DNA from: Bacteroidota bacterium
GTDB taxonomy: Bacteria; Bacteroidota; JABWAT01
DNA length: 64,000 bases
Reading direction: 5' to 3'
Assembly (NCBI GenBank): GCA_023151185.1
Contig: JAKLJL010000004.1
Location: 73,586 to 137,585 of the forward strand
Shown here: piece after piece, positions 1 to 64,000 of the stretch
How the letters are laid out: each line of letters begins with the position of its first letter
How positions within the stretch are numbered: position 1 is the stretch's first letter
The notes under the pieces: model-generated
Told to the model about the DNA's origin: nothing
What the model saw: the letters and a program-made list of their open reading frames with translations, nothing else
The model's database searches: none
Translations under genes and position numbers: made by a program

Positions 1-832
1 TCCAGTGAATCCCTTTAACGAAATCGAACCGGAATCCGTCCAGATTCAGCCGGTTGGTCAGCCAGTTACCCCAGACGATCAGACTGTCACCAGCCGGAAG
101 CGGATTCCCATCCCAGTCGTGAAGTGCCACATCGTAGGCGAACGTATTCTTGTAAAACTCGAAATACCCCCACTGTGATCCGAAAATATCGGACGTGTTA
201 TCCGGATTGATGGCTCCGTTCGGGTAGACGTACTGGCCGCCGTTCCCCGGCGTACTTGAAAACCGGCCGGAGCCGTTCTTCAGGGAAAAGGCGGTAAAGG
301 AAACCCGTTTCGGCGGGGTGAAGGAACTGTCATTCTGGGTGTATAGGGAACCATCCCAACCCACATACCGGCCATCGACCAGTGAAAAGGGGAAGTAACC
401 GATGAACGGATTCTGCTCAGGGGATCCGCCGGACCGGTGATTCAGAACAATATCCATGTATACTTCAACACCATTGGCATGGAGCTGGTCAATGGCATTT
501 TTCAACTGGGTAAAGGTCCCGTACCGGGTGGGGATAAAGGCGCCAAACCCCGAAGTCTGGTCACCGCCCCGGCTGTCAAATTCCCCCAGGTCAAAGTAAT
601 CGTAGGGAGTGTATCCCACATCCGACCGGCCGGCATTTCCTTTCGAGGGCGGTGGAAACCAAACCGATTTGATTCCTGCCCGGGCAAGCTGAGGTGCCCG
701 CATGGCCAGTGAATCATACCAGGTACCGCCGGGATAGGTGTTCCAGTAAAATCCCTGCAGCAAGGTCGGATCCTGTGCCTTTACCAGCAGGGGGGAAAGG
801 AAAAACGCCAGAAGAATCAGTTGTTTTTTCAT
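1..832 (-). CDS. Secreted alpha-amylase (GH13), C-terminus beyond the window
   Basis: Starch-degrading glycoside hydrolase of family 13, exported to the periplasm or outside. Reading leftward from the ATG at 832, 277 codons are present before the window ends. A Sec signal peptide (MKKQLILLAFFLSPLLVKAQ) precedes a catalytic barrel with WFPPPSKG, GYTPYDYFDLGEF, region I (DIVLNHR, about residue 125) and region II (GFRFDFVKG, about residue 270), which carries the predicted nucleophile Asp. The general acid Glu and the last catalytic Asp lie off the left edge, so catalytic completeness cannot be judged. A TATCTTTA element (minus strand, 857-864) lies about 25 bases upstream of the start and may be its -7 box. 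Confidence 0.9.
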   Translation of the reverse strand, partial: MKKQLILLAFFLSPLLVKAQDPTLLQGFYWNTYPGGTWYDSLAMRAPQLARAGIKSVWFPPPSKGNAGRSDVGYTPYDYFDLGEFDSRGGDQTSGFGAFIPTRYGTFTQLKNAIDQLHANGVEVYMDIVLNHRSGGSPEQNPFIGYFPFSLVDGRYVGWDGSLYTQNDSSFTPPKRVSFTAFSLKNGSGRFSSTPGNGGQYVYPNGAINPDNTSDIFGSQWGYFEFYKNTFAYDVALHDWDGNPLPAGDSLIVWGNWLTNRLNLDGFRFDFVKGIHW

Positions 833-1059
833 ATCATCACCAGATGTCAGGAGATGTAAAGATACAACTTATGCCGGAAAGTTGGGAATAAAAGGAGAAA
901 ACCAGCCGGCCGGCTGAAGGAAAGGAAACGGCAGGGCAATGGGCACCTTTATACAGCCAACCAGTCCCGGCGGTAACTTATTTTTACATAAAAAGACATT
1001 TTGGTTGCTTATTTGAGTCCGGGTTTCGCATATTTGATCAGAACGCTTAGGATTGACTG

Positions 1060-1314
1060 ATGACATTAACTCTGGACTATACACCCATCAGCTGCAGCTG
1101 GCACGACCGCCTGATTCAGGCCTGTGAACGGAGGGAATCTCTGCTTCTTGAGATTTCTGTCGGGGATCACCACCGGGAATTCCGGTTTATCCCGGTTGAT
1201 ATTTTTACCCGGGACTCTGCCGAATGGCTGAAGTCAGATCAGGGAGAATTGATCCGGCTTGACCGGATTGTATCGGTAAACGGAGAACCTCTGGCAGGCG
1301 TCTGCCAGATTTAA
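1060..1314 (+). CDS. rof: Rof/YaeO-like Rho-binding antiterminator
   Basis: Small 84-residue cytoplasmic protein. It matches the layout of E. coli Rof, which binds the primary RNA site of transcription terminator Rho and blocks termination: YTPISC near the N-terminus, a following AC (QACERRESLLLEI), and a C-terminal LIRLDRIVSVNGEPL corresponding to the ELRLDKITSF segment of Rof. Length is the same as the known family. It stands alone, convergent with the lipoprotein gene that ends 9 bases beyond it. The AT-rich leader from about 960 to 1059 has no clear promoter. The identification rests on remembered family sequence, so it should be treated as likely rather than certain; the alternative is another small SH3/OB-like RNA-binding fold. 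Confidence 0.72.
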   Translation: MTLTLDYTPISCSWHDRLIQACERRESLLLEISVGDHHREFRFIPVDIFTRDSAEWLKSDQGELIRLDRIVSVNGEPLAGVCQI

Positions 1315-1323
1315 CCGGCAAAA

Positions 1324-2061
1324 TTACTGATCAGTACACTGGGTCCTGGTAAACACCAGATCCGGAATGTCTGTTAAAACCAGGATCAACTGGTCTTCTG
1401 TTAATCCTGACTGAATGGCCCCGCTTAGCTGTTTTTTCTGCTGACTCTTCTTACTTCGCAGTAGAAAACCCAGATTTTTAATCTGTTTCCCTGCAGCTAT
1501 TACGGGACTGCATCCGCCTGAATTTGGTCCCTCTGCCGTCAGTACCCACCTGTTGCTTTTAATCCAGACCGGCGGATTTTGTGAATTCCCCCAATCGATC
1601 AGTTTTCGGCTTATTGAACTGTCAAGAGCATCCGGGAAGGCCATCCGGCAGAATAGTCCCCTTCTTTCCAGATAGTCCAGCATCTGTTCGGGATACCGGA
1701 TCAGGTCCATCGAATCCAGAATTTCTTTTCTTTCTACAGCAGAAAATTGAGCCTCGATCAGAGTATCCGCCCAGGGTGTCACCGTCAGCGACGGAAAGGA
1801 AACCACAGTACAGGTTTCCTCCAGTGTGTACTCGGTTTCCAGAAGATCTGCCCCGGTTTTGTAAAAAACAGCGTAGGGGCGATCCAGAAATGAGGAAAAC
1901 CGCAGAATCCGGTTAATCACCTCCCGGCCGGTTGGCTTCCCGGCATTTTGCGGGTAGGTCTCGGGTGAAAGTCCTGCAGAACCATCCGTCAGATCCCGGT
2001 TACAGGAAGTTAAAAGAAGCGATAGCAGAAGGGGGAAACCGATGCTAGCTCTATTCTTCAT
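1324..2061 (-). CDS. Lipoprotein of unknown function
   Basis: 245 residues with a lipoprotein signal: hydrophobic segment then LLTSC, so Cys20 would be the acylated residue. The mature part has no domain I recognise. It carries a conspicuous C-terminal basic stretch (LLRSKKSQQKKQ) and a few scattered Cys. It is the last gene of a tightly spaced minus-strand group (10 bases after the 165-residue membrane protein), which suggests an envelope role shared with the upstream DUF2167 and membrane proteins. Function unknown. Confidence 0.7.
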   Translation of the reverse strand: MKNRASIGFPLLLSLLLTSCNRDLTDGSAGLSPETYPQNAGKPTGREVINRILRFSSFLDRPYAVFYKTGADLLETEYTLEETCTVVSFPSLTVTPWADTLIEAQFSAVERKEILDSMDLIRYPEQMLDYLERRGLFCRMAFPDALDSSISRKLIDWGNSQNPPVWIKSNRWVLTAEGPNSGGCSPVIAAGKQIKNLGFLLRSKKSQQKKQLSGAIQSGLTEDQLILVLTDIPDLVFTRTQCTDQ

Positions 2062-2071
2062 AGCCGTCCTC

Positions 2072-2569
2072 TCAGGTTAAAACCAATGGGTCAGAAATTT
2101 CATGCCAGATGGTTCGGATCCGGGCTGCCTCAACCGGCTTTCCGTTTGACCGGCAAAGTTCCTCCAGATCTTTCAGAATGGCCAAAATGGCCGGGACCAG
2201 GGGGGATTCTGCCGGGAGTTTCAGTTTCAGTTCCGAAATCAGTTCTTCATCCGGAATCAGATGAAGGCGGTCTGCCAGCGGATGGGAAAAAACAGCAGCC
2301 ATATCCCGGTCGGGAATTCCCAGACGCCGCTGCCCGAAATCTTCGGTCAGATCCCGGCACCAACCGGGGACCTGACCGGCGAAAACCCGGTTGATCAGCA
2401 GAACAAACTCACCAAAAAAGACAAGATTTTCCGGTCTTTCCTGCTCAGCAGCCCGGGCCTTCTCAGGCTCCGGTGTGACGGTGCGGTTTTTTCCGCCAAA
2501 ATTCAGCACCAGCGAAACCAGCCAGTATCCCAAAATAAAAGCGCCGGCAATAATCAGCCAGAGAGTCAT
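2072..2569 (-). CDS. Single-pass membrane protein of unknown function
   Basis: 165 residues. Residues 1-24 form one hydrophobic segment (MTLWLIIAGAFILGYWLVSL) that probably anchors the protein in the inner membrane; the rest is soluble and mostly helical, with no recognised motif. The start codon overlaps the stop of the upstream 375-residue membrane protein by 4 bases (ATGA), a sign of translational coupling and probably of physical association of the products. The stop is 10 bases before the lipoprotein gene. Function unknown. Confidence 0.7.
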   Translation of the reverse strand: MTLWLIIAGAFILGYWLVSLVLNFGGKNRTVTPEPEKARAAEQERPENLVFFGEFVLLINRVFAGQVPGWCRDLTEDFGQRRLGIPDRDMAAVFSHPLADRLHLIPDEELISELKLKLPAESPLVPAILAILKDLEELCRSNGKPVEAARIRTIWHEISDPLVLT

Positions 2570-3693
2570 TCAGTACCCCCTGAGGCTTTAAGCGGTATTT
2601 CAGGGCAGTCTGAACAGGTTTCCCTGCTTGAAGTATAAACCGTCAGACATCTCGGGCAAAAATAAGCACCGGTGCCGGAAATCTGGGGTTGGGGAAAATT
2701 TCCCAATTGGCGGATCCGGTCCAGAAGCTGATCATTCATCCAGCGGATGGCGGATTTAATTTCCACGGGCTGACCGGATGCCGATACCGGCCAGGACAGA
2801 TCCCGGATCATCTCCCCGATCACCCGGTCTCTTGACTCACCGGCAAGCAGAATCTGTGCCGCCGCTGCCGGATGAAGTCCCTCCAGCGCACGGGCCGAAA
2901 TCCGGTCACCCGACCGCAGGGTATAGAACGGAGAGATGAGTAAATGCAGGAACCGGCCGGCTTTTACCCACCGGGACGGAATCCCCTGACCGGGTTTTTC
3001 TTTTTTCCAAACTGTAACGACCTGAATCAGATGCAGAAGAAGTCCGCCGGAAAACCAAATAATAGCTGTTTCGGCAAACCCGAAAACCAGAATCAGAGCC
3101 GGAAGCACGACAAAAAGAAAAATCCAGACGATACTGGTAATCCGGTTAACGACAGCCACCGTTTGATCGGCAGCCGTAATCTGCTTTCTCCCCCGTTCTG
3201 TTTCGAACCTGAAACTGATTTCGTCCTGAATACGCCGTTCCCTGGCCGGAGAGGGCAGAGATTTCATGGTTCTGAAAAACAGGAGCCAGCGGCTGGCTTC
3301 GGCCTCGTTCAGACAGTCAACCGGGGGGAACCCGTTCAATGAAAGTTCCCGGCCGTTTTGCCTTACATCCTGCAGGTCTGGCCAGTGAATAAAATGTACC
3401 GGGTCCCGTTGCGGTCTGAGCCCGGCCGGAGTCAGAGGCGGGAGAAGGGCAATTCCCTGTGGTGAAAAGGCAAACGGCAGGTGGGCTGCCGGCATCAGGC
3501 GGCCAAAAGGCGGAACCGGAAATCCGGCCGCCAGCCCCTTTTTCTCATTTCCGAGAAACTCAAGCGGAGTCCCGGCAGTGACCTTTCCGCCCGGCCAGAC
3601 CCGGAACAGAACAGAATAGTGGGTTAACCAGACTGAGCACTCGGCCAGGTAAATCAGAATCAGGGCCGGAATGACCCAATCGAGTCCGGCCAT
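2566..3693 (-). CDS. Membrane protein with C-terminal zinc-ribbon-like motif, unknown function
   Basis: 375 residues. There is a hydrophobic N-terminal segment (about 5-25) and two adjacent membrane segments in the middle (about 185-225, VWIFLFVVLPALILVFGF and the following stretch), with soluble regions between. The last 30 residues contain two Cys pairs, CPRC and, after eleven residues, CSDC, which look like a zinc ribbon. It begins 3 bases after the stop of the DUF2167 gene and overlaps the next gene by 4 bases, so the group is almost certainly one operon. I do not recognise a family. Confidence 0.72.
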   Translation of the reverse strand: MAGLDWVIPALILIYLAECSVWLTHYSVLFRVWPGGKVTAGTPLEFLGNEKKGLAAGFPVPPFGRLMPAAHLPFAFSPQGIALLPPLTPAGLRPQRDPVHFIHWPDLQDVRQNGRELSLNGFPPVDCLNEAEASRWLLFFRTMKSLPSPARERRIQDEISFRFETERGRKQITAADQTVAVVNRITSIVWIFLFVVLPALILVFGFAETAIIWFSGGLLLHLIQVVTVWKKEKPGQGIPSRWVKAGRFLHLLISPFYTLRSGDRISARALEGLHPAAAAQILLAGESRDRVIGEMIRDLSWPVSASGQPVEIKSAIRWMNDQLLDRIRQLGNFPQPQISGTGAYFCPRCLTVYTSSRETCSDCPEIPLKASGGTE

Positions 3694-3696
3694 GAA

Positions 3697-4593
3697 TCAG
3701 GGGGTCTCATCCGGAGTCTGACCCGGTTCAGATTTTTTTTCCTCTTCCTTCTTCTTTTCCTTCCGGCCGGTCAGGAATTTCCAGACGGCGGAACCGGCGG
3801 CAACCAACCCGACTGCAATCAGTTTCCAGAACGCAACAAGCGCCTTTAAGATTGTATTGAAAAACCCGGATTTAACCGCCAGTGCCGCAGCACCACCCAG
3901 CACAAGAGCTGTAAGTCCGTACTCGGCAATTTTATCACCTTCCCGGAATTCAGCATATTTATTTCCTGAAGTGAAAGAAAAACTGTCGAGCGATTTTCTG
4001 AAAGGTTGAAGGTTTTGGTGATAGTTTTCAGGTCCGGTTACCAGGGTAACTTCCATCACACCCTGGCGGCCAAGCAGTTTGATGGTATGATTGATGAACA
4101 CCGAACTGCCTTCCGATATCCCCCGTATGGCATATTCCAGATTGTTGGTTACCGGGTTGTAATTCGGTGCCGTTGCCCAGCCCAAAATAGTCATTTTCGG
4201 AAAACCCTGCTCGGCCCGGGCTTCATTTGCACCCTCCATGTTTTCCTGCATGGCTTCCATCATTGCCGTTGAATCAAGGTCGTCCTTTTCATCATCTTTC
4301 ACGTACCCGATATCGGAGTACTCGAAAACCGTCCACCAGCCGTCAACCGTATCCAGCACCATCCCGACTTCCTGCCCGGAGGTCAGGTTCTGATTGTACA
4401 CCAGAAATTTACGGGCATCATCGCCATTGCCGAAAATCTGGTGCTCCGACAGGGTGATTTCGGCCAGTTCCCCCATCAGAGCCTTTCCTGGTCCATACTG
4501 CCAGCGGATCGGACTGGTTTCGGTTTGGGTTGTATCCTGTGCAAAAACAGTCAGGGTTGAGAAAAGAAGTGCAATTGTCAAAACCGGCTTCAT
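3697..4593 (-). CDS. DUF2167 family membrane-anchored protein
   Basis: 298 residues from the chosen ATG. The frame is open to a GTG at 4623, but the ATG at 4593 begins a normal signal peptide (MKPVLTIALLFSTLTVFAQ) and has CCAAAGGGCG just upstream, so I prefer it. DUF2167 signatures are clear: IRWQYGPGKALMGELAEI, GYVKDDEKDDLD, ANEARAEQGFPKMTILGW and an IKLLGRQGVMEVTLV segment. The C-terminal quarter has two hydrophobic segments (YGLTALVLGGAAALA and the VAFWKLIAVGLVAAG region) followed by a very basic/acidic tail rich in Lys and Glu. DUF2167 proteins are widespread envelope proteins without an established activity. It heads a four-gene minus-strand operon. Confidence 0.85.
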   Translation of the reverse strand: MKPVLTIALLFSTLTVFAQDTTQTETSPIRWQYGPGKALMGELAEITLSEHQIFGNGDDARKFLVYNQNLTSGQEVGMVLDTVDGWWTVFEYSDIGYVKDDEKDDLDSTAMMEAMQENMEGANEARAEQGFPKMTILGWATAPNYNPVTNNLEYAIRGISEGSSVFINHTIKLLGRQGVMEVTLVTGPENYHQNLQPFRKSLDSFSFTSGNKYAEFREGDKIAEYGLTALVLGGAAALAVKSGFFNTILKALVAFWKLIAVGLVAAGSAVWKFLTGRKEKKKEEEKKSEPGQTPDETP

Positions 4594-4741
4594 AAACGCC
4601 CTTTGGGATGTGGTAATTTTCACAAAAATGAGACCCGGTTAATCTGAAATCAACCGGCCTGTGCAAGACCTGAATTAAATAGCTGTTAGAACGGCCCGCT
4701 GGCCCGTTGCCTGCTGTCTTGCCACAAACCTGGTTTTCGCT

Positions 4742-4749
4742 TATCTTTT
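4742..4749 (+). promoter_or_regulatory. Possible Bacteroidota-type promoter for the glutamate-synthase-like gene
   Basis: TATCTTTT (7 of 8 to the Bacteroidota -7 box TAnnTTTG) with TTG at 4719-4721, a 20-base spacer. It lies about 29 bases before the preferred start codon. Inferred from pattern only. Confidence 0.4.
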
Positions 4750-4777
4750 CGGAAAATTCTGATCGGGAGGGATGGAT

Positions 4778-6361
4778 ATGGATGGAAGCTGGATGTCGCT
4801 GATTACCTTCGTCCTGGTTGTGCTCATGATTTCGGCACCTGTTGTTTTTGTTGGATTTATCTACTTCCGGAATAAATTTCAGTCCGGCCACTCCATTCTC
4901 AGAAAGCATCCCCTGCTGGGGACGCTCCGGTATCTGATTGAAAAACTGGGACCCGAATTCCGGTTTTACATCACCGATGCGGATAACGAAGGCACACCCT
5001 TCAGCCGGAATCACTTTACCGCCATTGTCTTTGCTGCGAAATACTGCAAAACCGTTATCGGATTCGGATCCAAACGGGATTTCAGTCAGCCCGGGTTTTA
5101 CCTGAACAACTCCCTTTTCCCCAAACAGAATTCAGAATTGAAGGTAGATAATTCCTTCAGTTTTAAAACCCACAAATATGAAGTGGTGAGTGAAGGGATC
5201 TTTACCAGGAAGCAAACTTCTTCCTGGGTTGACGTCCGTCCCTGGCAGTTGACTGAAGAAGAGGCTATTCTGTTCGGCCCGTCCCGCAGAACTCCCTATG
5301 CGGCAAAAACCTGGTTTGGCTGTTCTGCAATGAGTTACGGCTCCCTCGGCGCCAACGCCATCGAAGCCATTAACCGGGGCCTTGCCCTGACCGGGTCGGG
5401 CTGGCACAACACCGGTGAAGGCGGAATTTCGCCGTTTCATCTGAAGGGCGCCGATGTTATTTCGCAGATCGGTTCCGGGAAATTCGGATACAGGACCCGG
5501 GACGGAAAACTGGACTGGAATCTGGTGGCTGAAAAGGCCCGGATCCCCGAAGTGAAACTGTTCGAAATTAAGCTTCATCAGGGAGCAAAAATCAAGGGCG
5601 GGCATCTGGAAGGAGCCAAAGTGACTCCGGAAATAGCTGCGATCCGGAATGTCGAAGCCTGGAAAACCATCTCCTCACCCAACCGGTTCGATGACTTTAA
5701 TTCGGTAGATTCCCTGCTCGACTTTATAGAAAAATTTCAGGACGTTTCGGGAAAACCGGTGGGAATAAAAGTGGTGATCGGGAGTGATGTTTCGCTTGAC
5801 GACCTGTGTCAGAGAATGAAAGACCGGGGAACCGGACCCGATTTTATAACTGTGGACGGCGGGGAAGGCGGATCCGGGGCAACCTATAAGGAAATGGCGG
5901 ATACCATGGGGTTACCGGTCTTTTCGGGTCTGGTTATTGCTGATGATACCCTTCAGAAATACGGACTCCGTGACCGGGTTAAGCTGATTGCCTCGGGGAA
6001 ACTTCACAGCGCCGACCAGATCTGCATTGCTCTGGGTCTTGGAGCCGATGCGGTAAATATCGCCCGTGGATTTATGATCGCAGCCGGATGTATCATGACT
6101 GAAAAATGCCATACGGGGCAGTGCCCTGTAGGTGTTGCAACCAATGACCCTGATTATATGAAGGCGTTGGTGGTTGAGGAGAAAATGTACCGGGTGGCCA
6201 ATTATGTTACCACCCTCCGGGCTGCCTGTTTCTCTCTGGCAGCCGCCTGTGGTGTCGAATCTCCCGTACAGCTTAACCGCCGCCATGTAGTTTACAAGTA
6301 CGGTGATTACCGTACCATTCGGGCAGACCGGCTGTTTTCAGGCACTGCACCTCTGAATTAA
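4778..6361 (+). CDS. Glutamate synthase-related FMN/Fe-S protein, single-domain
   Basis: 527 residues from the ATG at 4778, chosen because GGGAGG at 4765-4770 is 7 bases upstream; an in-frame ATG at 4772 is too close to it. The protein has an N-terminal membrane segment (about 5-28), then the FMN-binding TIM barrel of the glutamate synthase large subunit: SAMSYGSLG, NTGEGG, KLHQGAKIKGGHL, VDGGEGGSGA and GADAVNIARGFMIAAGC. The 3Fe-4S ligands are in CIMTEKCHTGQCPVG (three Cys near residue 440-450). There is no glutaminase domain and no GltD partner next door, so it is of the stand-alone membrane-anchored class (YerD-like), whose substrate is not settled. It is monocistronic here. Confidence 0.88.
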   Translation: MDGSWMSLITFVLVVLMISAPVVFVGFIYFRNKFQSGHSILRKHPLLGTLRYLIEKLGPEFRFYITDADNEGTPFSRNHFTAIVFAAKYCKTVIGFGSKRDFSQPGFYLNNSLFPKQNSELKVDNSFSFKTHKYEVVSEGIFTRKQTSSWVDVRPWQLTEEEAILFGPSRRTPYAAKTWFGCSAMSYGSLGANAIEAINRGLALTGSGWHNTGEGGISPFHLKGADVISQIGSGKFGYRTRDGKLDWNLVAEKARIPEVKLFEIKLHQGAKIKGGHLEGAKVTPEIAAIRNVEAWKTISSPNRFDDFNSVDSLLDFIEKFQDVSGKPVGIKVVIGSDVSLDDLCQRMKDRGTGPDFITVDGGEGGSGATYKEMADTMGLPVFSGLVIADDTLQKYGLRDRVKLIASGKLHSADQICIALGLGADAVNIARGFMIAAGCIMTEKCHTGQCPVGVATNDPDYMKALVVEEKMYRVANYVTTLRAACFSLAAACGVESPVQLNRRHVVYKYGDYRTIRADRLFSGTAPLN

Positions 6362-6474
6362 CGGGCTGACCTCCTGCTCCTGGTCCAGATCTAACATTAA
6401 CCTAATTTGATTTCTGATAAAAAAACCGGAATTTTGGTCTTCATCCGTTTAATTCATCAGGAAATCTGTCTAAC

Positions 6475-7218
6475 ATGAGCCGGAAAAGTCTGTTAGTCTT
6501 CTCCTTTTTGTTTTTTTCTGCCCCTCTCCTGGCAGCCGAAGTCCTCGATTTTGCATTGGTTTTCAAGTCTCTTATCCAGGACAAATCCCTGATATCCGGC
6601 TATAGACGGACTGTCTTCAATCAAAACATTGACCTGATCGGGAGGGTTGACCCCTTTCTGATCCCGGTTTACCTCGAAATTCTCAATCTGCCGGATTCGG
6701 ACCAGAAAGCCCGTAAGCTGACCCGCTTGAATGACCGGATCAGTTTTATGAGTTCCCGGTTCAACCAGCATCTTGATGACTTGAGTCTGCTTGCCGGAAA
6801 AGATTCTTCTCTGGATGATAATACCTTCAAAAAAGTCCTGGACCTTCTTGGTAAAATGCGGATTCGAATCAACAACCCCTCAGGCCCGGATTCCACAGCT
6901 TTCCCATTGGATTCGGATGATTTTTTCCCTGTTTATCTTTATTTAACCGGCAGACCCGGTCTTTCCCGGTTACCCGATACAGATTACCGCAGTTTGGTCG
7001 GGTCCCTGTCTTTACAGGCAGCGAAAAATCTGGTTGATCTGCTCAGGATTGCAACTGAACTGAAATCCATCCGGGCTGAGGACATTGCCTATACTTATCA
7101 AATAAACTGGGCCTGGACCGAGCATCACAAACTTAAAGTAATTCTTCCTGCCGCAGCCTTTTACCGGGCCCTGGCAGCCAGCCTGAACCCAGCACCTCGG
7201 GCGCAACCCAATGAGTGA
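6475..7218 (+). CDS. Secreted protein, paralogue 1 of a three-gene family (short form)
   Basis: 247 residues with a signal peptide (SLLVFSFLFFSAPLLAAE). It matches the N-terminal half of its two downstream neighbours: a shared core of the form R-x-VFNQ-x-I-x-x-x-G-x-V-x-P-x-LIP-x-Y (here RRTVFNQNIDLIG then VDPFLIPVYLEIL), followed by a charged helical stretch. It lacks the C-terminal beta-rich part of the other two and ends soon after TYQINWAWTEHHKL. It could be a soluble periplasmic relative of the longer forms or a truncated copy, although its frame is intact. No family recognised. Confidence 0.75.
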   Translation: MSRKSLLVFSFLFFSAPLLAAEVLDFALVFKSLIQDKSLISGYRRTVFNQNIDLIGRVDPFLIPVYLEILNLPDSDQKARKLTRLNDRISFMSSRFNQHLDDLSLLAGKDSSLDDNTFKKVLDLLGKMRIRINNPSGPDSTAFPLDSDDFFPVYLYLTGRPGLSRLPDTDYRSLVGSLSLQAAKNLVDLLRIATELKSIRAEDIAYTYQINWAWTEHHKLKVILPAAAFYRALAASLNPAPRAQPNE

Positions 7219-7280
7219 AACAGATTCAGTTTTTTTATATTCAATTTACCCTTAAAACCACATTCTGACCTGATAAACAC

Positions 7281-8747
7281 ATGAACCTCTTCCGATTTTC
7301 ATCCCTTAACATCGTTTCTGTTCTGGTTTTTGCCGGAGTTATTTCCTTCTGGTCTGATAGCACTGCCCAACCGGATTATGCCCGGATTTACCGGCGGTTT
7401 TTCGAAAACAAAACAGTGATAACCGGAGACAACCGGCTGGTTTTCAACCAAAAAATTGAACGCCTGGGAAAAGTCAATCCCTACCTCATTCCCGGTTACA
7501 TCCGCCTTTTGAATAAATACCAGAACACACAGGAAAACCCGGATTATCAGGCGTTTGACAGAATCCGCCGGATTTACGAAGCCAAATTCAACCGGGATCT
7601 GCGCCGGGAACTGGATGATCTGGAAGCCGATGAAACCATCCCTTCCATAAAAAAATGGACTGTGGCCCGGGATATTAAGAACATCATGGTGATCGAAATT
7701 CCCGGATCACCCGGCGACACAGCCACACTTAATCCAGAACCTGGAGATGCCTTTAAGGTGGCCCTTTTTTTAAGCAAAAACTCTGAGCTGGCTGAAAACT
7801 CGTGGACGGATTACCAAAAAATGGTGGATTCTCTTGGCAAAGAATCCATCACGAAAACAATCCTTGGATTCAGGGCGGCAAAAGCCGACCCCACTTTTGA
7901 ATCCGACCAGATTATTGCCTCATGGACAAATTCCTGGTTCTGGCGAAACCAAAAGAACCTGCAGGAAAATGACCTTCCGGAAAGGCTTTACCGTCTTCTT
8001 TCCCAAAGGGAATCAGGTGCTGATTATTTTAACTGGCTGAAATCGAATACTATACTCAGAAAAATAGATCCCGGAAGCTACCACCTCACATTTTCCCTAA
8101 GTTTCGGTCCGGGCTTTCTTTCAGATGCAGATCTTGGAACCTATACACAGGATTTTATCGCAGTTACCCGTGTGACACCCTTTAAAGCCGAACATCGTGA
8201 AAGCAATTATATGGGTTACACTCAGCTATGCCTCAGGTGGACTGATTCAGACTATCCACTGAATTCGCTTAATTTTGTTGTATTTGGCTCTGCAAAAAAC
8301 AGCCCGCTTAGCCATGCTGAAACGTGGAAGGAAGTCTATTCGTCAGTCGGATCCGGTCAGTACCGTGACGATTATAATTATTCGTTTCAATGCACAAACG
8401 CTTCGGCAAGCTGGAAAACTTTCAGTTGGGGAATTTTTCTTCCGGCATACTCCTGGAAAGGGGTCTCGGCAGAGGCCGGGTTTATTCAAACCAGGTCTTC
8501 AGTAACTTATAAAGGGCAACTATCCTACACGCTGTTATTACAACGTGTCGAAATTGAAACCGGACGGGTAGTTATTAATTACACGCCATATAAGAATGAA
8601 ACGAAATTTGAGGAAAAAGTCTCTACGTCAGAAACCCGTTTCGCCTACCGGATCCAATGGAAAACCCCCTGGTTTCTGGAAACGGCAATTACCGGTACTT
8701 CCGGATTTTGGACGGCAACAGCAGGAATCCGGCTTTCAACCAATTAA
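7281..8747 (+). CDS. Secreted protein, paralogue 2 (helical N-domain plus beta-rich C-domain)
   Basis: 488 residues. After a signal peptide (ends near DSTAQ) comes the shared core NRLVFNQKIERLGKVNPYLIP, then a charged helical segment (FNRDLRRELDDLEADETIP) that aligns with paralogue 3. From about residue 265 the sequence alternates polar and hydrophobic residues and is rich in Tyr, Trp and Ser (YHLTFSLSFGPGFLS, YMGYTQLCLRWTDS, FAYRIQWKTPWFLETAITG), as in an outer-membrane beta-barrel or sandwich. It starts 62 bases after paralogue 1 and ends 19 bases before paralogue 3, so co-transcription is likely. Function unknown. Confidence 0.78.
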   Translation: MNLFRFSSLNIVSVLVFAGVISFWSDSTAQPDYARIYRRFFENKTVITGDNRLVFNQKIERLGKVNPYLIPGYIRLLNKYQNTQENPDYQAFDRIRRIYEAKFNRDLRRELDDLEADETIPSIKKWTVARDIKNIMVIEIPGSPGDTATLNPEPGDAFKVALFLSKNSELAENSWTDYQKMVDSLGKESITKTILGFRAAKADPTFESDQIIASWTNSWFWRNQKNLQENDLPERLYRLLSQRESGADYFNWLKSNTILRKIDPGSYHLTFSLSFGPGFLSDADLGTYTQDFIAVTRVTPFKAEHRESNYMGYTQLCLRWTDSDYPLNSLNFVVFGSAKNSPLSHAETWKEVYSSVGSGQYRDDYNYSFQCTNASASWKTFSWGIFLPAYSWKGVSAEAGFIQTRSSVTYKGQLSYTLLLQRVEIETGRVVINYTPYKNETKFEEKVSTSETRFAYRIQWKTPWFLETAITGTSGFWTATAGIRLSTN

Positions 8748-8766
8748 CCCGGCAGGAGTGTTACCT

Positions 8767-10221
8767 ATGAACTCGATTTTTCTTTCCCTGGCTGTAATTC
8801 TGGTGGCAGTTCCGGGATTTTCACAAACCGACTTCAGCCGCCAGATTTACTGGAACCAGATTTTTAAGCCGGTTCTGGGAGAAAAAACCTTTCAGTCAGA
8901 CAGTGAAACGAACCGGTTCAATCAGGAAGCCGGGCGGCTTGGAATGCTGAATCCGGATCTGATTTACCTGTTTATCCGGTCTGAAAGGGAACCGGAGAGC
9001 CGCTATCCGGACCTGCTGAAGACCCAGATCAGAACCGAAATCCTGGCACATAATTCCTGGGTTCAGAACGAACTTGCCGATGCTGAAAATGATCCGGCTT
9101 TATCCTGGATCGAAAAAAGAACTGTTTCAGATTTCCTGCAATCGGTTGTACTGCCGGTTCCCGGGGCGGGGTCCCTTGAAACCAGCACCCCGGCACTCAG
9201 CCCGGAAGATTCAGTTCAGCAGGCTTACACCACTTTCCTGTATTACACAGAAAGATCGGGGATCCGGTTTGATTCTGCGGAAAATTACCGGGAACTGGCA
9301 CTTTCGGAACAGGAAAACCGGTCCAACCGGATTTATAATCTGCTTCTCGCATTAAAATCAGGCACTTTACCTGAGTCATCTGTGAAAAACAACCTGATTC
9401 TTTCCGGACTTTATTCTGTACGGGCATCAACTCAGTTTTCAGGACCAGACCGTATTTATTCGATTCTCGCCTATTCCAGATCCATTTTGGATCGTGGCTC
9501 AGATGAAGATTCAGGTTACTTACTGATTCCGGCATTTTCTGCACTTCCGTTGCCGGTAAAAAAGACAACCTTTACCGCAGGTGCAGGAATTCAGAGCCCC
9601 ACACCCCGCACGGTCTGGACACCGGAGATTGATCTGATGTATGCCGGAAAAAAATATAAGCCTGTACTCTCTGCCAGAGGACCCTGGTGGTTTATTTCAG
9701 GCGGCATGATTCTTCCATGGAAAAAGGACTTGCCCATTTGCAGGTATTTCAGAACCGATGCCCTGGTAAGCCTTGGATTGCAATTCCCAGATTTACCCGA
9801 GAAAACAGAACCCATTTCCTCTCCGGATCCGTCAAAAAAGAATATTCTGAGAATGGTTCCTGCGGATGATAACTCCCGGATACTCCGCTGGCAGACAACA
9901 GTACTTATTGCTTCGGATGCTGGATCACTTGGTTTTCTGCGGTTCGAGGCAGGAGTTCTTGCCTCCTTTGAACAAACTGGCATGAAACTGGAAACCCGGA
10001 TTAAAAAATACATTGACACCTATTCAGTTTCAGCCAACCAGAAAATCAGCACCACCGAACTTTCAACCAATTCAACCAAAGTCAGTCTTTCAAAATCGTT
10101 CACTGCGTGGGATTTTTCTCCGGTCCTGACCGTTCACACCGATTTGTTCGGATTTACCACGCTGACAACCCGGGTGACTTATGACCGGGTTATGTTTTCG
10201 CTGGAAGGATGGTACCCCTGA
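8767..10221 (+). CDS. Secreted protein, paralogue 3
   Basis: 484 residues. The frame is open upstream to 8596 within paralogue 2, but the ATG at 8767 has GGCAGGAG 7 bases before it and begins a proper signal peptide (MNSIFLSLAVILVAVPGFSQ). The family core is present in divergent form (ETNRFNQEAGRLGMLNPDLI), as is the segment ELADAENDPALSWIEKRTV corresponding to ELDDLEADETIPSIKKWTV of paralogue 2. The C-terminal half is beta-rich and would suit an outer-membrane barrel. It is followed directly by a rho-independent terminator, so it is probably the last gene of the three-gene unit. Confidence 0.78.
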   Translation: MNSIFLSLAVILVAVPGFSQTDFSRQIYWNQIFKPVLGEKTFQSDSETNRFNQEAGRLGMLNPDLIYLFIRSEREPESRYPDLLKTQIRTEILAHNSWVQNELADAENDPALSWIEKRTVSDFLQSVVLPVPGAGSLETSTPALSPEDSVQQAYTTFLYYTERSGIRFDSAENYRELALSEQENRSNRIYNLLLALKSGTLPESSVKNNLILSGLYSVRASTQFSGPDRIYSILAYSRSILDRGSDEDSGYLLIPAFSALPLPVKKTTFTAGAGIQSPTPRTVWTPEIDLMYAGKKYKPVLSARGPWWFISGGMILPWKKDLPICRYFRTDALVSLGLQFPDLPEKTEPISSPDPSKKNILRMVPADDNSRILRWQTTVLIASDAGSLGFLRFEAGVLASFEQTGMKLETRIKKYIDTYSVSANQKISTTELSTNSTKVSLSKSFTAWDFSPVLTVHTDLFGFTTLTTRVTYDRVMFSLEGWYP

Positions 10222-10226
10222 ACAAC

Positions 10227-10252
10227 AAAAAGTCCGGACGGGCCGGACTTTT
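10227..10252 (+). terminator. Rho-independent terminator after the three-paralogue operon
   Basis: AAAAAGTCCGG, a five-base loop, then CCGGACTTTT: a perfect A/T-flanked stem six bases after the stop of paralogue 3. The symmetry would let it act on both strands. Confidence 0.8.
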
Positions 10253-10378
10253 AACATCAAAAACCAATTTTGATTCAGGCGGAAAGGGCAGCGGGAGCCA
10301 GAGGAAGTCAAACCGCCACAGGCAAAACCGGTTCAGTTTCATTCCGGGTTTCAGCTTAGGCTGAACCGGGCACCCGGG

Positions 10379-10870
10379 TCACTCAAAAATCAATCCGAGC
10401 AGTTTTCCCTGCTGTCCTTTTTCACCACGGGTCAGGTCCTGAACTGTTTCACTTCCTGTGGTGACCGGGAACCCGGCTTCTTTTAGCTTCACAATTAACT
10501 CAGCCGGATCTTTTTTTGCAATGACAGCCAGTTCCGTAACCGGCACCGTGCTCAGTGCCCCCACAATTTTCTGGACCGGCGGGCGTCCGCCCTGTTCCTT
10601 TTCACCCCAGGAAAAAAATGAAAAGGCCAGCAGAAGTACAAAAAAGCCAATCAGACTCAGGGCAATTCTGGCCCGGAAATAACCTGCAAAGGGTTTCCAG
10701 TTGACCACAACGTGGAAGACTACCCCGGCAACGAATGCCCAGCTGAAATATTCATGAGCCACTTTATTAAACTGGGAATCCAGATGAAAAAACATCAGAA
10801 TGCCGGTTACAGACATCAGAATAAACGACCCGATAGTTAGCGGGGTAGCCCAGCTTTTCCTGAAAATCAT
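10379..10870 (-). CDS. DUF4405-type small cytochrome-like membrane protein
   Basis: 163 residues. Three hydrophobic segments (about 9-28, 40-58, 66-87) with His at 29, 39 and 53 (MFFHLDSQF, VAHEYFSW, VFHVVVNW), the arrangement of DUF4405 proteins, which resemble the heme-binding half of a cytochrome b561. The C-terminal 70 residues are soluble (PVTELAVIAKKDPAELIVKL). It overlaps the histidine kinase gene by 4 bases and so is probably co-expressed with the two-component system and may supply or respond to its signal. Heme binding is inferred from the His positions only. Confidence 0.72.
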   Translation of the reverse strand: MIFRKSWATPLTIGSFILMSVTGILMFFHLDSQFNKVAHEYFSWAFVAGVVFHVVVNWKPFAGYFRARIALSLIGFFVLLLAFSFFSWGEKEQGGRPPVQKIVGALSTVPVTELAVIAKKDPAELIVKLKEAGFPVTTGSETVQDLTRGEKGQQGKLLGLIFE

Positions 10871-12204
10871 GACAAACTCCTTTTTAAATTGGGTAAACTG
10901 ACTCTGAACGTGGTAGTAAAATCCGGAATGCGGATGATATCAACAGAACCGCCATGCTGATGGATAATTTCCCTGACCAGACTCAGGCCAAGTCCGTACC
11001 CGCCGGTTGCACGTGTCCGGCTTTTATCCACCCGGTAGAAAGGTTCAAAAACTGACTGCAGGTCTGAATCCGGAATTCCGTCACCGTCATCCGAAATCCG
11101 GATTTCGGTCTGGGGCCCGCCGGAAATCACGTCGATTTGGACCTTTGACCGGCCGTATTTAACCGCATTTTCAGTCAGATTCCGGATGGCAGTTTTCAGA
11201 CGGTCATGATCCGCTTCAATCCAAACCGGTGATTCCGGAAGAGTTATCGTAACTATTTCCATCCCGGACAGGCCTTTGATGAACGCCGGCAGTGCTTCGT
11301 TTAATGAAAACCGGGAATAATTCAGACCGCCGTGCGGACTTTTCAACCGTTCTGTTTCGAGCAATTCGGTAATCATCCGTTCCATTTCACGGATATCAGA
11401 GCTGATCAGGTCGGCAGCAAGTGTTTTATCAGGAAGTTCAAGCGCCACTTTAACCCGGGTCAGCGGCGACCTGAGCTCATGACTGACATCAAGCAGCAGC
11501 CGGTCACGGGCCCGGATCATTTCGGTAATTTTCTCTGTCATCTGGTTCAGCGTCTGCGAAATCACCCCGAATTCATCATGCCGGCGTTCCTTGAACCGGA
11601 CGTCCAGATTGCCGGCACTGATTTCCCGGATTCCATCCATCAGAAAATGAATCGGGCGGAGAATGTACCGGATCGCCATAAAAATTCCGGCAAGGACCAG
11701 TAGCAGTGAAGCGAACAGGGTCAGAATTTTTTTCCAGTCCGGATCGAAAAGCTTCCGGCTGTCGGGTTCAAAAAGCCAGGTCAATTCGCCGGTTTTATAC
11801 AAAACCAGAAACCGGCCGTCCCACTCGCCATAGGTCAGTTCATCATAATTTCTGGCCCAGTCTGCGCCATCGGCAGAGTGAATAACCGGCAGATCCCGGT
11901 GGGTAGCCCAGGTGGACCCGTCGGGATAGACCACCCGGATGGAGACCATCAGGTGCCGGCTGAGATCACGGGCCTTAACTGTATCGGGCGGGTTCCCGAT
12001 ATCCTGGGAAACATAGGCCAGATACCGGATGGCGTGCAGTTTCCAGGGCGGGACGGAAGAGTTGATCCAAACCGACCGGAAAAAACCGAACAGGATGCCG
12101 AGGATCAGGATTCCGGCAATGAAGAGAATGGCCGTCAGGCGGAAAAAAACCGATTTCTGAATTTTATGTTCCGGATTCATCCGGAAAAAATGGCGGTGTT
12201 TCAT
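10867..12204 (-). CDS. Sensor histidine kinase, CpxA/RstB-like
   Basis: 445 residues. Transmembrane segments at about 19-42 and 159-180 enclose a periplasmic sensor of about 115 residues; a HAMP linker (about 181-235), a HisKA dimerisation domain with the phospho-accepting His242 in LLLDVSHELRSPLTRVK, and an ATPase domain with NLTENAVKYG, DDGDGIPDSDL and TGGYGLGLSLVREI follow. This is the Cpx/Rst type of kinase. It autophosphorylates and passes the phosphate to the OmpR-type regulator encoded just upstream, whose gene it overlaps by 4 bases. The likely signal is an envelope condition, given the TonB receptor, DUF4249 and Spy-like genes upstream. Confidence 0.92.
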   Translation of the reverse strand: MKHRHFFRMNPEHKIQKSVFFRLTAILFIAGILILGILFGFFRSVWINSSVPPWKLHAIRYLAYVSQDIGNPPDTVKARDLSRHLMVSIRVVYPDGSTWATHRDLPVIHSADGADWARNYDELTYGEWDGRFLVLYKTGELTWLFEPDSRKLFDPDWKKILTLFASLLLVLAGIFMAIRYILRPIHFLMDGIREISAGNLDVRFKERRHDEFGVISQTLNQMTEKITEMIRARDRLLLDVSHELRSPLTRVKVALELPDKTLAADLISSDIREMERMITELLETERLKSPHGGLNYSRFSLNEALPAFIKGLSGMEIVTITLPESPVWIEADHDRLKTAIRNLTENAVKYGRSKVQIDVISGGPQTEIRISDDGDGIPDSDLQSVFEPFYRVDKSRTRATGGYGLGLSLVREIIHQHGGSVDIIRIPDFTTTFRVSLPNLKRSLS

Positions 12205-12890
12205 TCGGATTTCCAGGGCATGAACTGATATCCGGTTCCCCAGACCGTCCGGATCCAGGTTGGCGATTTCGGGTCATCATTCAGTTTGGTTCTGAGGCGG
12301 CTGACGAGAATGTCCATGGTTCGGTTGGTGGCGTCCCACTCAAAACCTCTCAGGTTTTCGAGCAGATCATCGCGGCTGAAGACTTTACCCGGCTGTTTCA
12401 TGAGCAGAAGGAGCAGGTCGAATTCGGCCGTAGTCAGATCCAGAAGATCACCGGCCAGCCAGGCTTCCCGGCGGTTCAGATCAGCTTCGAGCGGACCTGA
12501 TTTCAGCCGATCACCGGTTTGAAGTTCGGGCTGGCGCCTGAGAACGGTCTGGATCCGGGCAACCAGTTCACGGGGCTCAAAGGGTTTGGGAAGGTAATCA
12601 TCCGCCCCGATTTCAAGACCGACAATCCGGTCAGTCACATCCCCCCGGGCTGTCAGCATAATGACGGGAACTGCCGATGTTTTCCGGATCGTCCGGCATA
12701 CTTCAAATCCGTCCATTCCCGGCAGCATCACATCCAGTATGACCAGATCAACCGGTTCAGCGGCAAGACGTTTCAGTCCGTCTGCCGGATCAGCCGAGGC
12801 AAGAACAGAGAAACTGAATCCGGCCAGATATTTCGTCAGAAGCTGATTCAGCTTTTCATCATCATCAATGATCAGAATGGTTTTTGTCAT
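12201..12890 (-). CDS. OmpR/CpxR-family response regulator
   Basis: 229 residues. Receiver domain (1-115) with acidic pocket IDDDEK, phospho-acceptor Asp in VILDVMLPGMDGFE, Thr in MLTARGD and Lys in DDYLPKPFEPREL; then a winged-helix DNA-binding domain (about 130-227) with LTTAEFDLLLLL and IRTVWGTGYQFMP. It is transcribed from the minus strand 36 bases after the DUF4249 gene with no terminator between, so it probably belongs to the receptor operon. Targets are not visible; regulation of its own operon and of the Spy-like gene would fit Cpx practice but is inference. Confidence 0.93.
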   Translation of the reverse strand: MTKTILIIDDDEKLNQLLTKYLAGFSFSVLASADPADGLKRLAAEPVDLVILDVMLPGMDGFEVCRTIRKTSAVPVIMLTARGDVTDRIVGLEIGADDYLPKPFEPRELVARIQTVLRRQPELQTGDRLKSGPLEADLNRREAWLAGDLLDLTTAEFDLLLLLMKQPGKVFSRDDLLENLRGFEWDATNRTMDILVSRLRTKLNDDPKSPTWIRTVWGTGYQFMPWKSE

Positions 12891-12926
12891 TTCCCAAGAT
12901 ACTCAATTTTCTTTACCGCCGGCTGA

Positions 12927-13736
12927 TCAGGGAACAATCCAGGATCTTTTTTCTGAGGTATGGGCGCTGAACACACCCAATTTAACCCCTTTGATGTTGG
13001 ATTCCGGATTTGCCGGTGCAACTCCGCCGGGAGCCCGGCCCGAATTACTGCCAAAGCTGTTGAAATAGGTGTATACGGCCTCGTCGATGCATTGCAATTC
13101 AACCGTCAGGGTATCGCCGGATTTCAGTTTCCTTTCCGGATTATTCAGGATAACTGACATCCGGCGGCCATTCATAATCCGGTCACTGTTCACATAATTG
13201 GCATTCTGCATTTCCCCGTTGATCCGTTCTGTAAACCGGTAAAAATTCTTTTGATCTGCCGGATCGTTCAGCCAGGCAATGACTTCGTACCGGTATTTCT
13301 CGCCGCCTCCCGAACCGGGCCCGATTCCTGATGCCTCCTGCCGGGTAACCGTCAGGCTGTCGAAGGGAACCTGATCGGGCAGGGTGGATTCTGCTGTCAG
13401 GACTTTGCCTTCCAGATCAACTGAAAGCAGATAGGTCTTCCGGCTGACAGCCGCAAGTCCCGGGGCAGAATACACACCGGGCGTTACTTCGGTCAATGTC
13501 ACCCGGGTAACACCATCCGAAAGACTGACGGCAGCACCAGAAACCGGGGGAAAGCGGTTGGGTGAATCAAACGGGACGGTTCGGGTGATCTGAACCACCG
13601 ATACGTCCCGGCCAGCCTCGACGGTGCCCTCAACGACTGTTTCTGGCTGGGTGCTGTCCAGATCCAGATCAATGACTTCTTCACAGGAAAAAAGAAACAG
13701 ATTTGCAAGGGATAGGAAAATAAGAGGTGATTTCAT
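12927..13736 (-). CDS. DUF4249 lipoprotein, partner of TonB receptor 1
   Basis: 269 residues with a lipobox (LFLFSC, Cys18). The pattern PETVVEGTVEAGRDVSVVQITRT near the N-terminus and a chain of short beta strands match DUF4249, a Bacteroidota family encoded beside TonB-dependent receptors and thought to be a surface or periplasmic accessory lipoprotein. It begins 2 bases after the receptor stop, so translation is probably coupled. The C-terminus is short compared with the second copy at 18979-19896. Confidence 0.85.
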   Translation of the reverse strand: MKSPLIFLSLANLFLFSCEEVIDLDLDSTQPETVVEGTVEAGRDVSVVQITRTVPFDSPNRFPPVSGAAVSLSDGVTRVTLTEVTPGVYSAPGLAAVSRKTYLLSVDLEGKVLTAESTLPDQVPFDSLTVTRQEASGIGPGSGGGEKYRYEVIAWLNDPADQKNFYRFTERINGEMQNANYVNSDRIMNGRRMSVILNNPERKLKSGDTLTVELQCIDEAVYTYFNSFGSNSGRAPGGVAPANPESNIKGVKLGVFSAHTSEKRSWIVP

Positions 13737-13738
13737 AC

Positions 13739-16057
13739 TTAAAACCTGAAATTATAGGTAATGGAAGGTGTAAAGGTAAACAGGTAAGTTTTAACCGCCC
13801 GGGTTTTCTCCGGATTGTCTGGGTCAACCTCAAAGTCAATGGTATAGGCATTTTTCCGCCCATAGGCATTGTAAAGCGAAAAAGTAAGGTTATGATCATA
13901 GGTTTCGGTTTTGGACAACTGCCAGGTGGCCCCAAGATCCAGCCGGTGATAGTCGGGCATCCGGTAGCCGTTCCGTTCGGTGTAAAAGAATCTGACCGAT
14001 TCGCCGGTCAGATATTTTCCTGACGGAAATGTGGCTGCATTTCCGGTATTGTAAACCCATAAGGCAGAAAAGGTCCAGGTTTCCGAAAACTCATACATCC
14101 CGACAATGGCCAGGTCATGACTGATGTCCTGTTTAGCCGGATACCAGTTTCCGTTACTGATTTCCTCAATCTTTTTCTCTGTCACTGACCAGGTGTACCC
14201 GATCCAGCCTGTGAGTTTTCCGGTTCGCTTTTTAAGAAAAAACTCAGTCCCCCAGGCTCTGCCCTGCCCGAAAAGCAGTTCCCCCTCGATTTTATCATTG
14301 GCTCTGATTTCGGCTCCGTTTTTCAGATCGACCTGGTTCTGCATCCATTTATAATAGGATTCTGTGCTGAATTCGTAAGTATCGGCAGCAAAATTCCTGA
14401 AATAACCCACAGAAATCTGATCACTGATTTCCGGCTTGATCCGGTTTGAGGAGGGCAGCCAGATATCGGTTGGGTGTGAAGAGGTTGAATTGGTAACGAG
14501 ATGAAGATTCTGGGAATTCCGGGTATAGGAGGCCTTGACCGATTGGGTTTCATCAAGCACCCAGGTCATATTTACCCGGGGTTCGGCAACCAGATAGTGT
14601 TTAACCGGCTCACCGTCTGAATACCGGGTGGTGTCCGTTACGGATCCTGAGGCAGAATAGGTATAAAAATCACCGGGGCCGGTCAGGACAAATCCTGACA
14701 GGCGAAGCCCGTAATCCACTGTAAAAAACAGATCCGGTTTCCAGGTCATGGTGGCAAACCAGGCATGTTCAAGGGCCCGTTTTTTCTGAAGCCTGATGAG
14801 GGATGTTGTTTCATCGCTCAGCAGATCGACCTGGCCGGGTGTTATCGTGTGATGGGTGCTCTGAAATCCGAACCGGAGGGTGTTTTCTGTGTTGATAAAG
14901 TAGTGAAAATCCTGCTTCACACTTAGATTTTTGATAACTGAGGTTATCCGGAAATCATCACCGCCGCTTCTCGTTTCGACCTGATAGTCAAAGTCAGAGA
15001 ATACCAGAGACGTATTGCTGAAGAGACTTCCTGTCCAGACCCGGTTCCACCTCAGGGTTCCCGTCCGGTTTCCCCAGTCAATTCCGAACCGGTTTTCAAA
15101 TCCGACCACATCCCGTCCGAAGTATCCCGAAAGAAAGATCCGGTCTTCATCGGTAATCTGGTAGTTGGCTTTCAGGTTCAGGTCATAGAAATACAGGGAA
15201 TTGTCTGAGTTATCAACCAGGCTGTAAATCAGATCTCCGTAAGTCCGCCGTCCGGAAATCAGAAAAGACCCCTTTTCTTTCACAATCGGACCTTCCAGAT
15301 TCAGCCGGGCTGAAATCAGCCCCAGCCCGCCGCCAGCTTTAAACTGCCGGTTATTTCCGTCATTCATTTTCACATCGAGAACCGAGGCCAGTCTGCCGCC
15401 GAAGTCAGCCGGTGCGGTTCCCTTGTACAGGGTCATATCTTTCACGGCATCGCTGTTGAACGTCGAGAAAAACCCCAGAAGGTGACTGGCATTATAGACA
15501 ACGGCTTCATCCAGCAGAATCAGGTTCTGGGATCCGTCACCGCCTCTCACGTACATCCCGCCGTTTCCCTCTCCGAGTGATTTAACTCCGGGTGTTAACT
15601 GCAGGGTTTTCAGCATATCCTGTTCGCCAAGAAGGACGGGGATTTTTTTTACTTCCTTCATTTCGAGATGGGCAAGCCCCATATCGGTGCTGAGCACCTG
15701 CTGGTTTCTCCGTTCGGCTGTCACAACCACCTCAGACAAGGATACCGACTCGGGTTTCAGACTCACCGAAAGCTTTCGGGAAGCCTGGCTCAGGTCGATG
15801 GTAACGTCTGCCTGCTGATACCCGACGTAGGAAAACCGGAGTACAAACCGTCCTTCCGGCAAGGTCAGGGAATAAAAGCCATAAGAGTTCGATGCAGTCC
15901 CTTTTCCCGGGTGATCTTTAACCAGAACGGTGGCCCCGATCAGGGTTTCGCCGGTTTCGGAGTCTGTTATATGCCCGCTGACGGTCTGAGTGGTCTGGGC
16001 CATGGCCGAAAAAGTAACAGGAAAGAAAAGAATAAACAAAAGCACAGATTTTAACAT
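13739..16057 (-). CDS. TonB-dependent receptor 1 with carboxypeptidase-regulatory N-domain
   Basis: 772 residues from the ATG at 16057. The frame extends to 16105, but only this start gives a signal peptide (LKSVLLFILFFPVTFSAMAQ). A CarboxypepD_reg-like beta-sandwich (about 22-105, VSGHITDSETGETLIGATV) is followed by VVVTAERR, the plug (about 120-225, with MYVRGGDGSQNLILLDE) and a 22-strand-type barrel to a terminal aromatic (TYNFRF). Such receptors import large or scarce substrates across the outer membrane using TonB energy; the substrate is not evident. It heads a likely operon with DUF4249, the two-component system and DUF4405. Confidence 0.92.
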   Translation of the reverse strand: MLKSVLLFILFFPVTFSAMAQTTQTVSGHITDSETGETLIGATVLVKDHPGKGTASNSYGFYSLTLPEGRFVLRFSYVGYQQADVTIDLSQASRKLSVSLKPESVSLSEVVVTAERRNQQVLSTDMGLAHLEMKEVKKIPVLLGEQDMLKTLQLTPGVKSLGEGNGGMYVRGGDGSQNLILLDEAVVYNASHLLGFFSTFNSDAVKDMTLYKGTAPADFGGRLASVLDVKMNDGNNRQFKAGGGLGLISARLNLEGPIVKEKGSFLISGRRTYGDLIYSLVDNSDNSLYFYDLNLKANYQITDEDRIFLSGYFGRDVVGFENRFGIDWGNRTGTLRWNRVWTGSLFSNTSLVFSDFDYQVETRSGGDDFRITSVIKNLSVKQDFHYFINTENTLRFGFQSTHHTITPGQVDLLSDETTSLIRLQKKRALEHAWFATMTWKPDLFFTVDYGLRLSGFVLTGPGDFYTYSASGSVTDTTRYSDGEPVKHYLVAEPRVNMTWVLDETQSVKASYTRNSQNLHLVTNSTSSHPTDIWLPSSNRIKPEISDQISVGYFRNFAADTYEFSTESYYKWMQNQVDLKNGAEIRANDKIEGELLFGQGRAWGTEFFLKKRTGKLTGWIGYTWSVTEKKIEEISNGNWYPAKQDISHDLAIVGMYEFSETWTFSALWVYNTGNAATFPSGKYLTGESVRFFYTERNGYRMPDYHRLDLGATWQLSKTETYDHNLTFSLYNAYGRKNAYTIDFEVDPDNPEKTRAVKTYLFTFTPSITYNFRF

Positions 16058-16091
16058 AAAAATTCCCGGAATGTAGCTTAAAACTGGGGTG

Positions 16092-16099
16092 TAAAGATA
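16092..16099 (-). promoter_or_regulatory. Possible -7 element for TonB receptor 1 operon
   Basis: On the minus strand this reads TATCTTTA, 7 of 8 to TAnnTTTG, about 35 bases upstream of the receptor ATG and immediately after the terminator of the Spy-like gene. No convincing -33 box was found. Confidence 0.4.
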
Positions 16100-16127
16100 A
16101 GCCACCCGGGTTTTTCCCGGATGGCTT
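16099..16127 (-). terminator. Terminator hairpin after the Spy-like gene
   Basis: On the minus strand AAGCCATCCGGG, loop AAAAA, CCCGGGTGGCTT, then ATCTTT. The stem is complete but for one mismatch. It separates the Spy-like gene from the receptor operon. Confidence 0.65.
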
Positions 16128-16133
16128 TCCGGA

Positions 16134-16580
16134 TTATTTCTTCAGGAGGTACCCGTTGATTTTTTCCATTTTTTCTTTGAGTTCATTTTTCTGATCGGGG
16201 GTCAGAATGGCATAAAACTCAGCAAAGCCGGCCGTCAGTTTGGGGATTGCCGCCGACAGTTTCTGCTGGGCATCTGTCAGTTTTCCGTTCAGTTTTTCCG
16301 GATTGATCTGGTCGGCCTGTACCTGCCCGTAAAGTTCTGACCAGAGATCCTTTTTCATGGCATCCATTTCGGGCAGTGAGGTCTGGATGTTTTGCACAAT
16401 TGCTTTCAGTTTCACTTCCTGTTCTTTGGTCAGATCGAGTTCTGAACTGATTTTATCGGTAACCCGTTCTGCACGGTCTTCTGGTGTACAGGCATGACGG
16501 TTGCAGCCAAAGAAAAAGGCTGATCCGAACAGGGCGGCAAAAATGGGGAGTGCCATCCGGCGGTGTTTGCGAAAAAACAT
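16134..16580 (-). CDS. Spy/CpxP-like periplasmic lipoprotein
   Basis: 148 residues. The signal sequence ends in FFFGC, so Cys26 is the probable acylation site. The mature part is entirely helical and contains the family pattern twice in weak form: LDLTKEQEVKLKAIVQNI and YAILTPDQKNELKEKMEKI, the LTxxQ-type motifs of Spy/CpxP chaperones. In enterobacteria CpxP represses the CpxA kinase and Spy protects proteins during envelope stress. Its position just upstream of an operon holding a CpxRA-like pair is suggestive, but a terminator lies between them. A lipid anchor is unusual for the soluble enterobacterial prototypes. Confidence 0.8.
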   Translation of the reverse strand: MFFRKHRRMALPIFAALFGSAFFFGCNRHACTPEDRAERVTDKISSELDLTKEQEVKLKAIVQNIQTSLPEMDAMKKDLWSELYGQVQADQINPEKLNGKLTDAQQKLSAAIPKLTAGFAEFYAILTPDQKNELKEKMEKINGYLLKK

Positions 16581-16820
16581 GGTCGTATCCTTTCAGTTTT
16601 ATTTTGGGGAGCTTCATGCTCCGGATACAAAGTTCCGGACTCTGCCCGATCCGGTCTTTTCAGATCTGTAGAAATCTGTATCGAAATGTAACACATCCTG
16701 CGGTTTCTGCCGGCGTTGGCCTCCGTTCCGAAATGTATCACTTTCCTTCCGGATTTTACCTTTTCCTTTTTCGGGGGAATCCTGACTTTTGCCTTCCGGC
16801 AGACGGAAGGAGATAAGCAA

Positions 16821-17114
16821 ATGCCGCATCAGAAGGACTGCAAACCGGAACCCGGATTTTTACAACCGGCAATTGACCTAAACGCCTGCGAAGGCAAAGG
16901 GCCGTGTATACCTGCCTGCCCGTATGGCGTCCTGGAACTGAAACTTCTGACCGGCGGTGAGTTCAGGCAACTTTCTTTTTTCGGACGGATAAAAACCCGG
17001 GTCCACGGCCGGGAAAAGGCTGCGGTGAGCTTTCCGGAAAAATGTCACGCCTGCGGAACCTGTGTCACGGCCTGCCCCGAAAAGGCAATTACCCTGACCC
17101 GTTTTCTGCCCTGA
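16821..17114 (+). CDS. Ferredoxin-type iron-sulfur protein
   Basis: 97 residues from the ATG at 16821, which has GGAAGGAGAT 5-6 bases before it. Two cluster motifs are visible: CEGKGPCIPACP (Cys-x5-Cys-x3-Cys-Pro, with Lys in place of the usual second Cys) and CHACGTCVTACP (a complete 4Fe-4S motif). This is the small ferredoxin family with the CEGKG signature; the first site may hold a 3Fe-4S cluster or take a ligand from elsewhere, such as Cys7. It probably carries electrons for an oxidoreductase not encoded next door. It is followed by two NAD(P)-fold proteins on the same strand. Confidence 0.85.
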   Translation: MPHQKDCKPEPGFLQPAIDLNACEGKGPCIPACPYGVLELKLLTGGEFRQLSFFGRIKTRVHGREKAAVSFPEKCHACGTCVTACPEKAITLTRFLP

Positions 17115-17189
17115 TTCTTCTGCCCGGTTCACATGACGGCCACCGGGCTCACAGCTCAACCCTGACCTGTTAATTAAAAAAGGAAGACA

Positions 17190-18062
17190 ATGGTCACCTC
17201 CATACTTATCATCGGCGCAACCGGAAGGCTCGGGAAACCGGTTGCAGAACACCTTATCCGGGCGGGATTTAAAATCACCATTCTTAGCACAAATCCGGAA
17301 AAGGCCAGGAAACTTTTCCCGGAAACCTCAGTAGTTGCAGGGAACCTGAACGATCTCCCCAGTCTTGAAAAAGCATTTTCAGGGCAGGATGCCGTTTATT
17401 TGAATATTTCGATTACTTCTTCCGATTCTGAATCCGGATGGAATGCTGAACGGGACGGAATGAGAAACGTGATTCAGGCAGCCAGAAAAACCGGCATTCA
17501 AAGGATCGGCTATCTTTCGTCTTTTATCATGAACTATCAGGAACCTGGAAAACCCCGCTGGTGGGTTTTTGAAAGCAAACGGGATGCTGCCGATCAGTTA
17601 ATAAATTCAGGGATTCCTTTCTTTTTATTTTATGCCAGCAGTTTTATGGAAAATTTTACCGAGGGAATAAGACAGGGAACTACCTTTAATCTTGCCGGTA
17701 AATCGGTTGTGCCCATGCATTTTATTGCTGCCGGTGATTACGCTGAACAGGTTTCCGCAGCCTTCCGGCTGGATACATCCGAAAACCGGGAGTTTTACAT
17801 TCAGGGCCCTGAAGCATTAACGATGGATCAGGCAGTGAAAATTTTTATTGATCACTACCCAAAAGAAAAGCTGGTGATGAGAACTGCGCCAATGGGTCTT
17901 TTAAAATTCCTTTCCCTGTTCAAAAAAGACCTGAAATTCGTCGTTGGGCTGGTTTCGGCACTCAACAACTATCCCGAAACGTTCCGGGCAGAATCCACCT
18001 GGAAAGAACTTGGAAAACCGGAAACCAGAATGAAGGATTTTGCAGCCAATGCCAGATTTTAA
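17190..18062 (+). CDS. NmrA-type NAD(P)-binding atypical SDR
   Basis: 290 residues. The dinucleotide motif GATGRLGKP lies at residues 8-16, followed by AVYLNIS and the IQRIGYLSSF strand, as in NmrA/isoflavone-reductase-like proteins. No classical YxxxK pair is obvious, so it may be a redox sensor or a reductase of unknown substrate. It ends inside the start of the next gene (overlap of 14 bases), indicating translational coupling to the SDR that follows. Confidence 0.82.
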   Translation: MVTSILIIGATGRLGKPVAEHLIRAGFKITILSTNPEKARKLFPETSVVAGNLNDLPSLEKAFSGQDAVYLNISITSSDSESGWNAERDGMRNVIQAARKTGIQRIGYLSSFIMNYQEPGKPRWWVFESKRDAADQLINSGIPFFLFYASSFMENFTEGIRQGTTFNLAGKSVVPMHFIAAGDYAEQVSAAFRLDTSENREFYIQGPEALTMDQAVKIFIDHYPKEKLVMRTAPMGLLKFLSLFKKDLKFVVGLVSALNNYPETFRAESTWKELGKPETRMKDFAANARF

Positions 18063-18915
18063 AGTCATTCTGATAACCGGTGCAACCTCCGGAATCGGCA
18101 AACAGGCTGCAATAACGCTTGCGGGCATGGGATTTACCGTTATTGTAACGGGCAGGAATCCGGAATCGGGCCTTGAAGCTATCACTGAAATCTGCCAGAA
18201 ATCGGGTCATGACAGAGTTTTTTTCATTCCGGGTGATTTATCCGTTCATTCAGGTATCAGGTCAGTTGCTCAACGGTTTCAGGAACAGTTCAGCCGGCTC
18301 GATGTGCTGATTCATAACGCCGGATATGCCGGGGATAAACGGATTCTGACTGAGGACGGATTGGAAACCGGATTCGCAGTAAATGTGGTGGCACCTTACA
18401 GGCTGACGGTCCTGCTGGAACCGGTCCTGAATGCAGCCCAGGCTTCCAGAGTCATCTGTCTGACCGGCGGATCTCATACGGCTGGGATAGACGTGAACAA
18501 TCTGCAGAGCGAACTGGGATTTTTCGGACTGAAGACCTACTCTCAGAACAAACTGGTCATGATGTCGGTGATGCGAAATTACCTGAACCACCGGCCCTGG
18601 AACCGGTTTACCGTCAATATCTGCTATCCGGGACAGGCATCAACTTCAATGACAAGGAGTGTGACCCCGGATATGTTCCCGGTCTGGTTCCGTCCGTTTT
18701 TCCCGGTTTTTCAGTTTTTAACCCGGGATGACCGGGGAAAATCAGCAAAAAAGGCCTCTGAATCAACCGTTTTTCTTGCCGTTTCCGAATCGGTTTTCGG
18801 AAAGTCGGGACTCTATTTCAATCCGAAATGCCGCCAGGTACCGTTTCCTACCGGTGGAAATGACCCCCGGCTGCTGCCGGCTGTCTGGTCCCTGCTGGAT
18901 GAACCGGCCGGTTAA
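18049..18915 (+). CDS. Short-chain dehydrogenase/reductase (retinol-dehydrogenase-like)
   Basis: 288 residues from the ATG at 18049; an in-frame TTG at 18040 is less likely. Cofactor motif TGATSGIG at about 9-16, the NAG motif (LIHNAGYAG), a Ser-containing strand (VICLTGGSH, where Ser of the usual triad follows) and the catalytic YSQNK. The long C-terminal tail and the arrangement resemble retinol dehydrogenase/protochlorophyllide reductase-like SDRs. The substrate is unknown. It is translationally coupled to the preceding NmrA-type gene, so the pair may act in one pathway. Confidence 0.85.
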   Translation: MPDFKVILITGATSGIGKQAAITLAGMGFTVIVTGRNPESGLEAITEICQKSGHDRVFFIPGDLSVHSGIRSVAQRFQEQFSRLDVLIHNAGYAGDKRILTEDGLETGFAVNVVAPYRLTVLLEPVLNAAQASRVICLTGGSHTAGIDVNNLQSELGFFGLKTYSQNKLVMMSVMRNYLNHRPWNRFTVNICYPGQASTSMTRSVTPDMFPVWFRPFFPVFQFLTRDDRGKSAKKASESTVFLAVSESVFGKSGLYFNPKCRQVPFPTGGNDPRLLPAVWSLLDEPAG

Positions 18916-18939
18916 CCGGCTTACGTTTATTTACCGGAG

Positions 18940-18966
18940 ACCGGACCCCCAACCGGAGGTCCCGGT
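18940..18966. terminator. Bidirectional terminator-like hairpin
   Basis: ACCGGACC, a ten-base loop, then GGTCCCGGT followed by TTTAAA. It sits between the convergent SDR gene and the second DUF4249 gene. Confidence 0.5.
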
Positions 18967-18978
18967 TTAAATCCGCCT

Positions 18979-19896
18979 TTACGGCCTCAGAACTTCAAGA
19001 AAGACCGTATCTGCCAGAGCCGAACCAAAAACTCCGATTCCATCTCCTGTCAGGGCCATTTTTGGTTCAACAAAATTACCGTCCTGATCCTGAACATCCT
19101 GATGGGTGAGGTAGAAACTCTTGGCATTTTTCTCCATTGCATAGAAAATGACCCGGTACCGGCCGTAGAACGCACAACCAAACCAGTCAATGTTCAATTC
19201 CTGATGATCCGTCGCCGAAAGCGGTGTTACCGTGAAAACGGATTGGTACTTCAGTGAATTCAGGGTTTCCTTTACATCAGAGGAATCCTTTTCCTGAACT
19301 TCGACATACCGGTTAACCGGCGAAAAAATGTAATTCCGGATGTCAGCATCCAGGGCCACAATGCTGGCTGCATACAAATCGATGCCTTCAGACGTCCTGA
19401 AATCCAGCTTGAATGCCTTGTAGCTTCCATCCGGATTTTTTTCATTGTACCTGATCGCCCCCACTACAGACTGATCCGGATTCAGCCGGAATCCAGCTTT
19501 CGGCGTTGTGGTTTCTGATGAGGTCGAAAGTGCTTTGCCGTCGACTGTTGCGGTTACGTCAATCCGCCAGGTTTCGTCAAAACCGACCACCCAGTCTGTT
19601 CCCGGATAGGAAAAGGCCAGGGCTTCCGGATTGAAAACCAGAAGCTCTGACCGGCCGTCAGCAACACGGGTCAGCCGCACGGTGGCATCCTGCAAAACCA
19701 GATTTTCGACAGGTATGGGTTTGTTCAGCCTGAAATTCCGGGTTATCCGGATATTGGATGGGGCCGTTCCCGGAAACAGATACCCTTCAACAACCAGTTT
19801 GGGTGCGTAATCCGACTCATCCAGAGAAACATCCGGGTTACCGCAGGAGGTCAGAAGTGAAGCAGCAGAAAGAATCAGAACATTAAGAGTTTTCAT
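18979..19896 (-). CDS. DUF4249 lipoprotein, partner of TonB receptor 2
   Basis: 305 residues with a lipobox (SLLTSC, Cys19). The N-terminal pattern APKLVVEGYLFPGTAPSNIRITRNF and the following LQDATVRLTRV are typical DUF4249. It starts 8 bases after the stop of the second receptor. It is only distantly similar to the first copy in this window, so the two modules probably serve different substrates or are old duplicates. Its activity is unknown; family context suggests a surface or periplasmic accessory to the receptor. Confidence 0.85.
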   Translation of the reverse strand: MKTLNVLILSAASLLTSCGNPDVSLDESDYAPKLVVEGYLFPGTAPSNIRITRNFRLNKPIPVENLVLQDATVRLTRVADGRSELLVFNPEALAFSYPGTDWVVGFDETWRIDVTATVDGKALSTSSETTTPKAGFRLNPDQSVVGAIRYNEKNPDGSYKAFKLDFRTSEGIDLYAASIVALDADIRNYIFSPVNRYVEVQEKDSSDVKETLNSLKYQSVFTVTPLSATDHQELNIDWFGCAFYGRYRVIFYAMEKNAKSFYLTHQDVQDQDGNFVEPKMALTGDGIGVFGSALADTVFLEVLRP

Positions 19897-19904
19897 TGGG
19901 GTTC

Positions 19905-22277
19905 TCAGAAATTAAAGGTGATACCAATGGTGGGAATCAGAGGAAACATAGAGACTTTTTCAATTTTCGGACTGACCTGCGTGGTTTCCCTGCTGTCATC
20001 CGAGTAGGTAATGAACCAGACATTCTGGCGGTTTCCCGCATTAAAAATCTGGAGATAGGGCGCCATGGACCAGGTTTCATACCTTTTCTCCCAGGTCAGA
20101 CTGATGTCGGCCCGGATGTAATCGGGCAGACGGGAGGCGTTGATTTCTCCCGGGTAAAGGGAAAACCCGATGTTTCCGCCACCTTCCTCCAAACCGTCGG
20201 TGCCGGAATCGGGAAGGGACCCGGCCAGATAGGCAGAGGCCGGTGTCGTAATCGGCTGACCGGTCGAATAAACAAAGTTTACACCAAGAATCCACCGGCT
20301 GTTTTTGGTTTCGGGAGTGGTTCCCCAGAGGGCAGCCCAGGCTTTCTCAAGTTCAGTATTCAGAATCCCGTTAAGGGTATGGCTTCTGTCGTGGCGGGGA
20401 TGGAAGGTTTTGCCCCGGTTGATTCCGCCGAAAGTGTAATCGGTTGAGCTGTAGGTATACCCAATCCACCCGGTTGCAATTCCGAGATCCTTTTTCAGCA
20501 GAGCTTCAAATCCGGTACTGGTTCCGTTTCCGGTGTTAAACAGACCCCGGGTCGAGGTGTAAAGAGTCCGGCCCTGATCATCATGCCCTTCAGAAACAAT
20601 ATCCGCCAGGAAAAATTTCTTATAGGCATTCAGATTCCGGTACGTTTTATAAAACACTTCTGCCTGAAGGGTTACCCCGTCCGAAATCACCCGTTCATAG
20701 CCCAGAATATAGTGATTTGACCGGGAAGGCGGGATGTATTGGTCTGAGGTTACCCAGATGTCTCCGATGAAAAACCGGGGAACCCGCTGGATGTACTGGC
20801 GGTAAACGCCGGCAGAAAGTTTGATGTTCTGCAGGTCGTCAATGTTGTATTTGGCAACCAGCCGGGGAGAAAAATCGGTGAAGGTTTTATCCGCCACAAA
20901 GTGGTCGAGCCGTAACCCGGCTTCGAACAGCCAGGCATCTGCCGGTTTGTACTGCTCCTGGATGTAGCCCGAAAGGTGGGTCCGGCTGTCGTGAATATCC
21001 ACATAAACATCCGAAGATTCACTGAGGTAGGTTGGTTTCAGAAATTTGGACTCGAAGCCGAACCGCAGGCTGTGTTCCTGTGACCAGGCATACTCGAGAT
21101 TGCCTTTGACGGTCAGATCTCTGATTTTATTGATTTCGGTGAAATTGACCTGTTTGAAGTTCAGTTCAGAATCGAACTGGCTGGCCGTGAGCCAGAAATT
21201 GGCAAAAAGCGTTGGTGAAAGAACCGAAAGCCATTTCAGTGACCCGGTTTTGTTTCCCCAGTCAAAAAGCATCCGGTCTGACTCTTCCGCATCCGGATTG
21301 AATTTGAAATTGAGATAATCCCGTCCGCCAAAGTAGCTTACCGTCAGTTTGTTGGTTTCATTCAGGTCAATCAGCGCCTTCAGGTTTCCGTCAATAAAAT
21401 AATAATCGGGGACTTTTTCCTTCAGGCTTTCTATCTGCCCGATGGTTTTGTCGAAATACGTCCGGCGAAGCGAGCCCGAGAGACTGCCGTACCGGCCCAG
21501 CGGAATCTGAACAGTTGATTTTGCTGAAAGAAGACTGATGTTGGCGGTGCCGGTAAACTGGTTCCGGTTTCCGTCCAGATTGGTAACATCTACCACCGAC
21601 GACAGCCTTCCGCCGTACTCAGCACCGAATCCGCCTTTCGAAATCACGACATTTTTAATGGCATCGGTGTTAAATGTCGAGAACAGACCGAAGGCGTGTT
21701 CTGGATTGTAAATATCCGTTCCGTCGACCATGTACAGATTCTGGTCCGGCGTGCCGCCCCGAACGTAAACCTGTGAGGAAAAATCTGAGGCAGGCACAAT
21801 TCCCGGCAGGGTCTGGAGTGATCTGAGCAGATCCGGCTCTACAATCTGGGGAATTTTCCGGATTTCAATTCCGGTAATTTCAAGCTGGGAAACGGGTGTG
21901 TCAAACAGTTTTTTAATGGTTCCTGCCGAATCGGCCGTCACAACAACTTCCTTCAGGCTGATCTGATCGGGAGACAGATTGAAAATCAGTTTCTTCCCGC
22001 CCAGGTCTGCGGCGGTGATCTCCCGTTTTGCCGGCCGGTATCCGATATATCTGACTTCAAGAGTTCTGAATCCTTCCGGAAGATCGGTCAGGGCAAAAAA
22101 TCCCGAAGTATTGGTAGAGGTCCCCCGGGTTGTTCCCGACAGCAGAACCGATGCCCCGATGAGGGCCTCGCCTGTTTCTTTGTCATAAACAAATCCGGAA
22201 ACAGAATTTCCCGGGATCAATTCAGCCTGAACCGCACCGGTAAACAGAAGGATCAGACAGGTTAGCAGTGGTTTCAC
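19905..22277 (-). CDS. TonB-dependent receptor 2 with carboxypeptidase-regulatory N-domain
   Basis: 790 residues from a GTG at 22277, preferred because AAAGGAG lies 5 bases upstream and the signal peptide (KPLLTCLILLFTGAVQAE) starts there; the frame is open to a TTG at 22292. Domain order: CarboxypepD_reg-like sandwich (VSGFVYDKETGEALIGASV), KEVVVTADSAG, plug with VYVRGGTPDQNLYMVDG, FSTFNTDAIK and GAEYGGRLSSVVDV, then the barrel ending in IGITFNF. It is an outer-membrane importer of unknown substrate and is followed by its DUF4249 partner. No regulator is attached to this copy. Confidence 0.92.
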   Translation of the reverse strand: MKPLLTCLILLFTGAVQAELIPGNSVSGFVYDKETGEALIGASVLLSGTTRGTSTNTSGFFALTDLPEGFRTLEVRYIGYRPAKREITAADLGGKKLIFNLSPDQISLKEVVVTADSAGTIKKLFDTPVSQLEITGIEIRKIPQIVEPDLLRSLQTLPGIVPASDFSSQVYVRGGTPDQNLYMVDGTDIYNPEHAFGLFSTFNTDAIKNVVISKGGFGAEYGGRLSSVVDVTNLDGNRNQFTGTANISLLSAKSTVQIPLGRYGSLSGSLRRTYFDKTIGQIESLKEKVPDYYFIDGNLKALIDLNETNKLTVSYFGGRDYLNFKFNPDAEESDRMLFDWGNKTGSLKWLSVLSPTLFANFWLTASQFDSELNFKQVNFTEINKIRDLTVKGNLEYAWSQEHSLRFGFESKFLKPTYLSESSDVYVDIHDSRTHLSGYIQEQYKPADAWLFEAGLRLDHFVADKTFTDFSPRLVAKYNIDDLQNIKLSAGVYRQYIQRVPRFFIGDIWVTSDQYIPPSRSNHYILGYERVISDGVTLQAEVFYKTYRNLNAYKKFFLADIVSEGHDDQGRTLYTSTRGLFNTGNGTSTGFEALLKKDLGIATGWIGYTYSSTDYTFGGINRGKTFHPRHDRSHTLNGILNTELEKAWAALWGTTPETKNSRWILGVNFVYSTGQPITTPASAYLAGSLPDSGTDGLEEGGGNIGFSLYPGEINASRLPDYIRADISLTWEKRYETWSMAPYLQIFNAGNRQNVWFITYSDDSRETTQVSPKIEKVSMFPLIPTIGITFNF

Positions 22278-22327
22278 AAAAGCTCCTTTCAATTTCGGAT
22301 GTGCCCGGTCGTACGGGTTTTGGGGAT

Positions 22328-22335
22328 CAAAGGTG
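22328..22335 (-). promoter_or_regulatory. Possible -7 element for TonB receptor 2
   Basis: Reads CACCTTTG on the minus strand, 7 of 8 to TAnnTTTG, about 50 bases upstream of the GTG start. No clear -33 box. Confidence 0.3.
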
Positions 22336-22511
22336 GCAGAAAAACCCCGCTGCCGCAGGTACTTTCATCCCGAAGTGTCAGATTTCCGGCCTGAACTGTC
22401 GGCGGAACCGGATGGGCGGGACCGGGAAAACACGACAGGCACACCCGACACTTGACCTGCCTTTTTTACCGGTTCAGCAGGAATCAGTCCCGGCTGTTTC
22501 AAATTCCTGCC

Positions 22512-22519
22512 TATCTTTG
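22512..22519 (+). promoter_or_regulatory. Bacteroidota-type -7 element for the LytS-like gene
   Basis: TATCTTTG, an exact match to TAnnTTTG, 32 bases before the start codon. The -33 region is not recognisable, so activation may be needed. Confidence 0.5.
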
Positions 22520-22550
22520 ACGTGTCAGTGAACCAACATCCGGTCGTACC

Positions 22551-24353
22551 ATGAAACTCTGGGGCCTCTTCTTTATCCTGTTTACCGTTACAGTGACGGT
22601 TTCGGCACAGGTCTTCCTGCCGGTGCCCTCCACCGCCCGGTATTCCTATGAGAAACCGCCGGTAGGTCCTGACGGAACTTTTGTGTTTTTCACAGAGGGA
22701 GTTTCAACCATCACCTGGACGGCTGAAAAGGCAGAAATCCCCGAGTTGATTGCCAACCAGCAGGTATTTATCCGGTTCAGCTTCCCCGATTCCTTCCGGA
22801 TTCCGGCTCCCGTGCTGTACCTGGAATCCAGACTGCTCCGGTTCGAAGTTTATCAGGGAAACAAACGGCTGGCAGTTCTACCCGATTCGGCACTGATACC
22901 GCCCGGCGATCCGGGCTTTTATCTCATTCCGATGGATTCCTCGCTGCTGGATCAGCCGGTGATTTTAGCCATCCGTTTCTCTGGTTTTCTGGAGCTGGGA
23001 AATCTGGATGAACTCAAGGCAGGCTCCCGTGAAAACCTTCTTTTTGAAGCGCTTGAAAAAGTCAGAACGGAATTCTGGGGCCGGTTTTTCGAACTTTCCA
23101 TCGGGATTCTGCTTCTGGTCACCGGGTTTCTGACCCTGTTTATTTACCTCTGGTATGACAAATCCCGGCGGTCACCGCTGGTCCCGTTCATGATGATCTG
23201 CTTCGTTTCAGCAGTCGACTACCTGGTGATGACCAGTGAACCGTTTATTTCGCTGAGCCCGGTTCTGTATTCGGCCTACCTTGTTTTCGGGCTGTCGCTG
23301 AATGTGGTCCTTCCGTATCTCACCACCGTTTTTTTTGAAAGAAACTACGGACCCGGCTGGAAAAACAGCATCCGGATCCTGAAAATCATCCACTTTCTGC
23401 TGATCCTGCTGTTCATTCTGGCCTTTTTCTTTCCCCGGTATATGGTCACGGTTATTCTGATCCCGCTGGTGCTTTCCTTTGTGGATTTCATCTTCTTCTT
23501 CCAGACCTTTTACCTGAAAAAAGACAGAACCTGGAAAACCAGTGTTGTTTTTGGCGGATTCTTCGTTACGTTTCTGATGGTATTGTTCGATTTCATCCGG
23601 TCGATCCTGATCGACCCAAGCCAGAGTTTTACCTTTTTCGGACTCGGATTCATAACGCTTGCGGTGGTGCTGGCCTGGGAACAGTTTGATCTTTACCGGC
23701 AGACTCACACCACTGTTGAGAAAGTGACCCTCGAACTGGAACATCAGAAACAGGAACTTCTGGCTCTTAAGAATGAACAGGTTCAGTCGCAGCTTCATGC
23801 CCTGAAATCCCAGATCAGTCCGCATTTCCTGTTTAACTCGTTCAGTACCCTGCTCGGTCTGATCGAGGAATCTGCAGAGAAAGCGACCCGGTTTGTCGAG
23901 TATCTGGCTCAGGTTTACCGGTATGTTCTCGTCAGCGGAAGTCAGGATCTGGCAACTCTGGGCGAGGAAATGGAGTTTGTTCAGGCCTACCGGTATCTGC
24001 TGGAACAGCGTCACCAGGACGGACTTTTCTTCAGATCTGAACTCGCTGATCCGGATTTGCAGTCCATGATTCCCGTTCTGACCCTTCAGCTTTTAATCGA
24101 GAATGCCACCAAGCACAATACCCTGTCCGCCAAAAAACCGCTTCACATTCTCATTAGAACAACCGGAGACGGCTATCTGGAAGTCAGAAACAACCTTCAG
24201 CGGAAAACCAGCTTCGGGGTTTCTACCGGAATCGGTCTGCCCAACATCCGGGAACGTTACCGGTTCTACACCCATCAGCCGGTTGAAATACTCGAGACAG
24301 AAACCGAATTCACCGTCCGGGTTCCCCTGATTGTGAAAGGACAGACTCAATGA
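22551..24353 (+). CDS. LytS-type histidine kinase with 7TM sensor
   Basis: 600 residues. Signal peptide (residues 1-20), an extracytoplasmic beta-sandwich of the 7TMR-DISM kind (about 25-180), about seven membrane helices (about 190-385), a short coiled coil (EKVTLELEHQKQELLALKNE) and a His_kinase domain with the phospho-acceptor His425 in KSQISPHFLFNSFS, then an ATPase domain with LIENATKHN and STGIGLPNIRERY. This is the LytS/YehU class typical of Bacteroidota. Its stop overlaps the start of the LytTR regulator by 4 bases, giving a cognate pair. The ligand seen by the extracytoplasmic domain is not predictable. Confidence 0.92.
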   Translation: MKLWGLFFILFTVTVTVSAQVFLPVPSTARYSYEKPPVGPDGTFVFFTEGVSTITWTAEKAEIPELIANQQVFIRFSFPDSFRIPAPVLYLESRLLRFEVYQGNKRLAVLPDSALIPPGDPGFYLIPMDSSLLDQPVILAIRFSGFLELGNLDELKAGSRENLLFEALEKVRTEFWGRFFELSIGILLLVTGFLTLFIYLWYDKSRRSPLVPFMMICFVSAVDYLVMTSEPFISLSPVLYSAYLVFGLSLNVVLPYLTTVFFERNYGPGWKNSIRILKIIHFLLILLFILAFFFPRYMVTVILIPLVLSFVDFIFFFQTFYLKKDRTWKTSVVFGGFFVTFLMVLFDFIRSILIDPSQSFTFFGLGFITLAVVLAWEQFDLYRQTHTTVEKVTLELEHQKQELLALKNEQVQSQLHALKSQISPHFLFNSFSTLLGLIEESAEKATRFVEYLAQVYRYVLVSGSQDLATLGEEMEFVQAYRYLLEQRHQDGLFFRSELADPDLQSMIPVLTLQLLIENATKHNTLSAKKPLHILIRTTGDGYLEVRNNLQRKTSFGVSTGIGLPNIRERYRFYTHQPVEILETETEFTVRVPLIVKGQTQ

Positions 24354-25114
24354 CCATTCTGATTATTGAAGATGAACTTGCCAGTGCCAGCCGCCTGAAA
24401 CGCCTGATTCTGGATTACGACCCGGACTGCCGGATTCTGGCGGTTCTGCAAACCGTAGAAGATGCCGTAAAGTGGTTCGCCGGCTCACCCCCGCCCGATC
24501 TCATTTTCATGGATATCCAGCTTGCAGACGGACTTTCCTTCGAAATTTTCGATCAGACCGAGGTGGTGGCCCCGGTCGTGTTCACCACGGCGTTTGATGA
24601 GTTTGCCCTCGAAGCTTTCAAAGTCAGCAGCATCGACTATCTCCTGAAACCGATTGAACGGCTGGCCCTGGAACGGGCTTTTCTGAAATATTCCCGGCTC
24701 GAAGCCGGATTTCTGGCCAGACAGAATGAAAAAATCCGGGCTGTGAAACTGAAATCTGAATCCGGCACCAGCCGGTATAAAACCCGGTTTCTCGTCCGGT
24801 CAGGTAAGTCTTCGGTTTCTCTTCCGGCAGATCAGATCGCCGGGGCTGAAATCCACCTTCAGGTTGTCTTTCTGATCAGTTTCGACGGAAAACGGTACCT
24901 GACCGACTACACACTCGATGAACTTGAACAGGTCCTCAGCCCGGATGACTTCTTCCGGATCAACCGGCAGCACCTGGTTCACATTACCGCTATCCGGAAA
25001 CTGGAACCGTACTTTAACAGCCGCCTCAGTCTGACCCTGACAACAGGATTCCAGACTCAGGCCATTGTTGCCCGTGAAAAAGCCGCTGCCTTCAGAAAAT
25101 GGCTTGACCGGTAA
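24350..25114 (+). CDS. LytTR-family response regulator
   Basis: 254 residues. Receiver domain with IIEDE, Asp55 in LIFMDIQLADG, and SIDYLLKPIE; a helical linker; and a LytTR DNA-binding domain from about 150 (FLVRSGKSSVSLPADQIAGAE, DDFFRINRQHLVHITAIRKLEPY). Partner of the kinase it overlaps. LytTR proteins bind paired 9-12 bp repeats; the two dyads just downstream, ahead of ahpC, are possible targets but fit an OxyR-like pattern better. Confidence 0.93.
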   Translation: MTILIIEDELASASRLKRLILDYDPDCRILAVLQTVEDAVKWFAGSPPPDLIFMDIQLADGLSFEIFDQTEVVAPVVFTTAFDEFALEAFKVSSIDYLLKPIERLALERAFLKYSRLEAGFLARQNEKIRAVKLKSESGTSRYKTRFLVRSGKSSVSLPADQIAGAEIHLQVVFLISFDGKRYLTDYTLDELEQVLSPDDFFRINRQHLVHITAIRKLEPYFNSRLSLTLTTGFQTQAIVAREKAAAFRKWLDR

Positions 25115-25147
25115 ACCGGAACTTCTTTCCTCTTTCGGACCCAAACA

Positions 25148-25189
25148 ATAGATTTCTTCTATCAACTGATCAAAATCATCTATTTGATC
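25148..25189 (+). promoter_or_regulatory. Two adjacent dyads upstream of ahpC (candidate OxyR-like operator)
   Basis: Dyad 1 at 25148-25162 reads ATAGA-TTTCT-TCTAT, the ATAGn7CTAT half-site of OxyR operators. Dyad 2 at 25168-25189 reads GATCAAA, eight bases, TTTGATC. Together they lie directly upstream of and overlap the -33 box of the ahpC promoter, where an activator would bind. The assignment to OxyR is by pattern; no oxyR gene is in the window. Confidence 0.5.
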
Positions 25190-25215
25190 TATTTCCGAAA
25201 CCTGCCGTACCTTTG
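25183..25215 (+). promoter_or_regulatory. Bacteroidota-type ahpC promoter
   Basis: TTTG (25183-25186), 21 bases, TACCTTTG (25208-25215): a full match to the Bacteroidota primary promoter consensus TTTG-N19-21-TAnnTTTG. Transcription would begin near 25222, leaving a leader of about 45 bases before the ATG. Confidence 0.7.
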
Positions 25216-25266
25216 TTCTGTTCAGTTTACAACATGTCTCATCAAAACAAACCAAAGGATAACACC

Positions 25267-25830
25267 ATGTCTCAAATCGGAAAAAAAATTGTTGACTTCA
25301 AAGTTCAGGCTTACGTGAATGACGGCTTTAAAACCGTTACCACCCAGGATGTACTGGGCAAATGGTCTGTATTTTTCTTTTACCCGGCTGACTTTACCTT
25401 CGTCTGCCCGACTGAACTGGAAGATCTGGCCAATCTGTACGAAAAATTCAAAGCACTCAATGCTGAAATTTATTCGGTCTCAACCGATACCCATTTCGTA
25501 CATAAAGCCTGGCACGATGCCTCAGAAACCATTAAGAAGATCAAGTATCCGATGCTTGCCGATCCGACCGGTGTGATTACCCGGGGCTTCGACGTCTACA
25601 TCGAAGAAGCTGGACTTGCAGAAAGAGGAACGTTTATTGTAAATCCGCAGGGCGAAATCGCAGCTTATGAAGTCGTTGCCGGTAACATCGGCCGGAATGC
25701 AGATGAACTTCTGCGCCGCCTGAAAGCCCTTCAGTTTGTCGCCAGCCACCCCGGCGAAGTCTGCCCGGCCAAGTGGGATGAAGGAAAATCCACTCTGAAG
25801 CCCAGCATTGATCTGGTAGGAAAAATCTAA
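25267..25830 (+). CDS. ahpC: Alkyl hydroperoxide reductase subunit C (2-Cys peroxiredoxin)
   Basis: 187 residues, the same length as E. coli AhpC, from the ATG at 25267 with AAAGGATAA upstream. Reduces hydrogen peroxide and organic hydroperoxides. Peroxidatic Cys47 lies in FYPADFTFVCPTE and resolving Cys166 in GEVCPAKW near the C-terminus, so it is a typical 2-Cys peroxiredoxin; the GGLG-like and C-terminal segments match the bacterial AhpC class. It is reduced by AhpF, encoded 59 bases downstream. Its promoter has paired dyads suggestive of peroxide control. Confidence 0.96.
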   Translation: MSQIGKKIVDFKVQAYVNDGFKTVTTQDVLGKWSVFFFYPADFTFVCPTELEDLANLYEKFKALNAEIYSVSTDTHFVHKAWHDASETIKKIKYPMLADPTGVITRGFDVYIEEAGLAERGTFIVNPQGEIAAYEVVAGNIGRNADELLRRLKALQFVASHPGEVCPAKWDEGKSTLKPSIDLVGKI

Positions 25831-25841
25831 ACTCAGACCAT

Positions 25842-25871
25842 CCGGGAGGGAGCCTGCCGGCTTCTTCCCGG
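25842..25871 (+). other. Intercistronic hairpin between ahpC and ahpF
   Basis: CCGGGA-ggg-AGCC-tgcc-GGCT-tct-TCCCGG: a ten-pair stem with a symmetric internal loop and no U-tract. It could stabilise the ahpC message or partly block read-through so that AhpC is made in excess of AhpF. Confidence 0.55.
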
Positions 25872-25889
25872 AATTAAAAAGGACAGGTT

Positions 25890-27470
25890 ATGTTAGATCA
25901 GGCACTTAAATCGCAGGTAAAAAACCTCTTCGACAGTCTCAATCACCGGTACACCTTTAAAGTGACCGTCAGCCCGGATCATACCTCAAAAGAGGAACTG
26001 ATTGCGCTGCTTGCGGATGTCGCCTCCTGTTCAGAAAATACGGATCTGGTGGTTGAAGACGGTCAGGGACTTTCCTTCGTGATTCTAAAGGACGGAAGTC
26101 CATCGTCGGTTGTTTTTAAAATGGTACCGAACGGTCACGAATTTACCACCCTGCTGCTGGCTGTTCTGAACCAGGACGGAATCGGGAAAAATCTCCCCGA
26201 CGAGGTCATCACCCGGCGGATCAGGGGGTTAAAAGGTCCGGTTCTGATTAAAAGTTATGTCTCACTGACCTGTACCAACTGCCCCGATGTGGTTCAGGCA
26301 CTGAATGTGATGTCTTTTTTAAATCCGTCAATTCAGCATGAAATTCTTGATGGCGGACTTCATCAGCAGGAAATTGACTCTCTCGGAATCCAGGCCGTTC
26401 CGTCTGTCTTTGTTGACGGAGCCCTTTTTCACGTCGGCCGGTCCACTCTTGGCGAACTTCTGGCGAAACTGGAAGAGAAGACCGGAGCCCCGGAACTGCC
26501 ATCCGGACAGGAAGTCCGTCAGTTTGATGTTTTGGTCGCCGGTGGCGGACCTGCCGGTGTGTCGGCTGCAATCTATTCGGCCCGGAAGGGATTTTCTGTC
26601 GCCATTGTGGCAAACAAGGTCGGTGGTCAGGTCAACGAAACCCTGGCTATTGAAAACCTGATTTCCGTCCCGATGACGACGGGGAGTCAGCTTGCTGCCA
26701 ACCTGAAGCAGCACATGAGTGACTATCCGATCACCATTCTCGAAAACCGGCTGATTGAAAAGGCCGAAATTAAGGATGGAATGAAGCATCTGACCACTTC
26801 GCTGGGCGAAACACTGGTTGCACCTGCCCTGATTATTGCCACCGGTGCCAGTTGGCGCCGGCTGAACATCCCGGGTGAAAAGGAACACATCGGTGCCGGT
26901 GTGGCATTCTGTACCCACTGCGAAGGACCGTTTTTCAAAGATAAAAAAGTCGTCGTGGTCGGCGGGGGAAACTCAGGGCTTGAAGGTGCAATTGATTTAT
27001 CTTCCATCGCCTCAGACGTAACCCTGCTCGAATTCCTTCCCGAACTGAAAGGGGATCAGGTTCTTCAGGATAAGCTGAAAACCAAATCAAACGTCCGGAT
27101 TGTCACTTCGGCACAAACCCTGAAAATTGACGGCACCGGCGGCAAGGTTTCCGGTCTGACGTTCAAGCACCGGGAATCCGGCCAGCAAGAACACCTCGCC
27201 ATTGACGGCGTGTTCATTCAGATCGGGCTCAGTGCCAACAGCGATGTATTTAAGCCATTGGTCGAAACCAACCGGATCGGAGAAATCCTGGTGGATGCCC
27301 ACTGCCGGACGTCTGTTCCCGGCATTTATGCAGCCGGTGATGTTTCGATTGTTCCCTACAAACAAATTGTCATTGCCATGGGTGAAGGCGCCAAAGCAGC
27401 CCTTTCTGCCTTTGAAGATACCATCAAGGGTGAGCTTGGCGTAAAGAAGGAAGAAGCTGTTACGGCCTGA
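25890..27470 (+). CDS. ahpF: Alkyl hydroperoxide reductase subunit F
   Basis: 526 residues (E. coli AhpF has 521). FAD- and NAD(P)H-dependent disulfide reductase that recycles AhpC. The N-terminal tandem thioredoxin-fold domain carries CTNC at 128-131; the FAD motif GGGPAG is at about 218-223; the thioredoxin-reductase-like redox pair is CTHC at 341-344 followed by EGPFF; the NAD motif is GGGNSG near 358-363; and the C-terminal AAGDVS motif closes the FAD site. All redox centres are present. It is the second gene of the ahpCF operon and is followed by a strong hairpin. Confidence 0.96.
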   Translation: MLDQALKSQVKNLFDSLNHRYTFKVTVSPDHTSKEELIALLADVASCSENTDLVVEDGQGLSFVILKDGSPSSVVFKMVPNGHEFTTLLLAVLNQDGIGKNLPDEVITRRIRGLKGPVLIKSYVSLTCTNCPDVVQALNVMSFLNPSIQHEILDGGLHQQEIDSLGIQAVPSVFVDGALFHVGRSTLGELLAKLEEKTGAPELPSGQEVRQFDVLVAGGGPAGVSAAIYSARKGFSVAIVANKVGGQVNETLAIENLISVPMTTGSQLAANLKQHMSDYPITILENRLIEKAEIKDGMKHLTTSLGETLVAPALIIATGASWRRLNIPGEKEHIGAGVAFCTHCEGPFFKDKKVVVVGGGNSGLEGAIDLSSIASDVTLLEFLPELKGDQVLQDKLKTKSNVRIVTSAQTLKIDGTGGKVSGLTFKHRESGQQEHLAIDGVFIQIGLSANSDVFKPLVETNRIGEILVDAHCRTSVPGIYAAGDVSIVPYKQIVIAMGEGAKAALSAFEDTIKGELGVKKEEAVTA

Positions 27471-27500
27471 GACAACCCTGCAGCACTGCCCCTTCGGTTC

Positions 27501-27539
27501 CGGGACCTGTCAGAGACTCTGCCTCCCTGATGGGTCCCG
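27501..27539 (+). terminator. Possible terminator hairpin after ahpF
   Basis: CGGGACCTGTCAG, a 13-base loop, CTGATGGGTCCCG: 13 pairs including two G-U, 30 bases after the ahpF stop. There is no U-tract, so it may be a stability element instead. Confidence 0.4.
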
Positions 27540-27605
27540 AAGGAACTGCCGGTTCCCGGAAAGTGTTCAGGCGGAATCCGGAATTAAATCCGAAAGGACG
27601 CATTT

Positions 27606-28184
27606 ATGACTAAAGGACGCCTCGAAGCTTTCAGCGATGGTGTGCTGGCCATCATCATCACCATCATGGTGCTTGAACTGAAAATCCCGCACGACAGTTC
27701 ACTTTCAGACCTGCTTCCGCTGGCACCCAAATTCCTGAGCTATCTGCTCAGTTTCGTCTTCGTGGGAATTTACTGGAATAACCACCACCACACCTTTCAG
27801 GCAGTGAAAAAGGTCAACGGCGCCATTCTCTGGGCAAATCTTCACCTCCTTTTCTGGCTGTCCCTGGTCCCGTTTGTAACCGGCTGGATGGGAGAAAACC
27901 ATTTCGATACCCTCCCCGTTGCCGCCTATGGGTTTGTTCTGCTGATGGCCGGATTTGCCTATTGCCTCATGATTCAGTCGCTTGTTGCCCATCATGGCCC
28001 GGCATCTGAACTGGCCATTGCACTGGGAGCCGACTGGAAAGGGAAATCCTCCCTGATTGCTTACCTCATCTCAATTCCTCTCGCATTTGTCAATGAGTGG
28101 ATTTCTTTCGGCCTGTTCGTCTTTGTCGCCGTTATGTGGTTCCTGCCCGACCGGCGTATTGAGAAAGTGCTCAGCAAGCCATAA
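27606..28184 (+). CDS. TMEM175-family (DUF1211) potassium channel-like membrane protein
   Basis: 192 residues with about six hydrophobic helices. The N-terminal RLEAFSDGVLAIIITIMVLEL is the hallmark of the TMEM175/DUF1211 family, whose bacterial members form tetrameric potassium-permeable channels with six helices per subunit. The conserved FSDG at residues 9-12 and the NNHHHTFQAV segment after helix 2 fit. RBS AAAGGACG precedes the ATG. It stands alone between ahpF and a secreted protein and ends in a terminator. Confidence 0.85.
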   Translation: MTKGRLEAFSDGVLAIIITIMVLELKIPHDSSLSDLLPLAPKFLSYLLSFVFVGIYWNNHHHTFQAVKKVNGAILWANLHLLFWLSLVPFVTGWMGENHFDTLPVAAYGFVLLMAGFAYCLMIQSLVAHHGPASELAIALGADWKGKSSLIAYLISIPLAFVNEWISFGLFVFVAVMWFLPDRRIEKVLSKP

Positions 28185-28197
28185 ACCGGCTTCCGAT

Positions 28198-28220
28198 AAA
28201 CCGGCTCAGTTCCGGTTTTT
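28198..28220 (+). terminator. Rho-independent terminator after the TMEM175-type gene
   Basis: AAACCGG, seven-base loop, CCGGTTT followed by TTCATTTTTT, 14 bases after the stop codon. Confidence 0.65.
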
Positions 28221-28304
28221 CATTTTTTGCAAAGCAGAATAACAGGTCTGTTTCACTTTTTCATTGACCTGAAAAAAATTGGGTGTTACCTTCAGGAAAC
28301 CAAA

Positions 28305-29228
28305 ATGAGGCCGGCCATGCATAAACCACTCCTTGTAACTCTTGTTTTTTCTGCCTTTTTCCTCCGGACAGGAATCTGTTCAGCAGGTGATAACCTAAGT
28401 CCATACTTTTCTCTCGGAACGGTAAAAGAAAAACCCGGCAAGATATCCGACAGTCTGAAGACTGCCATTCAAACCGCCATTACAGGCCAGGGGTTCGATG
28501 TTCTTGGGTCTTATTCCCCTGCCTCCAGCCCGGGATTGTGGGTCATTGCCTTTACGAATTCAGACATCCGGGCTCTTGCAGTAAAGGCTCCGGACCGTGG
28601 AATTTTAGCTGCCGCACAACGGATCGCCGTTATCAAGGACGGATCAACTGCAGAACTGACTGCCCTGAATCCGGACTATCTCTTTACTGCATATTTCGGA
28701 AACCAGATCCCGGACCTTCAGAAACTGGCAAAACCGGTTTACCTGAAAATTGAAACCCTCTGGAAAGAACTGGGAAACCAGAAAAAACCCTTTGGCGGCT
28801 TACTGGACCGGGATGACCTGAAGGAGTATCATTACATGATGGGAATGCCCTATTTTGACGATCCGGTTGAACTCGGAAATTATGCTTCCTTTTCTGCCGC
28901 CGTTGCAGCCGTTTCGGGAACCATCAAGAAAAATCCGGCAGGACTCCAGGTCGTATATTCGGTCATTGATGAAAAAAGCAAACAGGCCGTTTTTGGGGTC
29001 GGACTGACTGATCAGGAGACCGGAGAAGGTCACTTTTTGCCCATTATCGGGAAACGTCATTGTGCTGCCCTGCCGTATGAACTGGTGATTTCGGGTTCAA
29101 AAGTCACGATGCTGCACGGCCGTTACCGGTTTGCACTTTACTGGCCCGAACTGACCATGGGCACTTTTACCAAAATCATGTCAACACCCGGCGATGTCGA
29201 AACCAATATGCAGAAACTGGTTAAATAA
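28305..29228 (+). CDS. Secreted protein, weakly DUF302-like
   Basis: 307 residues from the ATG at 28305 (AGGAAACC upstream), beginning a signal peptide that ends near GICSAG. The segment AIQTAITGQGFDVLGSYS and the following VIAFTNSDIRALAVKA and RIAVIKDGSTAELTALNP recall the alpha/beta pattern of DUF302 proteins, but the resemblance is weak. The start is 3 codons above a second ATG at 28317 that cannot be excluded. A TTG-N20-TACCTTCA element at 28264-28294 could be its promoter. The DUF364 protein gene follows after 3 bases, so the two are co-translated. Confidence 0.6.
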   Translation: MRPAMHKPLLVTLVFSAFFLRTGICSAGDNLSPYFSLGTVKEKPGKISDSLKTAIQTAITGQGFDVLGSYSPASSPGLWVIAFTNSDIRALAVKAPDRGILAAAQRIAVIKDGSTAELTALNPDYLFTAYFGNQIPDLQKLAKPVYLKIETLWKELGNQKKPFGGLLDRDDLKEYHYMMGMPYFDDPVELGNYASFSAAVAAVSGTIKKNPAGLQVVYSVIDEKSKQAVFGVGLTDQETGEGHFLPIIGKRHCAALPYELVISGSKVTMLHGRYRFALYWPELTMGTFTKIMSTPGDVETNMQKLVK

Positions 29229-29231
29229 CCC

Positions 29232-30041
29232 ATGATTCTTCAGGAAACCTACTCCCGTCTCATCAGCCGGTTCGGGATTGAACCGGACTCCCTGACTCTA
29301 TCTGATTGCCGGATCGGCCAGCACATGACCGCCGTTCGCCTGTCTGACGGAAGTGTCGGAATTGCCGGATCGGTTTCGGATGATCTGTTTCACTGCGACC
29401 GGAAAAACCGGGATTTCGGGGATTTTACTCCGGGGAAAATTTGCGGACGGAGTGTTGCAGATCTGTTTTCCAGGGAAAGCCGGTCCGGAATTCAGGCAGC
29501 TCTGAAGTCGGCAGCACTCAATGCTCTGTCCGATCAGCCCCTGAGAAGCGGCCGGTATCTCATCCTCCCGGATACAGACCCGGCTGACCTCCCGGATCTT
29601 GCCGGAAAAAAGGTCATTACCATTGTCGGGGCTTTTCACACCTACATTCAGCGGTTTTCTGAAGCAGGTCATCACATCAATGTTCTGGAATTGCGCCCGG
29701 AAGCCCTTTCGGATGAACACCGGAAGTTTTACGTTCCGGCTGCCAATTTCAGCCAGGTCATTCCGGATTCCGATTTGCTGGTGGTTACCGGTCTGACTCT
29801 TGTGAACCAGACTTTTGCAGGGCTCCTTGCTGCAGCCGGACCTCAAACCCGGATCATTTTAACAGGGCCCTCTGCCAGTATGATCCCGGATGTGCTGTTC
29901 GAAAAGGGTGTGTCTTTTATCGGGGCAACCCGGATCACTGAACCCGACCGGGCTCTGGATATTATCGGGCAGGGCGGTGCCGGGTATCATCTGTTCCGGT
30001 ATTGTGCAGAAAAAATCTGCATCGTCAACCCGGAAAAATAA
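29232..30041 (+). CDS. DUF4213/DUF364 Rossmann-like putative metal-chelation protein
   Basis: 269 residues. The N-terminal part (about 5-90) fits DUF4213, with GIAGSV and ALKSAALNALS; the C-terminal part (about 115-265) is DUF364: KKVITIVGAF, VVTGLTLVNQTFAGLL, IILTGPSASMIPDVLF and GVSFIGATRI then QGGAGYHLF. Relatives are described as putative heavy-metal chelation proteins, but without biochemical proof. The gene is directly coupled to the preceding secreted protein and converges with hutH, 18 bases away. Confidence 0.82.
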   Translation: MILQETYSRLISRFGIEPDSLTLSDCRIGQHMTAVRLSDGSVGIAGSVSDDLFHCDRKNRDFGDFTPGKICGRSVADLFSRESRSGIQAALKSAALNALSDQPLRSGRYLILPDTDPADLPDLAGKKVITIVGAFHTYIQRFSEAGHHINVLELRPEALSDEHRKFYVPAANFSQVIPDSDLLVVTGLTLVNQTFAGLLAAAGPQTRIILTGPSASMIPDVLFEKGVSFIGATRITEPDRALDIIGQGGAGYHLFRYCAEKICIVNPEK

Positions 30042-30059
30042 AACTTACCTTTTCCTGGG

Positions 30060-31580
30060 TTACACCAGCGGTCCGGCAGCTTCTTCGGCTGCCAGCAGGA
30101 CCGACCGGTCGAGAACCAGTTCATAGCAGGCGTGGATATCCTCAGAAAACAACCGGTCAGAATCGGCATGCCGGATGTGTTCCCTGACTTTACGGTGAGC
30201 AGCCTCAACCCCTTTTCCCGGTTTTTTCGGCGCCCGGAAGTCCAGTGCCTGGGCTGCACAAAGTAATTCAATTGCCAGTACATTCCTGACATTCTGCAAA
30301 ATCCGGTACAGCTTTAAAGCCCCGACACTGCCCATCGACACGTGATCTTCCTGCCCAAGAGAAGTAGGAATGGAATCAACCGAAGCAGGGTGCGTGAGAA
30401 CCTTATTTTCGGATACAAGTGAAGCCGAAGTATACTGGGGAATCATAAACCCGGAGTTAATTCCGGTATCTTTCATCAGCAGGCGGGGAAGTCCGTCGGG
30501 ACCCTCCAGCAGGAGATACTGGCGCCGTTCCGAAATTGAGGCAAGTTCAGCAAGGGCAATGCCCAGATAGTCAATCGGTAACGCCAGCGGCTGCCCATGA
30601 AAATTCCCGCCTGAAATAACGGTTTCCTCATCAAAAATGAGCGGGTTATCCGTTGCCGCATTGATTTCTGTTTCCAGAATTTCCCTGGCATGGCGGAAGG
30701 CGTTCCGGGAAGCACCGTGAACCTGCGGAACGCATCTGAGGGAGTAAGGATCCTGAACTTTGGGACAGTTTTCATGGGACTTCAGGATTTCTGAATCTGC
30801 CATGAGTTTTCTGACATTCGCGGCAGACTCAATCTGCCCGGGATGCGGACGAACCTGATGAACCCGTTCGTCAAACGGACGCAGACTTCCCTGATAAGCC
30901 TCAAGCGACATGGCCGCCACAACATCAGCCAGTTTTCCAAGATAAACCGATTCCATCAGGCAGTAGGCCAGATACCCCGACATAAGCTGGGTTCCGTTAA
31001 TCAGGGCAAGACCTTCCTTTGAGCCCAGCTTCAGGGGTTCGATCCCGAGTTTATCAAGAATTTTCCGGGCCGGGCCGGTCTTTCCCCTCCACTCAACTTC
31101 ACCAAATCCCATCATCGGCAGCACCAGATGCGCCAGCGGTGCCAGATCGCCCGATGCCCCGACTGAACCCTGAGACGGAATGACCGGCGTGATATGTTCA
31201 TTGTAAAACAGGACCATCCGTTCAAGGGTTTTCAGACGGACCCCCGAGTATCCCTGCGCCAGCGAATTGATTTTAATCAGCATCATCAGCCGGACAATTT
31301 CAGTGGGGATTTTTTCCCCAACACCAACTGCATGGCTTAAAATCAGGTTTTCCTGTAGTTTTTCCAACTGACTGGCCGGGATCAGCACCTGGCACAGTTT
31401 TCCGAATCCGGTATTGATGCCGTAGAAGGGTTCCTCCCGGGTTTCGATATGATCCACATAGGAACGGGAAGTCTGGATCCGGGAAATGGCCGTCTGGGAA
31501 AGTGAAAGAGTCAGATCAGAAAGAACCGACCGCTCCAGGTCGGTAAGAGTCAGTGGCGTGTCGCCAAGGGTCAGGGTCAT
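30060..31580 (-). CDS. hutH: Histidine ammonia-lyase
   Basis: 506 residues, the usual length. It deaminates histidine to urocanate with the self-made MIO electrophile; the precursor Ala-Ser-Gly is at 142-144 in SVGASGDLAPLAHL. The substrate-selectivity pair is Ser-His (82-83, NLILSHAVG), as in histidine rather than tyrosine or phenylalanine lyases. Other signatures are FYGINTGFG (52-60) and NPLIFDEE. No hutU, hutI or hutG is beside it, so the rest of histidine breakdown must be elsewhere or absent. It lies 64 bases after the GGDEF-ATPase gene on the same strand. Confidence 0.93.
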   Translation of the reverse strand: MTLTLGDTPLTLTDLERSVLSDLTLSLSQTAISRIQTSRSYVDHIETREEPFYGINTGFGKLCQVLIPASQLEKLQENLILSHAVGVGEKIPTEIVRLMMLIKINSLAQGYSGVRLKTLERMVLFYNEHITPVIPSQGSVGASGDLAPLAHLVLPMMGFGEVEWRGKTGPARKILDKLGIEPLKLGSKEGLALINGTQLMSGYLAYCLMESVYLGKLADVVAAMSLEAYQGSLRPFDERVHQVRPHPGQIESAANVRKLMADSEILKSHENCPKVQDPYSLRCVPQVHGASRNAFRHAREILETEINAATDNPLIFDEETVISGGNFHGQPLALPIDYLGIALAELASISERRQYLLLEGPDGLPRLLMKDTGINSGFMIPQYTSASLVSENKVLTHPASVDSIPTSLGQEDHVSMGSVGALKLYRILQNVRNVLAIELLCAAQALDFRAPKKPGKGVEAAHRKVREHIRHADSDRLFSEDIHACYELVLDRSVLLAAEEAAGPLV

Positions 31581-31644
31581 GGTTTGCTCATCAGGTAAAA
31601 ATAAAGCCAGTCTGCAGGTCAGGCATACCGGCGGTAATCAGCAG

Positions 31645-34602
31645 TTAAAACTGAATTGAGTTAAAGAAGTCTTCGGCTTCCTTTCTGAGGGCTTCTGCTT
31701 CTGCGGGTTTCCCCAGATGATCCAGCGCTTTTGCCCTGCACCTGACTGACCGGTAAAACTGGCTCAGGTTCAGCGCCTTTAAAATCGGAGCGGCCTTGTC
31801 AAAAAATCCGACCGCATCCTGGTACCGCCCGTTTTTTCCGGCAATTTCACCTAAAATCCGGTACGAAACGCCCTCAAATTCCCGGCTGTGGCTTTTAACG
31901 GCCAGATTCAGTGCACTCCGGGCTTGTTTTTCGGCGGCAACCGGTTCACCCGTCAGCGAATAAAGTTCTGCCCGTTCCAGATAAAGAAGAGGTTTAATGT
32001 AGTTATACTGGCACTGATCGGCAATGGAATGGACTTCATCGAGCAGGGTGTTGGCCGGATCGGGCTGTTCCTTACCGGTGAAAAACTGAACCCGGGAGGC
32101 CAGAACCCGGGCAGTCACCTGCGGATTTCCGATTTCACGGGCAAGGGACAGGGCTTCTTCCAGATACGGTTCAGCTTCATCCAGCCGGTTAAATTCCAGC
32201 CTGATTTCTGCCAGATTGTTCAGCGCCATGGCTTCAGATTCTTTATCCCCGATGGCTCTGGAGATTTCAAGACGCCGGGTCAGGTACTGATTGGCAGTCT
32301 GAATATCCCCGATCCGGTAATAGATCTCTGCCAGATTGTTGTAAACAAATCCGGTTTCCCGTTTCGGTGCGGACCGGTCGAGAATTTCAAGTGCTTCCCG
32401 GCCGGCACTCAAACTTTTCTCATAATCCCCGATAACCCGGTATATCCAGCATTCTTCACCGAGAAGCAACCCATACAGGGCAACATTGTTTGAGATCAGC
32501 TTTTTCCCGCGGGCAAGAGTTGTCAGAGATTCGGTGAATTGACCTCTGAAATGCTGAATCTTGGCCATGAGATGATAGTTGTGGGCCACTTCATAATAAT
32601 TCTTCCGGCCTTCCTGAAGTTTGACCGACTTGCTCAGCCGCTTAAAGGCCTCGTCATACCGGCCAAGGAACTGCAGAATTTCGCCTTCTTTCTGGACCAT
32701 GTCGGCAAAGGCGGCTTCATTGAAGGTGATTTTGGCAATTTCCCGTGCCCGGCTGAAAAACTGGTAGGCCGATTCATAGGCATAAACCTGTTTGGCCTGG
32801 AGGGCACAGGCCATTGAATATTTATAGGATTTTTCCCATTCAGCAGCGAGGTAATAATGATCGGCAAGCTGTGCATAGTCGGCGGTAGCATCCAGATTTT
32901 TCTCGAGGGCACCGGCTACCTGAAGGTGAAAAGCCCGCCGCTTCTTTAAACTCATGGCATTATAAACCACCGTTCTGATCATGGGGTGGCTGAAAATCAG
33001 AGTCCGGGTATCCCGGCCGTCATGCCCCTCGGTCAGTACATTTTTGAATCTAAGCGAATCGATCAGGGACTGAACGTGCAGGTCATTACGGCCGGAAAGC
33101 AGCCCGATCATGTCCTGCGGAAGCTCCGTCCCGATGACCGACAGAAACCGGGTAAATTCCAGTTCCTCTCGGGAAAGGCCTTTCAGTTCACCGAGAACCA
33201 CATCCTGAATGGTAGAGGGAATCTCGAAGCCCTCGGTAGGAAGGGCCCCCTTTTCAATCCGCTTGATTACTCTCGGATTCCCGACCAGAAACTTGGCCAG
33301 TTCGACGATGTATAACGGATTTCCTTTCGAGATCTGATAGATAAACTCGATTCCCTTTGCCGGAAGCCGTTTAAAAAACTTGAATTCCTGGCAGTAACCG
33401 GCTGTTTCCTCGAGGGTAAACGGCTGCATCCGGTGAAACCGGACTGCACCGGCGTTCTTCAGCTCAAGGAAGACCGTTTTTTTATGGTCGGATACTTTCG
33501 GATTCTCCCAGTCCTGCTCCCGCATGCTGACCAGAAACAAAATATTCCGGCCGGCAAGATTGGCACTCAGATACCGGATAAAGTTCCAGCTGCCAGAATC
33601 GGCATCATGGAAATCTTCGAACCAGACAATCAGAGTTGTTCCCTCGGCGAGTAAATCCAGAAAGTGAAGAATGGCCTCAAAGAGGGCATAGTCAAACTGC
33701 TGCGACGGCGATGTAAACCGCAGGTTGGCAAGACGTTCGGCATCCAGTTCGGGCAAAAACTGGAATAATTCCCTCACATCGGCTTCATTCAGCTTGTTCA
33801 TCAGTTTGTAAAACTTTTCCGGGTGCTGATAAAAGAACCGGCTCAGTGCCCGTTTGATCAGGTGATACGGAGCCGGAATTCTGACGTGATGCGCCATCCC
33901 GAGCAAAATAACCGGATCCATTTTATCCCGGGTTTCCTGAAGGAAATAATTGATGGCCTTGGTTTTCCCGATCCCTGCCTGTCCTTCAAGAAACAGAATA
34001 TTCCCCTTAAACAGAACAGCATCCTTCCAGACCTGTTCCATCAGGTCAAGTTCATCGGCCCTGAAGGAAATCTTGTTTTTCAGCGGGAAGTGATACTGGG
34101 AGGGAATGTCACCATCCGAATCCACAACAGGAGTCTGCAGTTTTCTGGCAGTTGTAAACGACTGTCTGGCCCGGATGTAAATATCTTCGAGGGAATCAGT
34201 CCCTGTCCGGCGGGTGGCCGAGGCAACATTCAGGCGGGCTGTAACAGGTTTCGGATCGCCCGGGACGGGAACCTCGAACCGGTGTCCCATAAGGGAGGTA
34301 ACAAATATTTCAATGGTCTGCGGCGAAGAAACCGTATCAATAATGACAAACTCATCCCCCGACCGTCTGAAAATAAGAGAACCCGGAAAGCAGTCAGTTT
34401 TCAGGTACCGGGCAACTGTTCTCAGAATCTCATCTCCGGCAGCAACTCCGTGTCGCAGGTTCAGGTTGCCCAGTCCCTTTATATCGGCTATAATGACCGC
34501 CAGATGAGCCGGAGTCCCGATCTGGGGCTTCGGATCAGCCAGAAAGGCCAGAAATTCGGCTTTTCCCGGAAACTGAGTCACTGAATCATGTGTCGAAGTC
34601 AT
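31645..34602 (-). CDS. GGDEF-ATPase-TPR fusion protein
   Basis: 985 residues. The N-terminal GGDEF domain (about 30-155) has AVIIADIKGLGNLNLRHG and the catalytic loop RRSGDEF (79-85), in which the first Gly of GGDEF is Ser. It is followed by an AAA-type ATPase (about 175-480) with Walker A GQAGIGKT (207-214) and a Walker B-like LIVWFEDFHDAD. The C-terminal half consists of TPR helices (about 590-975; for example GFVYNNLAEIYYRIGDIQTA and EAMALNNLAEIRLEFNRLDE). The ATPase-TPR architecture is that of MalT-like and large signalling proteins. It may make or sense c-di-GMP and regulate a partner through the TPRs. No membrane segment and no DNA-binding domain were seen. Confidence 0.85.
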   Translation of the reverse strand: MTSTHDSVTQFPGKAEFLAFLADPKPQIGTPAHLAVIIADIKGLGNLNLRHGVAAGDEILRTVARYLKTDCFPGSLIFRRSGDEFVIIDTVSSPQTIEIFVTSLMGHRFEVPVPGDPKPVTARLNVASATRRTGTDSLEDIYIRARQSFTTARKLQTPVVDSDGDIPSQYHFPLKNKISFRADELDLMEQVWKDAVLFKGNILFLEGQAGIGKTKAINYFLQETRDKMDPVILLGMAHHVRIPAPYHLIKRALSRFFYQHPEKFYKLMNKLNEADVRELFQFLPELDAERLANLRFTSPSQQFDYALFEAILHFLDLLAEGTTLIVWFEDFHDADSGSWNFIRYLSANLAGRNILFLVSMREQDWENPKVSDHKKTVFLELKNAGAVRFHRMQPFTLEETAGYCQEFKFFKRLPAKGIEFIYQISKGNPLYIVELAKFLVGNPRVIKRIEKGALPTEGFEIPSTIQDVVLGELKGLSREELEFTRFLSVIGTELPQDMIGLLSGRNDLHVQSLIDSLRFKNVLTEGHDGRDTRTLIFSHPMIRTVVYNAMSLKKRRAFHLQVAGALEKNLDATADYAQLADHYYLAAEWEKSYKYSMACALQAKQVYAYESAYQFFSRAREIAKITFNEAAFADMVQKEGEILQFLGRYDEAFKRLSKSVKLQEGRKNYYEVAHNYHLMAKIQHFRGQFTESLTTLARGKKLISNNVALYGLLLGEECWIYRVIGDYEKSLSAGREALEILDRSAPKRETGFVYNNLAEIYYRIGDIQTANQYLTRRLEISRAIGDKESEAMALNNLAEIRLEFNRLDEAEPYLEEALSLAREIGNPQVTARVLASRVQFFTGKEQPDPANTLLDEVHSIADQCQYNYIKPLLYLERAELYSLTGEPVAAEKQARSALNLAVKSHSREFEGVSYRILGEIAGKNGRYQDAVGFFDKAAPILKALNLSQFYRSVRCRAKALDHLGKPAEAEALRKEAEDFFNSIQF

Positions 34603-34644
34603 GGCTGCTTTCCTGTTGTGACGGACGGTGGCAGAACTCTGCCG

Positions 34645-35742
34645 TCAGGCACCCGCCGGTTTCATTTCTGCATGAAGTTTTTCGGTTCGTTCCTGCAATT
34701 TAAGGGCATCCAGCATCTCCCGGATGTCCCCGTCAATAAAATCCTGAAGATTGTACAAGGTAAGCCCGATCCGGTGATCGGTTACACGGCCCTGAGGGAA
34801 ATTGTAGGTCCTGATTTTGGCACTGCGGTCACCGGTCGAAACCATACTTTTCCGGTCGGCGGCAATTTTTGCCTGCTGGTCTGCCAACGCCTGTTCATAC
34901 AGCCGGGCCCTGAGGACTTTCCAGGCTTTTTCCTTGTTTTTTATCTGAGAGTTTTCATCCTGGCACGAAACAACGAGTCCTGTGGGAATATGGGTCAGGC
35001 GGACGGCGGTCTCGACCTTGTTCACATTCTGACCACCGGCACCACTTGCCCTGAAAACATCCAGCCGGACGTCATTCAGGTTGATTTCGATATCCACATC
35101 ATCTGCCTCGGGAAGTACCGCAACAGTCGCTGCCGAGGTGTGAATCCGGCCGCCGGCTTCGGTTTTAGGCACCCGCTGCACCCGGTGGACACCACTTTCA
35201 AATTTCATGGTGCCGTACACTTCCTCGCCTTCGAGCATGAAGACCACTTCCTTCAGTCCGTTCAGACCGGTGTAACTCGAATCCATATTGTCAATTTTCC
35301 AGCCCTGCCGTTCGGCATACCGGGTGTACATCCGGTACAGATCTGCAGCAAACAAACTGGCTTCCTCACCACCGGTCCCGGCCCGGATTTCCACAATGGC
35401 ATTTTTGGTGTCTTCTTTATCCTTAGGCACCAGAGCAAATTTCAGGTCGGTTTCCAGCCGGCCGAGTTCTTCCCGCAGCGGACCCAGTTCTTCCTCGGCC
35501 AGTTCCCTCAGTTCCCGGTCTTTCTCGGTCCGGATCAGCAATTCTGTCCCTTCAACATCCGAACTGACTTTCCTGAATTTCTGATACAGAGCCACAACCG
35601 GTTCCAGGTCCTTCAGTTCCCGGCTGAACTGTCTGAATTTTTTCTGGTCGGAAATCACTTCCGGAGTCGACAGCAGATCCGTCACCTTTTCCTTGCGGTG
35701 TTCAAGATCTTCGAGCCGGCTCAGAATAACATCGTTGAACAT
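34645..35742 (-). CDS. prfA: Peptide chain release factor 1
   Basis: 365 residues from the ATG at 35742. Recognises UAA and UAG stop codons. The peptidyl-hydrolase GGQ motif is in [20 protein letters not shown], followed by [12 protein letters not shown] and the C-terminal [15 protein letters not shown] signature. The frame is open upstream but this start is abutted to the DUF1385 stop (TGATG, one-base overlap). DUF1385-prfA is a common bacterial arrangement. The prmC methyltransferase often found next is replaced here by the GGDEF-ATPase gene. Confidence 0.96.
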
Positions 35743-36782
35743 CAGGTCGCCGCCTCTGACGGGTAACACCGGGTGTAGGTGGTTTCCTCATCCTTCAGCA
35801 GGGTCACCGGATCCAGTCCAAGTGCACTTTTCAGAGAAACCAGGGCCACTTCAAGCTGCCGGTCGTCGGGTTCCTTTGTGGTGATGTGCTGAAGCCAGAG
35901 ACCCGGTGCAACCAAAACGCGCCCCCAGGCAGTTTCTGTATGACGGGCAGAAAACTTGATGATCTCATAACTGAGCCCGCCAACAAGCGGAATCAGCGGA
36001 AGGTGCGACAGAATCCGGATCGGCAGGTTGATATAGCCAAGAAGCTGAATAATCAGCGCATCCACAAAAGCAAACGAGATAATGGCCGTCACCATCACAA
36101 TCAGCAGAAAAGACGTTCCGCACCGGGGATGCAGAGTTGTGTAGCTTTTTGCCCGGTCCAAATCAACCGATTGCTCCATTTCAAAGGCAAAAATGGACTT
36201 GTGTTCCGCTCCATGATACTGAAACAGCCGGAAAACATCGGGAAGCATCGAAATTCCCCACATGTATAAAAGCAGAATCGTCACCCGGATTCCCCCGGAA
36301 AGAAGGTTAAAGGAGACAGCACTGTTTTCGACATCGAACAGCCAGGTCGTGAGAATCAGCGGAACGGCGAAGAAGACAGCAACGCCCAGAATCAGGGAAA
36401 TCACCAGAGTCAGAACCAATTCCCAGTTCGAAGCTTTCTTCACTTCCTTGCCTTCTTTTTCTGCTTTGGCCTTTTCCTCTTCCTCAACGGCGATTTCCGC
36501 AGACCAGTTTAACATCCGGATGCCGAGGATCATCATTTCAATCAGGCCGACGGCGCCCCTGAGTACCGGTGTTGCCAGCCAGGGCCGGGTCTCAAGCCAG
36601 GACCGGAAGACTTCCCGTTTGACCACAATGTCTCCGTTTGGTTTTCTGACGGCTGTGGCGACAGCACCCGGGGCCCGCATCATCACACCCTCCATCACGG
36701 CCTGCCCCCCAACCTGCATCGGTTTCTCCGGATCGTACTGAATCGGGAGCGGACACGCCTTTTCCCTGACCTGTTCTTTCAT
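35742..36782 (-). CDS. DUF1385 (YqhQ-like) membrane protein
   Basis: 346 residues. The N-terminal [22 protein letters not shown] is the DUF1385 signature. Four or more membrane segments follow (about 70-90, 120-150, 165-185, 220-260), and the characteristic [13 protein letters not shown] with [11 protein letters not shown] is present. The family has no assigned activity but is regularly adjacent to prfA. It overlaps the flippase gene by 4 bases and prfA by 1 base, so these genes form one transcription and translation unit. Confidence 0.92.
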
Positions 36783-38293
36783 GCTTTCTTTCTTCCTGAA
36801 ATCAATAATAATAATCGTTTAGATTGTTCAAACGTCCACAATTTGAAGGAGAAAATCAACCCGGCATAACCCCCGAGCACCAGCAGCTTGACCCAGAACG
36901 GCAGCAGGTGGGTGATCTGATGCCAGACCGCCAAAGCCCAGAAGGGCAGACTTACGGCTGCCAGCACCAGCAGGTACCGGCGGTCGAGGGGAATGGGTTT
37001 CAGATTCTGGCTCTGACGGACCATCAGGCTGCTCATGGTTACGTAACACAGCATCAGGGTGATGGCAGACCCCAGAATTCCCAGAAGCGGCAGAAGTATC
37101 AGGTTTCCGGCAATCGTCACAGCAACTCCCGCAACCATAACCGATAAAATTTTCGTGGTCCTTTTTTCGAGATACAGACCAAACGTGAAAAAATAGTATA
37201 TCCCGTTGAAAATGTAAGACAGGATCACAAAGGGAACCACCTGCAGACCGAACCAGTACGACGGCGGGATCAGGTGATACCCAAGAACCGAAATCCCCAG
37301 GAAATCATCCATGAAAAAGGCCAGCAGAAACCCAGAGAAAACCAGAAAAATCAGAAACAGGTTAAAAATGCCGGCGAAAGATTTTTCCCAGCCGGCCTTT
37401 TTGCTTTCATTCAGGAAAAACGGTGTCCAGGCCATGTTGAACATCTGCACGACCAGCATCATCACAATACCGAGCTTATGCGCTGCCGAATAAAAGCCGA
37501 CCAGATCTGAGGAGGAAAACCGGGCTGCGGGATACAGACCGGCAATGGTTCCGGGATCCAGTTTCTGAATAAACAGACGGTCGGCCACTTCGTTGACCAT
37601 GGAACCGAAGCCGGTCGGAATCAGCGGAAGCGAGAAGGCAAAAAGGGTCACCAGGGTTTCACGGCTGATCTGAAGCCGGAAAGAAACATGCCGCCGGGTT
37701 AAATAAACTGACAGGATCAGGGTGACGGCCGAGGCCAGCGCATTGGCATAGAAAACACCGGCCAGTCCGGTTTTGGCAATAAGGAGAAAGTAAAAATTAC
37801 CGGCCAGATTGACCAGAATATTTACCAGTTTTACTCCCGAAAACGTCAGACTGCGGTTATCCAGCCGGAGGTCATTCTGCGGAACGGCACTCAGGGCATC
37901 CAGAACCAGAATCACCACCATCCAGATAACCAGATTGCCCAGAGACTCCGGGAAAAGAAACACATCGAGCAGCAGCGGACTTCCGGCCAGCAGAATCACA
38001 GAAAAAACGGCAGCCAGAGTCAGAATCAGGGTTTGAACGGTGGAATACAACCGGTGCCGGTCCTGGTCGGTTGTATCCGAGGCAAACCGAAGGTAAGCCT
38101 GCGGCAGCCCGAACAGAAAGAGAATATTCAGAAACGCCATCAGTGAAAAGAAGGTACTGATGATGCCGAACTCGGCCGGGAGGAAAATCTGGGTATAAAA
38201 CGGCGTCAGGAGGAAGTTAAGAAACCGGGCCAGAATGGTACTGATACCATAAATCGCCGATTCCTTTGCCAGGCGCCGGGATGCAGAACTCAT
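36779..38293 (-). CDS. Oligosaccharide flippase (Wzx/MurJ-like MOP superfamily)
   Basis: 504 residues with 12-14 predicted membrane helices throughout. The start LAKESAIYGISTILARFLNFLLTPFYT and FGLPQAYLRF are typical of polysaccharide biosynthesis flippases that move lipid-linked sugars across the inner membrane. No glycosyltransferase genes are near, so the substrate cannot be told. It overlaps aroQ at its 5' end and DUF1385 at its 3' end by 4 bases each. Confidence 0.88.
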   Translation of the reverse strand: MSSASRRLAKESAIYGISTILARFLNFLLTPFYTQIFLPAEFGIISTFFSLMAFLNILFLFGLPQAYLRFASDTTDQDRHRLYSTVQTLILTLAAVFSVILLAGSPLLLDVFLFPESLGNLVIWMVVILVLDALSAVPQNDLRLDNRSLTFSGVKLVNILVNLAGNFYFLLIAKTGLAGVFYANALASAVTLILSVYLTRRHVSFRLQISRETLVTLFAFSLPLIPTGFGSMVNEVADRLFIQKLDPGTIAGLYPAARFSSSDLVGFYSAAHKLGIVMMLVVQMFNMAWTPFFLNESKKAGWEKSFAGIFNLFLIFLVFSGFLLAFFMDDFLGISVLGYHLIPPSYWFGLQVVPFVILSYIFNGIYYFFTFGLYLEKRTTKILSVMVAGVAVTIAGNLILLPLLGILGSAITLMLCYVTMSSLMVRQSQNLKPIPLDRRYLLVLAAVSLPFWALAVWHQITHLLPFWVKLLVLGGYAGLIFSFKLWTFEQSKRLLLLISGRKKA

Positions 38294-38727
38294 CCGTTCA
38301 CATCATCCTGAAAAGCCATAACGGCCAGATCGTAGGATTTCGGTCCGAATCCGGCAATGACCCCTTTGCAGACCGGGGCAATCAGCGACCGGTGCCGGAA
38401 GTCCTCCCGGGCGTGAACATTGCTCAGGTGGACTTCCACGGTGGGAATTTTCACAGCCGAAACGGCATCCCTGAGGGCCACAGAGGTGTGGGTGTAGGCG
38501 GCAGCGTTCAGAATGATGCCATCGGCATTTGCCTGCAGCGCCTGATGAATGGCATCGACGAGGCTGCCCTCATGATTCGACTGGATGAAGGTGAACTCCA
38601 CCTCAGGAAACCGGCGTTTCAGACCGTCGGTAAGCTCTTTCAGCGTCAGGGTGCCGTAAATTCCCGGTTCCCGTTCACCCAGAAGATTTAAATTCGGCCC
38701 GTTGATGACCGTGAGTTTTTTTGCCAT
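38290..38727 (-). CDS. aroQ: 3-dehydroquinate dehydratase, type II
   Basis: 145 residues, normal length. Converts 3-dehydroquinate to 3-dehydroshikimate in the shikimate pathway. Active-site segments are INGPNLNLLGEREPGIYG (Arg and catalytic Tyr), FIQSNHEGSLVDAIHQA, NAAAYTHTSVALRDA and VEVHLSNVHAREDFRHRS with the catalytic His. The start at 38727 is preferred over upstream codons because it gives the canonical N-terminus. First gene of the aroQ-flippase-DUF1385-prfA unit; its leader adjoins the accessory island. Confidence 0.95.
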   Translation of the reverse strand: MAKKLTVINGPNLNLLGEREPGIYGTLTLKELTDGLKRRFPEVEFTFIQSNHEGSLVDAIHQALQANADGIILNAAAYTHTSVALRDAVSAVKIPTVEVHLSNVHAREDFRHRSLIAPVCKGVIAGFGPKSYDLAVMAFQDDVNG

Positions 38728-38872
38728 GACTTCATCCGGTTTTTCCTGAAAATACGGATTTCGGAGGAGAAGGCGAAATGAATGGGGGAAACCGGCATCC
38801 CGGCACAACAGACCGGGAAAAAGAAAGGGGGGTTTTCAATTGGGACGGGGTTTTATCTGGATAAAACTGACC

Positions 38873-38986
38873 GGCCTGGCAACCCACTTACCAGACCGGT
38901 CTTCCTTTCGCCTCGACTCGGGATCTTGGAGAAATAAACACACTCATTCCGGCACCAGCTTATTGGGGAGTTAAGCTGCCGGAACC
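38873..38986 (-). repeat. Structured repeat, copy A
   Basis: 114 bases, about three-quarters identical to copy B at 40005-40115. Two blocks are strongly conserved: GGCCTGRCAACCCACYTACC near one end (25 of 27 bases) and TTGGGGAGTTAAGC near the other (14 of 14). At 38947-38984 the bases form a stem of 8 plus 5 pairs (TTCCGGCA/TGCCGGAA and GCTTA/TAAGC) with the loop TTGGGGAGT. At 38870-38899 CCGGCCTGG pairs with CCAGACCGG. Strand of function is unknown. Confidence 0.75.
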
Positions 38987-39024
38987 ACCGGCCAAACGAT
39001 TACATATTTATTTTTGCCGTGACA

Positions 39025-39053
39025 ATAGTAGCAAAAAGCGCTTCCAATGTCAA
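39025..39053 (-). promoter_or_regulatory. Sigma70-like promoter reading into repeat copy A
   Basis: On the minus strand TTGACA, 17 bases, TACTAT. It is close to the E. coli consensus and unlike the Bacteroidota promoters elsewhere in the window. Transcription would start near 39018 and enter the repeat within about 30 bases. Confidence 0.5.
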
Positions 39054-39243
39054 GACAACAAACCAATATATTTGTTATTGTTTATGAATTTTTGAGGAGT
39101 TAATTTCAATCTGACACGGAACTGCATTCCCGCCTTTCCCTACCGGGCTGGAGTCCCCTGTACTTAATCCAGCACTAAAATTGTGGAGACAATTACCCTT
39201 TCGCCCTGGGGCCAATCAATTTTGAGTTTGATTTAGGTATGAG

Positions 39244-39873
39244 CTAGTGATCACTCACGGGTGTATTGTCTCTGGGACACGGCAGTACTATTTCAGTTTG
39301 GGAAAAACCGTAAAAGCTTCCCCAGATTTTTTTATTCCGTTCACGGGTTAGGGAAGAATCTAAATCCAACCCTGATTCCGTTAACTCATAATAGAGAGTC
39401 GGATTGTAGAAACAGGAGTCACAACTACTGCAGGGTGATTCTGAAATGTTTAATAGTCCTGCAAATTCCGGCTTTCCGTCGTTGTCGGTATCACAATCAC
39501 TGCTTAAAAAATCGGGGTACACTTCCAATTTAATCAATTTGGAGTTTTCAAAATAAAAACCCGCTGTTTTATTTAAATCAGGCGCATCAAAGACAGTAAT
39601 TAATACCAACTCATTGCCGTTTTTAAGTTTGAACACTCTATGATAGGTTTTTGAATTGAAAAAGTATTCAGTTGTGCCGGTATCGGTATAAACTAATTTT
39701 TTACCCTTCCAGATTTCTATTCCGGAATAAGTCAGCAGAGAATCAACTTTATCTTCGGTTACAGGAATTACGATTTTAAATTCATCTCCCAGCCTGAATT
39801 CCTTGTTTAGATGGGTAACCCTGCTGCAATTTACGAGCGAAAGGCAAATAAAAAGGCTCAGGACATGTTTCAT
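39244..39873 (-). CDS. Small lipoprotein of the RHS island, unknown function
   Basis: 209 residues with lipobox LSLVNC (Cys16). The mature domain is beta-rich and has an EF-hand-like acidic loop DCDTDNDGKPEF plus a nearby Cys cluster (SPCSSCDSCF) that could form disulfides or bind metal. It lies downstream of the RHS gene and the candidate immunity gene on the same strand, between the two copies of the structured repeat. Composition is AT-rich with few CCGG sites, like its neighbour. It may be an orphan immunity or cargo gene; no family recognised. Confidence 0.65.
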   Translation of the reverse strand: MKHVLSLFICLSLVNCSRVTHLNKEFRLGDEFKIVIPVTEDKVDSLLTYSGIEIWKGKKLVYTDTGTTEYFFNSKTYHRVFKLKNGNELVLITVFDAPDLNKTAGFYFENSKLIKLEVYPDFLSSDCDTDNDGKPEFAGLLNISESPCSSCDSCFYNPTLYYELTESGLDLDSSLTRERNKKIWGSFYGFSQTEIVLPCPRDNTPVSDH

Positions 39874-40290
39874 AATTATGTTCCTGGGATTATTAAAAAA
39901 AGAACCTGAAGTCTGTGAAAATTAGAAACCTGAACTTGCTGCACCCTGAATCCGGGTCTTCTGAAAGTACCCTGGCTGATAGCCATCCGGGCACGTAATC
40001 AACAGGCCTGACAACCCACCTACCAGACCGGCGCACCTTTCTCCATGACCCGGAATTCTGGAGAAAAAATTACACTCATTACGGTACATGCTTTTTGGGG
40101 AGTTAAGCCGGAACCCCCATTAAAACATTTTTCTGAATTCAAAGCAAAATGACCTTTCGAATATCAATTAAGTACTTCTCCATGGGGGCCTGTCCTTTAG
40201 GTTAGCCAGGCTAGGACTTTAATACACTTTTATGAACACTCTCCTTGCTATCTTCAATTTATATAACTTTTTAGTTTAAATAACTTATTA
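39874..40290. other. Intergenic region with repeat copy B
   Basis: 417 bases without a credible gene, separating the two small island genes. It contains structured repeat copy B; the part from 40190 to 40290 is AT-rich and featureless apart from a short AGCC/GGCT-type dyad near 40204-40212. Confidence 0.6.
40005..40115 (-). repeat. Structured repeat, copy B
   Basis: 111 bases homologous to copy A. On the minus strand a perfect eight-pair hairpin TTTCTCCA/TGGAGAAA lies in the middle (40044-40074), and GGTCTG/CAGGCC pairs around the conserved TAGGTGGGTTG loop. The TTGGGGAGTTAAGC block is at 40095-40108, where the enclosing stem is weaker than in copy A. It follows the candidate immunity gene at about 175 bases. 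Confidence 0.75.
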
Positions 40291-40980
40291 TCATTCCTTA
40301 GCCACTACGTCCTGTATCCTTACAACAAAACAGTCTTTTGTTTTATATACCCTTATAAAATATTTCCCAACAAAGTCATAAAAACAATAATAACTGTCAT
40401 CATCCTTTAGATTAAAACGGTGAAAATCAGTTTGAGTTTCATAGAGAATTAATTCCTCACTCAAATCCCAATAGTCAAATCGGGACAGACGGTCATTTTG
40501 TAAAGACGATTTGGAAAGCTGGAAAACGTTTTCTCCGTGTCGTGCTGTCAGGTTCCCAGAATTAGAAACAGAAAATACTTTGAGCCCTTTGGCAACTTCT
40601 ATACTATCCAGTAATTGCAACTCCAGATTAAAGAGATAACAATACTTCCAAAATTCTGAGAGGCAATATAATGTATCATTTGAGATTAGTATGTCACCCA
40701 CATCCTGGTAGTTATTTACCACTTGACTTTTTGTTATTAAGTCCCCATCGTAATTAAATTTTAAAATTCGATTTTCAATTGTATTCGAAACATATAACTC
40801 TTCCTTATAAAAACAGGCTCCATTAATCCCATATGGCTTACTGCCTTCTTCTGTAGGGTCCCCTATTTTAATTTTTCCCATATCACTGTTTTCAATCACA
40901 ATTGTTCTGTTAAATTCCTGTGCAAATACGCAATAAGGTAAAATCAGGAAAATTATAAAATAACCTAGTCTTTGTCCCAT
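40291..40980 (-). CDS. Exported beta-propeller-like protein, candidate immunity protein
   Basis: 229 residues with a Sec signal peptide (LGYFIIFLILPYCVFAQ). The mature part reads like a six-bladed/NHL-type propeller (PYGINGACFYKEELYVSN, ILKFNYDGDLI, DVGDILISNDTLYCLSE). The start overlaps the last 16 bases of the RHS gene, and GGGGG sits 7 bases before the ATG inside the RHS reading frame. A gene immediately after a polymorphic toxin is usually its immunity gene; the signal peptide places the product in the periplasm, where an NlpC/P60 toxin acting on peptidoglycan would need to be blocked. Arginine codons are mostly AGA and CCGG sites are rare, unlike the core genes. Confidence 0.68.
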   Translation of the reverse strand: MGQRLGYFIIFLILPYCVFAQEFNRTIVIENSDMGKIKIGDPTEEGSKPYGINGACFYKEELYVSNTIENRILKFNYDGDLITKSQVVNNYQDVGDILISNDTLYCLSEFWKYCYLFNLELQLLDSIEVAKGLKVFSVSNSGNLTARHGENVFQLSKSSLQNDRLSRFDYWDLSEELILYETQTDFHRFNLKDDDSYYCFYDFVGKYFIRVYKTKDCFVVRIQDVVAKE

Positions 40981-43900
40981 TTATAGACCCCCTTCAATGT
41001 AAGCCATGTTTTTGGGCTGGAAACGTTATATGTTGTTGCTTGCGGGCCACTTGTTTTATCAGTTGGTTTACCAAACGAATGTAATACAGTGAAACCGATT
41101 ACATTTCCATTTTCATCCTTTTTAATATCTGTTGCAACCCCAATGTGATCAAATTCACCATCCGCTCCTTCATGGTTTGACCTGTTTGTTTTAAAAACAA
41201 CATAGTTGCCAGCCTCAATTTTATTTACATCAACCTTTTCAGTTCCATCAACCAATAACGCAACTCCATTTGTAACAATTTTCTTTCCATCTGAAGACAA
41301 AACACCCTCTTTCCCTGCCATTTGGTTCCCATTTCCCGCCTCGGCCTGAGCAGAATTTACAAGCCCAGAGCAATCAGTTTTTGCTCCATCTTTAACTTCG
41401 CTTGAGCTGACTATTTTTGTATTTGTACCGTATGTTCCACCAGGATTATTTTCAACAAATGAATTCATTGCTGCAACTAAATTCGCTCGCTGAACTGAAT
41501 CCATTCCGGTTGGGTCAACTGCTATAATAGGATTATCTCCCATTCCCACAAAAGGATTACTTGACTTGTATCTGTCCGCATGAGGATCTACCTGTAAAAA
41601 CCGGCCCAATTGGGAATCATACAACCGGGCTTCGAAGTAGTCATAACCGGTTTCCTGATCCCGCTCCTTGCCCTGGTATTTAAACTTATCCTGGGCCGGA
41701 AGCTGGGTGGTGGTGCTTTTCAAGGTGGCGCCAAACGGGTAGTAATCCTCAGTACTGACGACCGTTGCCACAGTTCCGTCATCCCGGAAGGTTTGCCTGA
41801 TGTTGCCCAGATGATCCTTCACCCAATAATACCGCTTCCAGGTTCCATTTTCAAGGCGGGACTGGCCGACTGTTTCAGATCCGGCAGTCATGAGGGAAAC
41901 ATACTCTATGGCTGCAGAACTGTTCTTATACTCAGCCAGAATGGCTCCGGCGGCATCCCTGACGTACACCCAGGTATCCGGGCCGACCTTTTTCCAAATC
42001 CGCTGGCCTGAAAAATTATATCCGTAATACACCACTGATCCATTGGTTTTGGTTACTTTTTCGGGCAGATTCTGGCTGTTGTACGTCAGTTGTGATATCC
42101 CCCGGTTAAGATCCTGTACCAGATTTCCGTTATTGTCGTATTTGAAACTGATCCCGGCCTCTGACAATGAAATGTTATCAAAGTAAACCGTCGTTCCGGT
42201 CGCCGCATTGTCCATGACAATCGCCCGGGCATACACAGCATCTGCCGGGGCTGTCAGGTTTCCTGTAAAACTGGTCCAGGCGGTTGCTCTTCCGGTACTC
42301 AGTACGTACTGAACTGAAATCCGGGTAAAGTCCTGTCTCAGCCATTCAATTCCGGCATAGGCATTGGGCTGAACGGGAATCTCATCACTGTTAACCGCCA
42401 CCCCTTTATACTTTCCGGCAAGGGTATAAATTCTTCCCGGGATAATCGTCTGGGCCTTCGTCCGCATACTGGCACTTGTGGTGGTGGAGCTTGCAGAGGT
42501 CTGCGGTGTCAGTTTCAGGATCAGATTCCCCGACTCGCTGACAATGCTGACGCCTGAAGCAGGGTCGGTACTGTAAAATCCGGTTTGGTCCCAGATGGCA
42601 GACTGGGGACGGGCACCAGCCGCAACCGGGTACTGGGAAAAATCTTCTGTAAAACCGGCAAAAGACTGATTGATCAACGCCGACGGACCCGAAACAGAAT
42701 TGACAGTAGTTTCATAATCATCGGTCCGGGCAGTTTTAACCTTATCAATAACATTCAGAAGACGGGTTCCGGCATACTGATACACCAGATTATCCAGCTC
42801 AGTGATGACTTTTGTGGTTTGATCCCAGGTTTTCTTTATCTGGCTGGTCATATTTCCCATCCCGTCATACACATAGGCCGAATTGTACCGGTCATTCCTG
42901 GTGTTCTGGACACCAAAGGTCTTAACCCCCGTCAGCCGGTTCCAGTTATCATAATCGAAACCAAAACCCAGAGTGTCACGACAGGTTACCGGATTAGTAT
43001 CCAGGACATCCCGGTTCACCGTCCGGATAAAGGAAATGTTTCCATTGTAATTCGGCTGAACTCCGGCCGGAAGACCTGTTCCGAAATAGTATAGTTCCTC
43101 ACTGAAGCCGGTCGACTGCGAATTGATTTCCCTGAGCCACCCTCTTACATCCTGAATAGAAATCTGATTAAAAGTACCAGTGGCATTCGTTTGGATAACT
43201 GAATTTTCGTTTGTGCCATAGGTGTAAGTCCAAACGACCGAATCAGTTCTTCCTGCATGAATCTGGCTGATTTTTACCGGCCGGGACAAACCATCATACC
43301 AGAATCTGCGTTTGGACAGCAGCTTTCCGCTGAGAGAAGCTTCCCAGGATTTTAATTTTCCCTGATAATCGTACTCTTTGAATTTCTCCGTTTTGGTAAC
43401 TGTATCTGAAATTTCGGTCACTGATTTGACCCAGCCTTCGGGAGTATAGGAATAGTAAGTCCTGATGGCTCTGAATTTCCCGTCCGGATTCGGGGAGTAC
43501 TCAATTTTATAACCGGGTTTTCCCAATCCGTTTTCAAGTGAATATCCATGAACGGTACGGGAGATATCATAGTATATTTTTGTCTGCACCACATGGCTTT
43601 GCCCCAGGCTGACAATCGAAGCAGCCGGCTTATCCAGTTCTGCTTTTGACATAACTGAGGTCGGGTGGATGTTCTGACCGGTGATTTGCGGCCAGTTTCC
43701 GTTGTCGGCATTGGCAGCAGTCCAGTTACCGGCAGAAACAATTTGGCCCTGCTCGACCGGACGAGACAGATAATCATATTTGAAATAGGTCATTTTACCT
43801 GCAACAGACTGGTTCGGGTCAACTGAAAACCGGAGACGTCCATATTTGTCGTACATAAATTCAAAGTCCGGATTGGCATCAGCATCTGATTCTGCAAGCC

Positions 43901-46900
43901 CTGCTGATTTCAGTTTGGCATCATGGAACGGCGTTTCTTTTTTCAGGATATTTCCAAAATAGTCGTACCGGTACTGGGTTTGGGTCCCATCAGGATGTGT
44001 CACTGATTTCACCCGTCCGTACTGATCATACCGGAGGGATACTTTTTGCTCCAGTTCGGCGTCCTGATAAGACCAGACAAAACCGGATACTCCGCCCAGT
44101 GAAACAAGATCCGGTAAATCAAGGGCCTCCCAGACTTCCATTTCATACAAGCCGGGCAGGATAAAAAGATCCGTCGTAAAATCCGAAAGCGGACCTTTAA
44201 ACTCATGGATCACTTCTTTTGTGTCATGATTTACATACTTAAGTGTTTTTCCGGCCGGAAGGCTGGTGATTTTAATCCGTTGCACCTCACCCGGCTTTAC
44301 CCGGAAGTAATCATAGCCGGCATTCAGGTTCGTTTCAGGTACATCCAGAGGAGTTAAATCAATGTCCAGAACCGGGACATTTTCGTTTTCACCGGTAAAA
44401 ACCATCCCCGCCTCTTCTGTTCTGCCTGAGTCGGGATAGCACGCCAGATTCACTCTTAATTTGGCCGGATTTGTAACCGGAATTGCAATTCCGGATTCAA
44501 GCTCCCTACCGGCAAGATCAGTTTTGACAATTTTCATGACCTTTTTATTTTCATCTGCCGTTACGGTGTAATTGAAATCTCCGTTCCGGTAAGTCTGAGT
44601 CATTTTAAACCGGTTGGCTTTTCTAACTCCGGCCCCGGGAAGCCAGGACATCGAATAATGCCCGCCTATTGATTTACGTGTAAACGAATAAGGATAGTAG
44701 CCGAAACTGCTTCCTGCTTCAGGGTCATCATCCAAAACTGCAATTTCAGCCAAATTAAATCCCGGCCGAAATTCTGGGCTTTCAGTATCCACATATTGCG
44801 AAAAATCTGAAAAAATTGCCGTTTTTAATCCACCCACCCCCCAGTATTCTCCACGAATGCTGCCACCTCCCGAAATATAAGGAAGGTAGTCCAACCCGCC
44901 CGGCTGATGATAGGGAACGAATGACCCTGCAGGCCGGAAATAAAGGTCAAATAGTGGTTCGGTTACCTTAGAGAGGTCGGGAGAACCTGTCACTTTTTGA
45001 ATTTCCCCGAAGCCATCATAATAGGATGCGGCTCCTGCCCAGTCATCCGGATTTCCTGAGTTGAATAACCGGGTAGCTGCCCAAAGCCAATTATCCGAGC
45101 CCAAATTACCATTATCCCCCTCACGGATAGCATTGTAGGTGGATTGTTTTAGTTTTGCTCCGTTCCTGAAAACTTCATAAGGCCGCCCCGCTTCGTCATA
45201 GGTGAAGGTCATTTGCAGATTTTGATGTTGAACCCAGGATAGCTGGTGCATCGGGTTATATTTTGCAGAAAATGTGGTAATGATAGAATCTGTCAGCGTA
45301 AGGATCTGTCTCGCAGTTGGTTTATACCAGTTATCCGGTGCCGGAGCATTCACCATCTGATTGGATGAATTACCAAAAAAGACTTTTTCTTTAATAAACG
45401 GAGTTTTTGTTTCTGTTGGCTGGCCAAAGGAAGTATAGGAAGTAACCTCCGCCAGTTTCAGCCAATCCTGCTCATCTGTCACAACTGGCTGAGTCCATCC
45501 CTGAAATGCAGCAGGCTTTTCCTTTTTTGCCAGCCAGGTTTCCTTGGGCAGAAACCCTGACTCAGAACTATAGGAATAGGTGGTTATTTTGTGAGACAGG
45601 AACGTAATTTCAATTCCTGAAGTAATGGTTTGACCTTTAACCGCCTTTTCTACCTCCAACCAGGGAAATTCCCAGGAAGAATCTATCCTGCCGGTTACCA
45701 TTAAAAACCCGTCGGACTCCATTCCCGGGGTTTGGAGCAGGTTTTGATCTGTCATCCCGGTGTACCAGGTTCTGGCAGGTCTTGAAAAGCTGAATTTGAA
45801 TTCAGTCTTATTGGTTTCAGCATTATAACCAGCCCAGATAGCCTCACCATTTTGTACCGAGCCGTCAAAAGACGTAAATTTCATTCCGGATAGTGTCCAT
45901 TTGGGAAAGTCGAAGAAGTCCTGGGTTACGGTCGATTTTGGCCGGGTATCCAGTGAAACATAACCACCCAGCTTCCACCCTGGTGGTTGGGTAAAGGGCA
46001 TCGTATTGATGTATTGAATGGCGTTTTTCCTGTTGGAAAAGGTTTTTCTGGACAGGACAGCCTGTCCGTCTGAGTCAGACACTTTTGTTTTCTCAAAAAA
46101 GATATCATCATGATTCGAAGTAAACAGCGAAGCAGAAGACTCAGAAGCCCCGTACGGCCCGATTACCAAATACTGATCCTGCCCGGTCAGCGACCATTCG
46201 GTTTTTTGATTGGGCAAGCCGGTCTCTGTTACTTCCATTGATTTAAACCACAATTGATCATCGACGGCTGAGTTCCGTGAAGCCTTCCTGGCATTGGTTG
46301 GAAGCGTGATCGGTAATTGCTGACTGGTCTGAAATGAAGGGACAAACTTAATTGCCGCCGATTTTTCAAACCCCATTTCTGAGGGTAATCCTTTAAAAAC
46401 GGGATCATGAAAGGTAAAGATTTTGGAGATTATTTTGTGAGGGGATATTAAATCACGGGATTTAATCGCAGCAACCACCGGCTTATAAAAATAGGTAACA
46501 TATTTTAACTGAGCCGCAAAATAGCTGGGAGAAACACCGATTATTGCAGCAAGTGAAGTTAAATCAGCAGGTATTTCCGGATACGATTCTTCTCCGAAAT
46601 AGGTTTTTGTATCCACCAGAAAAGTCCCGGTGTTTTCTGTTTTTCTCTGCCAGAAACCTTGCCAATACAATCCCCTGACTGCATACTGGTCCGGGAGTGT
46701 TACCTTGAAAAGATTGTAGATAATTGTATCTTTTCTGCCATTCGGCAATGAAATTCCGATCAGTTGTCCCCTTCCGGGTTCAAGGTGGTTTGAATACAGT
46801 GTTTTTGAATTTTTATAGTATCCGTTGATATCCCATTGGGAATTAAAGGGCTGATAGGGTCTTTCCCCTTTCTGATGATACAAAAAATGATTAAAGACGA

Positions 46901-48230
46901 ACGTTCCGGTGTAACCGCCCCGTCCAGCATACTCAAAAACCCATGGCATCGCAACAGGCTCACCGGTTGGTTTTATTTTGCTGATCTGATCGAGGTAAGT
47001 TCTCATTTCCTGAGAATAATGAGTCAGATAAACCATTTGATCAGGATTCCAGGTGTTACCTGTTCCCTTCCGGTCAAAACTGATGGAACTGATTCTTTTC
47101 CTTGTCACCGGAAAGCGGTCCAGATCTTCAACATCATCATAGGTTTTATTTGTCCACCGGATTTGGAATTGAGTCGGGTCACAATCCTCGTCGGTTTTAA
47201 AATCAAACGTGATTCTTTGATTAGCCGTTTCAATTGAGGTCAGGTATTTTTTATGGCTTAACGCGCCGGCATTTAATTCTGTAGCACAGATATGTCCGCT
47301 GTCTCCCCAGGGAAACTCAACAAATTCCCGGAAATTGTGCCCATAAATAAACCGGATGGATTTTTCGGAAGAGGTCAGTGTTTCCAGTTCCGGATTAACC
47401 CAACTGCCGACGCATCTATCGATCATCCATGAAATCCGCCAGGTGCTGTAATACAGGGACTTGGCTCCATTTTTACCGACAGAGAGTTCCTCTGACGGGT
47501 CCTTAAAAACATATTGAACCCCGTTTTCATCCCGGATAACAAACGCATAGTAATCATAGACCACCGACCCGTATGGATCATTATTTCTGTTATTTACCCC
47601 GGCAAACCTCCGGCATTGAACCAGCTTTCCGAGGACACCGGTTTTTTTATAATATCCCCTTATTTTCCAACTTTCGGTACCCAATGAAGTAAACTCATCA
47701 TAGCCTTTATCTTCGGGGAGTTCCCAATTGGTGATAATGAATTTGGCCGACCGTCCGTCCGGAAGGGAGACTGAATAAATATCCCGGTACTGATCCCATA
47801 GATTGCTGTCCAAGTTGGTGGGAAAGTCTGGTGGGGTCTTCTGATAAAGATTGTCGTAATCGTCAATTACATCGGAAGGAGTCAGCGCAGGGTCCGTCAT
47901 AAATCCCCCCTGAACACTCCGGGTAATTGTGCCCGGGTTCCACTTCCAGCCAAGCCCTATCCATCCGGCAGGGTCTGCATATTTGATATCACTGTTGTAA
48001 GAGAAAGTAACGGATGTACTGATTCCGGATGGAGCCGTCAGAGAAAAAATGGGAACCGAGGTTACAAAATTTCCATGCGGATCAGTATCTCCGGTTTTAT
48101 ATTCCGGAAAACTGAACGCTTCGGGCTGGAATTCATATTTTTCGTAATTTCCGGGTGCACCAACCTGGGCAATTGCCGGAATTACAGAATATACCAATGC
48201 AAACACAGCAGAAAAAAGGGACTTTTTCAT
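40965..48230 (-). CDS. Giant secreted RHS-repeat protein with C-terminal NlpC/P60-like effector domain
   Basis: 2421 residues. Signal peptide 1-21 (ends AIAQ), then a long beta-rich region with the GLGWKWNPG motif of Bacteroidota RHS/SpvB-like proteins. YD repeats begin near residue 1390 (VKSVTHPDGTQTQYRYDYFG). A non-YD beta-sandwich resembling a carbohydrate-binding module interrupts them at about 1850-2030 (ending TVYFDNISLSEAG). The RHS core closes near 2242 (NPIIAVDPTG). The remaining about 180 residues carry TDCSGLV (Cys2287), FDHIGVATD (His2362) and VLHSFG (His2384), the order of an NlpC/P60 papain-like peptidase or amidase. There is no VgrG or PAAR gene nearby, so the export route past the inner membrane is unknown. 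It is likely a contact toxin. Confidence 0.85.
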   Translation of the reverse strand: MKKSLFSAVFALVYSVIPAIAQVGAPGNYEKYEFQPEAFSFPEYKTGDTDPHGNFVTSVPIFSLTAPSGISTSVTFSYNSDIKYADPAGWIGLGWKWNPGTITRSVQGGFMTDPALTPSDVIDDYDNLYQKTPPDFPTNLDSNLWDQYRDIYSVSLPDGRSAKFIITNWELPEDKGYDEFTSLGTESWKIRGYYKKTGVLGKLVQCRRFAGVNNRNNDPYGSVVYDYYAFVIRDENGVQYVFKDPSEELSVGKNGAKSLYYSTWRISWMIDRCVGSWVNPELETLTSSEKSIRFIYGHNFREFVEFPWGDSGHICATELNAGALSHKKYLTSIETANQRITFDFKTDEDCDPTQFQIRWTNKTYDDVEDLDRFPVTRKRISSISFDRKGTGNTWNPDQMVYLTHYSQEMRTYLDQISKIKPTGEPVAMPWVFEYAGRGGYTGTFVFNHFLYHQKGERPYQPFNSQWDINGYYKNSKTLYSNHLEPGRGQLIGISLPNGRKDTIIYNLFKVTLPDQYAVRGLYWQGFWQRKTENTGTFLVDTKTYFGEESYPEIPADLTSLAAIIGVSPSYFAAQLKYVTYFYKPVVAAIKSRDLISPHKIISKIFTFHDPVFKGLPSEMGFEKSAAIKFVPSFQTSQQLPITLPTNARKASRNSAVDDQLWFKSMEVTETGLPNQKTEWSLTGQDQYLVIGPYGASESSASLFTSNHDDIFFEKTKVSDSDGQAVLSRKTFSNRKNAIQYINTMPFTQPPGWKLGGYVSLDTRPKSTVTQDFFDFPKWTLSGMKFTSFDGSVQNGEAIWAGYNAETNKTEFKFSFSRPARTWYTGMTDQNLLQTPGMESDGFLMVTGRIDSSWEFPWLEVEKAVKGQTITSGIEITFLSHKITTYSYSSESGFLPKETWLAKKEKPAAFQGWTQPVVTDEQDWLKLAEVTSYTSFGQPTETKTPFIKEKVFFGNSSNQMVNAPAPDNWYKPTARQILTLTDSIITTFSAKYNPMHQLSWVQHQNLQMTFTYDEAGRPYEVFRNGAKLKQSTYNAIREGDNGNLGSDNWLWAATRLFNSGNPDDWAGAASYYDGFGEIQKVTGSPDLSKVTEPLFDLYFRPAGSFVPYHQPGGLDYLPYISGGGSIRGEYWGVGGLKTAIFSDFSQYVDTESPEFRPGFNLAEIAVLDDDPEAGSSFGYYPYSFTRKSIGGHYSMSWLPGAGVRKANRFKMTQTYRNGDFNYTVTADENKKVMKIVKTDLAGRELESGIAIPVTNPAKLRVNLACYPDSGRTEEAGMVFTGENENVPVLDIDLTPLDVPETNLNAGYDYFRVKPGEVQRIKITSLPAGKTLKYVNHDTKEVIHEFKGPLSDFTTDLFILPGLYEMEVWEALDLPDLVSLGGVSGFVWSYQDAELEQKVSLRYDQYGRVKSVTHPDGTQTQYRYDYFGNILKKETPFHDAKLKSAGLAESDADANPDFEFMYDKYGRLRFSVDPNQSVAGKMTYFKYDYLSRPVEQGQIVSAGNWTAANADNGNWPQITGQNIHPTSVMSKAELDKPAASIVSLGQSHVVQTKIYYDISRTVHGYSLENGLGKPGYKIEYSPNPDGKFRAIRTYYSYTPEGWVKSVTEISDTVTKTEKFKEYDYQGKLKSWEASLSGKLLSKRRFWYDGLSRPVKISQIHAGRTDSVVWTYTYGTNENSVIQTNATGTFNQISIQDVRGWLREINSQSTGFSEELYYFGTGLPAGVQPNYNGNISFIRTVNRDVLDTNPVTCRDTLGFGFDYDNWNRLTGVKTFGVQNTRNDRYNSAYVYDGMGNMTSQIKKTWDQTTKVITELDNLVYQYAGTRLLNVIDKVKTARTDDYETTVNSVSGPSALINQSFAGFTEDFSQYPVAAGARPQSAIWDQTGFYSTDPASGVSIVSESGNLILKLTPQTSASSTTTSASMRTKAQTIIPGRIYTLAGKYKGVAVNSDEIPVQPNAYAGIEWLRQDFTRISVQYVLSTGRATAWTSFTGNLTAPADAVYARAIVMDNAATGTTVYFDNISLSEAGISFKYDNNGNLVQDLNRGISQLTYNSQNLPEKVTKTNGSVVYYGYNFSGQRIWKKVGPDTWVYVRDAAGAILAEYKNSSAAIEYVSLMTAGSETVGQSRLENGTWKRYYWVKDHLGNIRQTFRDDGTVATVVSTEDYYPFGATLKSTTTQLPAQDKFKYQGKERDQETGYDYFEARLYDSQLGRFLQVDPHADRYKSSNPFVGMGDNPIIAVDPTGMDSVQRANLVAAMNSFVENNPGGTYGTNTKIVSSSEVKDGAKTDCSGLVNSAQAEAGNGNQMAGKEGVLSSDGKKIVTNGVALLVDGTEKVDVNKIEAGNYVVFKTNRSNHEGADGEFDHIGVATDIKKDENGNVIGFTVLHSFGKPTDKTSGPQATTYNVSSPKTWLTLKGVYKWDKD

Positions 48231-48616
48231 ACACTGAATCCTTGTTTTGGAAATGGGGGCAGCAATTTTATAATCGGGATCAAAGCCGGGGGAGTTTGCC
48301 CGGTACGCTGCGGTTCCCTGGAGACCGGAACCGGCGAAACCGGGCTTAATTCCTTTCGTTCTTCCGAACTTTGTGTTACAAAATTAGGAAAGAGAAAGAA
48401 AAGATACAATAGTTTTTAAGGTTTCTCCCTGCCCTAACTTTCATCTTCATCTTTGTCACAGCAAAAACCAGCCAAAACAGGCTGATTTTGCAATCTGTAC
48501 TTTTTTATCAGGATTCCGTGGGGAAATATTCCCTTAAATATTAAGAAAAAAAGTCCGGGGTTTATCCGGTAATCGTACTGATAACCAAAGAAACAGCGAG
48601 AATGTAAACGTTTACA
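48231..48616. other. Intergenic region upstream of the RHS gene
   Basis: 386 bases without a credible gene. A TATCTTTT element on the minus strand (48399-48406) could be part of the RHS promoter with a leader of about 160 bases. A terminator hairpin for the DUF2062 operon lies at 48462-48489. The rest is AT-rich. Confidence 0.5.
48462..48489 (-). terminator. Terminator after the DUF2062 gene
   Basis: On the minus strand AAAATCAGCC, TGTTTT loop, GGCTGGTTTTTG. Pairs CAGCC/GGCTG with flanking A and T runs, so it could work on both strands. Confidence 0.55.
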
Positions 48617-49093
48617 TTAATTTTCTTCGGAAAACCGGCGGATCAGGAGCCGGATCGGGAACCGGAGGAGGAAGCCGCCAAGAAGCGCCGGGGCAGGGAC
48701 CAGAATCATCCAGACCAGAACCGCCAGCCAGAGGGCACTGCCCAGCCCGGCCAGCATCCCCCAGAAATCTGACCGGAAGCCGGCAAGCAGGGTCTCGGTT
48801 GTAAACGGAAAGGATCCGGTACCGAACCAGGCCGCCCCAAGGGCAAAAAAGGGAACCAGGAGCAGAAGCTGCAGCGGGTAGACCAGGTAATTGACCAGTT
48901 GCAGAACCGGTTGGTTCAGCCGGAAGGCAGCCCCGGCCAGAAAGCACAGCAGAGTCGTGGTTCCGATAACCGGGAAACAGCCCAATGCACTGCCGGCCGC
49001 CAGGGTCCACCCCAGTTTCTCGGGAGTTAAGCCGGTTTTAAGCTGGGTAATCACCAGGCTCCGGGCAGCCGTGAGGCGGTTTCGGAAACTCAC
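48617..49093 (-). CDS. DUF2062 membrane protein
   Basis: 158 residues from a GTG at 49093, whose GTGA overlaps the stop of the methyltransferase gene; GGGAG lies 10 bases upstream. A longer frame to 49201 would overlap that gene by over 100 bases and adds a low-complexity Arg/Gly tail, so I reject it. The TPEKLGWTLAAGSALGCFPVIGTTTLLCF segment and the following LNQPVLQLVNYLVYPLQLLLLVPFF are DUF2062 signatures. Three or four membrane helices. Function unknown; the family is often near lipid or glycan enzymes. Confidence 0.85.
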   Translation of the reverse strand: MSFRNRLTAARSLVITQLKTGLTPEKLGWTLAAGSALGCFPVIGTTTLLCFLAGAAFRLNQPVLQLVNYLVYPLQLLLLVPFFALGAAWFGTGSFPFTTETLLAGFRSDFWGMLAGLGSALWLAVLVWMILVPAPALLGGFLLRFPIRLLIRRFSEEN

Positions 49094-50271
49094 CGGGGAA
49101 CGACTCCCAGCACGGCCTTTACTGCCAGCCCGCCATTGCTGAAGCGCAGTTCTTTCAGGTTCTTCCAGGGGAACCGGGTTTCTTCGGGAACGATCAGGCA
49201 CCAGGTCCAGCCGGGAAAGCCGGTATAAACCTGATGGAAAAACTGACCGAGGACCGCTTCTGAACCCGTAACGGACCCGATCCGTTTGCCATACGGCGGG
49301 TTACTGATAATCAGCCCGGGTTCCGGCCAGAGATTCGAAATCGCCGCCGCAGATTGGACCGAAAGCTGAAGTTCGGATTTTACCCCGGCTTTGGCGGCAT
49401 TTTTCCGGGCTGCTTCCAGGGCTGTTACGGAAAGATCAGATCCCACGGCAAGAAGTCCGGCCGGATTTTCGGACCGGGACGGCTTCAGTTTTCTGAAGGC
49501 CGGTTCCTGAAAAAATGGTGCCGACTGAAATGCCCAGACCCGGTCTTCACCGGGAAAAGGGCCCGACCGCATCCTGAGGGCTTCGAACAGGAACGTCCCT
49601 GACCCGCAGAACGGATCCAGAATCACCGGGAACCGGTCAGCCCCGGCCCACTCCAGAAGTCCGGCCGCCAGGGTTTCGCGCAGGGGGGCTTCTACTGAAA
49701 AAGGTTTATATCCCCGGCGGTGCAGATGGTCGCCGGTGGTATCCAGACTGACGGTGCAGATATCATCCAGAAACCGGATGACGACCTGCAGAGGGGCTTC
49801 TTCCCTTAGAGAGACAATCTGTTCCGGCCATTGACGGTAATATTCCCGGATGGCATCCCCGGTGGTTTTGGCGATATTGCCGGTGTGGTGCAGGCGGCTT
49901 TCGCCGGCAGAAACCCGGAAGGAGGCAACCGGATTCCGGCCCAGAAACAGTTCCCAGGGCAGGCGCTGGATTTTATCAAACAGTTCGGGGTAAGATTTGC
50001 AGGTAAAGGTCCCGATCCGCAGAAGAACCCGGCCGGCAACCGGTACCGACAGGTTCAGGCGGTACATCCAGGACAGGTCACCTGTCAGAGTCATGCCGCC
50101 TTTTCCCGGTTCAGGGGAACCCGGTGTACCCAGCGCCAGAATTTCCTTTTCGAGGATAAATTCAAATCCGGGCGGGCAGGAAACATAAAAGGTCTGGATC
50201 TCCTTCAGCAGATGCCGCTTCAGCCGCCGTTCAAGAGCCCGTTCAGTCAGCCCGTTGTTCTGGCCTGTCAT
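49090..50271 (-). CDS. THUMP-domain RNA methyltransferase (RlmL/YpsC-like)
   Basis: 393 residues. An N-terminal THUMP-type RNA-binding region (about 25-185; FYVSCPPGFEFILEKEI and the HRRGYKPFSVEAPLRETLA boundary) is followed by a class I SAM methyltransferase with motif I LDPFCGSGTFLFEA and motif IV ISNPPYGKRIG. It is of the RlmL N-domain/YpsC type that modifies guanine in 23S rRNA (m2G). The start overlaps the mgtE stop by 4 bases. Specific rRNA position is not provable here. Confidence 0.9.
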   Translation of the reverse strand: MTGQNNGLTERALERRLKRHLLKEIQTFYVSCPPGFEFILEKEILALGTPGSPEPGKGGMTLTGDLSWMYRLNLSVPVAGRVLLRIGTFTCKSYPELFDKIQRLPWELFLGRNPVASFRVSAGESRLHHTGNIAKTTGDAIREYYRQWPEQIVSLREEAPLQVVIRFLDDICTVSLDTTGDHLHRRGYKPFSVEAPLRETLAAGLLEWAGADRFPVILDPFCGSGTFLFEALRMRSGPFPGEDRVWAFQSAPFFQEPAFRKLKPSRSENPAGLLAVGSDLSVTALEAARKNAAKAGVKSELQLSVQSAAAISNLWPEPGLIISNPPYGKRIGSVTGSEAVLGQFFHQVYTGFPGWTWCLIVPEETRFPWKNLKELRFSNGGLAVKAVLGVVPR

Positions 50272-51671
50272 GAGAAAAAGACCAGCCAGGCAATAGTGAA
50301 GTAAATGGTGAGGCCCAGAATGTCATTCAGGGTTGTAATAAACGGGCCTGAAGCCACTGCCGGATCGATATTGAGTTTTTTCAGAAAAATCGGAAAAACC
50401 GTTCCCATCACCGAGGCATTCATCATCACGAAAATGAGGGCACCGGCAATCGTCAGGGCCATTTTCAACGTCCCGCCGCCGATCAGACTGGTAATGAAAA
50501 GAATGATCCCGCAGGACAGCGAGATCAGGCCGGCAACTCCGATTTCCTTCATCAGGCGTTTTCCCACATCCGACAGCCAGAGTTCTCCTTTGGCAAGACC
50601 CTGGATCATAATTGAAGTCGTCTGAACACCGGTAGAACCGCCCATGGCCATGATCAGGGGAATGTAAGCATAGAGAACCACCATCTGGGCCAGGGTTGCC
50701 TCGAATCCCCGGATCACCATTCCTGAAATCATTTCGCCGAACAGGCCGATGAGCAGCCAGGGCAGGCGGGCCATAACAATGCGCAGGGTTTTATCCGAAA
50801 AATCTTCTTCAACGACCCCGGTGAGACGCTGAATGTCTTCTTCTGCTTCTTCCCGGATAACGTCCACAATATCATCAATGGTAATCTGGCCGACCAGAAC
50901 CTCATTCTGATTCAGAACTGCCACGGCGACCAGGTCATGCTTCTGCATAATACGGGCAACTTCTTCCTGATCCATGGAAACCGGCACCGAAATAAAGTCA
51001 GTATCCATCACCTCAGAGACTTTTTTATAGGAGGGTTTGATAATCAGGGACTTCAGATCGAGTGTTCCGACGAGAACTCCGGCATCATCGGTCACATACA
51101 GATCATACACATCCTCAATTTCCTCGGCCTGTTTTTTCACTTCCATTATGGCATCATAAATGCTCGAGGTTTCATGGATGGAAATAAACTCCCGGGCCAT
51201 AAGTCCGCCCGCAGTGTCTTCCTCGTACTGAAGCAATTCTTTCACTTCACGCGAGTCTTCTTCGTCGATGGACTCGAGTACCGCTTCGGCAACCTCTTCG
51301 TCGAGTTCCTGGATCACGTCGGCAGCATCATCCGAATCCATTTCGTCGATAATGCTGGTAATTTCCTGTTCCCCCAGACTGTCGAGGATCAGGCTCCGGC
51401 TGTTGTCACTGAGTTCAAGCAGGACTTCACCGGCCAGTTCATCATTGAGCAGTTTAAACAGGTAAACCGACTCATCCGGCGTAAGGTGATTCAGGATATC
51501 GGCAATTTCGGAGGTGTGAAGATCGAGAAGGATATTCAGCAGGCTTCCGTCATCTTTATCCGTCAGCATATCCTGAATATCTTCGATCAGGCCCTGATCA
51601 ATGATCAGCTGGTCATCAGAATTGAGTTCCGGATTCGCATCCGGCGGAGTCTGCAGGTCTTTTTCTGCCAT
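50268..51671 (-). CDS. mgtE: Magnesium transporter MgtE
   Basis: 467 residues. Domain order is typical: acidic helical N-domain (about 20-150, superhelix with ILDSLGEQEITSIIDEMDSDDAADVIQELD), two CBS domains (about 155-285), a plug helix, and five membrane helices (about 300-467) with the selectivity segments YIPLIMAMGGSTGVQTTSIMIQ and PAVASGPFITTLNDILGL. Gating by cytosolic magnesium through the N and CBS domains is known for the family. It lies 20 bases after rsmA and overlaps the methyltransferase gene. Confidence 0.95.
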   Translation of the reverse strand: MAEKDLQTPPDANPELNSDDQLIIDQGLIEDIQDMLTDKDDGSLLNILLDLHTSEIADILNHLTPDESVYLFKLLNDELAGEVLLELSDNSRSLILDSLGEQEITSIIDEMDSDDAADVIQELDEEVAEAVLESIDEEDSREVKELLQYEEDTAGGLMAREFISIHETSSIYDAIMEVKKQAEEIEDVYDLYVTDDAGVLVGTLDLKSLIIKPSYKKVSEVMDTDFISVPVSMDQEEVARIMQKHDLVAVAVLNQNEVLVGQITIDDIVDVIREEAEEDIQRLTGVVEEDFSDKTLRIVMARLPWLLIGLFGEMISGMVIRGFEATLAQMVVLYAYIPLIMAMGGSTGVQTTSIMIQGLAKGELWLSDVGKRLMKEIGVAGLISLSCGIILFITSLIGGGTLKMALTIAGALIFVMMNASVMGTVFPIFLKKLNIDPAVASGPFITTLNDILGLTIYFTIAWLVFFS

Positions 51672-51691
51672 ACCGGTTTCTCCTGATGGGG

Positions 51692-52489
51692 TTAAAGGGT
51701 TGAAGGAATCTGCATTCCGGCAATTTCATCTGTCAGCCGGACGAATTCGGCAACCGAGAGGGTTTCTGCCCGGCGGGAAAGATCCACCGAGGTAACCGGC
51801 CGGTCCTGAATCAGCGGTTTCAGGTTGTTTTTCAGTGTTTTCCGTCTGGCGTGAAAGGCTGTGCGGACAACTGTCCGGAACAGGTCCGGATTGCCTGGCC
51901 GTTCCGGCGGCGTTTCATAAAAGGTCATCCGGATAACGGCAGAATCAACCGACGGCGGCGGAAAGAAAGCACCGGGCGGAACCTGAAACAGGAGTTCACA
52001 CCGGGCCGCCTGCTGAAACTGAACACTTAAAATTCCATAGTCCTTGCTGCCGGGCGCCGAAATAATCCGGCGGGCCACTTCCTTCTGGATCAGAACCACA
52101 CACTCTGCAACCCGGTCCTTCAGATCCAGAACCCTGAACAGGATCGGAGTGGTAATATAGTAGGGAACGTTCCCGATAACCGTTGTTTTTCCTTCCGGAT
52201 TCAGCCAGGACTCCGGGTCAATTTCCATAAAATCACCGGCCAGAATTCTGATTTCCGGACCCAGTGATTTATACAGATCTTCCACCGACCGGCGGTCCAG
52301 TTCAATTCCTGTATATCTGTCTCGCCAATCGGGATATAAAAACCGGGTCAGGGCTCCGGTTCCGGGACCGATTTCGGTTAAGGTTCTGCCGGGTGCAAAT
52401 GCAACGGTCGCAGCAATTTTCCTGCAATAGTGGTCGTTGTACAGGAAATGCTGACCCAGACTTTTTTTCGGTGCGACAGAAGATTTCAT
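51692..52489 (-). CDS. rsmA: 16S rRNA A1518/A1519 dimethyltransferase
   Basis: 265 residues from the ATG at 52489. Dimethylates two adjacent adenines of 16S rRNA helix 45 during 30S maturation. N-terminal PKKSLGQHFLYN, SAM motif TEIGPGTGALT, acidic LAGDFMEID, catalytic motif IGNVPYYITTPI and C-terminal RRKTLKNNL are all present. A longer open frame to 52771 encodes no family sequence and is rejected. It heads the rsmA-mgtE-methyltransferase-DUF2062 operon. A minus-strand TACTTTTG at 52643-52650 may be its -7 box. Confidence 0.96.
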   Translation of the reverse strand: MKSSVAPKKSLGQHFLYNDHYCRKIAATVAFAPGRTLTEIGPGTGALTRFLYPDWRDRYTGIELDRRSVEDLYKSLGPEIRILAGDFMEIDPESWLNPEGKTTVIGNVPYYITTPILFRVLDLKDRVAECVVLIQKEVARRIISAPGSKDYGILSVQFQQAARCELLFQVPPGAFFPPPSVDSAVIRMTFYETPPERPGNPDLFRTVVRTAFHARRKTLKNNLKPLIQDRPVTSVDLSRRAETLSVAEFVRLTDEIAGMQIPSTL

Positions 52490-52795
52490 GATTCCCGCAG
52501 TGATTTGATGACCGGTTGGCGGGCAGACGGGCAGACTCCGTCCGGCAATAAAAAGATGGCCTGCTGACGGCTTGCAAAAATCCGGTTTCACCCGGCAGAC
52601 AGGTTTGCAGCCGGTTCGGGTTGCCACCCCGGCAGATCTCTGCAAAAGTACGGAAGGATGAGCCGGATTAAAACCCCCCGTCGGTACCGGAAGGAAACCG
52701 GCAGAGAAACAAACATTAATTTTTAACCTGAGATTTGAAATTTTATCTCCGGATTTTGATATTTGTGCCACCTAATCCCGATAAAAGGTTTAATA
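52490..52795. other. Divergent intergenic region, rsmA and PEGA lipoprotein
   Basis: 306 bases without a credible gene. It holds a minus-strand TACTTTTG (52643-52650, exact -7 match) for rsmA and, for the plus-strand lipoprotein operon, TTTG at 52734-52737 with GATATTTG 20 bases later (52758-52765). No other structure seen. Confidence 0.45.
52643..52650 (-). promoter_or_regulatory. Bacteroidota-type -7 element for rsmA
   Basis: TACTTTTG on the minus strand, exact to TAnnTTTG; about 150 bases before the start codon. A GTTT lies near the -33 position but is not a clear match. Confidence 0.4.
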
Positions 52796-53758
52796 ATGAA
52801 AGCCAATACCGCAAAGTACCTGCTGGTACTGTTTCCTGTTTTAATTTCCGGATGCAGCGCCTTTGAGTTTTTCCGGCAGGAAAATTTATCACCGGCGGCG
52901 ATCGGAAGTCCGGTTCCCGGTAAAACAAACCGGATTCCGGATCCACCCGAAACCGGATCCTGGATAAAGCTGGAAATCCACGATACCGCACTTGTTCTTC
53001 TGGAATATCCGTCACGGCGGGTTTTATTTACCCTCTCTCCTGAAGATTCTTTCAAAATCAGCACCCAGGTCAGCCAGATTCTGGTTGCGACTCCGACCAG
53101 TGAAACGATCCGGATTCCGCTGTCCGTTCCCGGAAAACGGCTGCCCCGGTATCAGTTCAAACCCAAATTCAAACCCAAGAGTGACCACCGTAACCTCTGG
53201 GACTTTGCAATTGCCGGCGGGAATCTGACGATTTTAACGGATCCGGATGCAAAGCTTTATCTGGGCGGGCAGTTTCTGGGAACCGGGTCGACAACCGTTT
53301 TGGTCAGGCCCGGCAGCTATTCGGTACGAATCACCCGGCACGGAGGATTCCAGAAAGACGACCGGATTAGTCTTGCCGAGGATGAAAATAAAATTCACCG
53401 GGTTACAACCCGTCTTAACACGTCGTCCTCAGCTATTTATGCCCTGGTACCGGGTTCTGAACATTACCGAACCGGCAACCGGATTGGCTTTTTAACTGAA
53501 TTCGGGCTTTTCAGCTCTTCTGCCCTGCTGCTTGGCGTTTCGGTCTCTGACCCTGGAATTTCAGGAACTTCAGCAGGAAAAATCCAGGCAGCCGCTGGGG
53601 CCGCTGGTTTGCTGGTTGCTTACGGAGCCGCCTTCTACCCGCTGATCGCAGAGCCGGAAAATGAATTTTTTGCTGTTCCCGAGTCTTTAGATGAGAAAAT
53701 CCGCCCCACGGCCGGAAGAATCCGGATTTGGGAATACCAGTTTAAGGAGGAAGACTAA
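52796..53758 (+). CDS. PEGA-domain lipoprotein
   Basis: 320 residues from the ATG at 52796 (AAAAGG upstream). Lipobox LISGC (Cys20). A PEGA-like beta repeat is at about 162-205 (LTILTDPDAKLYLGGQFLG then VLVRPGSYSVRITRHGGF). The C-terminal third has two hydrophobic segments (FGLFSSSALLLGVSV and AAAGAAGLLVAYGAAFY), so the protein may also cross a membrane or anchor a complex. Function unknown. First of three consecutive plus-strand envelope genes; its stop abuts the next start codon. Confidence 0.75.
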   Translation: MKANTAKYLLVLFPVLISGCSAFEFFRQENLSPAAIGSPVPGKTNRIPDPPETGSWIKLEIHDTALVLLEYPSRRVLFTLSPEDSFKISTQVSQILVATPTSETIRIPLSVPGKRLPRYQFKPKFKPKSDHRNLWDFAIAGGNLTILTDPDAKLYLGGQFLGTGSTTVLVRPGSYSVRITRHGGFQKDDRISLAEDENKIHRVTTRLNTSSSAIYALVPGSEHYRTGNRIGFLTEFGLFSSSALLLGVSVSDPGISGTSAGKIQAAAGAAGLLVAYGAAFYPLIAEPENEFFAVPESLDEKIRPTAGRIRIWEYQFKEED

Positions 53759-54727
53759 ATGAAGAGAAATTTCTGTTTGTGGCTTGCCGGGCTCAGCCTT
53801 GCAGCAACAGGATGTGAACTGCCGGTTGAAGAACTGAAGTCCCTTCCCGAAAAACCGGTTGCCCATGAAACAACTGTAACTGTGCGCCATTTCGCAGGTA
53901 CACAGGAAGTAAAAAGTGACACTGTCGTCATATTTTCATCCCGTTATTTCCGGCTTGGAATTACCAACGACACCCTATGGGCTGATCAGGTAACGTACAA
54001 ACTGCAGGGTAACACGCATGAAGGTGTTCTTCCGGATGCCATTCTGCCCGTCTCACCGACTTCACTGCAGGATGGAGATTACCCGCTGAATTATACCATT
54101 TTTTATCTGCTCAGAGATAGCTCGCTGGGATCTGTCTATAACCTATCGAGACGGACTTTCAGCAAAACTATTACCCTCAGGGTCATGAACCGGATGGATA
54201 ATTACCAACCGGTTTTTTATTCCCCTGTTTTTGATACCGGGGCTGTCCGGATTTCCTGGTCATATTATAAAAGCCCGAATTTTTTTAAGTATGAGTTTTT
54301 TAATTCGGCGAACCAGCTAAAAACCATTAATTCGCAAACTGATACTACCTATTCTGATCCGAACTATTATGGGAAATTCTCCTACCGGCTGGTGGTAACA
54401 GCCGGAGCAACCAGCCTGATCAAAACTGCCACGGTTCGGGATACTGCCTCCATCCACCTCACTGCGGCCAGCCAAAACCCGGATAAATCGATTACTCTGG
54501 CATGGACCCGATACCGGCAATATACCAATCTGAGTTCGGTTGTTGTGGAATATTCAACTGACGGAATCAAGTGGACGGATTACAGCACGCTGTCTGTAGC
54601 GGCCAGGAGTGCGACATTTGCACCGGCCGGAACAAATGCCCGCTACCGGGTTTCTTACCGGAAGCAGTTCTGGGACGGTCCGGAGACGATGGCAGTCACG
54701 GGTGCCTCGCCGGTATTCACAAATTAA
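53759..54727 (+). CDS. Lipoprotein with fibronectin-III-like repeats, unknown function
   Basis: 322 residues, lipobox SLAATGC (Cys19). The mature protein is all-beta; the region from about 150 reads as FN3-like sandwiches (VRISWSYYKSPNFFKYEFFN, ITLAWTRYRQYTNLSSVVVE, NARYRVSYRKQF). Such folds usually mediate binding at the cell surface. The ATG follows the preceding stop with no gap, and the barrel protein follows after 16 bases, pointing to a three-protein envelope assembly. Confidence 0.72.
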   Translation: MKRNFCLWLAGLSLAATGCELPVEELKSLPEKPVAHETTVTVRHFAGTQEVKSDTVVIFSSRYFRLGITNDTLWADQVTYKLQGNTHEGVLPDAILPVSPTSLQDGDYPLNYTIFYLLRDSSLGSVYNLSRRTFSKTITLRVMNRMDNYQPVFYSPVFDTGAVRISWSYYKSPNFFKYEFFNSANQLKTINSQTDTTYSDPNYYGKFSYRLVVTAGATSLIKTATVRDTASIHLTAASQNPDKSITLAWTRYRQYTNLSSVVVEYSTDGIKWTDYSTLSVAARSATFAPAGTNARYRVSYRKQFWDGPETMAVTGASPVFTN

Positions 54728-54743
54728 TTTCCAGGACTATATT

Positions 54744-55484
54744 ATGAAAGTTAAAGCTGTTTTTTTATTTGCAGGTGTCTCCCTGCTGCTCACTTTTACT
54801 GCCGGTTATGCACAGGTACCGGTTGCGGTAAAACTTTCCGGCGGTACGGATTATTACCAGAAGGGTGCGTTCCGAAACCTTGAAACCTCGTATTCGGATA
54901 CCTGGTCAGATGCCGGTTACAGGACAACTGTTTCAAACCCGCTCGGTTTTAGCCCGTCTGCAGGTCTGTCGCTTGTTCTGTTGGATTCTTCCTGGTTATT
55001 TCCGTCGGTTTTCATAGAAGGCATGAGCCATCTCCATTCCATGGGAATTGCCGATTATTCTGCAGAATTCAGATTAACTACCCAGATTTCAGGAATTTAT
55101 ACCGGGATTGGGTTTGCGGGAAATTTCTTAACTCCCGGTCTTTACGTTACCTGGAGAACCGGGCTGATCAGTGTAAAAGCCAAATCGGCTGAAACCTTTG
55201 ACTCGAAACTCAGCAAATTAGACGGACTTGGAGCCAAACCTGAATCGGTTGAAAAAGTTCTGTTCCTGTTTGCCGCAGAGCCTGGGCTCAGCTATGAACT
55301 ACCTGTGGTTCCCGGAATTGCAGTCTCTGCCGATTTATCCTGGCTGGTAACTACTTACAGTTCCTTTTCCCCGTCATTCCATCAAAAAGATATGACTTTG
55401 TATAAGGCAGAAAAACTCACACTTAATTTCACGGGATTCCGGGCAAGAGCCGGAATAAGCGTGAGTCTGAATCGGTTTTTTTAA
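54744..55484 (+). CDS. Outer-membrane beta-barrel protein
   Basis: 246 residues from the ATG at 54744 with CCAGGAC upstream; the frame is open further upstream only in the shadow of the lipoprotein gene. The signal peptide ends at AGYAQ. The rest alternates strands (VAVKLSGGTDYYQ, AGLSLVLLDSSW, ISGIYTGIGFAGNF, PGLYVTWRTGLISV) and ends in LNRFF, a C-terminal Phe as in outer-membrane barrels. Probably an eight- to ten-stranded barrel; function unknown. It ends at a strong terminator. Confidence 0.75.
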   Translation: MKVKAVFLFAGVSLLLTFTAGYAQVPVAVKLSGGTDYYQKGAFRNLETSYSDTWSDAGYRTTVSNPLGFSPSAGLSLVLLDSSWLFPSVFIEGMSHLHSMGIADYSAEFRLTTQISGIYTGIGFAGNFLTPGLYVTWRTGLISVKAKSAETFDSKLSKLDGLGAKPESVEKVLFLFAAEPGLSYELPVVPGIAVSADLSWLVTTYSSFSPSFHQKDMTLYKAEKLTLNFTGFRARAGISVSLNRFF

Positions 55485-55485
55485 T

Positions 55486-55512
55486 AAAAAAGGCGGTTGA
55501 CCCGCCTTTTTT
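55486..55512. terminator. Bidirectional rho-independent terminator
   Basis: AAAAAAGGCGG, TTGAC loop, CCGCCTTTTTT. It serves the barrel operon on the plus strand and the acetylesterase gene on the minus strand. Confidence 0.9.
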
Positions 55513-55514
55513 AT

Positions 55515-57470
55515 TTACTTTCTGTCTGCTGTTAGTCCAGGCCAGTCATCAGACCGGAAGGGACTTGCCGGCAGACCGGCCCGGTTAACCAGATTGACAA
55601 CCGGGTACCCATCCCACCCATACCTGACTGCTGCCGGCCTGGGTACAGCCGGGTGTTTTAAATAAACCCACTCACCGTCAATCCAGGTTTTTGCCCAGCG
55701 GAACACTTTGTCCGGTCCGGCGATGGCAAACCCTTTCGGTGCATAGCCATCCCTTGTCCTGAGACCCTGACCATATTTAAAGTGAATCCGGAGAGTATCC
55801 TGACGGATTTCAACTGAGTCTGCCACCGGCCCTGAAGCCAGGGTGGTATCCCGGTAAATCAGTGAAGCCGCCTGAAGAGCCAGTCTCCGCCCGACTTCCT
55901 GTTTGTTTTTCGGATGAATATCCAGACTGTCACCGATATCAATCGCCACTGCCATCCCGGTTTTAGGAAGCTTTAAAGTAAACGACTGTGCCTCACGGAG
56001 TTCTGCCCAGTCACTTTCAGCCGGTACCCAGCGGGGAATGGTAAAATTTGCAAGCTGAACAAAGAAAAACGGGATGTCACCGGCATTCCATTGGTTTCTC
56101 CAGTCGGTGATCATATCTGCAAAAACACGGCGGTACTGGTAGGCCCGGGTCACATTCGACTCTCCCTGATACCAGATGATCCCTTTAAGCGGATACGGAA
56201 TAACCGGGGCAATCATTCCGTTAAAAAGAACCGTAACCTGGTTGGGATCATCAGGAGAGGCCGGAGCTGTTGGGAATTGGTTTCCGGTATAGCCGATGGC
56301 ATAATCCCAGGAACCTGCCAGCGAAAGCTGTTCACCTGCCGGATTCTGGATCCAGATTTCACCGGGGTTTGCCCAAAGACCGCCGCCGCCGCCGGTATCA
56401 ATTACTCTAAGGGTCAGCCGGTGGGTGCCCGGTTCTGCTTTGGCGACAACATAAGTGCGCCACTTTTGCCAGCCGATTGTGGTTCCCAACGGCTGATTAT
56501 CCCAGAATGACTGATCGGCGTCATCAACCGGACCAAGGCGGATGATCAACCGCTGACCGGCCCAGGCTTCCGGTATCGTTACCGATTTTCTGAGCCAGAC
56601 AATTCCGTCATGCCCGGGAAGTCCGTTTTCTTCCCAGTTTCCGGGAACCTGAATGGGTTTCCAGGTTACCTTTGATCCGGGATTGAGAGCCGAAAACCCG
56701 ATCCGGTCCATCTTCTGAGCAGAGTCCAGCCAGGTTTTTTGTTCAAGTCTGAAAAGAGAGTCAACACCGCGTTTATCCAGAAACTCAAGTTCAGAAACGG
56801 TCTGAAGCTGGCGGCTGAAATCCGGATTCAGGGAAAGTGCCGGTTTGCTGGTCCAGGCTTCCGCAACAGTTCCGCCCCAGGAGGAATGGATAATCCCGAC
56901 CGGTACCCCGGCAACCGGCTGAATTGACCGGGCAAAGAAATAGGCAGTTGCCGAGAAACCGGGCACTGTTGTTGAATCGCAGGACTGCCAGCCTTTGGTA
57001 ACCGGCATTTTTTCAGGAGAGTAAGGAGTATTTCGCTCAATGGTGATAAACCGGATTTCAGGGTGGTTCCCGTTCCTGATCTCCTCGCGGTAATTCAGGA
57101 CTTTTCCCCATCCTGCAACCGGCATTTCCATATTGGACTGCCCTGATGCAAGATAAACATCCCCTGAGATCAGATCAGAAACAGTAAAGGACGAATCCGC
57201 AGAAAAAACGGTCAGTGAAGTGGTGTCGCCGGTTTCTACCGGAGCAAACCAGACTTTCCAGGTAGAGTCATCTGCAGCAACGGTTGTCCGGAATTCGTCA
57301 CCAAGCTGAACCCGGACGGTTTTGCCGGGCGAAGCAAGCCCCCAGACCGGAAGGTCAGTCTGGCGCTGAATCACTGCATGATCGGAAAACAAAGGAGTCA
57401 GTTTTACAGTCTCTGCCGGTTCAGGCTGGCAGGCTGCGGCAAAAATAAAAAGAGGAAGATAACGGTACAT
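55515..57470 (-). CDS. Sialate O-acetylesterase-like lipoprotein
   Basis: 651 residues from the ATG at 57470 (AGGAATCC upstream). Lipobox FAAAC (Cys14). SGNH-hydrolase features: catalytic Ser in YLASGQSNMEMP, the HSSWGGTVAEAW block, WYQGESN, and a C-terminal Asp-His motif IDIGDSLDIHPKNKQEVGRR. A jelly-roll like that of beta-galactosidases is inserted at about 280-400 (VPGNWEENGLPGHDGIVWLRK). Family members remove O-acetyl groups from sialic acids or plant polysaccharides. A minus-strand TACCTTTG, an exact -7 match, is at 57499-57506. Confidence 0.88.
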   Translation of the reverse strand: MYRYLPLFIFAAACQPEPAETVKLTPLFSDHAVIQRQTDLPVWGLASPGKTVRVQLGDEFRTTVAADDSTWKVWFAPVETGDTTSLTVFSADSSFTVSDLISGDVYLASGQSNMEMPVAGWGKVLNYREEIRNGNHPEIRFITIERNTPYSPEKMPVTKGWQSCDSTTVPGFSATAYFFARSIQPVAGVPVGIIHSSWGGTVAEAWTSKPALSLNPDFSRQLQTVSELEFLDKRGVDSLFRLEQKTWLDSAQKMDRIGFSALNPGSKVTWKPIQVPGNWEENGLPGHDGIVWLRKSVTIPEAWAGQRLIIRLGPVDDADQSFWDNQPLGTTIGWQKWRTYVVAKAEPGTHRLTLRVIDTGGGGGLWANPGEIWIQNPAGEQLSLAGSWDYAIGYTGNQFPTAPASPDDPNQVTVLFNGMIAPVIPYPLKGIIWYQGESNVTRAYQYRRVFADMITDWRNQWNAGDIPFFFVQLANFTIPRWVPAESDWAELREAQSFTLKLPKTGMAVAIDIGDSLDIHPKNKQEVGRRLALQAASLIYRDTTLASGPVADSVEIRQDTLRIHFKYGQGLRTRDGYAPKGFAIAGPDKVFRWAKTWIDGEWVYLKHPAVPRPAAVRYGWDGYPVVNLVNRAGLPASPFRSDDWPGLTADRK

Positions 57471-57498
57471 GGCTGGATTCCTGATGAAGTATACACTG

Positions 57499-57506
57499 CA
57501 AAGGTA
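57499..57506 (-). promoter_or_regulatory. Bacteroidota-type -7 element for the acetylesterase gene
   Basis: TACCTTTG on the minus strand, exact to TAnnTTTG, about 29 bases before the ATG. The -33 position reads TCTG, a partial match. Confidence 0.5.
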
Positions 57507-57551
57507 GGGGATTGTCTTTAAAAATGCAGACGGAGCCACAGGGCCATAAAG

Positions 57552-57584
57552 AAAAAAGGCCGTTTCCTGCATGGAAAACGGCCT
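57552..57584 (-). terminator. Rho-independent terminator after the DUF3078 gene
   Basis: Minus strand GAGGCCGTTTTCC, ATGCA loop, GGAAACGGCCTTTTTT: a long stem with a run of T. Confidence 0.85.
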
Positions 57585-57596
57585 CTGGATCCTTAG

Positions 57597-58472
57597 TTAA
57601 AAGGTATAGGCAATACCAATTGCAATCACTTCTTTTAATTGGACAGACCGCCCGATTGATCCGTCATCTTTTTGAATCCGGATGTCGTCATCATAAACAG
57701 CCTGGGCAGAAACGGAGGCATTGATGTACTGGTTAACTTTGAAGGTGAGCAGATTTTCAAAGTTGACATCCACATAACTCAGTTTATCATAAGCAGAAAA
57801 CAGATCCAGTTTCGACAGCCAGGACACATTTTCCATCAGATTTTTCTGGTAACGGGCATTCACATAGGCTCCGAATTCATACAGGGCATTTTCCCCTTTT
57901 TTTACCCCGTAAGCCCCAACCGAGTTCAGTTTATCATCCAGAACAAAAGTGGCCTTTCCGGTGGCTGGTGTCATAAAAACCTGCAGATCGGGAATCCCCC
58001 GGTAATCAAAACCCAGTGAAGCGTTTACATACCCAGGCGACATAAACCGGGAGACAAAAGTGCTCACTTCCTTACCTGCAACTTCCTCATATTTGTATCC
58101 GGCATCCAGTTGGGTTTTCAGATCCAGAAGGAAAGTCAGATTCCATTCAGGAGTCAGTGACCGGCCGAATTTAGTCGTAAAGTTAAATTTGTCGTCGCTT
58201 TTTCTGAGGCCTTTATCTCCCTGTTTGATGACCCCATAAGCCAAATCAAGGTTATTGGTCCAGAGATAATCGGTAAATTTCTGTTCTGCCGCATATGCCA
58301 GAATTGCGGTTGTGGCCAGTGAATTTTCGCCACCGGCAGACCAGTTTGACAGGGCAGACTGGGCAAAATTAACCCCTGCAGTTCCTTTGGTAACCCACCC
58401 GGCGGCAGGTTCCTGAGCAAAAGAGGTTCCGGCAAAAAGGGTGAGACAAAGCAGGGTGAGCAGTCGGTTCAT
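57597..58472 (-). CDS. DUF3078 outer-membrane protein
   Basis: 291 residues. Signal peptide ends at GTSFAQ. The N-terminal WVTKGTAGVNFAQSALSNWSAGGENS is the DUF3078 signature (TNWSAGG), followed by barrel strands and a C-terminal aromatic (IGIAYTF). A Bacteroidota-specific outer-membrane family without known substrate. Monocistronic, followed by a terminator. Confidence 0.9.
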   Translation of the reverse strand: MNRLLTLLCLTLFAGTSFAQEPAAGWVTKGTAGVNFAQSALSNWSAGGENSLATTAILAYAAEQKFTDYLWTNNLDLAYGVIKQGDKGLRKSDDKFNFTTKFGRSLTPEWNLTFLLDLKTQLDAGYKYEEVAGKEVSTFVSRFMSPGYVNASLGFDYRGIPDLQVFMTPATGKATFVLDDKLNSVGAYGVKKGENALYEFGAYVNARYQKNLMENVSWLSKLDLFSAYDKLSYVDVNFENLLTFKVNQYINASVSAQAVYDDDIRIQKDDGSIGRSVQLKEVIAIGIAYTF

Positions 58473-58688
58473 GGTTTCTCCTGATTAGGGTTGAAGGATT
58501 ACAAAAAGTGATGTCCGGATCCGGTAATTTTACGAATTTACATTCTTTTTCCGGAATTTCAGTGAATTTCAGAGTAAAATGACCTTAATTAGGATCCGGC
58601 AACAGCACTCCGGCAAAATCGGTGCCAGCAGTTTACGGTCACTTAAAAGCCGGCACTTTGCTGTTGATGGCCGTCACACGCCACTCAT

Positions 58689-58711
58689 AATCCCCCAAAC
58701 GGGGGATTTTT
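58689..58711 (+). terminator. Terminator-shaped hairpin upstream of the DUF6252 gene
   Basis: AATCCCCC, AAAC loop, GGGGGATT then TTT: eight perfect pairs and a short T-run, 55 bases before the next start codon, in a divergent intergenic region with no plus-strand gene ahead. Could be an attenuator or an operator. Confidence 0.45.
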
Positions 58712-58765
58712 GACCACCCGTATCTCCGTATTTTTAACTGTCACAAAATCGAGGGAGATAATACA

Positions 58766-59353
58766 ATGAAAAAATGGTTTTTAGTTACTGCGGTTCTGAC
58801 CAGCCTGGTATTTTTCTCAAGCTGCAGCGACGATGGGGATGATTCAGCTGATGACTCCTCAGGTGTTCCGGCAACTACAACCGGAGCCGGAACGATGGGG
58901 TGTAAGGTTGATGGAAATAAATGGGTTGCCGGGTATAGTGTCCCGACACCTGGTGTTCCGTCAGCATATGGTGTTTCTTCAGGCTCCTATATTGTTGTTT
59001 GGGGTTATAAAGTCAATATCAACACGGCTACTCTTGAAAATACGACTGAAACTATCGGACTTTATGTTTCTGCCACCGAACCGGGCACTTACAACCTGAC
59101 TTTCGGGACCGGAATCAATTATGGTGTTTACGGTTTAACGCAAACTTCAGGAACCGGGACAGTTACAAAAAACCTGGTCTATGTCACCAATGCAACCAAT
59201 GCGACCGGTACCCTTACAATCACCAAGTATGATAAAACTTCAAAAATTGTTTCCGGCTCTTTTAGTTTCAAGGGAGAATATACCGATCCAAAAACAACTG
59301 AGAAAACCTATGTTAACATCACAGACGGAGTTTTTGACATAAAATATAATTGA
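58766..59353 (+). CDS. DUF6252-like lipoprotein
   Basis: 195 residues, lipobox FFSSC (Cys20), followed by an acidic linker (DDGDDSADDSS). The body fits DUF6252 of Bacteroidota: MGCKVDGNKWVA, PGTYNLTFG, TGTLTITKYDKTSKIVSGSFSFKG and ITDGVFDIKYN. A surface or periplasmic lipoprotein with an immunoglobulin-like fold is expected; function unknown. Monocistronic with its own terminator. Confidence 0.8.
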   Translation: MKKWFLVTAVLTSLVFFSSCSDDGDDSADDSSGVPATTTGAGTMGCKVDGNKWVAGYSVPTPGVPSAYGVSSGSYIVVWGYKVNINTATLENTTETIGLYVSATEPGTYNLTFGTGINYGVYGLTQTSGTGTVTKNLVYVTNATNATGTLTITKYDKTSKIVSGSFSFKGEYTDPKTTEKTYVNITDGVFDIKYN

Positions 59354-59381
59354 TTTTGCCTTGTTCCTGCCTTGTTTGTTG

Positions 59382-59410
59382 AAAGCCCGGGTGATGAGCC
59401 CGGGTTTTTA
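59382..59410 (+). terminator. Rho-independent terminator after the DUF6252 gene
   Basis: AAAGCCCGGG, TGATGAG loop, CCCGGGTTTTTATTTT; one bulged G in the stem. Confidence 0.75.
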
Positions 59411-59461
59411 TTTTCTGCTCCCTTTTGCATCTTTCAGGACCACTCCCGAAATTCCTTCATT

Positions 59462-60862
59462 ATGGCCCGTTTAACCACTCAGTTTATCTGCCAGTCCTGT
59501 GGCTCTGTTTCTCCCAAATGGATGGGAAAGTGCAGCGATTGCGGCGAATGGAATACCCTCATCGAAGAAGTTGTCGAAACCGGGAAGAAAAAAGTGGATT
59601 CCATCCACCAGAACCGGATTTCTGCTACACCCGCCCAAAAACCCTCAACCCTGGCCGAAATCCCCCGGAAGGAAGGCGAACGGATGCAAACTGCCTTTGC
59701 AGAGTTCAACCGGGTGATGGGTGGCGGCATAATGAAAGGCAGTCTCATTCTGCTGGGGGGTGATCCCGGTATCGGAAAATCAACGCTGATGATGCAGGTG
59801 GCAGGCTTTCTTGAATCCGGAAAGGAAACCATTTTATATGTTTCTGCCGAAGAGTCGGTCCACCAGGTCAGAGGCAGGGCAGAACGCCTCGGGCTTGAAA
59901 AAGCACCGGTTTTACTGTTGGCTGAAACCAATCTGAATGAGATTCTGGTTCATGCCCGGAACATCCGGCCGGCTCTTCTCATTATTGATTCCATCCAGAC
60001 GGTTTATCTGCCGGATATAAGTTCCGCACCAGGCTCGGTCTCACAGGTCAGAGAATGTACCTCGGCAATTATGACCCTGGCTAAATCTGAGCACATCACC
60101 ACCTTTATTACCGGCCATGTAACCAAAGACGGTTCTATTGCCGGACCCCGGGTTCTGGAACATCTGGTGGATACCGTCCTCCAGTTCGAAGGTGATCGGA
60201 ACCATCATTTCAGAATTTTGAGATCCCTGAAAAACCGGTTCGGATCAACCAACGAAATCGGGGTTTTTGATATGAATTCCCGGGGGCTTAAGGAAATCCT
60301 GAATCCTTCAGAAATTTTCCTTTCTGAATTTTCGCAGGGAATTACCGGTTCGGTCATTTCGGTTACGATGGAAGGAACCAGACCGATCCTGCTCGAACTT
60401 CAGGCATTGGTAACCAACTGCAATTACGGCTTTCCCCAGCGGAACACCAACGGATTTGATCAACGACGGATGACCATGCTGCTGGCGGTTCTTGAGAAAC
60501 GGCTCGGAGTCCCGATGGGAACCCAGGATGTCTTTCTTAATGTCGCCTCCGGATTAAAGATTGATGACCCGGCGGCAGATCTGGGAGTCTGTACGGCCAT
60601 CCTGGCCAGTTTCAGGGAATGGTCGGTTGCGCGGGATGTTGTCTTTATCGGAGAAATCGGGCTCGGCGGCGAGATCCGGTCCGTTTCGGCCATTGATCAG
60701 CGCCTGTCTGAATGTGCAAAACTTGGATTTAAACGAATTGTGGCCCCGAAATCCTCACTGAAGGAAGCAGACCTGCCAGCAGGAATTGAGGTTATTGCCG
60801 TCACTCATATTCAGGACGTATTCAGGCAGATGGAAGACTGGCTTGCCGGAATATCCATGTAA
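59462..60862 (+). CDS. radA: DNA repair protein RadA
   Basis: 466 residues from the ATG at 59462. Branch-migration helicase that helps RecA-mediated recombination. An N-terminal zinc finger (CQSCGSVSPKWMGKCSDCGEW), a RecA-like core with Walker A GGDPGIGKST, the RadA-specific KNRFG motif (LKNRFGSTNEIGVF) and a C-terminal Lon-protease-like domain (VFLNVASGLKIDDPAADLGV, IGEIGLGGEIRSV). The longer frame to 59372 overlaps the terminator and is rejected. The dehydrogenase gene follows at 14 bases. Confidence 0.96.
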   Translation: MARLTTQFICQSCGSVSPKWMGKCSDCGEWNTLIEEVVETGKKKVDSIHQNRISATPAQKPSTLAEIPRKEGERMQTAFAEFNRVMGGGIMKGSLILLGGDPGIGKSTLMMQVAGFLESGKETILYVSAEESVHQVRGRAERLGLEKAPVLLLAETNLNEILVHARNIRPALLIIDSIQTVYLPDISSAPGSVSQVRECTSAIMTLAKSEHITTFITGHVTKDGSIAGPRVLEHLVDTVLQFEGDRNHHFRILRSLKNRFGSTNEIGVFDMNSRGLKEILNPSEIFLSEFSQGITGSVISVTMEGTRPILLELQALVTNCNYGFPQRNTNGFDQRRMTMLLAVLEKRLGVPMGTQDVFLNVASGLKIDDPAADLGVCTAILASFREWSVARDVVFIGEIGLGGEIRSVSAIDQRLSECAKLGFKRIVAPKSSLKEADLPAGIEVIAVTHIQDVFRQMEDWLAGISM

Positions 60863-60876
60863 CCCGAGGTAAGTCA

Positions 60877-61899
60877 ATGAAACGAATCCGGATCCATCAT
60901 CCCGGCGGCCCTGAAGTTTTAACTGTCGAAGAAACACCGGTTCCCGCACCCGGACCCGGACAGGTCCTGATTAAATCAGAAGCCGGTTCGCTGAACCATC
61001 TGGATCTCTGGGTCAGAAAGGGATTACCCTTCACGCCTTATCCGTTAACCCCTGGGAGCGACTGTGCCGGTACGGTTCACGCCTGCGGGCGTAACGTTAC
61101 CCGGTTTAAACCTGGCGATCGGGTGGTTGTCTCTCCCGGTTTTGGCTGCCGAACCTGCCCTCACTGTCTGACCGGGGACGATAATCTGTGCCGGGACTAT
61201 CATATTTTCGGAGAATCGGCTGACGGCCTTGATGCCGGATTTGTCACGGTCGATGAGCACCTCGTTTTCTTATTACCCCCCGAAGTTTCCTTTTCCTCGG
61301 CAGCAGCCGCAACCCTGACTTACCTCACAGCCTGGCAGATGGTTGCCGATAAGGGACAGGTTCGGCCCGGTGACTCGGTGTTTGTCTGGGGCGGAAGCTC
61401 AGGAGTTGGGTCTGCCGCTATCCAGATTGCACGACATCTGGGTGCTGTGGTCTATTCTGCTGCATCAACTAAGGAAAAACGGGAAGTGGCATTGGCCTGC
61501 GGTGCTGAGGCTGTCTGGGATTATAAGTCAGGATCTGTTCTTTCGGAGGTTAGGGCTCTAACCGGTAAACGCGGCGTTGATCTGGTAATTGAACACACCG
61601 GGGCTGACACGCTGGGCACCTCGGTTCAGATGACAGCAAAAGGCGGGAAAATCGTCACATGCGGCGCTACAACCGGATGGGATGCCCGCCTTGATCTGCG
61701 GCATATCTTCTTCAGGCAGCTTTCCCTTCTGGGATCAACCATGGGCAGACAGGACCGGCTTCCGATTATCCTGAATCTGATGGCTTCGGGAAAACTCCGG
61801 CCGGTCATCGGCCGGGAGCTTTCAATGTGGGAGATAAAATCCGGCCATGAACTGCTTGAAGGCGGCCAGGTTGCCGGGAAAATTGTCCTGATTCCTTAA
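60877..61899 (+). CDS. Zinc-binding alcohol dehydrogenase-type oxidoreductase
   Basis: 340 residues of the medium-chain dehydrogenase superfamily. Structural zinc ligands are in GCRTCPHCLTGDDNLC (four Cys), the NAD(P) motif is WGGSSGVGSAAIQ, and the catalytic-zinc region shows GSDCAGTV with downstream D and H in place of the usual Cys-His set, so the catalytic zinc is uncertain and it may act as an enoyl or quinone reductase. Substrate unknown. It lies 14 bases after radA and probably shares its transcript. Its stop overlaps that of the convergent barrel gene by 4 bases. Confidence 0.88.
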   Translation: MKRIRIHHPGGPEVLTVEETPVPAPGPGQVLIKSEAGSLNHLDLWVRKGLPFTPYPLTPGSDCAGTVHACGRNVTRFKPGDRVVVSPGFGCRTCPHCLTGDDNLCRDYHIFGESADGLDAGFVTVDEHLVFLLPPEVSFSSAAAATLTYLTAWQMVADKGQVRPGDSVFVWGGSSGVGSAAIQIARHLGAVVYSAASTKEKREVALACGAEAVWDYKSGSVLSEVRALTGKRGVDLVIEHTGADTLGTSVQMTAKGGKIVTCGATTGWDARLDLRHIFFRQLSLLGSTMGRQDRLPIILNLMASGKLRPVIGRELSMWEIKSGHELLEGGQVAGKIVLIP

Positions 61900-62636
61900 A
61901 TCAGAATTCCCAGATTCACGTAGTACTGTTTAAAGACCGACTCTTCCTTTGGTTTCAGGTACGACCCTGCGGGATACATTGATTCCTTATCTTTGGTCGA
62001 GGTTGAGTACCCGACTCCAAGGTTGTATCCGCCTTCAAACACATATTTAACATCCAGTTTAAAGGCTGAATCTTTCCCGTACTGCTTCCAGGCATCGCTG
62101 AAATCATACGGCGATCCGAAAGCTGTTTCGGCATAAACCGGACCGTAACTCCCCGACAGGGCAAAAAACTTCAGCGACCGGTTTGAGTAATCAGCATTGT
62201 GACCGGCTTCCGTTTCGGCATAAAAATAGTATTTAGCCCCGACCGTAACCAGATCATTCACCGCATATGACGCCTGCAAGCCCCAGGCAAGTCCGAAGGA
62301 AATCATAAACTCTGATTTGGTTTCGGCCTTTGGGGTAGAGCCGGTAGTAAACGTGTTCTCCCAGGATCCCAGATCAGAATCTACCCCAACGTAATCGCCA
62401 AACCGAAACGCCCGGTCAGAATCATCCCATAAGAAACCCAGCATGGAGCCATGGGTATGAATGTGGAATAAATTGCTTTTGATTTCATTGGTTACCGGTG
62501 CGGGATAATTGGAATAGTCTTCCGAAAACGTCCGGTAAGAGTATCCCAGATCAACAGACCAAAGGCCCTGAACCTGAGCCATCAGACCAGTTGGACTGGT
62601 TAAAAGAAGGAAAAGAAGCAGTGGGGATTTTTTCAT
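61896..62636 (-). CDS. Outer-membrane beta-barrel protein
   Basis: 246 residues. Signal peptide ends at TGLMAQ; the rest is a series of amphipathic strands (LWSVDLGYSYRTF, FMISFGLAWGLQASYAV, LVTVGAKYYFYAETE, YNLGVGYSTSTKD) ending in YYVNLGILI. Porin-like or transport barrel of unknown role. Convergent with the dehydrogenase gene, overlapping by 4 bases at the stops. Confidence 0.72.
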   Translation of the reverse strand: MKKSPLLLFLLLTSPTGLMAQVQGLWSVDLGYSYRTFSEDYSNYPAPVTNEIKSNLFHIHTHGSMLGFLWDDSDRAFRFGDYVGVDSDLGSWENTFTTGSTPKAETKSEFMISFGLAWGLQASYAVNDLVTVGAKYYFYAETEAGHNADYSNRSLKFFALSGSYGPVYAETAFGSPYDFSDAWKQYGKDSAFKLDVKYVFEGGYNLGVGYSTSTKDKESMYPAGSYLKPKEESVFKQYYVNLGILI

Positions 62637-62731
62637 CAGTTGTTTCTCCGTTTTTAATTTTCACAGGGGAAAACAAAAGATGTTTTGGTGTGATTCCCGA
62701 ATCCTTAGATCAAGTTAAGAAGTCACCGGAA

Positions 62732-62768
62732 GGGTGTCAACCGGATTGGGGGAATCCGGTTGACACCC
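62732..62768. other. Perfect 16-pair hairpin between the barrel and phosphatase genes
   Basis: GGGTGTCAACCGGATT, loop GGGGG, then the exact reverse complement. No T-run on either side. It lies 7 bases beyond the stop of the SpoIIE-type phosphatase gene (minus strand) and 96 bases upstream of the barrel gene, so it may be a terminator-like or processing signal between them. Confidence 0.7.
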
Positions 62769-62775
62769 TCAGGGG

Positions 62776-64000
62776 TTACCCTGTTACTTTCACGACGACC
62801 AGCGTCATATCATCATGTGCCGGTGCCAGACCGGTGAAAGCTTTGAGTCCGGCAAAAATTTCTTTTGAAATTTCGGCTGCAGACTGGTTCTGATGATTCT
62901 GAATCAGTGATTCGATCCGGGCAGCCCCGAATTCATCACCGGCTTCATTCATTGCCTCAGAAAGGCCGTCAGAAAAAAACACCCAGATATCGCCGGGCTG
63001 AAAGGGGAATGAAAGCTCCTGCAGATAGCCTGGGAACCGGCCGGTTCTTGAAATCCCCATGGCAATGCCGCCGGGAAGGTGACGATCCACTCTGTTTTCG
63101 GCTGATTTAAAATGAAGAATGGGTAAATGTCCTGCCCGGCAAACGGTAATTTTTCTGCCTGCCGGATCGAACTGACCGGCAACCAGGGTGATAAAATTTT
63201 TCCGGTCATCAAGGGTTGTCAGAGTGTTGGCATGAATCAGAAGATCTTTCAGAGTACTTAGCCCTGAACGATTTGCCGAATTCATAATTCCCTGAATCCT
63301 GGCAGCCATCAGGGCAGCCGAAACACCCTTTCCGGCGACATCTCCAAGAACAACCGTCAGCGTTGATGCCGGGTCATCCGGTTCTGTCATCAGAAAATCA
63401 TAATAATCTCCTCCAACCTGAGAGGCCGGTTCGTATGTGCCTGAAATATCCAGATTCCGGACTTGGGGAATGGTGGCCGGAAGCAGACTTCTCTGGATTT
63501 TCCTTGCCAGATCCAGTTCCTGTTTTAACCGTTCATTTTCTAGAGTTTCCTCTGCAAGGCGGGTGTTTTCAACCGCAACTGCAATCTGCCTGGAAAGAGA
63601 TTCAACAAACTGGATGTCAGTCACATTATACATTTCTTCAGACCGCTTGGGGCCCAGGAAAATAAGTCCAGCCTGCTTTTCCTTAAGCTGAAGCGGAGAA
63701 ACAAACTGGATTCCGGCAGATTTCAGAAGTGGCCGGCAGACAAGTTTATCGGACGGAACCGGTGACTGAAGCCCTGCCAATTCGGGAAAGCACTCCGGAT
63801 GGTTTAGCTCTCCGCCGGGGAAATCCTGAATTCCGGATTCTCCTGTAAGGCGGTAACCATCGGCAGCCCGGACCATAATAACTGCCGATTTGAGTCTGAG
63901 GTGCTGAACCAGTTCCTCGCTGAGTGCCTGCCCGAGATCAGCCAGGTTCAGCCGGGAAGCCATTACTTCCGAAATTTCGGCGAGTGCCAGGCGGTAGTCA
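62776..64000 (-). CDS. GAF plus SpoIIE-type PP2C phosphatase, N-terminus beyond the window
   Basis: About 408 codons are visible. The frame is open through the right edge (DYRLALAEISEV precedes the first internal Met), so the protein starts outside. A GAF domain (about 1-150 of the visible part) and a coiled coil (ENERLKQELDLARKIQRSLLP) lead to the SpoIIE/RsbU phosphatase: VGGDYYDF, LGDVAGKGVSAALMAARIQ, AGHLPIL, FFSDGLSEAMN and HDDMTLVVVK, with all metal-binding Asp in place. RsbU-type enzymes dephosphorylate anti-anti-sigma proteins in partner-switching pathways; here the partner is not in the window. The LLP-x-x-IPQ segment before the catalytic domain is the usual linker. Confidence 0.92.
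   Translation of the reverse strand, partial: DYRLALAEISEVMASRLNLADLGQALSEELVQHLRLKSAVIMVRAADGYRLTGESGIQDFPGGELNHPECFPELAGLQSPVPSDKLVCRPLLKSAGIQFVSPLQLKEKQAGLIFLGPKRSEEMYNVTDIQFVESLSRQIAVAVENTRLAEETLENERLKQELDLARKIQRSLLPATIPQVRNLDISGTYEPASQVGGDYYDFLMTEPDDPASTLTVVLGDVAGKGVSAALMAARIQGIMNSANRSGLSTLKDLLIHANTLTTLDDRKNFITLVAGQFDPAGRKITVCRAGHLPILHFKSAENRVDRHLPGGIAMGISRTGRFPGYLQELSFPFQPGDIWVFFSDGLSEAMNEAGDEFGAARIESLIQNHQNQSAAEISKEIFAGLKAFTGLAPAHDDMTLVVVKVTG

Follow-up and report, generated by a model that had tools for sequence, protein, structure and literature searches.

P0001, an exported protein of 229 residues, is likely the cognate immunity protein (RhsI) of the NlpC/P60-type toxin tip that is encoded by the 3' end of the overlapping Rhs gene. 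The initial annotation of the window, i.e. the whole 64,000-nucleotide stretch of Bacteroidota DNA that was analysed, had proposed this role from the letters alone, and the comparison of related genomes supports it well: sequence comparison suggests that the gene was conserved with its tip in one relative (G003) and replaced together with the tip in another (G002).

The gene pair, its junction and the identity of the tip

The initial annotation had described an open reading frame that overlaps the Rhs 3' end; its coordinates, its strand and the length of the overlap were exact (Table 1). The Lys-Trp codons close to the C-terminus of the Rhs protein (TATAAATGGGAC) contain the start ATG of P0001, which stands in the context GGTCTATAAATGGGAC. 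The corresponding junction of G003, GGTTTATAAATGGGAC, is near-identical with an overlap of 13 bases. P0001 starts with MGQRLGYFIIFLILPYCVFA/Q, a Sec/SPI-type signal as had been claimed, and its G003 homologue P0005 has an SPI-type N-terminus as well; both signals were assigned by eye and hydropathy only. The Rhs protein matched TIGR03696 with 62.1 bits and RHS_repeat with 41.6 bits, and its Rhs-associated core is common to all swapped tips in the genus. The G+C content was 0.336 in P0001, 0.40 in the tip and 0.46 in the Rhs body at a window average of 0.498.

Table 1. Features of the Rhs locus in window coordinates.
Feature	Positions	Strand	Remarks
P0003, lipoprotein, 209 aa	39244..39873	(-)	Next gene downstream of P0001; probable orphan immunity gene
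P0001, candidate cognate immunity gene, 229 aa	40291..40980	(-)	ORF; SPI-type signal peptide and predicted small NHL-propeller-like domain
Overlap of Rhs stop and P0001 start	40965..40980	(-)	16 bases; conserved junction GGTYTATAAATGGGAC
Rhs gene (P0002), 2421 aa	40965..48230	(-)	Sec signal peptide, YD repeat, Rhs-associated core, tip
Rhs C-terminal toxin tip (P0004)	40968..41510	(-)	Predicted NlpC/P60-type cysteine peptidase (Cys48, His123, His145); starts right after DPTG
Rhs-associated core	41502..41744	(-)	P0002 residues 2163-2243, directly before the tip; TIGR03696 match

The tip comprises the last 182 residues of the Rhs protein. Its score against Pfam NLPC_P60 was 13.2 bits, which is under the cut-off of 23. 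Relatives of the tip were found in G003 (49% identity), in G252 and in two further MAGs (loci L067 and L068), while a search of 395 genomes from the class to which G252 belongs returned only G252 itself. The L067 tip exceeded the NLPC_P60 cut-off with 26.0 bits, and the G252 tip exceeded that of Amidase_6 with 25.4 bits. Cys48, located in a D-C-[SA]-G motif, and His123 were invariant in all five aligned tips; the third polar position was His, Asp or Gln. Because of the conserved catalytic residues and the L067 relative above the Pfam cut-off we assign the Rhs tip to the NlpC/P60 peptidases. The earlier classification was thus borne out via the relatives, though P0004 itself is sub-threshold. 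The expected substrate of the NlpC/P60 family is peptidoglycan.

Papain-like domains can also be processing peptidases in polymorphic toxins (PMC3482391), so that the NlpC/P60 domain might be a processing or self-remodelling enzyme instead of a toxin, with P0001 as its regulator in the producer. We consider this extremely improbable, since the domain forms the extreme C-terminus past the Rhs core, which is the toxin position, and is exchanged for unrelated domains in relatives. A toxin tip is the preferred reading.

The genes next to the other tips were also compared. All five tips of this NlpC/P60 family are accompanied by an exported protein whose gene overlaps or lies within about 30 bases. 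The partners of the three more distant tips (G252, L067 and L068; about 30% identical) carry a signal peptide or a lipobox and are not propeller-like; by reading, those of G252 and L068 are one lipoprotein type, and that of L067 is another. A second Rhs gene of the window genome G000 (L044, contig C22:45000-60000, positions 2913-4317) has a CHAP/NlpC-like tip, and the gene behind it encodes yet another exported protein, of 160 aa. A small exported gene likewise occupies the partner position of most other Rhs tips examined. With exported partners behind these tips, periplasmic or envelope immunity therefore fits this toxin class. The propeller-like partner itself, as far as the sequences tell, is specific to the tip type of G000 and G003. 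That a single toxin family can have several immunity families has been noted before (PMC7073777).

Joint conservation and replacement at one chromosomal site

Four genomes were available for comparison in the class of the window genome, and in three of them an Rhs gene occupies one shared site, with the order TerC, Rhs, cassette, aroQ and flippase. Identity between G000 and G003 is 49% for the tips, 23-26% for the partners and about 30% for the Rhs bodies. The Rhs gene of G002 is homologous up to DPTG, then an unrelated tip follows and, three bases on, an unrelated lipoprotein of 209 aa. No homologue of P0001 was found in G002. Because tip and partner at the G002 site are both unrelated and G002 lacks a P0001 homologue, the tip and its P0001-type partner appear to have been kept together in G000 and G003 and replaced jointly in G002.

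Two properties of Rhs-CT/RhsI systems are thus seen at this site. The tip diverges abruptly at a DPxG motif after the Rhs core, as the homology of the syntenic Rhs proteins ends at DPTG, and the small downstream gene is exchanged with the tip (G000 and G003 versus G002). The initial annotation had suggested co-occurrence across genomes as a check of the pairing, and the two sequences proved to be shared by G000 and G003, with both replaced at the same site of G002. It had also named a propeller gene next to unrelated RHS tips as counter-evidence; no P0001 homologue was found beside an unrelated Rhs tip. The tip-propeller pair was seen in these two genomes only. Since both are relatives of the same genus with the pair at the same site, the co-occurrence may count as one event.

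Non-coding stretches downstream of the cassette (window 38809-39243 and L005 4646-5826) are about 75-90% alike in the three genomes. These stretches, possibly short interspersed repeats, delimit the exchanged region on its 3' side. The unrelated G002 tip (L042 10911-11579) had no significant Pfam match; it contains the Cys/His motifs THCNQATQC and PGHVATL and, judged by these, might be another papain-like or amidase toxin.

Fold of P0001, known counterparts and proposed mechanism

The initial annotation had called P0001 propeller-like. No family was matched by P0001 in Pfam, NCBIfam and PHROG, and neither P0001 nor P0005 showed an NHL, propeller or other family in Pfam up to E=10. Searches of the PDB gave nothing meaningful for P0001 (a chance SusD match had an E of 0.12) and nothing for A1, a two-sequence profile of P0001 and its G003 homologue. 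There was no match of P0001 to plasmids, and a pattern scan of the genome contigs yielded nothing. Run against 394 genomes of the phylum, the two-sequence profile gave 13 matches apart from its two input genes, all of them weak. About eight of the 13 fell in propeller-like proteins, the others being noise-like. Four of the propeller-like matches (L053, L054, L055 and L058) were recognized by Pfam (DUF5128, NHL or a weaker propeller match), and four (L060, L061, L064 and L065) by reading. By hhalign the pooled propellers aligned over about two blades with the first half of mature P0001 at 95% probability, an optimistic value because these propellers had been chosen by their match; five unrelated controls and six shuffled sequences remained at or below 0.3%.

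A first structure model from the two-row alignment had a mean pLDDT of 34 and was discarded. The second model, which was built with a propeller-seeded alignment, reached a mean pLDDT of 58.8 and about 80 at residues 52-135, where the blades lie. The Foldseek matches listed for this model were propellers with NHL domains first, a weak and partly circular result because the alignment had been seeded with distant propellers. A test for internal repeats gave p=0.35 for P0001, which is not significant, and a weak signal for the G003 homologue (p=0.04). Taken together, profile and model suggest that the N-terminal half of P0001 is probably NHL-propeller-like, and we assign the fold to about the first half of the protein only. 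Thus the claim of a propeller held at the profile level for this half, while family matches and significant internal repeats of P0001 did not back it.

The distant profile matches include generic Bacteroidota propellers (DUF5128, NHL), as would be expected if P0001 were a secreted or surface propeller for adhesion, a chaperone or a co-effector that travels with this Rhs protein and has no part in immunity. This is unlikely in our view: P0001 is swapped along with the tip at the same locus while the Rhs body stays, its gene overlaps the tip gene, and a small exported gene stands at this place in other NlpC/P60 tips and in most Rhs tips examined. An immunity function of P0001 remains our preferred reading.

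The combination of a propeller with an NlpC/P60 toxin, which the initial annotation did not know as a pairing, has already been described in kind. Tsi1 of Pseudomonas aeruginosa, a periplasmic fragmented beta-propeller, inhibits the NlpC/P60 amidase Tse1 by placing Ser109 at the catalytic His91 (PMC3391265), and a bladed propeller has been modelled for PefE, an immunity protein of Proteus mirabilis (PMC5714391). Tse1/Tsi1 resembles the pair of the window in joining an NlpC/P60 enzyme with a periplasmic partner of propeller type, a fold that is probable for part of P0001. It differs in its delivery by a T6SS, without an Rhs tip, and in the three sheets of Tsi1 that resemble the DPP IV propeller (PMC3391265), whereas P0001 appears NHL-like. 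The topology of Tsi1 recurs in X-Tfi XAC2610 and PliI-Ah, which inhibit peptidoglycan hydrolases with a loop that enters the active site, as predicted for X-Tfi and solved for PliI-Ah (PMC10933484). They are periplasmic and propeller-like, as P0001 appears to be, but as inhibitors of peptidoglycan hydrolases they have glycohydrolase targets (PMC10933484), and no sequence relation to P0001 was found. P0001 shares the periplasmic location of the Tsi1/X-Tfi/PliI group, to judge by its SPI-type signal (by eye and hydropathy only), while PDB searches with P0001 and with A1 detected no sequence relation to Tsi1 or to other solved members. PefE differs in belonging to a T6SS hcp-vgrG effector operon with another kind of effector and no NlpC/P60 Rhs tip (PMC5714391). 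By sequence, P0001 may thus be a case independent of Tsi1, X-Tfi, PliI-Ah and PefE.

A survey of polymorphic toxins in 2012 reported Tox-NLPC/P60 as a C-terminal Rhs toxin in Bacteroidetes, gave no immunity family for it and, as of that year, did not find beta-propellers among the immunity proteins (PMC3482391). TLP immunity genes are a further precedent for the immunity reading (PMC13018210). With P0001, NlpC/P60 Rhs toxins would gain an immunity family that has no name yet, and it suggests a repeated use of propeller-like folds against peptidoglycan-cutting toxins. More tentatively, and with somewhat less than even confidence, we propose that a small NHL-type propeller unrelated in sequence to Tsi1 was independently recruited in this sparsely sampled Bacteroidota lineage to serve NlpC/P60 Rhs tips as their dedicated immunity protein in the periplasm. 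In that case it would be, within the literature consulted, the first described example of a propeller that confers immunity to an Rhs polymorphic toxin, and the inhibition of NlpC/P60 enzymes would have arisen convergently.

For toxicity, delivery, translational coupling, binding and the mode of inhibition we infer the following course. The Rhs protein would be exported via Sec by its own signal peptide and presumably move on to the cell surface, and in the periplasm of a neighbour the tip peptidase would cleave the peptides of peptidoglycan. Translation of P0001 would be coupled to that of the Rhs protein on a shared message; once exported to the periplasm, P0001 would bind the tip, which would shield the producer and its kin. 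The simplest mode of binding would be a cap over the catalytic Cys and His, like that of the propeller-like Tsi1 on Tse1. Tip and immunity gene would form one exchangeable cassette, of which an older version may have left the lipoprotein gene P0003.

P0003 and displaced cassettes

P0003 is an exported lipoprotein encoded in the same direction, and lipoproteins also come after the distant tips L009 and L068. It might therefore be P0003 that confers immunity to the NlpC/P60 tip, with P0001 as an accessory or a passenger. Yet P0003 has a homologue (47% identity over 180 aa) in the lipoprotein that adjoins the unrelated tip at the matching site of G002; no homologue was found in G003, which carries the NlpC/P60 tip; P0003 has no similarity to the L009 lipoprotein; and its gene lies 417 bases beyond P0001. 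This role for P0003 is thus very unlikely, and we rejected P0003 as the cognate partner of the present tip, its homologue belonging to a different tip in G002. Because the homologue partners an unrelated tip in G002 and G003 has none, P0003 is probably an orphan immunity gene that was left by an earlier, displaced tip, whereas P0001 is retained as the candidate partner of the present one. A remnant of a displaced G002-type tip was sought at 39874-40290, where nothing convincing was detected. Two further homologues of P0003 were found, one within an Rhs cassette array of G001 and the other, a distant one, in G125 amid small exported genes.

The window genome holds a second example on contig C11 (L047, C11:140000-150000). 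There, a displaced tip remnant and its immunity gene (6098-6826) come after an active tip and its partner. The remnant is 79% identical over its last half to the intact tip at the syntenic site of G002 (C117, L043), and the immunity gene is about 70% identical. Poole and colleagues described orphan rhs-CT/rhsI modules, and the pattern at C11 and P0003 agrees with them (PMC3150448). The window locus also resembles Rhs-CT/RhsI in its variable tip after DPxG, the small immunity gene next to it and the orphan modules behind; it differs in that the described examples were assayed within E. coli cells that expressed them, whereas toxin and partner of the window both appear to be directed to the periplasm (PMC3150448).

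With the pair kept, swapped or followed by an old immunity gene at one site in three related genomes, the locus is a natural experiment, and cognate pairs for testing are therefore easy to pick. In G001 an array on contig C21 (L076, C21:26000-40788) contains Rhs core/tip cassettes, small exported genes and transposase-like fragments; it probably serves as a reservoir of cassettes for tips and immunity proteins.
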